Source of the DNA: an uncultured Nitrososphaerales archaeon
GTDB lineage: Archaea; Thermoproteota; Nitrososphaeria; Nitrososphaerales; Nitrosocaldaceae
NCBI GenBank assembly: GCA_938030895.1
Contig: CALHIV010000016.1
Span: forward strand, 1-40,544
DNA length: 40,544 bases
Direction: 5' to 3'
This document shows, piece by piece, positions 1 to 40,544 of this stretch. The position numbers and the translations under genes were made by a program. The notes under the pieces are model-generated. The model made no database searches. It worked only from the letters and a program-made list of their open reading frames with translations, and was not told the origin of the DNA. How positions within the stretch are numbered: position 1 is the first letter of the stretch; each line of letters begins with the position of its first letter.

Positions 1-251
1 TTAAGAAGGCAGAAGTTTTGTAGTTATTATTCCCTGTTTATTATCCTCCTATATGTCACTGTAAAGGTACGTTAGAATAGAATAGAAGAGAATAGAAGAG
101 AATAGAAGAGAAGAAAAAGAGAAGAGGTTTAAGGCTATGGAAGGATAACCCTACTCATTGATATTTTTAACAAGGCAGATAATGACAGTTGCTAAAGAAG
201 CAGTGTAGCATATACAAGATAATTGAGATCAGAATCATAATTCAATCACTA
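1..251. repeat. Left copy of imperfect terminal direct repeat
   Basis: This stretch recurs in the same orientation at 40306-40544. The two copies are nearly identical except in a GAATAG/GAAGAG tract (11 nt longer here), at two substitutions near 176-180 and at a small difference near 201-206. The last bases reach the stop codon of the nuclease-like gene at 242-1033. The window starts inside the repeat, so its true left border is not visible. Confidence 0.9.
75..126. repeat. GAATAG/GAAGAG short tandem repeat
   Basis: A purine-rich run of 5-10-nt units (AATAG, AAGAG) lies inside the terminal repeat. The matching tract in the right copy is shorter by 11 nt, which is what unit gain or loss would produce. 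No coding potential is seen. Confidence 0.8.
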
Positions 252-1033
252 ATAACATATCCATATACACACTCTATCCCTAACTCCTTTGCCTTATCCA
301 ATGCCCCCTTATCTATATGCACTGTAACTACTACTAGCCTCCTTATCTCTGCTCTATGGATCTGCTCTATAACCTGCCTTATGCTATTAACCTTCTCATA
401 GAATGTTACAATATCATCTTCATCAGCATGACTCTTAACCTCCATTATATCTATATGGCTATTGGTAAGAACTACATCGAACTCATACCTCTTACCTTTC
501 AAGCCATATAATCCCTCTCTATCTATATACTCAAACCTTAATGCCTTATCCTCATCTATACCTAGTTGAGTAAGTTGATCTCTATATATGTTGAGTACCA
601 TCTTCTCCATATCCCTACCCATCCTATTCCCTAGAGAGCCTATGCTAACAGTAAGCTCATCTAACCTTTTATCATGCCTTCTAAACCCTTCAAGCATGTC
701 TTGCCTTAACTTCTCTATACTCTCCCATACCCTCTTGAACTCCTCATCATGCCTTTTGAACCCTTCCTGCATGTCTTGCCTAAGTTTAGCCATCTCTTCC
801 TCATGCCTTCTAAACCCTTCAAGCATGTCTTGCCTTAGCCTATTCGTCTCTTCCCTAAGATCCCTTATCTCCTCTTCAACCTTAGCAAACCTCTCATTCA
901 TCTGAGCCTCTAATGCAACTATCCTATCCAAGATCTCCTTATAGCCTATAGCTCCTGCTACTGCATGCCTAAACTCCTTATCCTCCTCAAGCATATCCAA
1001 TAGTCTCTTCTTCAACTCCTCATTGCTCTGCAT
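242..1033 (-). CDS. Coiled-coil protein with PD-(D/E)XK nuclease-like C-terminus (DUF3782-like)
   Basis: The 263-residue protein has a helical, charged N-terminal half and a compact C-terminal domain. The N-terminal half carries three copies of a 12-residue unit, LRQDMLEGFRRH or a close variant, at residues 66-77, 84-95 and 109-120, and is predicted to form a long coiled coil. The C-terminal part has an acidic residue at D186 followed by MEVK at 197-200, the usual spacing of a PD-(D/E)XK nuclease core. Proteins of this layout (DUF3782 type) are common and often multicopy in thermophilic archaea; their role is unknown. A TATA-like box at 1056-1062 lies about 26 nt before the ATG, so translation is probably leaderless. 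The C-terminal end lies in a repeat found again at the right end of the window, so a paralogue probably begins there. Nuclease activity is inferred, not shown. Confidence 0.8.
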   Translation of the reverse strand: MQSNEELKKRLLDMLEEDKEFRHAVAGAIGYKEILDRIVALEAQMNERFAKVEEEIRDLREETNRLRQDMLEGFRRHEEEMAKLRQDMQEGFKRHDEEFKRVWESIEKLRQDMLEGFRRHDKRLDELTVSIGSLGNRMGRDMEKMVLNIYRDQLTQLGIDEDKALRFEYIDREGLYGLKGKRYEFDVVLTNSHIDIMEVKSHADEDDIVTFYEKVNSIRQVIEQIHRAEIRRLVVVTVHIDKGALDKAKELGIECVYGYVISD

Positions 1034-1398
1034 AGGTAGAATTATGTTTAACCAGTATATAAGGCTAGGTATGTATATTAGAAAAAAATGAAGGAAGAGG
1101 CGGAGGAAGAAAAGAATAGGAAGGTAAGAAGAAACAAGAAGGAAGAACGCTTCTAACTCTCTACTCTACTCTACGCTATCCTACTCTCTATCTAATAGCA
1201 GGTGTTGTTCCCTAGTTTAACTGTCTCATACTTACATTCAGGCCTATAAAGATAAGAAGGACATGTGTTAATAATGATCTCATCGCATATGTATAATATA
1301 ATCTATCCCCCTTCTTCTTAGCAAGATCTTCTTCTCTTTTAACCTTCCAGACAACTAGCGAGCGTTCATCCCATTCCTCCCCTCCTCCTTCTCCTCCT
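1034..1398. other. Non-coding spacer with low-complexity tracts
   Basis: The spacer begins with the promoter of the minus-strand nuclease-like gene (TATA-like box 1056-1062). The rest is low complexity: a purine-rich tract near 1081-1145 and a CTACT-rich pyrimidine tract near 1155-1190. No convincing gene or structured RNA was recognised. Confidence 0.6.
1056..1062 (-). promoter_or_regulatory. TATA-like box of the nuclease-like gene
   Basis: TATATAA lies with its centre about 26 nt upstream of the ATG at 1033, the archaeal distance from TATA box to transcription start, so a leaderless mRNA is expected. Confidence 0.6.
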
Positions 1399-1876
1399 TT
1401 ACCTTATACTCCTTATCCTTCCTCTGCTCTCCTCCTTCTCCCTATCATAATCTGTTTCTATATCGATATTCTTGCTCCTACTAAACTCGTTCTTAGCCAT
1501 TGCCTCTCCCCCTCCCTTCCTCCCTTCCTCTCTTACATCCTCAAGTTCATCAATGGCGCTCTTGCAGTATCTAATCATCTCTTCTGCTAGCATGTACTCT
1601 GCCCTCTCTGCAAGCCAGACTATGCCATTGTAATGTATCCAGAAACCCTCACCCCTACCTATCATTCTCCAGCACAAACCTGTAATCCTCTAGGAATGAT
1701 GCTCTCTTAACCCTATCCTTAAGCCCTGAGAAGATAAAGTCGATAACGAGCATAAACTTCCTAGTATTTATATCTCTAAGCCTCTCTAGTGTCTTACTGC
1801 TGTTATTGCTGATGCTGCTGCAGCAGTTGCTACAACTGTTGTTAGTTGTATTGAGCATATTTAGTATCTCTTGCAT
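1399..1876 (-). pseudogene. Probable frameshifted gene, function unknown
   Basis: Two overlapping minus-strand frames, 1655-1876 (73 residues) and 1399-1677 (92 residues, TTG start), read like one protein interrupted by a +1 shift. The first ends with ...DYRFVLENDR and the second continues within the overlap with GEGFWIHYNGIVWLAERAEY, which has normal amino-acid composition. The C-terminal 40 residues are low-complexity Glu/Lys/Arg. I do not recognise the family. It could be a true pseudogene, a sequencing error or two overlapping small genes. The adjoining frame at 1861-2034 also looks decayed, which favours a degraded region. Confidence 0.4.
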
Positions 1877-2034
1877 ATGGATCGCTCAATCTTGCATGGG
1901 CGCATATACAAGAACTCAGGGGATACAGAGCCAAATCTACTGTATCCACTAGCAGTAGCAGGTCTACAAGCCACCGCCCCAGCAAAATGCTGAGTCCTTA
2001 CAATAGGAATCTTATTATAAGAATTGTTGTTAAC
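1861..2034 (-). pseudogene. Protein-like open frame without start codon, likely gene remnant
   Basis: An open minus-strand frame of 57 codons follows a TAG and has no ATG near its beginning, yet it reads like real protein, for example AGAVACRPATASGYSRFGSV around the middle. It ends 16 nt inside the next decayed frame. It could be the C-terminus of a transposase or of another lost gene; I cannot assign it. Confidence 0.3.
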
Positions 2035-2451
2035 CTATATAATATATAGGATGTCTAGAGTATTATATATAAATATTTTGTAGATTCAGTAAGGATCTGC
2101 CTATTGGACCATGGCTACCCTTTGCCAACCCATTCTACAAAGGCAAAAGTAATAATGTTGTATGATATCAGTACTTACTATTATCGATCTACCATTCTAC
2201 TTATCAAGCAGGCAAAGTTAGTAAGATAGACCGATCCCATCCTCATTTCACATTAAAACAATATATAACTTTTCTGTACTATTTATTATATCAACAAAAT
2301 ATATAGGCAATTTATAAAGAGTCAATTAATTATTTCATTAAATATCACCATGGCTAGTCATTCATACTGCTCATAACATGAAGGAGTGGATATTGATTAC
2401 TCGCTAAATACGTATGTATTTATAACTACACATTTTTAGAATATCATATAA
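2035..2451. other. AT-rich spacer without recognised gene
   Basis: The stretch is AT-rich with several TATA-like strings (for example 2065-2085 and 2280-2300). I see no open frame with protein-like composition, no tRNA fold and no clear repeat. Together with the decayed frames to its left it looks like a region of gene loss. Confidence 0.5.
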
Positions 2452-2721
2452 CTATCCTTCTCTTTGCTTCTTATTGCTATTTCTATCTAGAAGTTGTATA
2501 AATTCCTTATATATATTCACAAAATTGAGGCCCTTTTCTGTAATCTCTATCTGTTTATCCGAGATGGTTATCAATCCATACTTTGCTAGGGTATCAAGGC
2601 ATCTGTTGAGCGTTCTGTTATCAACTTTCAGATTCCGCATTATCCATGTCTTCTTCTGTGGTCCATCCTTTAGGTGTAGAAGAATGAGACCACTTATCTC
2701 AGTCAGTGTCCTTTTAGGCAT
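2452..2721 (-). CDS. Small winged-helix DNA-binding protein
   Basis: The 89-residue protein has the pattern of a single archaeal winged-helix domain: an N-terminal helix (LTEISGLILLHLKDG), a helix-turn-helix around residues 22-48 (KKTWIMRNLKVDNRTLNRCLDTL), and the wing with the recurrent GLITISDKQIEITEKGLNF signature at about 49-67. Proteins of this kind are abundant in Nitrososphaerota and act as presumed local transcription regulators; the target is unknown. A TATA-like box near 2742-2750 is about 26 nt upstream of the ATG, so the mRNA should be leaderless. It lies downstream of, and on the same strand as, the Asp-box protein gene at 2813-4195 but has its own promoter. Confidence 0.85.
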   Translation of the reverse strand: MPKRTLTEISGLILLHLKDGPQKKTWIMRNLKVDNRTLNRCLDTLAKYGLITISDKQIEITEKGLNFVNIYKEFIQLLDRNSNKKQREG

Positions 2722-2812
2722 TATATTAGGTAGGAGATACTTATATTTTGGCTTTATGTTATATCAGATTACACATATTATACACGGTACTACCCCACCA
2801 ACAATTAGAATG

Positions 2813-4195
2813 TTAGATTATCATCCTTGTGAATTTATTACCTCTATCGCTACTTATGGCAAGGTGATAACTGAACCTAACATGTGAGCAGTTTGGATCA
2901 GCACATATCTTCTCGCTCCATGTTATGTATACTCCTCTACCCTTGCTTAACATACTAACATCTTCTATTGCCACACCTTCTTCCACTACTATAGGTGAAG
3001 AGAGTGTAAGCCCTGAATCCTTGCTACTTATATACATCATACTGCTCTTACCTTCTCTTTCTAGAAGCAGGAGTATGCTTACATCACTCCCCTCAACATC
3101 CAATATGATACTCCTTATAAGATCATAACCTTCTATAGGAATAGGTTTAACATCTATGCTCTTCTCATACATGCGTGTAAACCATAATACATGACCATGA
3201 CCATGACCATCACCACCATCACCACCACCATCATCTATCCATGCTATACATACTAGTGAGCCATCAGATTTTACAATAGGCGATCTACCCTTACCAATCT
3301 TTACTGCATCAATGAAACTCCTACCCCCATCATCACTCTTACTCATGTATATGCTAAAGTCATCATTATTAGCATGAGCGCTACTCATCCATACAGCGTA
3401 TACATCACTACCATCAGCATCCATGGATACAAAACCAGAATCAGAATCCATGCTGCTGAGGATTATAGGATCAGAGAATGTGTTACCATTGTCATGACTT
3501 GCTCTTAACATGACTGCAAATGAACCTTGGGTGTTATCATGCCATGCAATATACACGCTTGAACCTTCAGCAACAAGTGTAGGTGCCTCAGAGTCCCCAC
3601 TGCTATCACTGATATTCAACGTGCTAGAGAATGTTAAACCACCATCCCTGCTCACCCTTAGCAGTATCTCGCTATTGCCATAGGTTAGGTCTACCCATGC
3701 AACGTATACAGTTGGGCCACTAGCATCAATAACTGGGTACTCAGAGTCCCCCTCGTTGTTGCTCAGATTTATCGTAGAGAATTGAGAATAGTTGCTACTG
3801 TGACTCAAGAAGATATCATACTGCCCATTAACCTCTCCACTCCATAGTATATTAACATAGGAGCCCTTTGCTATAATCCCTCTTAGCCTTACACCATCGA
3901 GCCCTTCAGTGCTGTAAACCAAGACCGTTCTAAACGTTGATCCACCATCGCTGCTTGTTCTCAGCATGATAGCATCATTTACAGGATCATACAACGCTAT
4001 GTACACATCTGGGCCCTCTACTGCCATAACTACATCTGCCCTTAGCATCTCACTGTTGACTACTGAAGCGCTCCCATCCCCCTTTATTATGGATCTTAAT
4101 GGTATGATCCCGATACCTAGGTACTGCATCACAGCATATACAACTAGTGAGGTTATGAGTAATGCTACAAGGCCTCTATTCTTTGGTCCTATCAT
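2813..4195 (-). CDS. Membrane-anchored Asp-box (BNR, sialidase-like) beta-propeller protein
   Basis: The 460-residue protein has one hydrophobic N-terminal segment (about residues 8-30), which acts as signal or anchor, followed by repeated blades with Asp-box motifs: SSDGGSTF, SRDGGLTF, SHDNGNTF and SDDGGRSF, plus weaker copies. Between them are recurrent VYIAW/VYVAW strands. Asp-box propellers occur in sialidases and in many non-enzymatic surface proteins. I see no convincing sialidase catalytic arginine triad, so surface binding is as likely as hydrolysis. A Gly/Asp/His-rich run (GGGDGGDGHGHGH) near residue 325 is encoded by a microsatellite-like tract and could bind metal. The start codon overlaps the stop of the upstream membrane protein by 4 nt, so the two are probably translationally coupled and act together at the cell surface. 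Confidence 0.8.
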   Translation of the reverse strand: MIGPKNRGLVALLITSLVVYAVMQYLGIGIIPLRSIIKGDGSASVVNSEMLRADVVMAVEGPDVYIALYDPVNDAIMLRTSSDGGSTFRTVLVYSTEGLDGVRLRGIIAKGSYVNILWSGEVNGQYDIFLSHSSNYSQFSTINLSNNEGDSEYPVIDASGPTVYVAWVDLTYGNSEILLRVSRDGGLTFSSTLNISDSSGDSEAPTLVAEGSSVYIAWHDNTQGSFAVMLRASHDNGNTFSDPIILSSMDSDSGFVSMDADGSDVYAVWMSSAHANNDDFSIYMSKSDDGGRSFIDAVKIGKGRSPIVKSDGSLVCIAWIDDGGGDGGDGHGHGHVLWFTRMYEKSIDVKPIPIEGYDLIRSIILDVEGSDVSILLLLEREGKSSMMYISSKDSGLTLSSPIVVEEGVAIEDVSMLSKGRGVYITWSEKICADPNCSHVRFSYHLAISSDRGNKFTRMII

Positions 4196-4848
4196 CCCAA
4201 TCTAAATGAGAGGGAAGGGAACATCACCTTGCCATTATCTGGTGCAGAGTCCATGAGGTAATCTGGTTGTCCATGAACTGCTGTATCAATATTTACCATT
4301 ACATCAACACTCCACCAGAAGATCATCGGTTCCCCTATAACTCTAGCATCTAGCACTACATCTACTCTATTACCCTTCATCTCATCACCTATCTTAAGCA
4401 TGGGTATGAGCCACTTATTACTACTAGCATCGAAGACAGCAAGGTACCAGCCGTTGATACCCAATCCCTGCTCCTCAGGGAAGTATGGTATAACCAACTT
4501 GTACTCCCTCTTCTGGAGATATGCTGTAATATACTCTATACTCCATATGTATACTACCTCATACCCGTCCCTGTAATCTTTTATGCCCTCTGCAGGCTCT
4601 ATGCTGAAGAGTAGTACACCACTACCGACCCTCTTTACGCTCGCATTGAGTATATCATGATAGCCTCTTACAGTTGGAATAGGCTTATTGGAGAAGAGGG
4701 GGAGTGCATATGCATCTCCTTTGGCATCGCTGACGCTCGATGCTATAGGAATATCTTGTATGATCAATAGAAGTAAGCCTGAGGATATAAGGAGCACGCT
4801 TATGACTATGGTGAAGAGTAGCATGGGTTTATGGAGGATACTACTCAT
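4192..4848 (-). CDS. Membrane-anchored extracytoplasmic protein, function unknown
   Basis: The protein (218 residues from the chosen ATG) has one strong hydrophobic segment at its N-terminus (LLFTIVISVLLISSGLLLLI) and a soluble, mostly beta-rich remainder with many aromatic residues, presumably outside the cell. An upstream in-frame ATG at 4863 exists, but the TATA-like box at 4868-4877 predicts transcription start near 4847, which favours the ATG at 4848 and a leaderless message. Its last 4 nt overlap the start of the Asp-box propeller gene, implying coupled translation. I do not recognise the family. Its position directly after the NHLP-like small protein is noted, but the separate promoter argues against a strict operon. 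Confidence 0.7.
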   Translation of the reverse strand: MSSILHKPMLLFTIVISVLLISSGLLLLIIQDIPIASSVSDAKGDAYALPLFSNKPIPTVRGYHDILNASVKRVGSGVLLFSIEPAEGIKDYRDGYEVVYIWSIEYITAYLQKREYKLVIPYFPEEQGLGINGWYLAVFDASSNKWLIPMLKIGDEMKGNRVDVVLDARVIGEPMIFWWSVDVMVNIDTAVHGQPDYLMDSAPDNGKVMFPSLSFRLG

Positions 4849-4867
4849 GCAGCATATATGCATGTCT

Positions 4868-4877
4868 TGTTATAAAA
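4868..4877 (-). promoter_or_regulatory. TATA-like box of the membrane protein/propeller pair
   Basis: The minus-strand string TTTTTATAAC is centred about 26 nt upstream of the ATG at 4848 and decides the start codon in favour of the inner ATG. Confidence 0.5.
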
Positions 4878-4909
4878 ACTTCCTCATCCTCTATTCTTTA
4901 TACATACAG

Positions 4910-5104
4910 CTAGGGTTGCTCCTCCCCCTGCCCCTGTATAGTCTTAATTACCATATCCTTGAGTCTATCTGGTATATCGTACTTTGCTAGTGCCTTTGCT
5001 GGTTCGCTTAGTAGTTGCTTCCTGAACTCTGGGTTCTTTGCAGCCTCGAGGAATATACTGTTGAGTATATCTAACTCTCTGCTATCTATCTCCTCTATTC
5101 CCAT
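4910..5104 (-). CDS. Small NHLP-leader-like protein (possible RiPP precursor relative)
   Basis: The 64-residue protein matches the general pattern of the NHLP family, that is, leader peptides related to nitrile hydratase alpha subunit: hydrophobic positions followed by NPEFRKQLLSEPAKALAKYD at residues 24-43, close to the family pattern of a short helix, a D/N-P-x-F motif and a L-x-x-x-P-x-x-A-L helix. In known RiPP systems such leaders are followed by a core rich in Cys, Ser or Thr. Here the tail after residue 45 (IPDRLKDMVIKTIQGQGEEQ) has one Thr and no Cys or Ser, so it is either a leader-only homologue, a degenerate precursor or a stand-alone adaptor. The ycaO-tfuA pair lies about 1 kb away on the other strand. 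A TATA-like box at 5127-5134 is about 26 nt upstream of the ATG, so the gene should be expressed as a leaderless message. Confidence 0.7.
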   Translation of the reverse strand: MGIEEIDSRELDILNSIFLEAAKNPEFRKQLLSEPAKALAKYDIPDRLKDMVIKTIQGQGEEQP

Positions 5105-5126
5105 TAGGATGGTTGCAGATGACTAA

Positions 5127-5134
5127 CATATAAT
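5127..5134 (-). promoter_or_regulatory. TATA-like box of the NHLP-like gene
   Basis: The minus-strand string ATTATATG is centred about 26 nt upstream of the ATG at 5104, consistent with a leaderless transcript. Confidence 0.5.
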
Positions 5135-5395
5135 GTTTTAGTACCTAATGATCAGTACCATTCTACTATTAGGGTAGATGTTAGATATGGTATGGTGATT
5201 GTGTTATGTATAGAGATCTTAGGGATCGATAACATCTTATATTCAGGTGTCAACAACATCTATACCTATATTACACCTCAATGAAATGGTTTGTTATAGA
5301 GCATAGGAGGAGGGTAAATGGGCTGCTCTGCTTGTCTATAACATACATATCTAATCTAGACTAATAGTAGGAAAGACTGATGCCTGGTTTGTTCT

Positions 5396-5619
5396 ATGCT
5401 CCATTGTTTTAGGCCGTTCATAAGATCAGGCTCTGCTGGTCTTATGGCTATGTATGGCCATCTCTTTTCGCATCGAGCATCGATACTCTTTGCAGTACTT
5501 ATGGCAGCAATAATAGTGCTCTAGCAGTCTCATTCATCTCTATACTCTCTATACAACCATTACCCATGATACTCTTAGCAGCGATCGCTTCAATTGCACA
5601 CTTCACTTTAGATTGCTAG
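5396..5619 (+). pseudogene. Frameshifted small membrane protein
   Basis: An ATG-started frame at 5396-5524 (42 residues, including HRASILFAVLMAAIIVL) stops at a TAG. The frame overlapping that stop by one base, 5524-5619, continues with AVSFISILSIQPLPMILLAA and ends at 5619. Joined by one shift near 5522 they give a protein of about 73 residues with two hydrophobic segments. The family is not recognised. The break could be mutation or sequencing error; composition argues that it was once coding. Confidence 0.35.
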
Positions 5620-5654
5620 CGGGTCTTGTAATACCCAAGGTACTAAAATGGGAT

Positions 5655-5889
5655 GCCTCATACACCTCTCTCTATCTACAACTTAACTTAGCATAAACAA
5701 GATCATAACAGCATTAGTGTGCCTCATACACCTCTCTCTATCTACAGCCCGCATGGAGTCTACGCATGGAGTCTATTACCGCATGGAGTCTACTCTTACT
5801 CTAACGCTTTGTGCTACAACCATAACAGGATTAGATAATGCATAACCTGTAAGTATTCATACTCGTGCTATAACCATAACAGGATTAGA
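5655..5889. repeat. Cluster of three direct-repeat families
   Basis: A 26-bp unit starting GCCTCATACACC occurs at 5655-5680 and 5721-5746. GCATGGAGTCTA occurs three times, at 5751-5762, 5764-5775 and 5781-5792. A 25-bp unit starting GTGCTA and ending CAGGATTAGA occurs at 5811-5835 and 5865-5889 with one mismatch. Unit types and spacings differ, so this is not a CRISPR array. The block lies upstream of ycaO. Confidence 0.85.
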
Positions 5890-6061
5890 CCCAGAGGTAG
5901 GAGTCCCCAGCCATCTATGGAATAATGCATATGGCTGCTTTCCCATGGTAGCCAGATGCTCTATCTACCACTATCACGGAAGAGTTTATCATGTAAGTGT
6001 GTATCATGAGAATATCATGAGAATATCATGAGAGTACATCTAATCTAATCTAATTATAAAA

Positions 6062-6070
6062 TTATAAATA
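6062..6070 (+). promoter_or_regulatory. TATA-like box of ycaO
   Basis: TTATAAATA is centred about 30 nt upstream of the ATG at 6097, consistent with a leaderless or nearly leaderless ycaO-tfuA transcript. Confidence 0.5.
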
Positions 6071-6096
6071 AATAGCATGATAGTTTAGCGCTATAC

Positions 6097-7434
6097 ATGC
6101 TTGAGCTTAGAAGCCAGAAGTACGTGGATGATATGCCCAAAGTTATGCATGTGAGGGATACCCTGAAGAGAGCATTACCTATAGCAAGGAGCATAGGGGT
6201 TACAAGGCTTGCAGATATAACCCATCTGGATATGCTTAGGATACCGAACTACTCAGCGATACTCCCTGGGACTGATGATTACATCTGGGTCTATAGTGGT
6301 AAGGGTCCAACTAGGGAGCATGCAAAGGCAAGTGCTGTAATGGAGAGTATAGAGCGTTACTCAGCATTAGCAAGCACCTTCTTCAGCAATCCAGCTAGGG
6401 GCAGCAGGGTATCGAAGGGTAGCATGGCTGAGATGTTAAGGGAGCATGGGAGAGAGCATGTGCTCCATCCAGATGATGTTGTAGAGGCAGTGAGCCCAAG
6501 TTACAATGACCATATGAGGATGGACTTCTTTGAGGGTTACGATCTTATAAGCAGAGAGTATGTAATGGTACCTGCTGGCCTTGTATTGACTAGATACGAT
6601 ATAGTTGCTAGTAGGAATGGTAGGTTCAACCCATTCCTATACTCGCATAGCAATGGGCTTGCATCTGGGAACACTATAGAGGAGGCTATACTACAGGCGT
6701 TATGCGAGGTCATAGAGAGGGATGCAGTTAGCATAGCAGAGTTAAGATCCAGCGTGCTACACTTCCATATCTTGAAGAGTAGCATAGAGAGGTTAAGGGC
6801 ATATGGGCTTAGGTTAACTGATATAGATGATCACTATGTAGATGATCCAAACATATACCCTGAGGTGGATCTCAGCAGCGTTGAGCACCCTCATGCTAGG
6901 CATCTCATCTCTAGGTTTGAGCAAGAGGGTATACCTCTACTCGTCAAGGATATAACATCAGATATCGGAGTATCAACGTTCATAGCAACGAGCATACAAT
7001 GGATCACACATGACTATGGGTACCTTGCTGAGGGCCATGGCTCCCATCCAAACAAGGATGTAGCACTGATAAGGGCCATAACGGAGGTGTCGCAGACTAG
7101 GGCAGCTAATATACAGGGAGCAAGGGATGATCTGAGGAGGATGAACTATGAGATGGGGAATACTGCAGAGAATAAGGCATGGCAGTTCATGCACTCAAAC
7201 AGGAAGGTAGAGTTTAAGAGTATAAGGGATGAGAGGAATGCAGATCTCCTCGATGATATAGAGTTTATACTTGATAGGCTCAAGGGCAATGGGTTGAGCA
7301 GGGTTATAGTGGTTAATCTTACAGATGAGAGGCTTGGGGTACCAGTCGTTAGAGTCATAGTCCCAGGGCTTGAGACTTTCAAGGTGAGCAGGAGTGTTAT
7401 AGGATCAAGGGCAATGAGATATATGCACTCATAA
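6097..7434 (+). CDS. ycaO: YcaO family ATP-dependent peptide backbone-modifying enzyme
   Basis: YcaO enzymes phosphorylate peptide amide bonds with ATP to make azolines, thioamides or amidines. The 445-residue protein has the family's ATP/Mg-binding elements in order: GKG at 68-70, MESIERYSA at 82-90, NGLASGNTIEEAILQALCEV followed by IERDA at 186-210, and EGHGSHPNKDVALIRAITEV followed by SQTR at 312-335. The C-terminus lacks the PxPxP end of azoline-forming YcaOs, as is common for TfuA-partnered members. tfuA follows after 24 nt, and the best known YcaO-TfuA function is thioamidation (thioglycine in methyl-coenzyme M reductase of methanogens). This organism shows no sign of that enzyme here, so the substrate is open; the NHLP-like small protein nearby is one candidate partner. 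Confidence 0.95.
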   Translation: MLELRSQKYVDDMPKVMHVRDTLKRALPIARSIGVTRLADITHLDMLRIPNYSAILPGTDDYIWVYSGKGPTREHAKASAVMESIERYSALASTFFSNPARGSRVSKGSMAEMLREHGREHVLHPDDVVEAVSPSYNDHMRMDFFEGYDLISREYVMVPAGLVLTRYDIVASRNGRFNPFLYSHSNGLASGNTIEEAILQALCEVIERDAVSIAELRSSVLHFHILKSSIERLRAYGLRLTDIDDHYVDDPNIYPEVDLSSVEHPHARHLISRFEQEGIPLLVKDITSDIGVSTFIATSIQWITHDYGYLAEGHGSHPNKDVALIRAITEVSQTRAANIQGARDDLRRMNYEMGNTAENKAWQFMHSNRKVEFKSIRDERNADLLDDIEFILDRLKGNGLSRVIVVNLTDERLGVPVVRVIVPGLETFKVSRSVIGSRAMRYMHS

Positions 7435-7458
7435 ATAAATAATACTGGCATATAGGAG

Positions 7459-8130
7459 ATGGATGAAGGGAGAGTGAGTAGTGATAGGATCATAGTATTC
7501 TTGGGCCCAAGTCTGAGCAGAGAGAAGGCTAAGGGCATACTTCCAGATGCAGAGTATAGACCCCCAGCACGTAAAGGCGATCTATCGAGGGTTGGCAACT
7601 CTATAGTAGGGCTTATAGATGGTGTATTCCTTCAAGATTACCCTCCAACACCCATAGAGGTGTATACTGCTATTGCAAAGGGTGCAAGGGTATTTGGTGC
7701 AGCAAGCCTAGGAGCATTAAGAGCAGTTGAGCTTGAGAGGCTTGGTATGGTAGGCATAGGCAAGATATTCAGGCTCTACAAGCAAGGCAAGATAGAGGGG
7801 GATGATGAGGTTGCTGTTACATTTGAGGGTAGAGACTACTCACTCCACTCTGAGGCCCTGATAGATATAAGGTATACACTCTACCATGCATATAGAGCAG
7901 GTGTTATAAGCAAAGATACAAGGAGGAGTCTTGTTAAGATAGCAAAGGGCATCTACTTCCCTTACAGGAGTTATGAGGCAGTGATCAGCAAGGCAAGGGA
8001 GAAAGGGATAGATGAGGATGAGTTGGATGCCCTTGAGAGCTACCTACCATCTAATAGAAGGAGCCTCAAGGAGGAGGATAGCATAAAACTACTCAAGTTT
8101 CTAAGAAAATACACCAATATAGAAGAATAA
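7459..8130 (+). CDS. tfuA: TfuA-like protein, YcaO partner
   Basis: TfuA proteins accompany YcaO enzymes in thioamide formation and are thought to help deliver sulfur or present the substrate. The 223-residue protein has the family core: an N-terminal strand with IIVFLGPSLS (11-20), VGLIDGVFLQ (50-59) and the signature GAASLGALRAVEL at 80-92, followed by an acidic EGDDEVAV stretch. It starts 24 nt after ycaO; a GGAG directly before the ATG is too close for ideal spacing, and GTG at 7474 is an alternative start. The pair is surely one functional unit. Confidence 0.93.
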   Translation: MDEGRVSSDRIIVFLGPSLSREKAKGILPDAEYRPPARKGDLSRVGNSIVGLIDGVFLQDYPPTPIEVYTAIAKGARVFGAASLGALRAVELERLGMVGIGKIFRLYKQGKIEGDDEVAVTFEGRDYSLHSEALIDIRYTLYHAYRAGVISKDTRRSLVKIAKGIYFPYRSYEAVISKAREKGIDEDELDALESYLPSNRRSLKEEDSIKLLKFLRKYTNIEE

Positions 8131-8175
8131 TAAGATATAAATTGAGAGTTATGTAGAAGAATAAGGGAAGCAGAT

Positions 8176-9225
8176 ATGGGTTTTGGCAGGTTCTTGGTAA
8201 GGCGTACCATAAACATGGCTATAGTGCTCTTCTTCACGGTCTTCATAACTATAGTACTGCTAGGGCCAAGCATGGATAATATACTGAGGCTCTCTATAGA
8301 GCATGAGGTTAGGCAGGAGGTCATAAACAATAGAGCGCTGGTATCTGGAATGAGCACACAGGAACTCGAGAGGTATATAAGAGAGCAGATAGATGCAAGG
8401 GTAAAGGCTATAGGGCTAGATGAGCCTTGGTACTCCCCAAAGAGGCTCTGGTTCACCATGCTGAAGATACTCACCTTCGATCTAGGGAGATCGTACTTCT
8501 TGATAGGTGAGAGCGGTTCTAGCAGGGTCTCGGATATAATAATGGAGAGGCTCCCTAGAACAGTACTACTATTCACAACAGCAACTGCCATAGTCGCTGC
8601 TATAGGCATATTCGTTGGGGCATTTGCAGCAAGGATGCATGGCACGATAGTGGATAGGGCGAACTCTGCATTCGCTGTTATAAGCAGTAGCTTCCCTCTA
8701 TGGTGGACTGGTATGATCATGATACTTGTGTTTGCATTTACACTCAACATATTCCCTGCTAGGGCAACACCTCTAGTGCCAGCATCAGACCCATCATATC
8801 CATTGGCACTGCTCTACCATATGCTACTACCGCTGCTTACCATGATCCTGATAGGCTTCGGTTCATGGAGTTACATAGTGAGGAACCTCTTGATAGGAAT
8901 ACTTGCAGAGGACTTTATTATGGCGAAGAGGGCTATGGGCATACCAGAGAGGAGGATCGTTTATGCGCATGCCATTAAGAATGCTGCACCCCCAATAGTA
9001 ACTATAGTCTCACTCTCGCTCTCATCATCCATAGGTGGGGCAATAATATCAGAGGTGGTATTCGATTGGCCAGGGATAGGCAAGTTATACTTTGATGCAA
9101 TAAGTGTACTGGACCTTCCAGTCATAGTAGGCCTTACATACATAACCACGCTTGTATTCCTCATAAGTATATTTGTAGCAGATATACTCTACGGCTACTT
9201 CGACCCTAGGGTAAAGGTAGGTTAG
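8176..9225 (+). CDS. ABC transporter permease, dipeptide/oligopeptide type (DppB-like)
   Basis: The 349-residue membrane protein has an N-terminal segment FGRFLVRRTINMAIVLFFTV, typical of DppB/OppB permeases, an extracytoplasmic loop of about 100 residues, and five more membrane segments. The cytoplasmic EAA-type coupling loop is visible around residues 240-270 (LAEDFIMAKRAMGIPERRIV) and would contact an ATPase. The gene follows tfuA by 45 nt; a TATA-like string at 8131-8144 may give it its own promoter. The partner permease follows after 1 nt. No substrate-binding protein or ATPase gene lies in the window. Dipeptide or oligopeptide uptake is the family role; a link with the YcaO locus is inferred from position only. 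Confidence 0.9.
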   Translation: MGFGRFLVRRTINMAIVLFFTVFITIVLLGPSMDNILRLSIEHEVRQEVINNRALVSGMSTQELERYIREQIDARVKAIGLDEPWYSPKRLWFTMLKILTFDLGRSYFLIGESGSSRVSDIIMERLPRTVLLFTTATAIVAAIGIFVGAFAARMHGTIVDRANSAFAVISSSFPLWWTGMIMILVFAFTLNIFPARATPLVPASDPSYPLALLYHMLLPLLTMILIGFGSWSYIVRNLLIGILAEDFIMAKRAMGIPERRIVYAHAIKNAAPPIVTIVSLSLSSSIGGAIISEVVFDWPGIGKLYFDAISVLDLPVIVGLTYITTLVFLISIFVADILYGYFDPRVKVG

Positions 9226-9226
9226 C

Positions 9227-10612
9227 ATGGGCGATCAACCAAAATCAATGCTCTCTCTAGCCTACATATGGAGTGAGTTTAGGAGGAATAGGGTTGGGCT
9301 TGCTGGGCTTGCAATACTCCTCATCCTCATCTCTCTATCTCTGATAGCATTCATATCCACCCCTCTGGATAGGCTCAGGGATTGGAACGATCCCTCAGCA
9401 TGGACATTCTACCCTAGGAGCGCCATGCCAGCCTGGGTTAACATATTCTCTACAAGCAAGTTACCAGAGCACCTGATCCTTGATAGGCCAGAGGTGAGCG
9501 TAGAGGACTCAGACCTTAAGACCATCGTGCATAGATATAGGTTCAACTACTCTTATGATGAGTTCCCTAGCGACTTTATGCTCAACTACAGGGTTAGGTA
9601 TGAGGGCTCTGCACCACTGCTCTTGCTCAACATCATCAGACCGGATAATGATAGTATAGAACTGGCTAGGGTATCGCTCCCATACGCTAGTAGAGAGCAG
9701 GTTTATGATGCAACGTTATTCTCTACAGATAGGGCTGTACAGGATGGAATAGCCAATAGCATAGGCAAGTACAGGTTCCCCATCTCTAGAGATGCAACTG
9801 TTACGGCAGTATTCTCCTCCTATGATGAGATTAAGGTTATCAAAGGCACATACATAGTAGAGGCAAGGTTCTTCCTCTTCAACGAGAAGGATGAGTTGAT
9901 AGCAAGCAAGTTCATAGTTGGTGGCAAGGTCTACGGTACTCTAGGCACGGATGATCTTAGGAGGGATCTGAGCATAGGGCTTCTATGGGGTGCCCCTATA
10001 GCACTCTTCATAGGCATATCAGTAGCATCGATATCAGTGCTCATAGGCATGGTGTATGGGATAATCTCTGGCTACAAAGGGGGATCGACGGATGAGGTTA
10101 TGATGAGAGCCAACGATGTTGTATATGCTCTACCAGCACTACCGCTCTTGATACTCCTTGCAGTATCCCTTGGTAGGAGCATACTCCTCATAGTTGCCTA
10201 CCTTATAATATTTGGTTGGGTTGGTATAGCCAAGGTATCTAGGAGTATAGCACTCCAGATAAAGAACCTAGCCTATGTTGAGGCAGCAGAGCTCATGGGC
10301 CAATCAAGCATAAAGATAATATTCAGGCATATATTCCCACAACTCCTGCCCTACACATTTGCAAGCATAGCGATCTCTGTGCCTGGTGCTATAATAACAG
10401 AGGCCGGGCTCAGTTTCCTAGGCCTTGGTGATCCCACAGTACCTACATGGGGTCAGATGCTCCATGATGCTAACCTGTATGGTGCTGCCGCTAGAGGTCT
10501 ATGGTGGTGGATAGTCCCTCCAGGCTTGATGATAGCATTAACAGGTCTAGCATTCGTGCTAATAGGCAATGCGCTAGATGCAATAATCAACCCAAGGCTG
10601 AAGAGAGTATAA
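9227..10612 (+). CDS. ABC transporter permease, dipeptide/oligopeptide type (DppC-like) with large extracytoplasmic insert
   Basis: The 461-residue protein is much longer than usual DppC permeases (about 300). The first membrane segment is at about residues 24-46 (VGLAGLAILLILISLSLIAF). A soluble stretch of roughly 190 residues follows, then five membrane segments from about residue 245. The EAA loop reads YVEAAELMGQSSIKIIFRHI and the conserved end GLSFLGLGDP is present. The soluble part, lying outside the membrane, is larger than in standard DppC and could be a built-in substrate-contact domain. It is co-transcribed with the DppB-like gene (1-nt gap). The ATPase subunits must be encoded elsewhere. 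Confidence 0.9.
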   Translation: MGDQPKSMLSLAYIWSEFRRNRVGLAGLAILLILISLSLIAFISTPLDRLRDWNDPSAWTFYPRSAMPAWVNIFSTSKLPEHLILDRPEVSVEDSDLKTIVHRYRFNYSYDEFPSDFMLNYRVRYEGSAPLLLLNIIRPDNDSIELARVSLPYASREQVYDATLFSTDRAVQDGIANSIGKYRFPISRDATVTAVFSSYDEIKVIKGTYIVEARFFLFNEKDELIASKFIVGGKVYGTLGTDDLRRDLSIGLLWGAPIALFIGISVASISVLIGMVYGIISGYKGGSTDEVMMRANDVVYALPALPLLILLAVSLGRSILLIVAYLIIFGWVGIAKVSRSIALQIKNLAYVEAAELMGQSSIKIIFRHIFPQLLPYTFASIAISVPGAIITEAGLSFLGLGDPTVPTWGQMLHDANLYGAAARGLWWWIVPPGLMIALTGLAFVLIGNALDAIINPRLKRV

Positions 10613-10640
10613 CCGAACCGTAGTGTATAACTGTTGAGAA

Positions 10641-10669
10641 GTTAAGTTAAGTTAAGTTAAGTCAAGTTA
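10641..10669. repeat. AAGTT tandem repeat
   Basis: Five to six units of the 5-nt motif AAGTT (one AAGTC) lie between the permease and the disulfide oxidoreductase gene. It resembles other spacer repeats in the window in scale but not in sequence. Confidence 0.8.
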
Positions 10670-10730
10670 GATGGTTCTCGAGCACGTAAATCATCATAAA
10701 GATTAAATTCTAAATGCAGTTAGCATATAT

Positions 10731-11390
10731 ATGCTCATCCCACCAAAGGAGCAGCAGCATATCAAGGAGGTATTCACAAGTAAGTTGAAGCATGATGTAA
10801 GGATAGTAGTATTCACACAGAACTTCGAGTGTTCATACTGCAAAGAGAACAGGGAACTCATAGATGAGTTGGCATCACTCTCGGATGGTAAGATAAAGGT
10901 TGAGGTCTATGACTTCGTTGAGCATGAGGCAAAGGCAAAGGAGTATGCTATAGATAAGATACCTGCAATAGCACTCATAGGGGAGAAGGATTATGGGATA
11001 CGGTTCTTCGGCATACCTACAGGGTACGAGTTTGGTGCTCTTCTAGATGATATAATAGATGTATCGAATAGGAGGACGAGGCTAGCGAATACCACTAGGG
11101 AGGCACTGAAGAAGATCAATAGCGATATCAACATAAAGGTCTTCGTGACGCCAACATGCCCATACTGCCCGAAGATGGTTAGATTGGCACATCAGTTTGC
11201 TATGGAGAGTGATTATATAACAGCGCATATGATAGAGTCCATAGAGTTCCCACAGTTAGCTAACAGGTACAACGTTATGGCTGTGCCGAAGGTTGTTATA
11301 AACGATAGGATAGAGTTCGAGGGTGCTCTGCCGGAGCCATACTTTGTACAGTATGTACTTGCTGCACTTGAGGATCATCACCACACTTGA
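10731..11390 (+). CDS. Protein disulfide oxidoreductase (two thioredoxin folds, PDO/glutaredoxin-like)
   Basis: The 219-residue protein has two thioredoxin-fold halves, each with a CxxC site: CSYC at 34-37 and CPYC at 143-146. The expected cis-proline motifs follow in each half (KIPAI near 77-81, AVPKVV in the second half). This is the layout of archaeal PDO, which forms, reduces or shuffles cytoplasmic disulfides and is most common in thermophiles. It is normally reduced by a thioredoxin reductase, not seen here. A TATA-like ATTAAATTC at 10702-10710 is about 26 nt upstream of the ATG, giving a leaderless message. The tail ends with DHHHT, a minor oddity. Confidence 0.92.
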   Translation: MLIPPKEQQHIKEVFTSKLKHDVRIVVFTQNFECSYCKENRELIDELASLSDGKIKVEVYDFVEHEAKAKEYAIDKIPAIALIGEKDYGIRFFGIPTGYEFGALLDDIIDVSNRRTRLANTTREALKKINSDINIKVFVTPTCPYCPKMVRLAHQFAMESDYITAHMIESIEFPQLANRYNVMAVPKVVINDRIEFEGALPEPYFVQYVLAALEDHHHT

Positions 11391-11397
11391 TGTGATC

Positions 11398-11453
11398 GAT
11401 GCGATGTGGTGCAGTATGGTGTGGTGCGGTTGATGCGATGTGGTATGGTGTGA
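11398..11453. repeat. GATGTGGT-type degenerate repeat
   Basis: A GT-rich spacer tract contains the 13-nt unit GATGCGATGTGGT at 11398-11410 and 11432-11444, with looser TATGGTGTGG units between. It lies between convergent genes. No coding content was seen in 11391-11658. Confidence 0.7.
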
Positions 11454-11631
11454 ACTTGATGATCTCTACACTCTACACTCTATACACTCTACATTAGCCT
11501 TAGCCAACTGAATAGACCATCCAACTAATCATACTGGATAGCTGGCACTGAACCTCAATTCTAAACCCTTCTCTATTATTTGCAGATTCTAATTTGCAGA
11601 TTCTAATCTAACCATTCTCTTCATACCATGT

Positions 11632-11680
11632 TCTACCTACCTCTACCTACCTCTACCTCTACCTACTTCTACCTCTACTA
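11632..11680. repeat. CTACCT tandem repeat at the argF 3' end
   Basis: CTACCT/CTACCTA units run from the spacer into the last codons of argF, where they encode the Arg/Ser-rich tail of that protein. This is a case of a spacer repeat extending into a reading frame. Confidence 0.75.
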
Positions 11681-12660
11681 GCCCTTCTCCTACTATATCT
11701 ATATCGCATATCTGCACTGGTTAGCATGAGGTATAACAATGCCTTCTGTGCATGCAACCTATTCTCTGCCTGCTGCCATACTACAGAATGTGGACCATCT
11801 ATAACACTATCTGTAACCTCCTCCCCCCGCTTTGCTGGTAGACAATGCATGAATATAGCATCGCTCTTTGCTAATGCAATAAGGTCATCATTCACCTGAT
11901 ACCTTGGCAAGAATACTTTGAGCCTCTCCTCCCTCTCAGCCTCCTTGCCCATGGATACCAATGAGTCTGTATACACTATATCAGCATCCATTACAGCCTC
12001 CCTAGGATCTTCCATGATCTCTACATAACCATTATGCTCCCTTGCAAAGTTGAGCGCATCCTGTGATGGCTCATAGCCCCTTGGGCATGCTATCTTCATA
12101 ATCATGCCTGTTAGTGTAGATCCTATTATGAGGCTGTTACATACATTATTACCATCACCAACCCATGCAAGTGTTAGACCAGCGAGTTTGCCCTTAACCT
12201 CTTTTATGGTTAGGAGATCTCCAAGTATCTGACATGGATGGTATAGATCTGAGAGCATGTTTATAACTGGGACATCTGCTGCCCTAGCAAGCCTCACGAT
12301 ATCATCATGCGCATAGACCCTGGCACCTATAGCATCTGCATACCTTGATAGCGTTCTTGCAGTATCCTCTATGCTCTCACCCCTAGAGAGTTGTATATCG
12401 CTAACGTTTAGCGTTATAGCATAGCCACCAAGCTCTCTCATGGCAACCTCGAAACTAACCCTAGTCCTTGTAGATGGCTTCTGGAATATCATAACGAAGA
12501 CCTTATCCTTCAGCCTAGCCATATTGAGCCTGAACCTACCCCTTCTCCTCCCCCTAGCCTTTGCCATCCCCCCCTTCATCATCTCTGCTATACTCAATAT
12601 CTCTGCCACATCTTTGCTATCCAACTCCATCAGGGTTAAGAGATCCTTCTGCATAAGCAT
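11659..12660 (-). CDS. argF: Ornithine carbamoyltransferase
   Basis: The enzyme makes citrulline from ornithine and carbamoyl phosphate in arginine synthesis. The 333-residue protein shows the carbamoyl phosphate site STRTR at 63-67, HPCQ near 144-147 and HCLPAKRG near 273-280, the last being the OTCase ornithine-site loop. Residues about 31-46 (GMAKARGRRRGRFRLN) form a basic insertion longer than in bacterial enzymes, and the C-terminus is a basic, low-complexity tail encoded by a CTACCT repeat. It follows ftsY by 24 nt on the same strand and has a GGAG 5 nt before the ATG, so it may be read from the pfdA-ftsY transcript. No other arginine gene is in the window. Confidence 0.95.
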   Translation of the reverse strand: MLMQKDLLTLMELDSKDVAEILSIAEMMKGGMAKARGRRRGRFRLNMARLKDKVFVMIFQKPSTRTRVSFEVAMRELGGYAITLNVSDIQLSRGESIEDTARTLSRYADAIGARVYAHDDIVRLARAADVPVINMLSDLYHPCQILGDLLTIKEVKGKLAGLTLAWVGDGNNVCNSLIIGSTLTGMIMKIACPRGYEPSQDALNFAREHNGYVEIMEDPREAVMDADIVYTDSLVSMGKEAEREERLKVFLPRYQVNDDLIALAKSDAIFMHCLPAKRGEEVTDSVIDGPHSVVWQQAENRLHAQKALLYLMLTSADMRYRYSRRRASRGRSR

Positions 12661-12684
12661 CCCTACTCCTATATTGCTATACCA

Positions 12685-13611
12685 TCATCTACTCATGCTA
12701 TTACCCTCAACTATCTGCTCAACGAACTCCCTTGCATTGAATGGTATGAGATCATCGTAGCCCTGCCCTACCCCTAGATACACTATCGGTCTATTGGTGA
12801 CATGCACTATCGATAGTGCTGAGCCTCCCTTGTAATCACTATCACTCTTAGTCAGTATTATTGCATTAAAGTCTGTATACCTCTGGAACTCCCTAGCCTG
12901 TACTATGGTATCGTTCCCTGCTAGAGAGTCACCAACGAAGATCTTCAGATCAGGCTTTACAACCCTAACTATCTTTGCCATCTCATCCATGAGGTTCTTA
13001 CTGGTCTGCATCCTACCTGCTGTATCTATCAGCACTGTATCTACTCTATGTGCCCTAGCATACAGGAGACCATCCCTACCCACTGCTGCTGGGTCTGCAC
13101 CATAGCGTTGTGCTATAACCTTTACCCCCAATCTATTTGCATGCTCAGTTATCTGCTCTATTGCACCAGCCCTATGAGTATCCCCAGCGACCATAACCGT
13201 TGATATGTTATTCTTCCTTAGCAGGTTTGCGAACTTGGCTATAGTTGTTGTCTTACCAGTACCATTTATGCCTAGGAAGAGTATGGTGTAGGGCTCCTTC
13301 TCCTTACTCTTCTTACTCTTAACCCTCTCTATCACATCTATAGTGCCAGCATTATTGAATATTGAGAGCATTATATCCTTGAGAGCATCCTTTACTATCT
13401 CTTCAGTATCCTTACCCTTATCGAACCTCTTCCCTACAAGTTCTCCCTTGAGCTTATTGTGGAGATGGTTTATAGTCTCCTGTGCAACATCACTCTCAAG
13501 CAATGCTATCTCTATCTCTGAGAATACCTTATCTATATCAGATTCGCTAAGCTCCTTCTCGCTTAACCCCTTAACCATGTTGGAGAATGCCTTCTTGAGC
13601 CTATCGAACAT
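12685..13611 (-). CDS. ftsY: Signal recognition particle receptor FtsY
   Basis: FtsY is the SRP-receptor GTPase that hands ribosome-nascent-chain complexes to the Sec translocon. Numbering from an upstream ATG at 13617, the N domain helices cover about residues 3-90. The GTPase (NG) domain has GINGTGKT (116-123), DTHRAGA (146-152), DTAGR (198-202), TKSD (256-259) and the closing GVGQGYDDL (282-290). There is no long acidic A domain, as usual in archaea. An AGGGGAGG lies directly against the first ATG but 6 nt from the second, which begins MFDRLKKAF, so the second (13611) is preferred. It sits between prefoldin alpha and argF on the same strand. Confidence 0.96.
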   Translation of the reverse strand: MFDRLKKAFSNMVKGLSEKELSESDIDKVFSEIEIALLESDVAQETINHLHNKLKGELVGKRFDKGKDTEEIVKDALKDIMLSIFNNAGTIDVIERVKSKKSKEKEPYTILFLGINGTGKTTTIAKFANLLRKNNISTVMVAGDTHRAGAIEQITEHANRLGVKVIAQRYGADPAAVGRDGLLYARAHRVDTVLIDTAGRMQTSKNLMDEMAKIVRVVKPDLKIFVGDSLAGNDTIVQAREFQRYTDFNAIILTKSDSDYKGGSALSIVHVTNRPIVYLGVGQGYDDLIPFNAREFVEQIVEGNSMSR

Positions 13612-13662
13612 TATCATCCTCCCCTACTAATTAACTTACAGCAGCGTACAGTTTTATCATTA

Positions 13663-14112
13663 TCAGCCTCTCTGCCTCTCCTGACTTATCTGCTGCATGA
13701 TTGAGTTCATCTCGCCCCTGATACCCTCTATCCTCTTTTGTAGTTCTTGCTTCTGATTGTTTATAGATATGAGAGCATTCTTCAGCTCATTAGCCCTAGA
13801 CTCTATGTATGCTATAGCATCATCCCTACTCTTCTCTATTGCAACACCAGAGCCTACACTGACCAACAGCTTATCCTTCGCACTTATCCTAGCATGTGCA
13901 TAAACACCTATACCTATGGGCATAAGAGTATGTATCTCATCACCCTCGCCCTCCCCTTTACCTGCATCTAATCCCCTTATCGCATCTATTGTAAGCCTAG
14001 AATCCTCTATGAACCTAACTATAGTGGCCTCTCTAGCTGCAAGGTCGTTCAGATAAGCCTCAAGCATCTTGAGCTGTGCTGCTAGGGAGTATAACCTCTC
14101 CTCTGCGCTCAT
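13663..14112 (-). CDS. pfdA: Prefoldin alpha subunit
   Basis: Prefoldin is a hexameric chaperone (two alpha, four beta) that passes unfolded proteins to the group II chaperonin. The 149-residue protein has two long coiled-coil helices at the ends (residues 1-45 and about 105-147) joined by a beta-hairpin region with the family pattern MPIGIGVYAHARISAKDKLL and VSVGSGVAIEKS. An unusual Gly/Glu/Asp-rich insertion (AGKGEGEGDE) precedes the first strand. It lies 45 nt upstream of ftsY on the same strand, the order seen in many archaea. Confidence 0.93.
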   Translation of the reverse strand: MSAEERLYSLAAQLKMLEAYLNDLAAREATIVRFIEDSRLTIDAIRGLDAGKGEGEGDEIHTLMPIGIGVYAHARISAKDKLLVSVGSGVAIEKSRDDAIAYIESRANELKNALISINNQKQELQKRIEGIRGEMNSIMQQISQERQRG

Positions 14113-14165
14113 AGATATCGTTCATTACTCCTGTTTATAAATGCATTACCTATCTTCTATCTCAC

Positions 14166-14268
14166 CGTTCTACTCTACTCATTCTACTTATTCTACTCTA
14201 CTCACTCACTCTACTTATTCTATATTCTACTCATTTCATTTTATTTCATTTTGTTTAGTTTCATTTCA
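14166..14268. repeat. CTACT and TTTCA tandem repeat tracts
   Basis: CTACTCTA/TTATTCTA units at about 14166-14232 are followed by ATTTCATTTT units at about 14232-14268. The tract fills the spacer between the prefoldin gene and the C2H2 mini-gene. Confidence 0.75.
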
Positions 14269-14270
14269 TT

Positions 14271-14441
14271 TTATGCTATGCTATTCTCTGCCTCCTCTCT
14301 ACCCTCTTCCAATCTAACTATCATAGGCCTGAACCTATATGCAAGGTTATCCTGATGCTGCTCTACTATATGCCTTTCATAACTCTCATAACTAGTGAAG
14401 GAGGCATCGCATAACCTGCACTTAAGCACATACTTGCCCAT
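14271..14441 (-). CDS. C2H2 zinc-finger mini-protein
   Basis: The 56-residue protein contains one classical C2H2 finger: C8-x2-C11-x12-H24-x4-H29, within KCRLCDASFTSYESYERHIV. A charged C-terminal tail follows. Single C2H2 proteins of this size are common in archaea and are thought to bind nucleic acid or protein; few have known roles. A TATA-like TTATTTATT centred near 14467 lies about 26 nt upstream of the ATG, so the message should be leaderless. The intact zinc ligands and the promoter spacing make it a credible gene despite its size. Confidence 0.8.
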   Translation of the reverse strand: MGKYVLKCRLCDASFTSYESYERHIVEQHQDNLAYRFRPMIVRLEEGREEAENSIA

Positions 14442-14501
14442 CGAGCACATCTACAGATACAAAATAAATAATGGTTATGCATGCTGGTTACGCTATGCAT
14501 T

Positions 14502-15104
14502 CTATACCCTTGCTTTCTTGAGCCTTGCCTCTGCATCGTCCCAGTTAACGACATTCCACCATGCGTTTATGTAACTTGCCCTATCATTCTTGTACTGCAG
14601 ATAATATGCATGCTCCCATACATCAAGCACAAGCAATGGTACAGTGCCATGTGCAGCCTGCATATTATGCTTCTCTATGTTAAGGGTTAGGAGTTGGTCA
14701 CTACTAGGCTCATATACAAGCATAGCCCATCCTATACCCTCTACGCTCTTTGCAGTCTCTGTGAACTGTGCCTTGAACGCATCGAAGCTGCCAAAGTTTG
14801 CATCTATCATATCTGCTAGCATACCCCCAGGCTTGCCTCCCCCAGATGGTTTCATGTTTGGCCAGAATATGGAATGGAGTATATGCCCAGAGAGGTGGAA
14901 CGATAGATCCCGCTCTATGGCTCTAACATCGACACCCTGAAAGTTGCTCTTCCTTGCCTGTTCCAACTTGTCAAGGGCAGTATTTGCTCCATTAACATAT
15001 GCCTGATGGTGCTTGCTATGGTGCAGCTCCATTATCTCCTTTGCTATATGAGGCTCTAATGCACCGTAAGAATACGGTAAGGTTGGTAGTGTGTACTTTG
15101 CCAT
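14502..15104 (-). CDS. sod: Superoxide dismutase (Fe/Mn family)
   Basis: The enzyme turns superoxide into hydrogen peroxide and oxygen. The 200-residue protein has the full family length and the four expected metal ligands: H28 in ELHHSKHH, H77 in GHILHSIFW, and D161 and H165 in DVWEHAYY. The tyrosine gate lies in KHHQAYVNG. Metal preference (Fe, Mn or cambialistic) cannot be read safely. It is divergent from the PfkB kinase gene, with AT-rich promoter elements between (15121-15140). Confidence 0.97.
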   Translation of the reverse strand: MAKYTLPTLPYSYGALEPHIAKEIMELHHSKHHQAYVNGANTALDKLEQARKSNFQGVDVRAIERDLSFHLSGHILHSIFWPNMKPSGGGKPGGMLADMIDANFGSFDAFKAQFTETAKSVEGIGWAMLVYEPSSDQLLTLNIEKHNMQAAHGTVPLLVLDVWEHAYYLQYKNDRASYINAWWNVVNWDDAEARLKKARV

Positions 15105-15156
15105 CCCGAGTGCTGGAACATAATCATATTAATTAAACATTATTCTTCGTTAAGGT

Positions 15157-16143
15157 GTGAGGGTAGCAGTAGTATCACATGCAACTATAGATCACATAGT
15201 TAGAGGCATGCGTAAGGGTCAAGGTAGAGGCTCTGGCGATTATAGCATGGAAGGTTCCTCATCCTCAGGCGCAATGGATGATGAAGAGGTAGAGGTAGAG
15301 AAGGAGATCATAACCATGGGAGGTCCAGTATGCTATGCTGGTCTGATGGTTAGCAGACTAGATAGCGTAGTACCAGTGACCAGAGTAGGGTTCGATTTTA
15401 GAGATTATGCTGATATATTGAGTAGATATGGTATGAGCATACCATTGGAGGCATTCTGTGATCTACCAACTACTAGGTTCAGGTTAGTGATAAGGGAGTA
15501 TGATAGGCAGAGGAGAGTGCTATACCTCCTTGCTAGATGTGCTGATATTACTCAGGATATGCTAGGCGATGAGGGTTTTGATGCATGCATAGTAAGTCCA
15601 GTGATCGGTGAGATCAGCATAGATACTATAATGGTGATTGCTGAGCGCTCTAACTTTACATTCCTAGATCCCCAAGGTCTGCTAAGGAGGGTTGATGGTA
15701 TTGATGGGCATATAAGCCTTGAAGGTAGCGGTCTGGATCTGAATAGGTTAATGGTAGATGTTATGAAGGTAGATCTAGACGAGGCTTATGCACTTACAGG
15801 CATATATGGGCTAGACTCATTGTATAGACTGGGCAAGTACACAAAGACCGCTGCAGTATTGAGCATGGATAACAGGGTATTCATGTATAGCAAGGGCAGG
15901 GTGTATGAACTTACTACCGATGCAGTTAACAGTAGGGATAGCACTGGGGCAGGGGATATATTCGCTGGTGCATACACATCAGCATATATGAGTAGTAGAG
16001 ATGCTGTATGGGCACTAGCATATGGAGTAGCAGCAGCATGTATAGCATTAGGTTCAGGCAGGGTAGGGCTTGATAAGGTACCAAGCAGCAAGAGAGATGT
16101 TGAAGATCATGCCTACATTCTTCTAGAGAGGGTAAAACATTAA
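15157..16143 (+). CDS. PfkB family carbohydrate/nucleoside kinase
   Basis: PfkB kinases phosphorylate sugars or nucleosides with ATP. The 328-residue protein has the N-terminal GGP motif at 55-57 (ITMGGPVCYAGLMVSRLD) and the catalytic signature DSTGAGDIFAGAY at 261-273, where D267 is the expected base. Between the first strand and the GG motif is an unusual Gly/Ser/Glu-rich insertion (residues about 20-50, including GSSSSGAMDDEEVEVEKE), encoded by low-complexity DNA. The start is GTG, with a TATA-like TAATTAAAC at 15129-15137 about 24 nt upstream. Substrate is not predictable from sequence alone. Confidence 0.88.
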   Translation: MRVAVVSHATIDHIVRGMRKGQGRGSGDYSMEGSSSSGAMDDEEVEVEKEIITMGGPVCYAGLMVSRLDSVVPVTRVGFDFRDYADILSRYGMSIPLEAFCDLPTTRFRLVIREYDRQRRVLYLLARCADITQDMLGDEGFDACIVSPVIGEISIDTIMVIAERSNFTFLDPQGLLRRVDGIDGHISLEGSGLDLNRLMVDVMKVDLDEAYALTGIYGLDSLYRLGKYTKTAAVLSMDNRVFMYSKGRVYELTTDAVNSRDSTGAGDIFAGAYTSAYMSSRDAVWALAYGVAAACIALGSGRVGLDKVPSSKRDVEDHAYILLERVKH

Positions 16144-16169
16144 ATCCTTGCTATCTATAAGTTATTATA

Positions 16170-19100
16170 ATGGTAAGATTGAGGCTAGCGCTACCAGTAG
16201 TAGCCATAGCATCCATCCTCTTGTTACTACAATCACCCATATACCTACCATCATTACTCATGATAATGGCCTCTACTGCTCCACATACCTATACTAAGGC
16301 TATGGTGGAGTTCGATTCTACTAGCATGGATAACCTTGATCATACTGAGAGTCCAATACTATACTTGAAGAAGAAGGGTTACGATATCAAGCCTATAGAG
16401 ATGCTCAGTAATGTTACAGATGGTGCTATAGTCTACATACGCTCAGACCAACTTGAGATGTTGAAGAGTGAGGAGATCGTGAAGAAGGTTAGTATAGATG
16501 AGTCTATAAGGGTGGTTGGATCGCAGTTACAGTCTCAACGATCACTACTAACATCCTCCTCCACATCCCTATCCCTATCCACATCCCCATCCTCCACATC
16601 CCCATCCTCCTCATCCCCATCCACATCCCCATCCCCATCATCTTCCCTCTCCCCCTTCTCTTTCTCTTCCCCCCCTTCCTTCATATCTCAGACGAGCTTT
16701 GAGATAATAGGGCTGAATGGAATAGATGGTATGACAGATAAATATGGCAGAGCATTAACAGGGGAGGGTATCAAGGTAGCGCTAATAGATACTGGGGTAG
16801 ATTATACGCATAAAGCACTCTATGGCTTTGGGAGGGATGGGAAGGTTATAGGTGGCTATGACTTCCTAGAGAAGGATGATGATCCCCTAGATGTAGATGG
16901 TCATGGCACAGCTGTAGCAGGGATAATAGCCGCTGATGGCGATGGTATTAGAGGTATAGCACCAAAGGTTAAACTCTTAGCATACAAGATAGCCTCTGGT
17001 AGCAACTACACCTCTTCCCTCGATATAGTTAGAGCATTGGAGAGGGCAGCAAGGGATGGAGCGAATATAGTGAATATAAGCATAGGGATGGATAGGGTTA
17101 ATGAGGATATAGATAATGCTGTAAACAGCCTTGTAAGGAAGGGTGTAGTAGTCGTTGTAGCAGCAGGGAATAGTGGACATAATGGTATGGGTAGCCCAGC
17201 AACAGCAAAGGCTGCTATAACGGTTGGTGCAACGTTGAGTACACCATCCAGTGTTATCGCTACACTCAAGATAAACGATATGAAGTTTGAGGCCATACCC
17301 ATGCTAGGCTCTGTAATAGACGAGGGTAAAGTGATAGCAGGGGAGCTGGTATATGCTAACTTTGCAACTACAAAGGATACCGAGGGTCTAGATCTAGATG
17401 GGAAGATAGTACTTGCAGAGAGAGGGGGTCCATTACAGATAGTCAATGGGGTTGAGAGGAGAGAGGTTGTATACTTCTCAGATAAGGAGAGGAATGTCTC
17501 TAGCAAGGGTGCTATTGCACTGATCGTATATAACAATGAGGCTGGATCATTCTACGGTACATTGATACATGAGAACAACCCCTCAGATTACAAGGCAAGG
17601 ATACCAGTTGTATCAATCTCTAGGGAGGATGGCCTAAGGATCAAGGATATGCTTGATAAAGGGATGGTATCGAAGATAGAGTTGAGGATACTCTCAAAGC
17701 CAGACCTCATAGCCTCCTTCAGCTCTAGAGGTCCAGCATCACCATTCTACATCAAGCCAGATATAGTAGCCCCTGGAGTAGGGATAAACTCTACAGGCTT
17801 GAATGGCTCGTATGAGATGAACAGCGGTACCAGTTTTGCTGCACCACATGTTACTGGTGCTGCTGCCCTACTACTCCAGAAGTATCCAGATCTGAGGCCT
17901 GAGGAGGTAGCATCGTTGCTGATAACAACAGCAAAGCCTGTAACGGATCTATACGATGAGGCATATCAATTCGATACCGCCGGTGCTGGTAGACTAGCAG
18001 TTGATAAGGCGTTGAGTGCTGAGTTCTTTGCCCTACCATATAACCTAATGTTCTACCTTAACCATGGCGATGCAGATACCATGAGTAAGAGTATTATGTT
18101 AAGGGTAGTAGATCCCTCATACGTACTTGATAAGAATAGCATATCTATTCAATGGATACCTAACGGTGAGACCTATGGTAGGCTCAAGGTAGATACAGAC
18201 CTTCACATTATAGATAAGAGGAGTGCAGTTATAGATGTCACCGTTAGCATGCTAGATGGTGGTAATATTAAAAGCAAGAGATATGAGGGGAGGCTGGTAA
18301 TAAACAGTAGCACGGGTATAACAAGCCTCTCCATACCTGTAGCCATCTACATCAACCCTCTAGCCATACATGCTAGAAACTCGGATGGCATGCTTCTACT
18401 CTCGCTCTCTGGTGAAGATAATTGGAAGTCCGCTAGGATCAAGGTTATAGACACAGCAAGTATGAAGAGCAGGGTAGTTACGCTTACACCTGAGAATGGA
18501 TATGCAAGTATACCAGTTGTCAACAGGGGCGAGTATTGGATAGATGCATCAGTGATCACAAGTAATGGCACGCTAAAGGTATTATCGAGTATAGATGTTA
18601 ATAGCGTAAGCAATGGCACAGTGCTTGTTGAGGCACAATCTCTACCTATAAGGGAGTTTATTATAATCATAGGATTTGTAGGCGTAGTTATTATCATAGC
18701 AGTTGTACTTGATAGGAGGGGTGATAGGCTCGATGTTGTTGCTACTACCGCTGAGGGCAACTATACTACAACCACCAATACTAATACCAATACCAGTACC
18801 AATACAGGCCAGGGTTACTTTGCCCCTAACCTATCTACAGAAGAGGTAAGTAGGTATAGTGAGATGGAGATGGTATCTGAAGAGAGCAAGGTAGAGCCAG
18901 AACGATCTATGCATACAAGTACTGATTATAGTGGGGGTGTAGACAGCGATGGTATGAAGAAGGTTGGTCATGATGATTATGATGATTATGATGGTGGCGA
19001 TGGCAATGGTGATGACGTTGATCTACTAACTAAAGGCAAGGATGTAAGTGTAGAAGGCAAGGATAATAATCATGCTAGCGTTGATAGTAATGATAGCATT

Positions 19101-19175
19101 CACAGCAGTGATGCTGACTATGGGGATAATAGTATCAACGATGATAAGGATGAGCAGAAGAAGAGGAGGCAGTAG
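16170..19175 (+). CDS. Membrane-anchored subtilisin-like serine protease (S8)
   Basis: The 1001-residue protein has an N-terminal signal segment (residues 5-35), a propeptide-like region (about 40-115), a Ser/Pro/Thr linker (about 123-170), then the S8 catalytic domain. The triad is D207 (LIDTGVDYTH), H245 (DGHGTAVAGI) and S555 (NSGTSFAAPHVTGAA), all intact. The large gap between His and Ser holds a PA-like insertion at about 380-500. After about 270 residues of beta-rich domain comes a membrane segment (REFIIIIGFVGVVIIIAVVL, about 827-847) and an Asp/Ser/Asn-rich tail of about 150 residues. The protease is therefore extracellular and tethered. The linker and part of the tail are encoded by microsatellite-like DNA. 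A TATA-like CATTAAAT at 16138-16145 predicts a leaderless start at 16170. Confidence 0.95.
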   Translation: MVRLRLALPVVAIASILLLLQSPIYLPSLLMIMASTAPHTYTKAMVEFDSTSMDNLDHTESPILYLKKKGYDIKPIEMLSNVTDGAIVYIRSDQLEMLKSEEIVKKVSIDESIRVVGSQLQSQRSLLTSSSTSLSLSTSPSSTSPSSSSPSTSPSPSSSLSPFSFSSPPSFISQTSFEIIGLNGIDGMTDKYGRALTGEGIKVALIDTGVDYTHKALYGFGRDGKVIGGYDFLEKDDDPLDVDGHGTAVAGIIAADGDGIRGIAPKVKLLAYKIASGSNYTSSLDIVRALERAARDGANIVNISIGMDRVNEDIDNAVNSLVRKGVVVVVAAGNSGHNGMGSPATAKAAITVGATLSTPSSVIATLKINDMKFEAIPMLGSVIDEGKVIAGELVYANFATTKDTEGLDLDGKIVLAERGGPLQIVNGVERREVVYFSDKERNVSSKGAIALIVYNNEAGSFYGTLIHENNPSDYKARIPVVSISREDGLRIKDMLDKGMVSKIELRILSKPDLIASFSSRGPASPFYIKPDIVAPGVGINSTGLNGSYEMNSGTSFAAPHVTGAAALLLQKYPDLRPEEVASLLITTAKPVTDLYDEAYQFDTAGAGRLAVDKALSAEFFALPYNLMFYLNHGDADTMSKSIMLRVVDPSYVLDKNSISIQWIPNGETYGRLKVDTDLHIIDKRSAVIDVTVSMLDGGNIKSKRYEGRLVINSSTGITSLSIPVAIYINPLAIHARNSDGMLLLSLSGEDNWKSARIKVIDTASMKSRVVTLTPENGYASIPVVNRGEYWIDASVITSNGTLKVLSSIDVNSVSNGTVLVEAQSLPIREFIIIIGFVGVVIIIAVVLDRRGDRLDVVATTAEGNYTTTTNTNTNTSTNTGQGYFAPNLSTEEVSRYSEMEMVSEESKVEPERSMHTSTDYSGGVDSDGMKKVGHDDYDDYDGGDGNGDDVDLLTKGKDVSVEGKDNNHASVDSNDSIHSSDADYGDNSINDDKDEQKKRRQ
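16553..16672 (+). repeat. TCCCCA/TCCACA coding microsatellite
   Basis: A pyrimidine-rich run of TCCACATCCCCA-like units encodes the Ser/Pro/Thr linker of the subtilisin-like protease. It keeps the reading frame but looks like a repeat that expanded within the gene. Confidence 0.8.
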
Positions 19176-19202
19176 TAATAGCAGTTATAATTATGGCGAG
19201 AA

Positions 19203-20798
19203 TCAATCGTATACCCTTGGTCCAGCATCAACTATCTCCTTTGGTACATCCTTGAACCTCTTAAAGTTCTCAACGAAGAGCCTTGCCAACCTCTTTGCTG
19301 CTATATCATATGCATCCTTCTCCTGCCAACTCTCCCTAGGGATGAGTATCCCATCTGGTACGTCTGGGCATGATGTTGGTACATCAAGGTTGAATATATC
19401 ATCATGTATGAATTCAGCCTTCTCTATATCCCCGCTTATCGCAGCCTTTACCATAGCCCTGCTGTACTCTATCCTTATCCTCTCACCAACACCGTAAGGC
19501 CCCCCTATCCAGCCAGTATTTATTAGGTATGTCCTTGTACCATACCTCTCTATCTTCTCCCCTAGCATCTTCGCATAGACCATAGCAGGTCTTGGCATGA
19601 ATGGAGCAGCGAAGCATACAGAGAACGTCTCCTTTGGCTTCGTCACGCCTCTCTCTGTGCCTGCCAACTTGCTCGTATAGCCTGATAGGAAGTGGTACAT
19701 TGCACCCTCTTTGCTGAGCCTTGCTATTGGAGGTAGAACACCAAACGCATCTGCTGTAAGGAATATTATAACCTTTGGATGTGGGCCCTTGCTTGGTATT
19801 ATTGAGTTTGGTATATACTCAAGGGGGTATGCTACTCTAGTATTCTCGGTTATGCTTGCATCTTTGTAGTCTGGATTCCCGCTCTCATCTATTACAACAT
19901 TCTCCATTATCGCTCCATATCTTATAGCATTCCATATCTGCGGCTCTTTATCCCTGCTCAGGTTTATGCACTTTGCATAGCAACCTCCTTCGAAGTTGAA
20001 TACACCATCATCAGACCATCCATGCTCATCATCGCCTATTAGCATCCTACTTGTATCTGCTGATAGGCTAGTCTTCCCAGTACCAGAGAGTCCAAAGAAG
20101 AGTGCTACATCCCCATCCCTACCCATGTTCGCTGCACAGTGCATAGGCATTATACCCTTCTCTGGGAGATAGTAGTTCATGGCAGAGAAGACAGCCTTCT
20201 TTATCTCTCCAGCATAAGATGTGCCTCCTATAAGGGTAACCTTTGATGTTAGGTTCAGGATTATGAAGACCTCGCTCCTTACCTTATCCCTAGCAGGGTC
20301 GGCGAAGAAGCCTGTTATAGATGCTACAGTGAATGTTGGCTTGAAGTCATCTAGTTCACCATCCTTAGGCCTTATGAAGAGGTTCCTTGCAAATAGGCTC
20401 TGCCATGCTGTATCTGTTATAACCCTTAGGTTGAGTCTTGCCTTCTCATCCGCACCAGCATAACCATCAAATATAAAGAGTTCTTTGCCGTTAAGGTATT
20501 CCGCTACCTTCTTGCATAGTGCATCGAATGCATCTGGCTCGAATGGATGGTTCACACTACCCCAATCGACCGTATCCTTTGTATACTCATCCTTCACTAT
20601 GAACTTATCATCTGGAGACCTTCCAGTGTACTTCCCAGTGTAGACTGTTAAGGCACCGTTGGATGCTAGAGTACCTTCTCTCCTCTCAATAGCCATATTA
20701 ACCAGAGCATCAACAGAAGGGTTCCTGTGAACCTTGCTTGGACTTATAGAGTAACCGTTTATGTTGAGTTCTAGGCCAAAGTCCATAGGGATGAGCAT
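19203..20798 (-). CDS. pckA: Phosphoenolpyruvate carboxykinase (ATP)
   Basis: The enzyme converts oxaloacetate and ATP to phosphoenolpyruvate, carbon dioxide and ADP, the entry to gluconeogenesis. The 531-residue protein has the substrate loop TGRSPDDKF at 58-66, the PEPCK-specific region GGTSYAGEIKKAVF near 191-204, the P-loop GLSGTGKTSLSAD at 236-248 and the metal-binding GDDEHGWSDDGVFNFEGGCY following it. This is the ATP-type family, not the GTP-type. A second ATG (20786, MDFGLEL) is an alternative start, since a TATA-like TTAAATAA near 20812-20819 predicts transcription from about 20791. In a carbon-fixing archaeon it would feed sugar synthesis. It converges on the protease gene with a 27-nt gap. 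Confidence 0.97.
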   Translation of the reverse strand: MLIPMDFGLELNINGYSISPSKVHRNPSVDALVNMAIERREGTLASNGALTVYTGKYTGRSPDDKFIVKDEYTKDTVDWGSVNHPFEPDAFDALCKKVAEYLNGKELFIFDGYAGADEKARLNLRVITDTAWQSLFARNLFIRPKDGELDDFKPTFTVASITGFFADPARDKVRSEVFIILNLTSKVTLIGGTSYAGEIKKAVFSAMNYYLPEKGIMPMHCAANMGRDGDVALFFGLSGTGKTSLSADTSRMLIGDDEHGWSDDGVFNFEGGCYAKCINLSRDKEPQIWNAIRYGAIMENVVIDESGNPDYKDASITENTRVAYPLEYIPNSIIPSKGPHPKVIIFLTADAFGVLPPIARLSKEGAMYHFLSGYTSKLAGTERGVTKPKETFSVCFAAPFMPRPAMVYAKMLGEKIERYGTRTYLINTGWIGGPYGVGERIRIEYSRAMVKAAISGDIEKAEFIHDDIFNLDVPTSCPDVPDGILIPRESWQEKDAYDIAAKRLARLFVENFKRFKDVPKEIVDAGPRVYD

Positions 20799-20894
20799 AT
20801 AGACGGGTTATTTAACTATTTGTAGAACCTCCCCTAACTTACAGAATAGAAATATATTTAACTACAGATGGCAAGTAAGAGGTAGTGCAATGCT

Positions 20895-21263
20895 ATGATA
20901 AACAAGGAGTTACTTGAACTAAGGAGGATGGTGAAGGCAAGGAAGCCTGAATTCGTTAGGCAAGAGAGCTGGAGGTATAAGCGTGTGAGGGAGAACTGGA
21001 GGAAGCCCAAAGGTATAGATAGCAAGATGCGCCTACAGGTCAAAGGCTGGCCTAAGATAGTGAAGGTAGGCTATAGAGGGCCTAGAGTAGCAAGGTACCT
21101 TCATCCATCTGGCTATAGGGATATTCTTGTACATAACGTTGAGGAGTTGAGTAGGTTAGACCCCTCAAGGGATGCAGCAAGGATAGCATCTACCGTAGGT
21201 GCAAGGAAGAGAGCGCTGATAGTGAGCAAGGCAAAGGAGTTGGGCATAAAGGTTCTAAACTAA
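20895..21263 (+). CDS. rpl32e: 50S ribosomal protein L32e
   Basis: L32e is a large-subunit protein shared by archaea and eukaryotes. The 122-residue protein shows the family core KPEFVRQESWRYKRVRENWR at 18-37 and the C-terminal VGARKRALIVSKAKELGIKV. A TATA-like AATATATTTAA at 20849-20859 and a GAGGT 11 nt before the ATG support this start. The message has a short leader, unlike most genes here. rpl19e follows 22 nt later, as in other archaeal ribosomal clusters, but the rest of the spc-type operon is absent. Confidence 0.97.
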   Translation: MINKELLELRRMVKARKPEFVRQESWRYKRVRENWRKPKGIDSKMRLQVKGWPKIVKVGYRGPRVARYLHPSGYRDILVHNVEELSRLDPSRDAARIASTVGARKRALIVSKAKELGIKVLN

Positions 21264-21285
21264 ACCATAAGGTGTTAGATGGAGT

Positions 21286-21732
21286 ATGAACCTCAGGAAG
21301 AAGCGTGAACTTGCTGCTAGGGCATTGGGAGTAGGAGCAAACAGGGTGAAGTTCGATCCAAACTACGTGGAGGATGTTGAGGACGCAATAACTAGGGCGG
21401 ATATGAGGAGTCTATTGACTGCAAGGACCATACTCATAAAGGGCATAAAGGGTACATCTAGGGGAAGGGCAAGGATAAAGCATGCTAAAGAGAAGAAGAG
21501 GGGTAGAGGCAAGGGCTCAAAGGAGGGGAAGAAGAGTGCAAGGCAGGGCAAGAAGGAGTTGTGGGTAACAAAGGTTAGGGCATACAGGAGGTATCTGAAG
21601 GTCTTGAAGGATAGGAGGGAGATAAGCAACAAAGTGTTCTGGTCGTTGTATAGGAGGATAAAGGGAGGGCAGGTGAGGTCTTTAGCACATCTAAGGTCTC
21701 TTGTTGAGGAGGAGAAGAGGAGGCAAGTATGA
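21286..21732 (+). CDS. rpl19e: 50S ribosomal protein L19e
   Basis: L19e is an archaeal/eukaryotic large-subunit protein. The 148-residue protein begins with the family pattern MNLRKKRELAARALGVG, has the long basic middle helix (KRGRGKGSKEGKKSARQGKK) and ends with the conserved YRRIKGGQVRSLAHLRSLV. It is co-transcribed with rpl32e. Confidence 0.97.
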   Translation: MNLRKKRELAARALGVGANRVKFDPNYVEDVEDAITRADMRSLLTARTILIKGIKGTSRGRARIKHAKEKKRGRGKGSKEGKKSARQGKKELWVTKVRAYRRYLKVLKDRREISNKVFWSLYRRIKGGQVRSLAHLRSLVEEEKRRQV

Positions 21733-21802
21733 TTATAATAATGCTAGCATGTTGAATCTATTCTTTTGTTCGCTATATATTGGAGAGTGATATCCTCTTT
21801 TA

Positions 21803-22027
21803 ATGAAGTCAAGAATAGTCAGATTACTTCAACTCTCCTTGGTAATACTGGTATTAGGCAGTATAGTTAACACTAGCATAACCATTAACGAAGGTAAGAT
21901 AGCATTATCGATCGCAGAGCCTGTAGATTACAATGATACAGATACATTCACGCTAGTAGGTAGAGCAGGAAGTACATCAACTACAGGATATATGTATATG
22001 CTTGCTGTATTAAATCTCATATTATAA
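21803..22027 (+). CDS. Small secreted or membrane protein, function unknown
   Basis: The 74-residue protein starts with a basic N-terminus and a hydrophobic segment (LLQLSLVILVLGSIV), like a signal peptide, followed by a short polar region with Ser/Thr-rich GRAGSTSTTGY and a hydrophobic end. A TATA-like CTATATATT at 21772-21780 lies 26 nt upstream of the ATG, so expression as a leaderless message is credible. A second small membrane protein follows 10 nt later. The family is not recognised. Confidence 0.55.
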   Translation: MKSRIVRLLQLSLVILVLGSIVNTSITINEGKIALSIAEPVDYNDTDTFTLVGRAGSTSTTGYMYMLAVLNLIL

Positions 22028-22037
22028 GGGGTGAGAT

Positions 22038-22169
22038 ATGATGAGAAGATACTATTACGTTATAACTGCTATAATAGTTATAGCAATAACATCGATAGTA
22101 GGGATGAGAGCTTACAACGATTATCTTAGTGTGGATGAGAGGCTTGGAGAAGATCCAAAGGATAGTTAA
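22038..22169 (+). CDS. Very small membrane protein, function unknown
   Basis: The 43-residue protein consists of a basic start (MMRRYYYV), one membrane segment (ITAIIVIAITSIVGM) and a polar acidic tail (DERLGEDPKDS). GGGGTGAG lies 4-11 nt before the ATG, and the gene follows 10 nt after the preceding small gene, so the two are likely one operon. The membrane plus charged tail layout resembles small accessory subunits or stress peptides, but nothing more can be said. Confidence 0.5.
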   Translation: MMRRYYYVITAIIVIAITSIVGMRAYNDYLSVDERLGEDPKDS

Positions 22170-22377
22170 TATGGTGCAAATCTAACCTACACTGATTGGA
22201 CCTGTAGAGTTGGAGGCTTACTGTCCTCATACCACCATATACAAATAAAGATGGATGCTGGATATGCACTTTGCAATAGATTGTGGGATGAGTCTTAGAC
22301 GATGCTAGAAGCGGTGCTCTCAAGAGTAGTACGATAACGATGGTAATATACTTGTCCTGCAGACACCATAAGGTTTG

Positions 22378-22494
22378 TCATAGTCCCAACTCTGCAAGTG
22401 GTTCACCACCAACCATTATGATCTTGATAGGGAGTCCCCATTCTGCCAATTGGCGGTGTAGGCTTATGACAGTTCTGGTATAGGAGCAACCATG
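22378..22494 (-). pseudogene. Remnant resembling the N-terminus of a nucleotidyltransferase-like protein
   Basis: A 38-codon open frame reads LHRQLAEWGLPIKIIMVGGE then PLAELGL and stops. The hydrophobic-strand-then-GGxxL pattern resembles the start of minimal nucleotidyltransferases (AbiEii or DUF6036 type, pattern VVGGAALxLxGL). It has no start codon nearby and no downstream catalytic DxD, so at most it is a fragment. Confidence 0.3.
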
Positions 22495-22604
22495 CTAGTT
22501 GTTGGTAGTTAGTATGAGATGTTATAAAGGCTAAACTGGATGATATAATGCTATGCTAATTTCACACTACCCTATCTCTACTCATCACTCTATATCTTCT
22601 AATC

Positions 22605-22641
22605 AATCCTACCCTACCCTACCCTATCTTACCCTACCCTA
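22605..22641. repeat. CCCTA/CCTATCTTA repeat
   Basis: Seven to eight units close to ACCCT or ACCCTATCTT lie just downstream of ogt. They are not at a contig end and look like a local spacer repeat, not a telomere. Confidence 0.75.
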
Positions 22642-22646
22642 TCTAT

Positions 22647-23006
22647 TCATTTACTTATCATAAGATCTGCAAACCTGAACCTTACAGACTCAAAGCCTAT
22701 TATCCTCCCTTCATCATCTACTCTTATACCTTCGCTCTCAAGCAACCTTCTCTTAGCCTCATAACCGTACATATACCCTCCTACTCTACCATCCGATCTT
22801 ACAACCCTATGACATGGCACGATTAGAGGATTAGGGTTCCTGTTAAGTATCCTACCTATAACTCTAAACGCTCTTGGTCTGCCCAATGCCCTTGCTATAT
22901 CTGCATATGTGCAGATCCTGCCTTCAGGTACCATGCTAACCAATCTGTATACCCTCCTACTCAATCCATCCACATCCATCTTCATACCCTTACCCTTCTT
23001 ACTCAT
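22647..23006 (-). CDS. ogt: Methylated-DNA--protein cysteine methyltransferase (O6-alkylguanine repair)
   Basis: The enzyme removes alkyl groups from O6 of guanine by transferring them to its own cysteine. The 119-residue protein is just the C-terminal DNA-binding and active-site domain. It has the helix-turn-helix TYADIARALGRPRAFRVIG (33-51), the asparagine hinge NRNPNP and the active site PCHR at 64-67 with C65. The intact cysteine argues for real transferase activity, not an alkyltransferase-like protein with Trp in place of Cys. The start overlaps the stop of dtdA by 4 nt. Confidence 0.9.
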   Translation of the reverse strand: MSKKGKGMKMDVDGLSRRVYRLVSMVPEGRICTYADIARALGRPRAFRVIGRILNRNPNPLIVPCHRVVRSDGRVGGYMYGYEAKRRLLESEGIRVDDEGRIIGFESVRFRFADLMISK

Positions 23007-23881
23007 ACCTTTACCACCTCTATACCTTCAACACTATTTGCAAGTTCTACCATCCTATCCTTCTCACTCCCTAGACCCTTCCAATCAAGCAGTATGTACT
23101 TTACAGGCTCTATGCTCTTTGCTATCATCTGCCTCAACATATACTCATCAAGATGCTTGAGGTTGTGCTTGGATGCAACGCTTGCCAATGCCACATCAGA
23201 GTCTATAAGCAGGTTTGTGAACTTCTCAGGGTAGTGTGTACCTCCAAGTGCTATCCCAACCTTCCTACTGTACTCCTTGAAGTCTAGTATGGTGGATAGC
23301 AGGGACTCGCATACAACGCTTATAGCATTCATATCATTCCACTCCCTCTCGCTCGAGCCTATCTCTATGAAGAGTACAGGCCTTGCTAGGGATGTTGGGC
23401 CATGGTGTGTAGCCTCTATAACTATATCATAGTTGGGAACCTTGCCCCTATTGGCGTAGAGGTTGAGCATGTAGCACTTCTGGAGGCTTGGGTATGTATA
23501 AGCCAACTCTCTAGCATTACCTCCCATGACAGCATCGGAGAAGTTCCCAGTACTATGGCATGTCAGCGTAGGCCTACTACTCTCAGATCTATGCTTTGAG
23601 AGGAATATGTAGCAACTGGCATCTATTCTTTCAATCCCATCGGTACTATGATCATTGCTCTTATAGCTGCCTTTCCTCCTCTCGTTAAGCCATTGGTCTA
23701 TCCACTCCGCCTCCAATGCGCTGCCATCTATAAGCATGAGTGTAAAGTATGGACATGAGTAGATAGTGCAGTTCTCAGCAGCATCAGCATAGACCTCCCT
23801 CATGTTGCACTGTGTAATAAGGTATGATACCATGTTCATTGCACAGATATCATCCCTCGATGCTACCAGTAATGGATACAC
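23003..23881 (-). CDS. dtdA: D-aminoacyl-tRNA deacylase (archaeal/plant type, DtdA/DTD2)
   Basis: The enzyme hydrolyses D-amino acids from mischarged tRNA. The 292-residue protein has the family's conserved blocks: TLTCHSTGNFSD (105-116), EATHHGPTS (156-164) and GGTHYPEKFT (213-222), the last two rich in the histidines believed to hold zinc. Start is GTG. It overlaps ogt by 4 nt, so the two quality-control genes are probably co-translated. It diverges from secE across a short AT-rich promoter region. Confidence 0.93.
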   Translation of the reverse strand: MYPLLVASRDDICAMNMVSYLITQCNMREVYADAAENCTIYSCPYFTLMLIDGSALEAEWIDQWLNERRKGSYKSNDHSTDGIERIDASCYIFLSKHRSESSRPTLTCHSTGNFSDAVMGGNARELAYTYPSLQKCYMLNLYANRGKVPNYDIVIEATHHGPTSLARPVLFIEIGSSEREWNDMNAISVVCESLLSTILDFKEYSRKVGIALGGTHYPEKFTNLLIDSDVALASVASKHNLKHLDEYMLRQMIAKSIEPVKYILLDWKGLGSEKDRMVELANSVEGIEVVKV

Positions 23882-23921
23882 AAAAAGAAATATTATATTA
23901 TGTCTTATTTATAGGATAAGC

Positions 23922-24107
23922 ATGCTAGCAAGGATAGAGAATAGGATAAGAGAGATGTATAACACGCTCAAGTTAACAAAGAAGCCAGACAAGGAGGAGT
24001 ACAACATACACCTTAGAATGCTCCTCCTAGGGCTAGGGGTTGTAGGAGTACTAGCATTCCTTATACAGTTGATAGCAACGTACATAACACTAACATTTGG
24101 AGGTTAA
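23922..24107 (+). CDS. secE: Protein translocase subunit SecE
   Basis: SecE (Sec61 gamma) clamps the SecY channel. The 61-residue protein has the family's amphipathic N-terminal helix (residues 3-28) and a single membrane segment at about 34-58 (LLLGLGVVGVLAFLIQLIAT). A longer frame opens upstream, but a TATA-like ATATTATATTA at 23890-23900 lies 26 nt before the ATG at 23922, which fixes this start. nusG follows directly, the usual archaeal order. Confidence 0.93.
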   Translation: MLARIENRIREMYNTLKLTKKPDKEEYNIHLRMLLLGLGVVGVLAFLIQLIATYITLTFGG

Positions 24108-24111
24108 TGGG

Positions 24112-24570
24112 TTGGAGCCGAAGTTCTTTATAATAAGAACGACTGGAGGGCAGGAGCATACGGTTGCAAGGCTAATAGAGAATAGGATAGCTGTAAAGAA
24201 CATAGGGATACTATCAGTCCTAGTGTTAGAGAGTATGAAAGGTTACATAATCATTGAGGCTATGGATGGCAATGCGTTGATAGAAGCGTTATCTGGTCTC
24301 AAGCATGTTAGAGGGCAGTTGAAGGGCGAGATGGACTTCAAGGATATAGAAGGGATGCTCATCAAGAAGCCAGCAGTTAGCGAACTTGCCATAGATGATG
24401 TTGTAGAGATAATAGGTGGACCATTTAAGGGCATGAAGGCAAGGATAACAAGGGTTGACTATGATAAGCAGGAGGCGAGGGTAGTATTGCTTGATGCTCA
24501 ATACCAGTTACCTGTAACTATAGATACCAACTACCTCAAGTTGCTACAGAAGGCATCACAACAGCAGTAA
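24112..24570 (+). CDS. spt5: Transcription elongation factor Spt5 (NusG)
   Basis: Spt5 binds the RNA polymerase clamp with Spt4 and promotes elongation. The protein has an NGN domain starting PKFFIIRTTGGQEHTVARLI and a KOW domain (VVEIIGGPFKGMKARITRVD). TTG at 24112 is chosen: a GGAGGT at 24099-24104 is 7 nt upstream and spans the end of secE. An in-frame TTG at 24097 would overlap secE and put that motif inside the gene. Confidence 0.94.
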   Translation: MEPKFFIIRTTGGQEHTVARLIENRIAVKNIGILSVLVLESMKGYIIIEAMDGNALIEALSGLKHVRGQLKGEMDFKDIEGMLIKKPAVSELAIDDVVEIIGGPFKGMKARITRVDYDKQEARVVLLDAQYQLPVTIDTNYLKLLQKASQQQ

Positions 24571-24597
24571 TAGAAGGTAGAATGAGTTGAGCGGTTA

Positions 24598-24664
24598 GAG
24601 GTAAGAGAAAGAGTAGAGGAAGAGTAGAGAAGGAGTAGAGGAGGATAGTAGAGTAGAGTAGAGC
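24598..24664. repeat. AGAGTAG/GAGGA tandem repeat
   Basis: A purine-rich spacer tract of AGAGTAGAGGA-like units lies between nusG and the secreted-protein gene. No gene content. Confidence 0.75.
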
Positions 24665-24706
24665 GTTAGCCTAAACATTATATGTAGATGGTTGCTACCT
24701 TGTTCC

Positions 24707-25231
24707 ATGAGGCCAACCTATCTGATAGCGATTATGATGGCCATACTATTGCTACCATCATTACCTTCCAGTGTGAGCGATGCTGAAGGTGCGAAGGATG
24801 AGGCTCATGATACCAAGCATGCATATGGTGCTGGTAAGTTACATGCCAGCAACACTATAGCAGGGTTGCATATAGAGTTGATAGTAGAACCAGCAACCAT
24901 AGAGCCCAACATACCTGTAAAGTTCTCCCATAAGTTCATCGATAGTGTTACAGGAGAGTTGAGGGATGTTGTACCACATACATTCATGATAATGAGGGAT
25001 GGGGTTGTTATATTTGAGGAGTATAGTGAAGATGCAGCATATGTACACAGGTTCACATTCAATGAGGAGCAGACTGGGCCTATAACCATTATGATAAGCG
25101 ATGTGAATAATACAGGAGAGGATGCAGAGTTCAGTATAACAGTTGTGCCAGAGTTCCCTCTGATGATGGTGGTCATGGTTGGTGCTATTGCATCCTCGTT
25201 CCTTGGAAGATTCATAATTCATAGCAGATAA
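24707..25231 (+). CDS. Secreted protein with C-terminal PEF-CTERM-like anchor
   Basis: The protein (174 residues from ATG 24707) has a signal peptide (YLIAIMMAILLLPSLPSSVS), a beta-sandwich-like middle with VPHTFMIMRDGVVIFEEYSE, and a C-terminal segment VPEFPLMMVVMVGAIASSFL followed by a short basic tail GRFIIHSR. The PEFP plus membrane helix plus basic end is the PEF-CTERM-like sorting layout recognised by archaeosortases in some archaea; cleavage there would release or lipid-anchor the protein. A TTG upstream (24692) is a less likely start. It interrupts the usual nusG-rpl11 neighbourhood and is of unknown function, perhaps ligand binding at the surface. Confidence 0.75.
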   Translation: MRPTYLIAIMMAILLLPSLPSSVSDAEGAKDEAHDTKHAYGAGKLHASNTIAGLHIELIVEPATIEPNIPVKFSHKFIDSVTGELRDVVPHTFMIMRDGVVIFEEYSEDAAYVHRFTFNEEQTGPITIMISDVNNTGEDAEFSITVVPEFPLMMVVMVGAIASSFLGRFIIHSR

Positions 25232-25283
25232 GTACCATCATCCATAAGTTAAGAATAATAATATCCTTGGAAGAGCATAAGGC

Positions 25284-25760
25284 ATGGGAGAGAAGAAGAC
25301 GATATCACTCCTTGTCACTGGTGGCGAGGCTAACGCAGGACCACCATTGGGTCCATCCCTAGGACCTCTAGGTGTTAATGTCCTAGCAGTTGTTAATGCA
25401 ATAAACGAGAGGACTCGAGAGTATGCTGGGATGAAGGTGCCAGTGAAGGTTGAGGTCGATGCTGAGAGCAAAGAGTTCACAATAGACGTTGGCATACCTC
25501 CCACAGCGATGCTCATCATGAAGGATGCAGGGATAGGCAAGGGCTCTGGTAAGGCTGGGCAGGAGTATGTTGGGAATATAAGCATGGATAGCGTGCTCAA
25601 GATAGCAAGGCTCAAGATGAACTCGAGTTACGCTAGGAGTTTAAAGGCAGCAGTCAAGGAGGTTATAGGCACATGTGTTAGCCTAGGGGTTACAGTAGAT
25701 GGAAAGAAGCCTAAGGAAGTGTTAAAGGCAATAGATGAGGGTTTGATAGAGATAAAATAG
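25284..25760 (+). CDS. rpl11: 50S ribosomal protein L11
   Basis: L11 forms the GTPase-associated stalk base with 23S rRNA. The 158-residue protein has the N-terminal GGEANAGPPLGPSLGPLGVN at 14-33 and the C-terminal rRNA-binding domain with SYARSLKAAVKEVIGTCVSL followed by GV. A TATA-like AATAATAATAT at 25252-25262 predicts a leaderless start. It is separated from rpl1 by dps and an Lrp gene. Confidence 0.97.
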   Translation: MGEKKTISLLVTGGEANAGPPLGPSLGPLGVNVLAVVNAINERTREYAGMKVPVKVEVDAESKEFTIDVGIPPTAMLIMKDAGIGKGSGKAGQEYVGNISMDSVLKIARLKMNSSYARSLKAAVKEVIGTCVSLGVTVDGKKPKEVLKAIDEGLIEIK

Positions 25761-25834
25761 ATCATCAGTATCAGTAGCATCTAGTCATATAATAAGCAAG
25801 TAAATCTTAAATACGATGTATAGTTATATGAAGC

Positions 25835-26329
25835 ATGGAGGTTACGGTAACAGCTCCTACAGTAGAGATAGGGCTAGGTAAGGATAGCCGTGAAGGCATG
25901 ATAAAGATACTTCGAGTATTACTTGCCGATGAGTATATACTATACACCAAGACAAAGAACTATCATTGGAATGTAACAGGTTCCAACTTCAGCGAGCTGC
26001 ATGAGTTCTTTGGTAAGCAGTATGAAGAGCTAGATGAGATTGTGGATGATATTGCAGAGAGGATAAGGCAGTTGGGAGGATATGCAACTGGAACCCTAAC
26101 AGAGTTCATCTCTACTGCAAGGATAAAGGAGGAACCAGGCAAGTATCCAGATGCTAAAGGCATGATCAGCAACCTACTGAGCGATCATGAGCATATAATA
26201 CGTAGTATACGGGTTGATGCGGATACTGCTGCAGATGTGTACCATGATATGGGTACCAACGACTTCCTAATCGGGATAATGCAGAAGCACGAGAAGATGG
26301 CTTGGATGTTAAGGGCCTATCTGGAATAA
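25835..26329 (+). CDS. dps: Dps-like ferritin family protein
   Basis: Dps proteins form 12-subunit shells that oxidise and store iron and protect DNA from hydrogen peroxide. The 164-residue protein has the inter-subunit ferroxidase ligands: H44 (KNYHWNV), H56 (SELHEFF), D71 and E75 (VDDIAERI). The tail after the last helix is short, so DNA binding by a basic tail is not expected. A TATA-like TCTTAAATAC at 25805-25814 gives a leaderless start. Its pairing with superoxide dismutase elsewhere in the window suggests an oxidative-stress defence, but they are not in one operon. Confidence 0.93.
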   Translation: MEVTVTAPTVEIGLGKDSREGMIKILRVLLADEYILYTKTKNYHWNVTGSNFSELHEFFGKQYEELDEIVDDIAERIRQLGGYATGTLTEFISTARIKEEPGKYPDAKGMISNLLSDHEHIIRSIRVDADTAADVYHDMGTNDFLIGIMQKHEKMAWMLRAYLE

Positions 26330-26363
26330 GGTATTAAATCAACCAACCATTATTTATTCTATG

Positions 26364-26409
26364 AGATGATTGATAGATAGATTGATTGATAGATAGATTG
26401 ATAGATAGG
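26364..26409. repeat. GATTGATAGATA tandem repeat
   Basis: About four units near GATTGATAGATAGATT fill the spacer between dps and the Lrp regulator. A second tract, CTTATCATAT, lies at 26491-26519. Confidence 0.85.
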
Positions 26410-26490
26410 TCTATCTCTATGATCGATCAACGATCATCCATTATTATTACTACTACTAATAAATAGTAGGATTATTACTGTTAATTGCCT

Positions 26491-26519
26491 TATCATATCT
26501 TATCATATCTTATCATCTG
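26491..26519. repeat. CTTATCATAT tandem repeat
   Basis: Three near-perfect 10-nt units end 6 nt before the stop codon of the Lrp gene. They may influence its 3' end or be neutral. Confidence 0.8.
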
Positions 26520-26524
26520 CCCAT

Positions 26525-27007
26525 TCAAACGCTAACCTTCTGCTGTTCAAGGAGCGACTTTACATAAACTGCTCTATTCTCGCTCTTCTGCAGCTCAACG
26601 AATGTCTCCGTATTCATAATACCATCTATCTTCCCTATCTTGTTTATAACAACGTTATGTAACTCCTCAAGGTTCTTTACACCTATACTCACAAGCATAT
26701 CGAACCTGCCAGATACCTCTGAGATGTTCGTTACCTGAGGGATCTTCTTTATCTCCTCATACACATACTGCTTCGCCTTTGGATCTCTGTTTATCCCGAC
26801 TATGGCGTTTATGTTGATCCCCAACTTGCTCTCATCCATTATTATCGTGTACCTCTTTATCACGCCTAGTTTGAGCAGTCTCTTTATCCTGCTGTATATA
26901 ACTGAGGTGTTTGCCCCTATCTTCTTACTCATCTCTGGCACCGATATGGAGGCATCGTTAACCAGTTCGTAGAGTATCTTCAGATCCAACTCATCTAGCC
27001 TGTTCAA
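26525..27007 (-). CDS. Lrp/AsnC family transcription regulator
   Basis: Lrp regulators bind DNA as dimers or octamers and respond to amino acids. The 160-residue protein has the N-terminal helix-turn-helix (LDLKILYELVNDASISVPEM then SKKIGANTSVIYSRIKRL) and a C-terminal RAM ligand domain (VGINRDPKAKQYVYEEIKKI, then SGRFDMLVSIGVKNLEELHN). The start is TTG; the ATG just upstream runs into a stop after two codons, and the TATA-like CCTTAATAA near 27033 supports TTG. The ligand is unknown. It sits divergently before rpl1, so it could influence that promoter, though this is inferred. Confidence 0.92.
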   Translation of the reverse strand: MNRLDELDLKILYELVNDASISVPEMSKKIGANTSVIYSRIKRLLKLGVIKRYTIIMDESKLGININAIVGINRDPKAKQYVYEEIKKIPQVTNISEVSGRFDMLVSIGVKNLEELHNVVINKIGKIDGIMNTETFVELQKSENRAVYVKSLLEQQKVSV

Positions 27008-27141
27008 TCTATCATAACTCTATATAGTACTCCTTAATAAATATAATTATTGATATATGTGATAGGGAATTTTTCAGCATATAAGCATAGGAATGGGTGA
27101 GGGGAAACTATTTTAATAGCATCCAATCTAGCAAGATTGCA

Positions 27142-27798
27142 TTGGATATAGATCTACTCAATCTAGTGAAGGAGGCTAGAGAGAAGGCAGGTAAGAGGAA
27201 CTTCAAACAGAGTGTAGACCTCATAATAGTACTAAAGGATATAGATGTGAAGAAGGGCTTCTCTATAAACGAGGTTATAACATTACCTAATGCACCAAAC
27301 AAGAAGGCAAAGGTATGTGTTATAGCCTCTGGTGATCTAGCGCTTAGAGCAAGGAAGGCCAATGCAGATAAGGTCATAGAGGGTAATGAGCTGAGTACAC
27401 TAGCAAATAACAAACGTGAGGCAAAGAAGCTCTCTAGCATGTATGACTTCTTCCTTGCAGATACCCAGTTGATGCCAACCGTAGGTAAGGTTCTAGGTCC
27501 AGTTCTAGGACCGAAGGGCAAGATGGCCATGCCACTACCATTCAATGCACCAGTGGATAGCATGCTTGAGAGGCTTAGGGCATCAACTAGGGCAAGGACA
27601 AGGAACCAGTTGATGATAGCATCCAGGATAGGGGATGAGGAGATGGATGATAGAGAGTTGGCAGAGAATGCGTTAGCGGTTATAAATGCTGTAGAGAAGA
27701 AGCTACCAGCGGGTGAGAGGAATATATCAGATATCATCGTTAAGTTCACCATGGGAGGTGCATCAAGGCTTAGATTGGCTAAGGTGTTGGCAAGATGA
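27142..27798 (+). CDS. rpl1: 50S ribosomal protein L1
   Basis: L1 forms the mobile stalk at the tRNA exit site and often represses its own mRNA. The 218-residue protein includes the L1 signature VGKVLGPVLGPKGKMAMPLP and the usual N-terminal LLNLVKEAREKAGKRNFKQS. A frame extends upstream to GTG 27097, but a TATA-like TATTTTAATA at 27109-27118 lies close to 26 nt before TTG 27142, and the protein from there has the usual archaeal L1 start and length. rpl10 overlaps its end by 4 nt. The first 65 nt contain a likely autoregulatory site, listed separately. Confidence 0.95.
   Translation: MDIDLLNLVKEAREKAGKRNFKQSVDLIIVLKDIDVKKGFSINEVITLPNAPNKKAKVCVIASGDLALRARKANADKVIEGNELSTLANNKREAKKLSSMYDFFLADTQLMPTVGKVLGPVLGPKGKMAMPLPFNAPVDSMLERLRASTRARTRNQLMIASRIGDEEMDDRELAENALAVINAVEKKLPAGERNISDIIVKFTMGGASRLRLAKVLAR
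27166..27205 (+). promoter_or_regulatory. Putative L1-binding autoregulatory hairpin within the rpl1 mRNA
   Basis: GTGAAGGAGGC at 27166-27176 and AACTTCA at 27199-27205 flank a purine-rich loop and can pair as TGAAG/CTTCA. As I recall it, the mRNA site bound by L1 in Methanococcus has the same order of motifs at the same place in the gene, about 25 nt after the start codon. The site encodes the conserved VKEAR...RNF of L1, so protein conservation alone could explain part of the likeness. Confidence 0.45.
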
Positions 27799-28655
27799 TG
27801 CAACAACAGGCTAAGGTCTACCCAGAGAAGAAGGCAAGGCTGTACAGACTCCTACAGGATATCGCTAGCAGGTATAAGGTGATAGCACTGGTGAAGATGG
27901 AGAAGGTTAGATCGACACAGTTGATGTCATTGAGGAAGATACTTGCTGATGAGGCAAGGATCATAATGGTGAAGAACAGGTTGGCAGTAAAAGCATTATC
28001 AGGCTCAGGTGTGAAAGGCATAGAGAAGATACTCAAGGAGTTGGAGGGCCAGAACCTCTTGATCTTCACAGATATGAACCCCTTCAAGCTACAGATGCTC
28101 CTAGAGAAGAACAAGGTGTATCTACCTGCAAAGGGCGGGGATGTTGCTACAGAGGATATAGTAGTCCCAGCAGGGAATACAGGGTTAGCACCAGGCCCAA
28201 TACTATCGGAGTTCAGAGAGGCTAAGATACAGACTAGGATAGATGAGGGTACTGTATGGATAGCAAAGGATACAGTAGTGGCAAAGGCTGGAGAGACCAT
28301 ATCCATGAAGCTTGCATCTCTGCTCAGCAAGCTTGGAATAAAACCAATAAAGGCTGGGATCAGCCTCCATCTGGTCCTTGAGGATGGTCTAGTGTACAAG
28401 AGTGATGATCTGAAGATCGATGTGGATATGTATAGGAAGAGCATAGAGGAGGCATATAGCAGTGCATTAGCATTGGCGGTTAATGCCTCATACCCGACCA
28501 AGGAGAGTATAGCGTTGATAGTGAATAAGGCATATAGTAGCGCATTAGCATTAGCATTGAACTCTGCTTACCCTGCAAGAGAGGTCATAAGGGAACTGCT
28601 CATGCTTGCAGAGGCACATGCCCAAACTATAGCAAAGCGTATAAACATAGAATGA
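27795..28655 (+). CDS. rpl10: 50S ribosomal protein L10 (P0 stalk base)
   Basis: L10 anchors L12 dimers on the stalk. The 286-residue protein has the rRNA-binding N-terminal domain (MVKNRLAVKALSGSGVKGIE), and a C-terminal helical spur with two near-identical segments, AYSSALALAVNASYPTKE and AYSSALALALNSAYPARE, typical of sites for L12 dimers. It ends with TIAKRINIE and has no acidic GLGALFG-like tail, which many other archaeal L10 proteins have; the downstream DNA shows no frameshifted tail. It overlaps rpl1 by 4 nt (translational coupling). L12 is not next in the operon. Confidence 0.95.
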   Translation: MMQQQAKVYPEKKARLYRLLQDIASRYKVIALVKMEKVRSTQLMSLRKILADEARIIMVKNRLAVKALSGSGVKGIEKILKELEGQNLLIFTDMNPFKLQMLLEKNKVYLPAKGGDVATEDIVVPAGNTGLAPGPILSEFREAKIQTRIDEGTVWIAKDTVVAKAGETISMKLASLLSKLGIKPIKAGISLHLVLEDGLVYKSDDLKIDVDMYRKSIEEAYSSALALAVNASYPTKESIALIVNKAYSSALALALNSAYPAREVIRELLMLAEAHAQTIAKRINIE

Positions 28656-28749
28656 GCAGTAGAGTTATTCCTCTTGTTATGGCTATAATAGGGTAATTAA
28701 CCAATCATACACACAAAAGAATAGAACCCAACGCTATGCTGTATAGCAT

Positions 28750-29160
28750 GTGTGGCGCCTAAACGTTAGAAGGGTTTATCTCAACAGCATATTCGATGCT
28801 GGCAAGTTCTTCGTCAACAAGAGGTTCAGTATGCAGCATGGTGAACTACTCCTACTCCAGCTGGTGAAGAAGGATGATCCTAGGCATCTAGGTAGAATAC
28901 GAGGCATAATGGAGTTCGATGAGGTCGTTGAGGATGAGCATGACGAGTCTGTAGAACTCTATGGTAGGAAGTGGAGGTATGCTATACTTGCAAGTAGGAG
29001 CATAAGGTTACATCCTAGAGACTGGTTCGATCTAGATGATGTACTAGGCATCAGTGCAAGGAGATACTATGCACAGGTAGAAGCTATGAGGCTTGAGCAT
29101 GATGATGCCCAAGCAGTAGAGAAGAGGCTAGCAAGGTACATCAAGCATATCAGACCATAA
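28750..29160 (+). CDS. Conserved-looking small soluble protein, function unknown
   Basis: The 136-residue protein (GTG start) is basic and aromatic at the N-terminus (RRVYLNSIFDAGKFFVNKRF), mixed in the middle with an acidic EFDEVVEDEHDESVELY, and ends in a helical, charged segment. The strand-rich middle with YGRKWRYAILASRSIRLHPR could be a PUA/EVE-like or RNA-binding fold, but I do not recognise a family. Position right after rpl10 on the same strand, 94 nt away, suggests a translation-related role at most as a guess. Confidence 0.65.
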   Translation: MWRLNVRRVYLNSIFDAGKFFVNKRFSMQHGELLLLQLVKKDDPRHLGRIRGIMEFDEVVEDEHDESVELYGRKWRYAILASRSIRLHPRDWFDLDDVLGISARRYYAQVEAMRLEHDDAQAVEKRLARYIKHIRP

Positions 29161-29189
29161 ATAAAGATCGATGTAACACCCATCTGATT

Positions 29190-29275
29190 AGAACAGCCAT
29201 AATAACCAATAACTAATGACTAATAACCAATAGCTAATAACTAATAGCAGGTAACCAATAACCAATAATATAATA
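29190..29275. repeat. AATAACCAATAACTAATA tandem repeat
   Basis: A long run of 7-10-nt units near AATAACCA/ACTAATG fills the spacer between the convergent unknown gene and rpl12. Units are degenerate and have no counterpart in the other spacers. Confidence 0.85.
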
Positions 29276-29381
29276 TAAGGTAAGAGAAGATAACTATATG
29301 CCTAGCTACTAGCCATCATCCATACAGTACACAGGGTATTATCACTTGCCTAGCCACTTGTATCGCTATTTATAACAGTAC

Positions 29382-29702
29382 TTAACCGAATAGTGCAGAT
29401 AGCCCTGCCATAGCCTCTTCCTCTCCCTTCTTCTCCTCCTCTTCCTCTTCCTTCTTCTCCTCCTTTGGCTTTGCCTCAGCAGGCTTTGCCTCTGTTGGTG
29501 CTGCACTAGGAGCAGCGACTAGGGGTGTACTCTTCAGAGCCTCGTCTATGTTGATCTCAGCAAGTGCGCTCACCAATGCCTTAACCTTAACATCGTCTGG
29601 TTCAACACCTGCAGCCTTTACCACATTCTTTATACTATCCTCATCTATCTTCTGCCCGGTCTTGTGTAGTAGTAATGCAGCGTAAACGTACTCCATTGCC
29701 AT
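29382..29702 (-). CDS. rpl12: 50S ribosomal protein L12 (P1 stalk)
   Basis: L12 dimers on L10 recruit and activate translation GTPases. The protein (106 residues) has the archaeal dimerisation domain ([20 protein letters not shown]), an Ala/Pro hinge and an acidic Glu/Lys tail ending in AGLSALFG. An earlier in-frame ATG exists at 29717, but the TATA-like TTTTATATTA at 29724-29733 predicts transcription from about 29703, so ATG 29702 with a leaderless message is preferred (29696 is possible). It is on the opposite strand from rpl10, unlike in most archaea. Confidence 0.95.
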
Positions 29703-29723
29703 GCATCTCCTCTTCATGATGGG

Positions 29724-29733
29724 TAATATAAAA
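29724..29733 (-). promoter_or_regulatory. TATA-like box of rpl12
   Basis: The minus-strand string TTTTATATTA is centred about 26 nt before ATG 29702 and lies only a few nt before the outer ATG at 29717, which rules against the outer start. Confidence 0.55.
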
Positions 29734-29761
29734 CTACGCTACCGATTGGATATTAGGCAGA

Positions 29762-30268
29762 TCAGAGTATCCTGAGTTGCCTAGCAACTGCAGATATAGT
29801 CTGCTTGAACTCGCTATCATATATGGAGTTGTACTTCTCCATGAATATCTGTCTGGCCTCCTCCCTCCTTGGATCTAGTGGAGATAGTAAGATAGAGAAT
29901 AACTCTGGATAGCCATCCCTAACCCACGTCTCTATCTCTGAGTATCGTTTGGCACTTAGCCTTACAATGGATGTATTATTAGGCTTTAGATAATCATCGA
30001 ATATACCATACTCAACCCTATCTATAAGGATGTGTATCATGTTATCTGGCGTAGGTGATCTTAGCACCTCCTGCTGCCTTGGTGTTATCCTCCCACTCCT
30101 AGCCCTCTCAAGCAGTCCTATAGGCTTTATATATATGCCTGTCACCCTCAACCTATCCATCTCGGCAAAGTTCACATATCCTACTACTACATTGCTGTAG
30201 CCTCCTTCATCTACAGATGCAAATATGTAATCCCCTTCCCTAACCTGTCTCTTACCAAAACCTAACAT
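29762..30268 (-). CDS. Conserved-looking soluble protein, function unknown
   Basis: The 168-residue protein begins GFGKRQVREGDYIFASVDEG, with a beta-rich N-terminal half (FAEMDRLRVTGIYIKPIGLL) and a helical C-terminal half ending in SEFKQTISAVARQLRIL. It has no signal or membrane segment and no recognised motif. A TATA-like ATTTAAAT near 30291-30298 is about 26 nt upstream of the ATG, so it is probably expressed as a leaderless message, possibly together with rpl12 downstream (59 nt away) although rpl12 has its own promoter. Confidence 0.7.
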   Translation of the reverse strand: MLGFGKRQVREGDYIFASVDEGGYSNVVVGYVNFAEMDRLRVTGIYIKPIGLLERARSGRITPRQQEVLRSPTPDNMIHILIDRVEYGIFDDYLKPNNTSIVRLSAKRYSEIETWVRDGYPELFSILLSPLDPRREEARQIFMEKYNSIYDSEFKQTISAVARQLRIL

Positions 30269-30451
30269 ATTATAACTCTCAATACAGCATATTTAAATAT
30301 ATTCATATAATCGCTCTTGTATAAGAATAGGCAGATTATATATCCATCAGTCTATCAATCAATACATACATATGCTCTTATACTCATAATCTATAGATCC
30401 ATCACTCACACAGATGCTGATCTTGCTTCTCGCTATAAAGAGAAGAGTACC

Positions 30452-31453
30452 CTAACTGTTACTGCTCCCTCTACCCTTCTTCTCCTTCTCCTCTACATCC
30501 TCTATACCCTTATCGCTCAGCATGAACGTAACCTCCCTCTCTGGGTGGTATGGACTATCCACCATCCTCGCTATCCTATGCCTGCCAGAGCGCTTCAGGT
30601 ATACCCTGTAAGTGCTTGTGTGTGCTACAACATGCCCACCAGTAGGCTTGAATGGATCACCAAAGAACATATCTGGCGAAGCCTGTATCTGGTTAGTTGC
30701 AACCGCTGCTACATTATATGTCTCTGCCATCCTCAGGAGCATATGCATGAACTTGTTGAGCCTCTGCTGCCTCTCTGCTAGTGTACCTCTCCCTAGGAAC
30801 TCTGCCCTATAGTGTGCTACTGCAGAGTCTACTATTAGTAGTTTCACATTATGCTGTTCTATTATCTTGCTTGCCCCTTCTAGTATCAACTCTTGATGTG
30901 AGCTGTTGTAGGCCTTTGCAACTATTATCCTGTCTAGCACTGCTGTTGGGTCTAATCCTCTAGCCTCTGCGATAGAGTATATACGCTCTGGTCTGAACGT
31001 ATTCTCAGTATCTATGTAGAGCGCTCCAGCATTGAGCCCTCCCTTCTCCTTTGGGAGCTGTACCATAACACATAGGGTGTTGCATATCTGCGTCTTTCCA
31101 GTACCATACTCACCATAGAACTCGGTTATCGCTTGGGTCTCAACCCCTCCTCCAAGGAGCTCATCGAGGCTCTTGCACCCTGTGGATATCCTCTCTATAC
31201 TCTGCCTCTTCTTGTATATCTCACTAGCAGTGAGAAAGTCCTTCTCTAGTAGCCCTAACTCCACTAGTCTAACCCTAGCCCTATTGCATATCGTTGTTGC
31301 TTTGTCAAGGTCTAGCCCTGTAACCTCAGCAATACTCACCGGGCCCCTAACTATAAGATCCATTATGTTTCTAACTCCAGCATCTATCAACTTCTGCTTT
31401 GTCACTGGCCCTATGCCCTCTATACCCTCTAACTCCAACTCCTCCTCTAGCAT
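30452..31453 (-). CDS. radA: DNA repair and recombination protein RadA
   Basis: RadA is the archaeal RecA/Rad51 recombinase that forms filaments on single-stranded DNA and catalyses strand exchange. The 333-residue protein has an N-terminal helix-hairpin-helix domain (IEGIGPVTKQKLIDAGVRNI, 11-30), Walker A GEYGTGKT at 114-121, Walker B near LLIVDSAVAHYRAEF and the L2-loop-like VATNQIQASPDMFFGDPFKP. Length is normal. A TATA-like TTTATTATAAC near 31476-31486 predicts a leaderless start at 31453. The promoter is back-to-back with the phasin-like gene. Confidence 0.97.
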   Translation of the reverse strand: MLEEELELEGIEGIGPVTKQKLIDAGVRNIMDLIVRGPVSIAEVTGLDLDKATTICNRARVRLVELGLLEKDFLTASEIYKKRQSIERISTGCKSLDELLGGGVETQAITEFYGEYGTGKTQICNTLCVMVQLPKEKGGLNAGALYIDTENTFRPERIYSIAEARGLDPTAVLDRIIVAKAYNSSHQELILEGASKIIEQHNVKLLIVDSAVAHYRAEFLGRGTLAERQQRLNKFMHMLLRMAETYNVAAVATNQIQASPDMFFGDPFKPTGGHVVAHTSTYRVYLKRSGRHRIARMVDSPYHPEREVTFMLSDKGIEDVEEKEKKGRGSSNS

Positions 31454-31524
31454 GATATAAAGATAAGGATGATCGTTATAATAAACCTTTACGCCCTACC
31501 AGTATACCATAGCAAACCAGAAAC

Positions 31525-31535
31525 CTTTATATATA
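31525..31535 (+). promoter_or_regulatory. TATA-like box of the phasin-like gene
   Basis: CTTTATATATA is centred near 31531, about 30 nt before the ATG at 31561. A perfect inverted repeat lies between it and the start. Confidence 0.55.
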
Positions 31536-31555
31536 TTGGTTTTTTATACCAATAT
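31533..31555. promoter_or_regulatory. Inverted repeat, candidate operator of the phasin-like gene
   Basis: ATATTGGT and ACCAATAT form a perfect 8-bp inverted repeat with a 7-nt T-rich centre, overlapping the end of the TATA box and the expected transcription start. The position would block transcription when bound. The AbrB-type regulator encoded next is a natural candidate to bind it; its own promoter has related half-sites (32010-32015 and 32031-32036). Confidence 0.5.
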
Positions 31556-31560
31556 TAACC

Positions 31561-31977
31561 ATGAGCGAGGCAGAGCGTGCAGGAAGGAGTGCATTCGACC
31601 TTTATAGGGATTGCGTAGCGAATATGATGAACGAGTTCGAGAAGGTTAGACCAGCGTATGTACAGTCTATAACCAACCTACAGCAGCAGACAATGGATAG
31701 TATAAGGAAGTTGACAGAACTGGCACTTAGCGCACAGAGGGAGTTCATAGAGCCCATGAGGTTACCACCAATACCAGATGCATGGGTTAGAGGCGCAGAT
31801 GAGTTGAATGAAGCATTGGTAAAGACAACATCTATAGCGAACAAGGTGGTCATTGCAAGCATAGATACTGCCACACAGAACATAAAGATAGCAACTGATG
31901 CATTTGAGACATTTGCTAGGATAAACCAGAATATACTGAAGGGTATAAGGAGTACACTAACACCAAAGGGAGAGTAG
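31561..31977 (+). CDS. Phasin-like protein (PHA granule-associated)
   Basis: The 138-residue protein is almost all helix, with no Cys, and has the amphipathic pattern of phasins: AYVQSITNLQQQTMDSIRKL, then LALSAQREFIEPMRLPPIPD and a second helical region SIANKVVIASIDTATQNIKI ending TDAFETFARINQNILKGIRS. Phasins coat polyhydroxyalkanoate granules. The PHA synthase genes phaC and phaE lie 3.5-5 kb downstream and an AbrB-type gene follows, the same gene pairing as phaP-phaR in haloarchaea. Assignment rests on composition and context, not on a clear family motif. Confidence 0.65.
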   Translation: MSEAERAGRSAFDLYRDCVANMMNEFEKVRPAYVQSITNLQQQTMDSIRKLTELALSAQREFIEPMRLPPIPDAWVRGADELNEALVKTTSIANKVVIASIDTATQNIKIATDAFETFARINQNILKGIRSTLTPKGE

Positions 31978-32009
31978 CTAGTTAGTTAGTAGGAGCAGAT
32001 GCTACTAAC

Positions 32010-32036
32010 AACCAATTTATTTATTATTTCTTGGTT
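32010..32036. promoter_or_regulatory. AACCAA/TTGGTT half-sites before the AbrB-type gene
   Basis: AACCAA at 32010-32015 and TTGGTT at 32031-32036 form an inverted pair 15 nt apart, the second abutting the TATA-like TTTATATA at 32035-32042. They share the ACCAA/TTGGT core of the palindrome at the phasin-like promoter. Confidence 0.4.
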
Positions 32037-32042
32037 TATATA
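32035..32042 (+). promoter_or_regulatory. TATA-like box of the AbrB-type gene
   Basis: TTTATATA centred at about 32039 is 26 nt before the ATG at 32065 and selects that ATG over the out-of-frame one at 32060. Confidence 0.55.
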
Positions 32043-32064
32043 GGGTGGAAGGGTAAGAGATGGT

Positions 32065-32400
32065 ATGAGTAGTGTGGATGAGCAACAGAAGGAAGAGCAG
32101 CATAAGAAGAAGAGTACCAGCATTGGTAGTGATCTAGGATTATTTACAAGCAATATTCAGAGTATGCAGATGGATGTGATAAAGCAGATGCTATCCATGC
32201 AGATAGATGCTATGCAGAACTTTGCAAATATGCTACAGTTCCTGACTAGGTTCAATGCAGTATTCAAGACCACGGTCCAGAGCAATGGTAGGATATCCAT
32301 ACCTGAAGCAGAGAGGAAGGCATTAGGTATAGATGAGGGAGATCTGGTGCAGGTCATAATAATACCGCTAGAGAAGCATAGAAGAGAAGAAAGCAAGTAA
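32065..32400 (+). CDS. AbrB/SpoVT-domain protein with helical N-terminus (PhaR-like regulator)
   Basis: The 111-residue protein joins a Met/Gln-rich helical segment (residues 27-62, IQSMQMDVIKQMLSMQIDAM) to a C-terminal AbrB-type swapped-hairpin DNA-binding domain at about 68-102 (VQSNGRISIPEAERKALGID then EGDLVQVIII). In haloarchaea the PHA-responsive regulator PhaR also has an AbrB domain, lies beside the phasin gene and controls phasin expression. The helical N-terminus could bind granules or the phasin. A function as PHA-linked repressor is inferred from domain and neighbourhood. Confidence 0.75.
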   Translation: MSSVDEQQKEEQHKKKSTSIGSDLGLFTSNIQSMQMDVIKQMLSMQIDAMQNFANMLQFLTRFNAVFKTTVQSNGRISIPEAERKALGIDEGDLVQVIIIPLEKHRREESK

Positions 32401-32620
32401 GCTATACAAGAGGATTAGGACTAGCCTATTCATATAAGAGCATGGCCTAACCTAAATCGGATAAGATTAGTTGGTATATATCTTACAGTACGTATTAGTA
32501 TTTGTATACTCTATTCTGAGATAGGGAGATATAGGTTATTATTCGCCTTCCCATACAACCAATTTGTATAATATAAGATTATAGGTTAAGATCGGGATTA
32601 CATACTCAACACCAACAAGG

Positions 32621-32692
32621 TTGCTATGCTATCTTATGTTATCTTATGTTATGCATGCTATCTTATGTTATGCTATGCTATGTTATGCACAT
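32621..32692. repeat. ATCTTATGTT/ATGCTATG tandem repeat
   Basis: TTATGTTATC, TTATGTTATGC and ATGCTATG units run through 70 nt of spacer downstream of the AbrB-type gene. No coding role. Confidence 0.8.
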
Positions 32693-33028
32693 ACTCTACC
32701 CCTATTCATGATCCCTCTTCTTCTAGGAGCGATATACCACGGGTTAGGAGGCTACCCCTCGATAGGTTCTAGCATAAACCTTGAGTATCCTCATCACTAT
32801 GCCATGTTATGCTCTTAGAACGGTTATCATATATAAATAGCATCATTAACAGACCTAATCTCTAGGGCCCTATAGTCTCATATACACCTAAAGTATCCAG
32901 CACCCGTTAGCCTAAAAGCTCTCTTGCTGTGTTCCCTTTGTTAGCCTACCATCACTTATATTAATAGTCAAGCCATCAATGTACATGTTAACAACTGCTA
33001 TAATTAAAAATACCTTGAGAGGTATGTT

Positions 33029-33180
33029 ATGGAGGTGGAATTTACAGCAGTCAAGATGGTATTATGAGATCAAATGATTGCATAAGTTCAATCTACATCT
33101 TAAGCAGGATTGCTCGTTACTCCATTGGCAAGGAAATAAGCAAAGCATGGAGCTACCTAGAGGCTTTAAGCTTGCTATAG
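33029..33180 (+). other. Two tiny overlapping open frames, possible gene remnant
   Basis: A 12-codon frame (MEVEFTAVKMVL, 33029-33067) overlaps by ATGA a 38-codon frame (33064-33180) containing SIYILSRIARYSIGKEISKA. The pattern of overlap looks like translational coupling, and the composition is protein-like, but the size suggests a decayed gene broken by a frameshift. No family was recognised. Confidence 0.25.
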
Positions 33181-33540
33181 AGGCAGAGGTGTATAGAATA
33201 GTATAGAATAGAATAGTATACTGAGCGATGGGTATGATATGACTCATATCTTGAGAGGGCAAAGCATAGTCTTCTGCAGAGTGTATCAGCCAGTCTAGAG
33301 CCTAGTATAGATACCAGCAAGGCATTGTAAGTTGTTGGTGGAGCGATGAGTATTATTAAAGCAGTAGCAGTAACTACATATGATATAAAAGGAGTAGATA
33401 GGGATAGAGAGTGATCATAAATATTATAATGATTAGGTCGATAATTGGATATCTAGCCTATTGCGTATCCAGATAATTATAGTGGTAGTTACTAGTATAC
33501 TCAGCAATAGTCTTTTATACCCTCTACTCCTACCTTAGGT

Positions 33541-34164
33541 ATGCTAACAGCGTATATACTCATAAATACTGAGAGTGGTGCTGAGCGATCCATACTCGAT
33601 AGGCTAAAGAGGATACCGCAGATAAAGGAGAGTAATGCTGTTCTAGGCTCTTACGATGTATTTGCGAAGGTTGAGTGTTATGATATGCTTGAACTTAACA
33701 GGATAGTTGCACTTGTAAGGTCTATGGAGGGTGTAAAGGTTACAAACACACTCACAGTCTTCCAACCAGCGATGCTCTTGAGGAAGGTCAACGCAGTAAT
33801 CCTCCTAGTCTCTGATATTGGTAGAGAGAAGGAGTTCTATGGCTCAGTCCTAGGATTGCAGTTGAAGTTCGAGTCTCCAGACTGGGTTGAGTTCTTAAAG
33901 GATGGTGCAGTTCTAGCACTACACCCAACGAAGATAAAGGTTAGTAATGAAGGTGCAATGCTCAACTTTATAACGAGCGATCTCAACCATGTTAGAGAGA
34001 GGCTAAAGAGCATGAACGTAAAGTTCCATACAGATGTGCAGGAGGATGAGAGAGGCAAGTATATTATCGTAGAGGATCCAGAAGGTTATAAGATATCCAT
34101 AGTTGAGCCCAAGGTGGGAGAGGAAGCCCCTGCAGTAGGGTACTATGGATTTGCCCCAGTATAA
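33541..34164 (+). CDS. Lrp-type ligand-binding (RAM) domain fused to a glyoxalase/VOC domain
   Basis: The 207-residue protein starts with an AsnC/Lrp RAM-like domain (residues 1-80; LTAYILINTESGAERSILDR, NAVLGSYDVFAKVE), without any helix-turn-helix, and continues with a VOC (glyoxalase-like) domain at about 84-195 (VNAVILLVSDIGREKEFYGS, then VLGLQLKF and VEDPEGYKISIVEPK). VOC enzymes need metal ligands placed on both halves. H127 in LALHPT and E191 in IVEP are plausible ligands, but the full set is not clear, so activity is uncertain. A TATA-like TTTTATAC at 33513-33520 predicts a leaderless start. The fusion may sense or modify a small ligand; none can be named. Confidence 0.75.
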   Translation: MLTAYILINTESGAERSILDRLKRIPQIKESNAVLGSYDVFAKVECYDMLELNRIVALVRSMEGVKVTNTLTVFQPAMLLRKVNAVILLVSDIGREKEFYGSVLGLQLKFESPDWVEFLKDGAVLALHPTKIKVSNEGAMLNFITSDLNHVRERLKSMNVKFHTDVQEDERGKYIIVEDPEGYKISIVEPKVGEEAPAVGYYGFAPV

Positions 34165-34280
34165 ACAGTATCAGTAGAAACATGATACTCATATATAGAT
34201 ACATTTAACTCCCCATATATGACTATACCTTAGTGACACATATATAGAAAATACTTATATAGAATGTGATCTCTATATCT

Positions 34281-34589
34281 ATGATGAGTAACTCTACTGA
34301 GATACTGCTTATGGTTGATGAGGAGGAGTTGAAGAGGTGTATAACCAAAATAAGCAAGGAGATACCTTCATTAGGTAATATACTTAGAAATGTAGAGAAG
34401 GTTATAACTCTTTCATACTCTATAGCATCTGATATCGAGAGGGAGGCGGAGAAGAGTGGGAGCGATAGTGCCCTATATACAAGACTCAGCTTGGCAAGGA
34501 CGCTAGCATGTAACTCTGCTACCTCTCTTGCTGCAATAGTATCATTGCTCACAGAGTATGTTAAGGATAAGAGTGTAAGGGTAGAATGA
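34281..34589 (+). CDS. Small helical protein, function unknown
   Basis: The protein is about 102 residues, mainly alpha-helical (LMVDEEELKRCITKISKEIP, then IASDIEREAEKSGSDSALYT), with a hydrophobic but not clearly transmembrane end (LACNSATSLAAIVSLLTEYV). A TATA-like CTTATATA at 34252-34259 places transcription start near 34282, so the ATG at 34281 (or 34284) is preferred over the upstream GTG at 34266. It lies in the PHA gene region, and a granule-associated role is possible but unsupported. Confidence 0.6.
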   Translation: MMSNSTEILLMVDEEELKRCITKISKEIPSLGNILRNVEKVITLSYSIASDIEREAEKSGSDSALYTRLSLARTLACNSATSLAAIVSLLTEYVKDKSVRVE

Positions 34590-34718
34590 TTACTACTATG
34601 CTAGTAATGCAAAAGTTTCTTCCCGTGTAGTATACACCATGGATCATCATATAATCTAACTATTAAGTAATAACTCAAAATTAACAAACACTTACATTAT
34701 ATTAGCATATAATCATCC

Positions 34719-35549
34719 ATGGGTGTGAGACAGGAGTTTATAACAGTTAACAACTATAGGATTAGGTTACTGGAGGATGGAGCAGGCTCAAAGCATATAA
34801 TACTACTCCATGGTATAGGTGCTGCAGCGGAGCGTTGGGCGAAGGTTATACCATTACTTGCTGTTAAGGGCTACCATGTGATCGCTCCAGATATCATAGG
34901 CTTTGGGTATAGTGATAAGCCTGATGTGAACTACACTATGGATTTCTTTACATCATTCGTTAGGAATCTGGCATTGACTCTTGGTATAAGGAGGTTCTCA
35001 CTCATAGGCTCATCCCTTGGTGGGCAGATAGCAGCAGAGTTTGCTATAGCATATGGCAATAGCGATGTGTTGAACTCACTGGTTCTAGTCACACCATCTG
35101 GTATGTCAATAGAGCCTACACAGGCATTCACACAGTATGTTATGGCTGCACTCTACCCTAACCTCGAGAGTGCTAGAAGGGCATTCATGCTCATGCATTG
35201 TGGGAAGCCTGTGGATGAGGTGTACCTTAGGGACTTTGTGAATAGGATGATGCTACCTAATGCCAAATATGCGTTCATATCAACGCTCATGGGTATGCGC
35301 CAAGCAGCATCCTCTCTGAAGGAGAGGCTACATAATATCAAGGTTCCAACACTCATAATCTGGAGCGAGAGGGATCTACTCATACCTGTCGATCATGCGT
35401 ATGAGTTCCATAGGAGGATAAGCAACTCACAGCTTATAATAATGGATGGGTGTGGGCATACACCATTCTATGAGCAGCCAGAAAGATTTGTTGAACTGGT
35501 TACAACCTTCCTTGAATCTGTTCTAGCCTCTTACTACTCTTACTCTTGA
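34719..35549 (+). CDS. Alpha/beta hydrolase
   Basis: The 276-residue protein is a standard alpha/beta hydrolase: oxyanion-hole HGIG at 31-34, the nucleophile elbow GSSLGG at 97-102 (nucleophile S99), the acid in WSERDLLIP and the base in GCGHTPF near 252-258. It converges on phaC and overlaps its end by 50 nt. Placement inside the PHA cluster makes a PHA oligomer or acyl-ester hydrolase plausible, but the family is too broad to fix the substrate. A lipid-type or thioesterase role remains possible. The start at 34719 fits a TATA-like element about 26 nt upstream. Confidence 0.88.
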   Translation: MGVRQEFITVNNYRIRLLEDGAGSKHIILLHGIGAAAERWAKVIPLLAVKGYHVIAPDIIGFGYSDKPDVNYTMDFFTSFVRNLALTLGIRRFSLIGSSLGGQIAAEFAIAYGNSDVLNSLVLVTPSGMSIEPTQAFTQYVMAALYPNLESARRAFMLMHCGKPVDEVYLRDFVNRMMLPNAKYAFISTLMGMRQAASSLKERLHNIKVPTLIIWSERDLLIPVDHAYEFHRRISNSQLIIMDGCGHTPFYEQPERFVELVTTFLESVLASYYSYS

Positions 35550-36600
35550 GCCACTTCCCTATCTCTGGGAGAACCTTGCTCTGTGATAACTTACTTGCTA
35601 TGAGCCCTATATGGCCACAGTTGTACACCCTGAGCATCTTATCCTCGCTAGATACATGGTAGTTCAATGGGATGCTACACTCTGGAGCAACAAGGTGGTC
35701 ATCACTTGCAACTATGTTCAGCAAAGGCACCTCTATGCTCTTCAGGTCTACCCTCTTACCGCATAGATAGAACTTGCCCTTAACCAGCATATTACCCTTG
35801 TATATATCGTTTATCCACTGCTTGAATAGCCCTCCTGCTATTGCAGGGGTATCGAATAACCACTTCTCTACCCTAAGGAAGTTGGATACAAAGTACTCAT
35901 CATCCAAGTTCTCTAGCAGGTTTATGTACTTGTACATCCCTTGAGTGAATGGTTTGAGCATCATGTAGAACCTGTGCAAGAACTCCGCTGGAAGGTTGCC
36001 ATAGACATCTATTATCCTATCAGCATCTATACTCTTGCATAGGTTTGCCACAACGCTTGTATCCTTCTCAGTATCTATCACTGGTGCTATAGTGACCAGG
36101 TTGGCAACCTTCTCCTGCTTGAGCGTTGTGTACATAGCACTCATCGTACCCCCTTGGCAGTACCCTAGCAGTGTAACCTTCTCCGCCCCACTCCTATCCC
36201 TAACCATATCAACTAGCCTATCCAGATATCTACCGATGTAATCATCGAAGGTAAGATGCTTATCTATCGGCTCTGGGGTACCCCAGTCAACCATATAGAC
36301 ATCGAACCCCTGCTTTATTAGGTTGCCTACAAAGCTCCTATCATCCTGAATATCAAGGATATAGTACTTATTTATTAGCGCATATGTAACTATTACAGGT
36401 ATTGGGTGTAGGCTCTTAGCATCCATAACAGGCTTGTAGTGTAGTAGCCTAATCTTCCTACCAACATAGATGACATCATGGGGAGTTGAGCCAACACTCA
36501 CATCATTCCCATTCATCAACTCCTGTGTCTTGAGCAGACCCTGCTGGTATCTAGCAATGCTATCCATCATCACGTGCGCAAGCATAGTATAGTTGTCCAT
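35500..36600 (-). CDS. phaC: Poly(3-hydroxyalkanoate) synthase subunit PhaC (class III)
   Basis: PhaC polymerises 3-hydroxyacyl-CoA into polyester on granules. The 366-residue protein has the class III length and the lipase-like box GYCQGG at 146-151 with nucleophile C148. It also has YLDRLVDMVRDRSGAE before it, and the catalytic Asp and His in VASDDHLVAP and NCGHIGLIAS. The class III partner phaE lies directly upstream on the same strand, but a TATA-like GTTAAATATTT centred near 36626 gives phaC its own leaderless start. Storage polyester synthesis is known in Nitrososphaerota. Confidence 0.95.
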   Translation of the reverse strand: MDNYTMLAHVMMDSIARYQQGLLKTQELMNGNDVSVGSTPHDVIYVGRKIRLLHYKPVMDAKSLHPIPVIVTYALINKYYILDIQDDRSFVGNLIKQGFDVYMVDWGTPEPIDKHLTFDDYIGRYLDRLVDMVRDRSGAEKVTLLGYCQGGTMSAMYTTLKQEKVANLVTIAPVIDTEKDTSVVANLCKSIDADRIIDVYGNLPAEFLHRFYMMLKPFTQGMYKYINLLENLDDEYFVSNFLRVEKWLFDTPAIAGGLFKQWINDIYKGNMLVKGKFYLCGKRVDLKSIEVPLLNIVASDDHLVAPECSIPLNYHVSSEDKMLRVYNCGHIGLIASKLSQSKVLPEIGKWLKSKSSKRLEQIQGRL

Positions 36601-36704
36601 CTCATAATGAGATGAGGCTACAAATATTTAACTTTTATGGTATAACTTTAGAGAATAATTATAATTAATAATAGAAGAATTATATTCAAAAATAAAGATG
36701 GTTC

Positions 36705-37283
36705 TCACGTTAGTGAGGCATTATGGATCTTCTCATCCATCCTCCTATCCACCTTCTCCTTCAACCTTCTCACCTCCTCAGAAAGGTTAGCGATATCACG
36801 TTTCATCTTAACCATCTCTCTATACACACTATCCATCTCACTCCTTGTTGGTAATCCCAACTCCTTGAAGTAAGCTTCAACTATACTAGCCATACACTTG
36901 AGGAGATCAGTGTAAGATGTGATTATGTTGTTAACAACGTTACCAAACCTCTGGGATCTAAAGAGTTCGTTGAACTCCTGCTCGAACACATCTATCCATG
37001 CCTTCCTAGCCTTCTCAACATCCTTGATCTCTTCCATCTTTAATACAGCCTTCCTGCTTGCCTCAACAGATGTTGCACTTAGAAGCATATAGTACTCTGC
37101 CATACTTGTTGCTAGGCTTGAACTTGCCCTAACATAGTTCAGTAATGCCTCCTCAGCAACCTCTACAACTCTTACAGGCATGAATGCACGGAACTGTGGT
37201 ATTTTACGCATCAATGACAGCGAACCTAGTAATTTTTCTACCGAATCGATATACTCATCCTTACTATTCTCCATATCTAGCAC
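36705..37283 (-). CDS. phaE: PHA synthase subunit PhaE
   Basis: PhaE is the small, non-catalytic partner of class III PhaC. The 192-residue protein is helical throughout, with the recognisable MEEIKDVEKARKAWIDVFEQ then EFNELFRSQRFG segment and a C-terminal coiled coil (MKRDIANLSEEVRRLKEKVD). It is shorter than bacterial PhaE, as in other archaea. The GTG start at 37283 and the ATG at 37274 are both possible. phaC follows 104 nt downstream. Confidence 0.9.
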   Translation of the reverse strand: MLDMENSKDEYIDSVEKLLGSLSLMRKIPQFRAFMPVRVVEVAEEALLNYVRASSSLATSMAEYYMLLSATSVEASRKAVLKMEEIKDVEKARKAWIDVFEQEFNELFRSQRFGNVVNNIITSYTDLLKCMASIVEAYFKELGLPTRSEMDSVYREMVKMKRDIANLSEEVRRLKEKVDRRMDEKIHNASLT

Positions 37284-37496
37284 CTACTGATTATATGGTA
37301 GCAAAGTTATTAAGTTTATTGTGTAGAAATCCAATGAGAGCTTACCTTACAATTAGCATATGATAAGCAGTATCATAACCCAAGCTAAATAGAAATATTC
37401 ATTATACCTGCTATACTCGTAGGCTTATCCCATAATTAGTTATGCAACAGAACAGATACAGATTATTTTTATACCTCGTCTACAGATGATACAGCG

Positions 37497-38891
37497 ATGG
37501 GTAGCGATAGAATAATCACGATAAACCCTGCAAGCGAGGAGGTTATAGGGGAGCATGATATCATGAGCAAGGATGAGATCATAGCAAGAGTGAAGAGGGC
37601 TAGAGATGCGTTTCAATCATGGAGGAGGGATGCGCATAGAAGAGCCTCAGTCCTGTATGAGATTGCTAGCATTTTACGCAAAGAGAAGGAGCATCTTGCA
37701 AGGATAGCAACGATGGAGATGGGCAAGACCATAAGGGAGGCAAGGGCAGAGGTTGAGAAGTGTGCCTGGACAGTAGAGTACTTTGCTGATAATGGTGAGC
37801 ATTTCATAGACGATGAGGTTACTGCAACGGATGCTAGGAAGACGTTCATAGCATTCGAGCCCCTGGGCACTATAGGCAGCATAATGCCCTGGAACTTCCC
37901 TTACTGGCAAGGCATAAGGTTCGCTGCACCTGCACTCATGGCTGGTAATACCATAGTGATGAAGCCATCTAGCATAACACCCCAATGCGGTAAAGAGTTG
38001 GAGAGGATCCTCTCAAGCATAGATAACCTAGGCATATTCTCCATAGTAATAGGTGATTATAGGGTTGGTGAGATGCTCATAGACTCTCCAGTAGATGCTG
38101 TTACATTCACTGGGAGTGTTGAGGTAGGTGCAAAGGTAGCAGCAAGGGCAGCGATGCATGTGAAGAAGTGCGTACTTGAACTTGGAGGTAGCGATCCCTT
38201 CATAGTGCTTGATGATGCTGATATTGAGAAGGCTTCTAGCGCTGCAGTTAAGGGCAGGTTCATAAACAATGGGCAGAGCTGTATAGCAAGCAAGAGGTTC
38301 ATAGTGATGAGGAGTATAGCAAAGGAGTTTGTAGAGTCATTTGTGAGCAAGACTGAGCGTATGAAGGTAGGAGATCCTATGCATGAGGATACAGAACTTG
38401 GGCCATTGGTGAGTAAGCATGCACTAGAGTACATAGAGGATGTGGTTAAGGATGCTGTAGAGAATGGGGGAGAGGTGCTTGTTGGGGGTGAGAGGGTAGG
38501 CAGCAAGGGCTACTACTACGCCCCTACAATAATCACCAAGGTTAATGAGAGGTTAAGGATAGTCAGAGAGGAGGTCTTTGGACCAGTAGCACCAATAATG
38601 GTTGTTGATGATGAGAGGGAAGCAGTAAGATTAGCAAATGACTCTGAGTTTGGTCTAGGCGCAAGTATATGGACAACTGACCTAGATAGGGCTGAGAGAC
38701 TTGCAAGATCTGTAGAGGCTGGTCTTGTAACAGTGAACAATGTTGTTGTATCTGATCCTAGAGTACCATTTGGAGGGGTGAAGAAGAGTGGATTCGGTAG
38801 GGAGCTCTCAAGGTATGGTATGCTTGAGTTCATGAATATAAAGACTGTAAGGTTCTACGATCAGTTGATACATTACCATCATGTTGAGTAG
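37497..38891 (+). CDS. NAD(P)-dependent aldehyde dehydrogenase (succinate-semialdehyde dehydrogenase-like)
   Basis: The enzyme oxidises an aldehyde to an acid with NAD(P). The 464-residue protein has all family motifs: PWNFP at 131-135, KPS at 156-158, FTGS at 204-207, the general base E228 in LELGG and the nucleophile C262 in NNGQSCIASK, and the closing PFGGVKKSGFGRELS. The SSADH-type subfamily fits the length and the start INPASEEVIGEH. In ammonia-oxidising archaea it could act on succinic semialdehyde near the 3-hydroxypropionate/4-hydroxybutyrate cycle, but substrate is not proven. A TATA-like TTTTTATAC at 37466-37474 is 26 nt before the ATG. Confidence 0.92.
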   Translation: MGSDRIITINPASEEVIGEHDIMSKDEIIARVKRARDAFQSWRRDAHRRASVLYEIASILRKEKEHLARIATMEMGKTIREARAEVEKCAWTVEYFADNGEHFIDDEVTATDARKTFIAFEPLGTIGSIMPWNFPYWQGIRFAAPALMAGNTIVMKPSSITPQCGKELERILSSIDNLGIFSIVIGDYRVGEMLIDSPVDAVTFTGSVEVGAKVAARAAMHVKKCVLELGGSDPFIVLDDADIEKASSAAVKGRFINNGQSCIASKRFIVMRSIAKEFVESFVSKTERMKVGDPMHEDTELGPLVSKHALEYIEDVVKDAVENGGEVLVGGERVGSKGYYYAPTIITKVNERLRIVREEVFGPVAPIMVVDDEREAVRLANDSEFGLGASIWTTDLDRAERLARSVEAGLVTVNNVVVSDPRVPFGGVKKSGFGRELSRYGMLEFMNIKTVRFYDQLIHYHHVE

Positions 38892-38930
38892 CAAGTTATA
38901 GGATGATTATAGGATGAGAGATGAGTAGAT

Positions 38931-39857
38931 ATGCTCAATGATATAGTGAATAAGATTATAGCATCGCTTGATTATGAGCATGTAAGCAGTAGGATAGAGC
39001 AGTTCCTCTTGGATAACCTTGAGTTATCTAGAAAGTCTGGATATGTGCTTGGTCTGAGCGGAGGTCTAGACTCATCTGTGGTTGCTGCACTAGCATCAAG
39101 GGCATTCTATGGTAGAGGCGAGAGGGACAGCCTCACCGCACTTATACTTCCCCATAGCGGTATAACACCTTCAAGCGATGTGCAGGATGCTATAAGGCTT
39201 GCTCAGAGCTTTAATATAAGATACAAGGTTATCGAGGTAGAGGATATACACTCGTTATTTGTAGAGAGATTGCATTATATAAGTAACGAGATGATAAGAG
39301 GGGGAGAAAGAGAAGGAGGAGGGGAAGGAGAAGGAGGAGAAAGGGTTGATAGCAATAGCAAAAGCAAAAGCAAAAGTGTTAGTTATGAGACCAGGTCTAG
39401 GATTGCCTCTGGTAACCTGCTTGCAAGGTTGAGGATGTGCATCCTCTATTACTATGCAAACATGAATGATAGCCTTGTGTTAGGCACTAGTGATAGGAGT
39501 GAGTTGATGATAGGTTACTACACAAAGTATGGGGATGGGGCAGCAGATCTACTCCCGATAGCAGATCTATACAAGACTCAGGTTAGAGCACTTGCAAGTT
39601 ATCTAAAGGTAGACGATGCAATAATCAGGAAGAGGAGCAGTCCGATGCTCTGGAAGGGGCATTATGCTGAGCAGGAACTAGGGATGAGTTATGAGGAGAT
39701 AGACTCTATACTCTACTGCCTTTTAGATCTGAGGTGTAGTGTTAAGGATATAGTGAGGATGATAGGTATGGAGGAGGAGAGGGTAAAGTATGTCATCAGA
39801 CTCTTAAGGTCTAGCAGGCATAAACGTGCTCTACCAACGATATGCCGTATACAATAA
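38931..39857 (+). CDS. nadE: NAD+ synthase (ammonia-dependent)
   Basis: NadE amidates nicotinic acid adenine dinucleotide to NAD+ with ATP and ammonia. The 308-residue protein has the PP-loop SGGLDSS at 43-49, the TSDRSELMIGYYTKYGDGAA active-site block and PIADLYKTQVRALASYL. There is no glutaminase domain, so it uses free ammonia. An unusual low-complexity insertion (Gly/Glu then Ser/Lys, residues about 122-148) is encoded by a GGAGAAGGAG and AGCAAA repeat tract; it should loop out from the fold. It follows the aldehyde dehydrogenase by 39 nt and may be co-transcribed. Confidence 0.95.
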   Translation: MLNDIVNKIIASLDYEHVSSRIEQFLLDNLELSRKSGYVLGLSGGLDSSVVAALASRAFYGRGERDSLTALILPHSGITPSSDVQDAIRLAQSFNIRYKVIEVEDIHSLFVERLHYISNEMIRGGEREGGGEGEGGERVDSNSKSKSKSVSYETRSRIASGNLLARLRMCILYYYANMNDSLVLGTSDRSELMIGYYTKYGDGAADLLPIADLYKTQVRALASYLKVDDAIIRKRSSPMLWKGHYAEQELGMSYEEIDSILYCLLDLRCSVKDIVRMIGMEEERVKYVIRLLRSSRHKRALPTICRIQ

Positions 39858-39894
39858 AAATAAGAAAGTGATAGGAGAACTTATTAACCTCTTC

Positions 39895-40044
39895 TTATTT
39901 GCCTGACTTACCTATCCTGTATAAGGTTGTACCACATATAGGGCATGTACCCTTTACTGCAGGCCTACCATTCTTCATAGTAACCTGTGTTGGGTTCTTA
40001 ATCTCTACCTTCTTCCTACACTTGACACAGTATGCCTCCGCCAT
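39895..40044 (-). CDS. Small double-CxxC zinc ribbon protein (DUF5679-like)
   Basis: The 49-residue protein MAEAYCVKCRKKVEIK... has CVKC at 6-9 and CPIC at 34-37, which together make one four-cysteine zinc site, the DUF5679-like layout common in archaea. The function is unknown; proteins of this kind may act in transcription or translation. A TATA-like CATAAATGAG near 40065-40074 (minus strand) lies about 26 nt before the ATG, so the message should be leaderless. It converges on nadE with a 37-nt gap. Confidence 0.85.
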   Translation of the reverse strand: MAEAYCVKCRKKVEIKNPTQVTMKNGRPAVKGTCPICGTTLYRIGKSGK

Positions 40045-40305
40045 ATGCTACTATACACATGCTCATTTATGAACTTTTTAGTATTGGATGAGGTAGAGTG
40101 GTTACAATAATTGCCTCATCTAGAGGGAGCGTGAATCATCTATTTTGATTTTTATAGGATGAGAACAAAATGGAATAGCTATAGATGGTAATCTATTTGA
40201 TTAATGGACAAGAGAGATTTGAACCCCTTGTCAAGAATCTATAGTTCTACACCCTTGATCTTAAGAATAAACGTCTGATATCTATTAATGAGTTTATTAA
40301 GGATC
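40045..40305. other. AT-rich spacer before the right terminal repeat
   Basis: The stretch holds the zinc-ribbon gene's promoter, an 11-bp direct repeat GATCTTAAGAA (near 40258 and 40303, the second at the edge of the terminal repeat), and a T-arm-like GGTTCAAAT on the minus strand that does not belong to a complete tRNA. No gene was recognised. Confidence 0.5.
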
Positions 40306-40544
40306 TTAAGAAGGCAGAAGTTTTGTAGTTATTATTCCCTGTTTATTATCCTCCTATATGTCACTGTAAAGGTACGTTAGAATAGAATAGAAGAGAATAG
40401 AAGAGAATAGAATAGAAGAGGTTTAAGGCTATGGAAGGATAACCCTACTCATTGATATTTTTAACAAGGTAGTTAATGACAGTTGCTAAAGAAGCATATA
40501 GCATATACAAGATAATTGAGATCAGAATCATAATTCAATCACTA
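40306..40544. repeat. Right copy of imperfect terminal direct repeat
   Basis: The 239-nt copy matches 1-251 apart from an 11-nt difference in the GAATAG tract, two substitutions and a small indel. Its end corresponds to the last codons and stop of the nuclease-like gene of the left copy, so a second, truncated-by-window copy of that gene probably follows. The copies are not identical, which speaks against a simple circular overlap. Confidence 0.9.

Follow-up and report, generated by a model that had tools for sequence, protein, structure and literature searches.

Introduction

Thioamidation of a protein backbone is known in McrA and in uL16 (PMC13063428). Earlier work recorded YcaO-TfuA pairs in ammonia-oxidising archaea (AOA) but gave them no target (PMC5589413, PMC8120280). 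The count of Malit et al. for Thaumarchaeota was eight TfuA clusters, likewise with no target named (PMC8120280), and the YcaO proteins of AOA and of methanogens have been placed in one clade (PMC5589413). Helical bundles of the NHLP type bind a YcaO through protein-protein contacts, and NHLP precursors carry, ahead of the core, an L(X)4L motif for enzyme binding (PMC12455567). The NHLP bundle is related structurally to nitrile hydratase and borosin domains (PMC10858898). The helical domain of SonA, a split-borosin precursor, binds its enzyme by itself with a Ki of 3.9 uM, and homologues of this domain cap the active sites of dioxygenases, either in trans or in cis; in SonA the core, while unmodified, is helical, and the final helix of the leader is able to unwind (PMC8429565).

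The window analysed here is a stretch of 40,544 nucleotides from an uncultured archaeon of the Nitrosocaldaceae (contig CALHIV010000016.1, assembly GCA_938030895.1), a family designated f1 in our surveys, with Nitrosocaldus as genus g1. An earlier note had described in it a small protein with a leader-like pattern near a YcaO-TfuA pair, as part of a possible RiPP-type system, and had offered two roles for this protein, a substrate of backbone thioamidation or a leader-only adaptor that guides YcaO to another target.

Results

The Small Gene and Its Surroundings

The features of the locus are listed in Table 1. The starts of the small gene and of ycaO are separated by 992 bases, in agreement with the distance of about 1 kb given in the earlier note. 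The 64-residue translation, MGIEEIDSRELDILNSIFLEAAKNPEFRKQLLSEPAKALAKYDIPDRLKDMVIKTIQGQGEEQP, contains no Cys, and its final 21 residues include a single Thr and no Ser, so that the composition reported for the tail was also correct. The dN/dS values of the small gene were 0.09-0.20 within Nitrosocaldus (11 pairs), and its relatives were found in three archaeal families, namely f1, f2 and f7, the last of which we take to be Nitrososphaeraceae. This purifying selection, together with the conservation across three families, demonstrates that the small open reading frame is a real gene. The family alignment had a mean column identity of 50%, with A21, F27, R28 and L39 being invariant.

Table 1. 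Features at the ycaO-tfuA locus of the window.
Feature	Position	Strand	Remarks
Small NHLP-like helical protein	4910..5104	minus	64 aa, ATG start; putative coreless leader-type bundle
ycaO, TfuA-associated	6097..7434	plus	445 aa; PF02624 at 9e-77; group-specific insertion at aa 220-254
tfuA	7459..8130	plus	223 aa; PF07812 at 2e-38
Intergenic region, small gene/ycaO	5105..6096		two pairs of short direct repeats
223-aa gene	4192..4863	minus	no family match; 44 bp downstream of the small-gene open frame; system membership doubtful
BNR/beta-propeller repeat protein	2813..4195	minus	460 aa; system membership doubtful

A single copy of the small gene per genome was usual. Extra unlinked paralogues, which keep the conserved C-terminus, were observed in a few genomes of genus g44 (G420, G417 and G419; loci L190, L191, L193, L194 and L196), two of the three assemblies having 6% contamination; the L196 copy is broken into two pieces in different frames.

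A scan of named genomes with the window YcaO gave four loci, the relatives being those of Nitrosocaldus species (85-89% identity) and of Nitrosothermus (59%). The 223-aa gene stands beside the small gene in Nitrosocaldus only, where the small gene, the 223-aa gene and the BNR protein gene follow one another on one strand (2813-4863, minus, in the window); Nitrosothermus has the BNR protein alone. The small gene and the downstream genes may form an operon, which would be restricted to Nitrosocaldaceae. The open frames of the small gene and ycaO lie 954-1453 bp apart in Nitrosocaldus and mostly less than 170 bp apart in the other families. Two pairs of direct repeats occupy the intergenic region, at 5654-5746 (27 nt, 66 nt from start to start) and 5811-5889 (25 nt, 54 nt). 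A CRISPR reading of these repeats was considered and set aside; the core of the second repeat had no other occurrence in the genome with up to one mismatch. No RNA match to Rfam was found in 2000-9500.

Linkage and Co-Occurrence with ycaO-tfuA

In a survey of 151 genomes of the order, TfuA was found in 43, and 39 of these also carried the small gene. Two of the four exceptions belong to family f13 and possess McrA, and the other two (G112 and G139) have TfuA near a contig end; one genome, 67% complete, carried the small gene without TfuA. Within f7 (70 genomes), 69 genomes had TfuA and 64 had the small gene, and among the 37 good genomes of this family the corresponding numbers were 37 and 35, G112 and G139 again being the exceptions. 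The neighbourhood survey, which asked whether most genomes with ycaO-tfuA lack the small gene or have it elsewhere, left the link standing within the ammonia oxidisers, the absences coinciding with the presence of McrA or with broken or incomplete assemblies.

The small gene divergently adjoins ycaO in all eight loci of Nitrosocaldaceae and f2 that have both genes, and the divergent orientation was seen in 22/22 fetched loci holding the two. Linkage in f7, counted by hand from gene positions, showed the small gene adjacent to ycaO in 46 of 64 genomes and in 10 of 12 genera. The other 18 of the 64 keep both genes unlinked, and all of them belong to the sister genera g34 and g21, which grouped in the YcaO tree (97/93), a pattern consistent with a single separation event. 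When neighbouring genes were clustered, none recurred across families except ycaO, tfuA and the small gene. The linkage argument is carried by the kept adjacency and by the co-retention after separation; joint presence follows clades and represents few independent events. We consider it highly probable that the small protein works with YcaO-TfuA in some way.

Mutual Exclusion with McrA

A survey of 300 genomes across the phylum revealed TfuA also in families f20 and f49, in which the small gene was absent. McrA was present in all 27 tested genomes with TfuA and no small gene, and no match to McrA (PF02249) was obtained in the 16 tested genomes with both TfuA and the small gene, including that of the window. 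The small gene and McrA thus exclude each other at the clade level among the tested genomes. No small gene was found in the McrA-linked lineages of the phylum, the matches outside the clade being weak, short or in other open frames. YcaO occurred at a single locus in eleven tested genomes with the small gene and was not found in seven TfuA-less genomes of the order.

YcaO trees separated the McrA-type group from the small-gene group, the latter forming a fully supported clade. Most of the bacterial YcaO proteins added to the tree fell outside the archaeal groups, but the long branches limit the weight of this placement. Simple retention of the pair after loss of MCR within the order was not established; the McrA-bearing f13 of this order grouped with other McrA-type YcaO proteins and a long branch led to the AOA clade. 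Seven bacterial plasmid YcaO-TfuA loci contained no NHLP-like open reading frame, and several had unrelated small open reading frames upstream of ycaO. Among the Azospirillum and Rhizobium plasmid YcaO(-TfuA) loci, L151, L153, L155, L156 and L157 have short conserved open reading frames just upstream of ycaO that are unrelated to NHLP and may be precursors.

Conservation and Divergence of YcaO and TfuA

Both enzymes are securely identified and align to solved YcaO and TfuA structures; the conserved ATP/Mg-site residues are present in YcaO, and tfuA is adjacent. The small-gene and the McrA-linked groups share 62 YcaO positions with complete or almost complete invariance, among them the clusters E83/E86/R87, E204/E207/R208 and E330/Q333. 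In the AOA group, YcaO differs from its McrA-linked relatives at sites where a partner could act, with about 34 additional residues at 220-254 and around 30 invariants specific to the group. The window YcaO and TfuA scored 290.6 and 224.6 bits against the McrA equivalogs TIGR03266 and NF033432, below the respective cut-offs of 365 and 235.2. The retention of the shared YcaO invariants, together with these sub-threshold scores, suggests that the chemistry of the pair has probably been kept and its target changed.

A ThiS-like sulfur carrier is available to the system: ThiS-family matches were obtained in 12/12 genomes, two of them TfuA-less, and are thus not specific to it. At other places in the genome there are two PqqD-like (RRE-type) matches (G000:C21:10283-10456 and G000:C4:69944-70126), which are candidate leader-binding partners; similar matches were seen in 7/7 genomes tested.

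Likeness of the Small Protein to NHLP Leaders

The leader-like pattern described in the earlier note found support at the level of the family. Taken singly, the small protein of the window scored 17.8 bits against TIGR03793 leader_NHLP (cut-off 50.9), 16.5 bits against NF038399 (cut-off 40) and 19 bits against PF14407 (cut-off 48). As many as 21 of 22 family members matched NF038399 and 20 of 22 matched TIGR03793, with a best value over the NHLP models of 2.8e-6. The family profile detected the alpha chain of nitrile hydratase (7.6e-8), together with two NHLP/proteusin precursors of solved structure (0.011 and 0.035). By profile comparison, the leader likeness is weak for the single protein, which lies below every curated cut-off, and more solid for the family.

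The predicted structure of the window protein is all-helical (mean pLDDT 79.5), as is that of a Nitrososphaera-type (f7) relative (mean pLDDT 89.9), in which helix extends up to residue 57 of 58. The fold matches, all with E-values of at least 2, were led by SonA and included nitrile hydratase and proteusin leaders; a viral fold library gave no match. A second, longer NHLP-like protein, P0001 (92 aa), is encoded near a SAM methyltransferase gene in G085, of the Nitrososphaera-like genus g34 (L197:3620-3895, minus). It has a Cys/Trp/Pro-containing tail, VHCWIPEPVSYY, and looks more precursor-like than the small protein of the window.

The C-Terminus Lacks a Core

The 55 distinct C-termini of the small-protein family stop 0-5 residues past the end of the profile match. 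None of them contains a GG/GA cleavage site, and L(X)4L is absent from residues 44-64 of the window protein. The chains stop at a constant position, and their ends show partial conservation instead of hypervariability, with family-specific tails (TIQGKEQL, SIxDLTQ and FFNEIK); in f7 the ending is mostly ..DLTQ or a near variant. The bundle is better conserved than the tail, which has no invariant residue and no conserved Gly in the family alignment.

With the core and Cys absent, a classical azoline or thioamide RiPP precursor was ruled out on anatomy, in agreement with the earlier judgement that this is not a standard azoline precursor. The proposal of a RiPP-type system held in part: the NHLP likeness, the YcaO-TfuA pair and the functional link stood, but the core, the cleavage site and the L(X)4L motif are missing and the C-termini are fixed. 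A role as a sulfur carrier for TfuA was likewise ruled out, there being neither a C-terminal GG nor a conserved Cys.

Discussion

The reading that we favour, with a probability of roughly 0.4, is that the small protein serves YcaO-TfuA as a dedicated partner: it would be a leader without a core that acts in trans while the pair thioamidates another protein. The absence of a core, the fixed C-termini and the helix reaching nearly to the chain end speak for a protein that docks or caps in trans rather than for a normal precursor. Of the two roles offered in the earlier note, the leader-only adaptor has a slight advantage over the thioamidated substrate on anatomical grounds. The system would be a module of three components, in which YcaO would provide ATP-dependent backbone activation, TfuA would deliver sulfur, and the dedicated small helical protein would be a leader bundle of the NHLP/borosin-binding-domain type with nothing after the bundle. 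Such a protein may dock in trans on YcaO, or on the YcaO-TfuA pair, much as RiPP leaders do in cis and as its structural homologues do in capping dioxygenases, and the docked pair might then thioamidate a separate protein standing in for McrA in these archaea. More tentatively still, the docking or capping subunit may aim the backbone thioamidation at a housekeeping protein of AOA. We found no candidate for the substrate of such a trans-acting leader and, to our knowledge, no natural coreless leader acting in trans on a YcaO has been described. Against this reading, the published contact of an NHLP bundle with a YcaO is to an RRE domain, which the window YcaO appears to lack; the co-occurrence follows clades, with few independent events; and no fold-search match had an E-value below 2.

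Nearly tied with the trans-acting leader is the possibility that the substrate is the small protein. It would then be a folded mini-protein that docks on YcaO through its leader-like bundle and receives the backbone thioamide in its C-terminal helix or tail, replacing McrA as the target. Where McrA is missing, the small gene alone is consistently paired with ycaO-tfuA. This arrangement is genetically simpler, as minimal precursor-YcaO-TfuA sets suffice for thioamidated peptides in bacteria; in one actinobacterial network, moreover, the precursors linked to TfuA contain nitrile hydratase domains (PMC6511847). The C-terminus is kept in the unlinked g44 paralogues and, as ..DLTQ or a close variant, in most f7 members, and the helical core and unwinding leader helix of SonA (PMC8429565) are in line with modification of a helical tail. 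However, there is no core, the f7 chain ends with its last helix, and the tails vary by family, offering no invariant residue to modify and no conserved Gly.

It is improbable that the small protein is a partner of another kind, such as a stabilising subunit, an inhibitor or a regulator of expression, with no role in substrate choice. A small, folded protein encoded divergently from ycaO and co-retained even when unlinked would suit such a role, but its resemblance is to RiPP-leader bundles and nitrile hydratase rather than to DNA-binding or inhibitor families, and McrA-type pairs do without such a partner. Evolutionary hitchhiking, that is, joint inheritance in one clade with no functional relation, would agree with a joint presence that follows f1, f2 and f7 with few independent gains or losses, but is very unlikely given the adjacency kept across three families with differing other neighbours and the retention of both genes in 18 genomes after their separation.

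Our searches for YcaO, TfuA or thioamide together with ammonia-oxidising archaea, which covered the literature in part, found no published description of the small protein. The survey identifies the single gene that accompanies YcaO-TfuA in AOA and reveals its mutual exclusion with McrA among the tested genomes. Should the small protein or its docking target be thioamidated, protein backbone thioamidation would be extended to abundant soil nitrifiers. If the trans-acting leader is real, it would be a new way of aiming a YcaO, and the system would add to McrA and uL16 a third case of thioamidation in a protein rather than a RiPP, one whose targeting principle would be new. The question of the target is directly testable in cultivated Nitrososphaera.

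Four described systems come closest to this locus. With NHLP/proteusin leaders (TIGR03793) and the Os1348/Frankia_peptide members of the NHLP clan (NF038399, PF14407), the small protein has in common the AxxxPEFRxxLLxxPxxxL motif and a helical bundle, but it has no beta region, L(X)4L motif, cleavage site or core, and the window protein falls under all curated cut-offs. The borosin-binding domain of the split borosin SonA and the LigA-type dioxygenase caps are likewise small helical bundles, which bind an enzyme and cap its active site; in SonA, however, a linker and a core follow the bundle, the enzyme chemistry differs, and the fold similarity to the small protein is not significant by E-value. 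The thiovarsolin set varA-varY-varT and the actinobacterial precursors with nitrile hydratase domains (PMC6511847) consist, as here, of a small protein, a YcaO and a TfuA as the minimal set, but their small protein has a core, whereas the archaeal one is coreless and, as with a housekeeping gene, conserved throughout entire families. The pair responsible for thioamidation of the McrA glycine in methanogens (TIGR03266, NF033432) comprises the same two enzymes in the same gene order as in the window. In contrast to that pair, the group to which the window belongs lacks McrA, occupies a separate and fully supported YcaO branch, and has an extra insertion in YcaO and an extra small partner gene.
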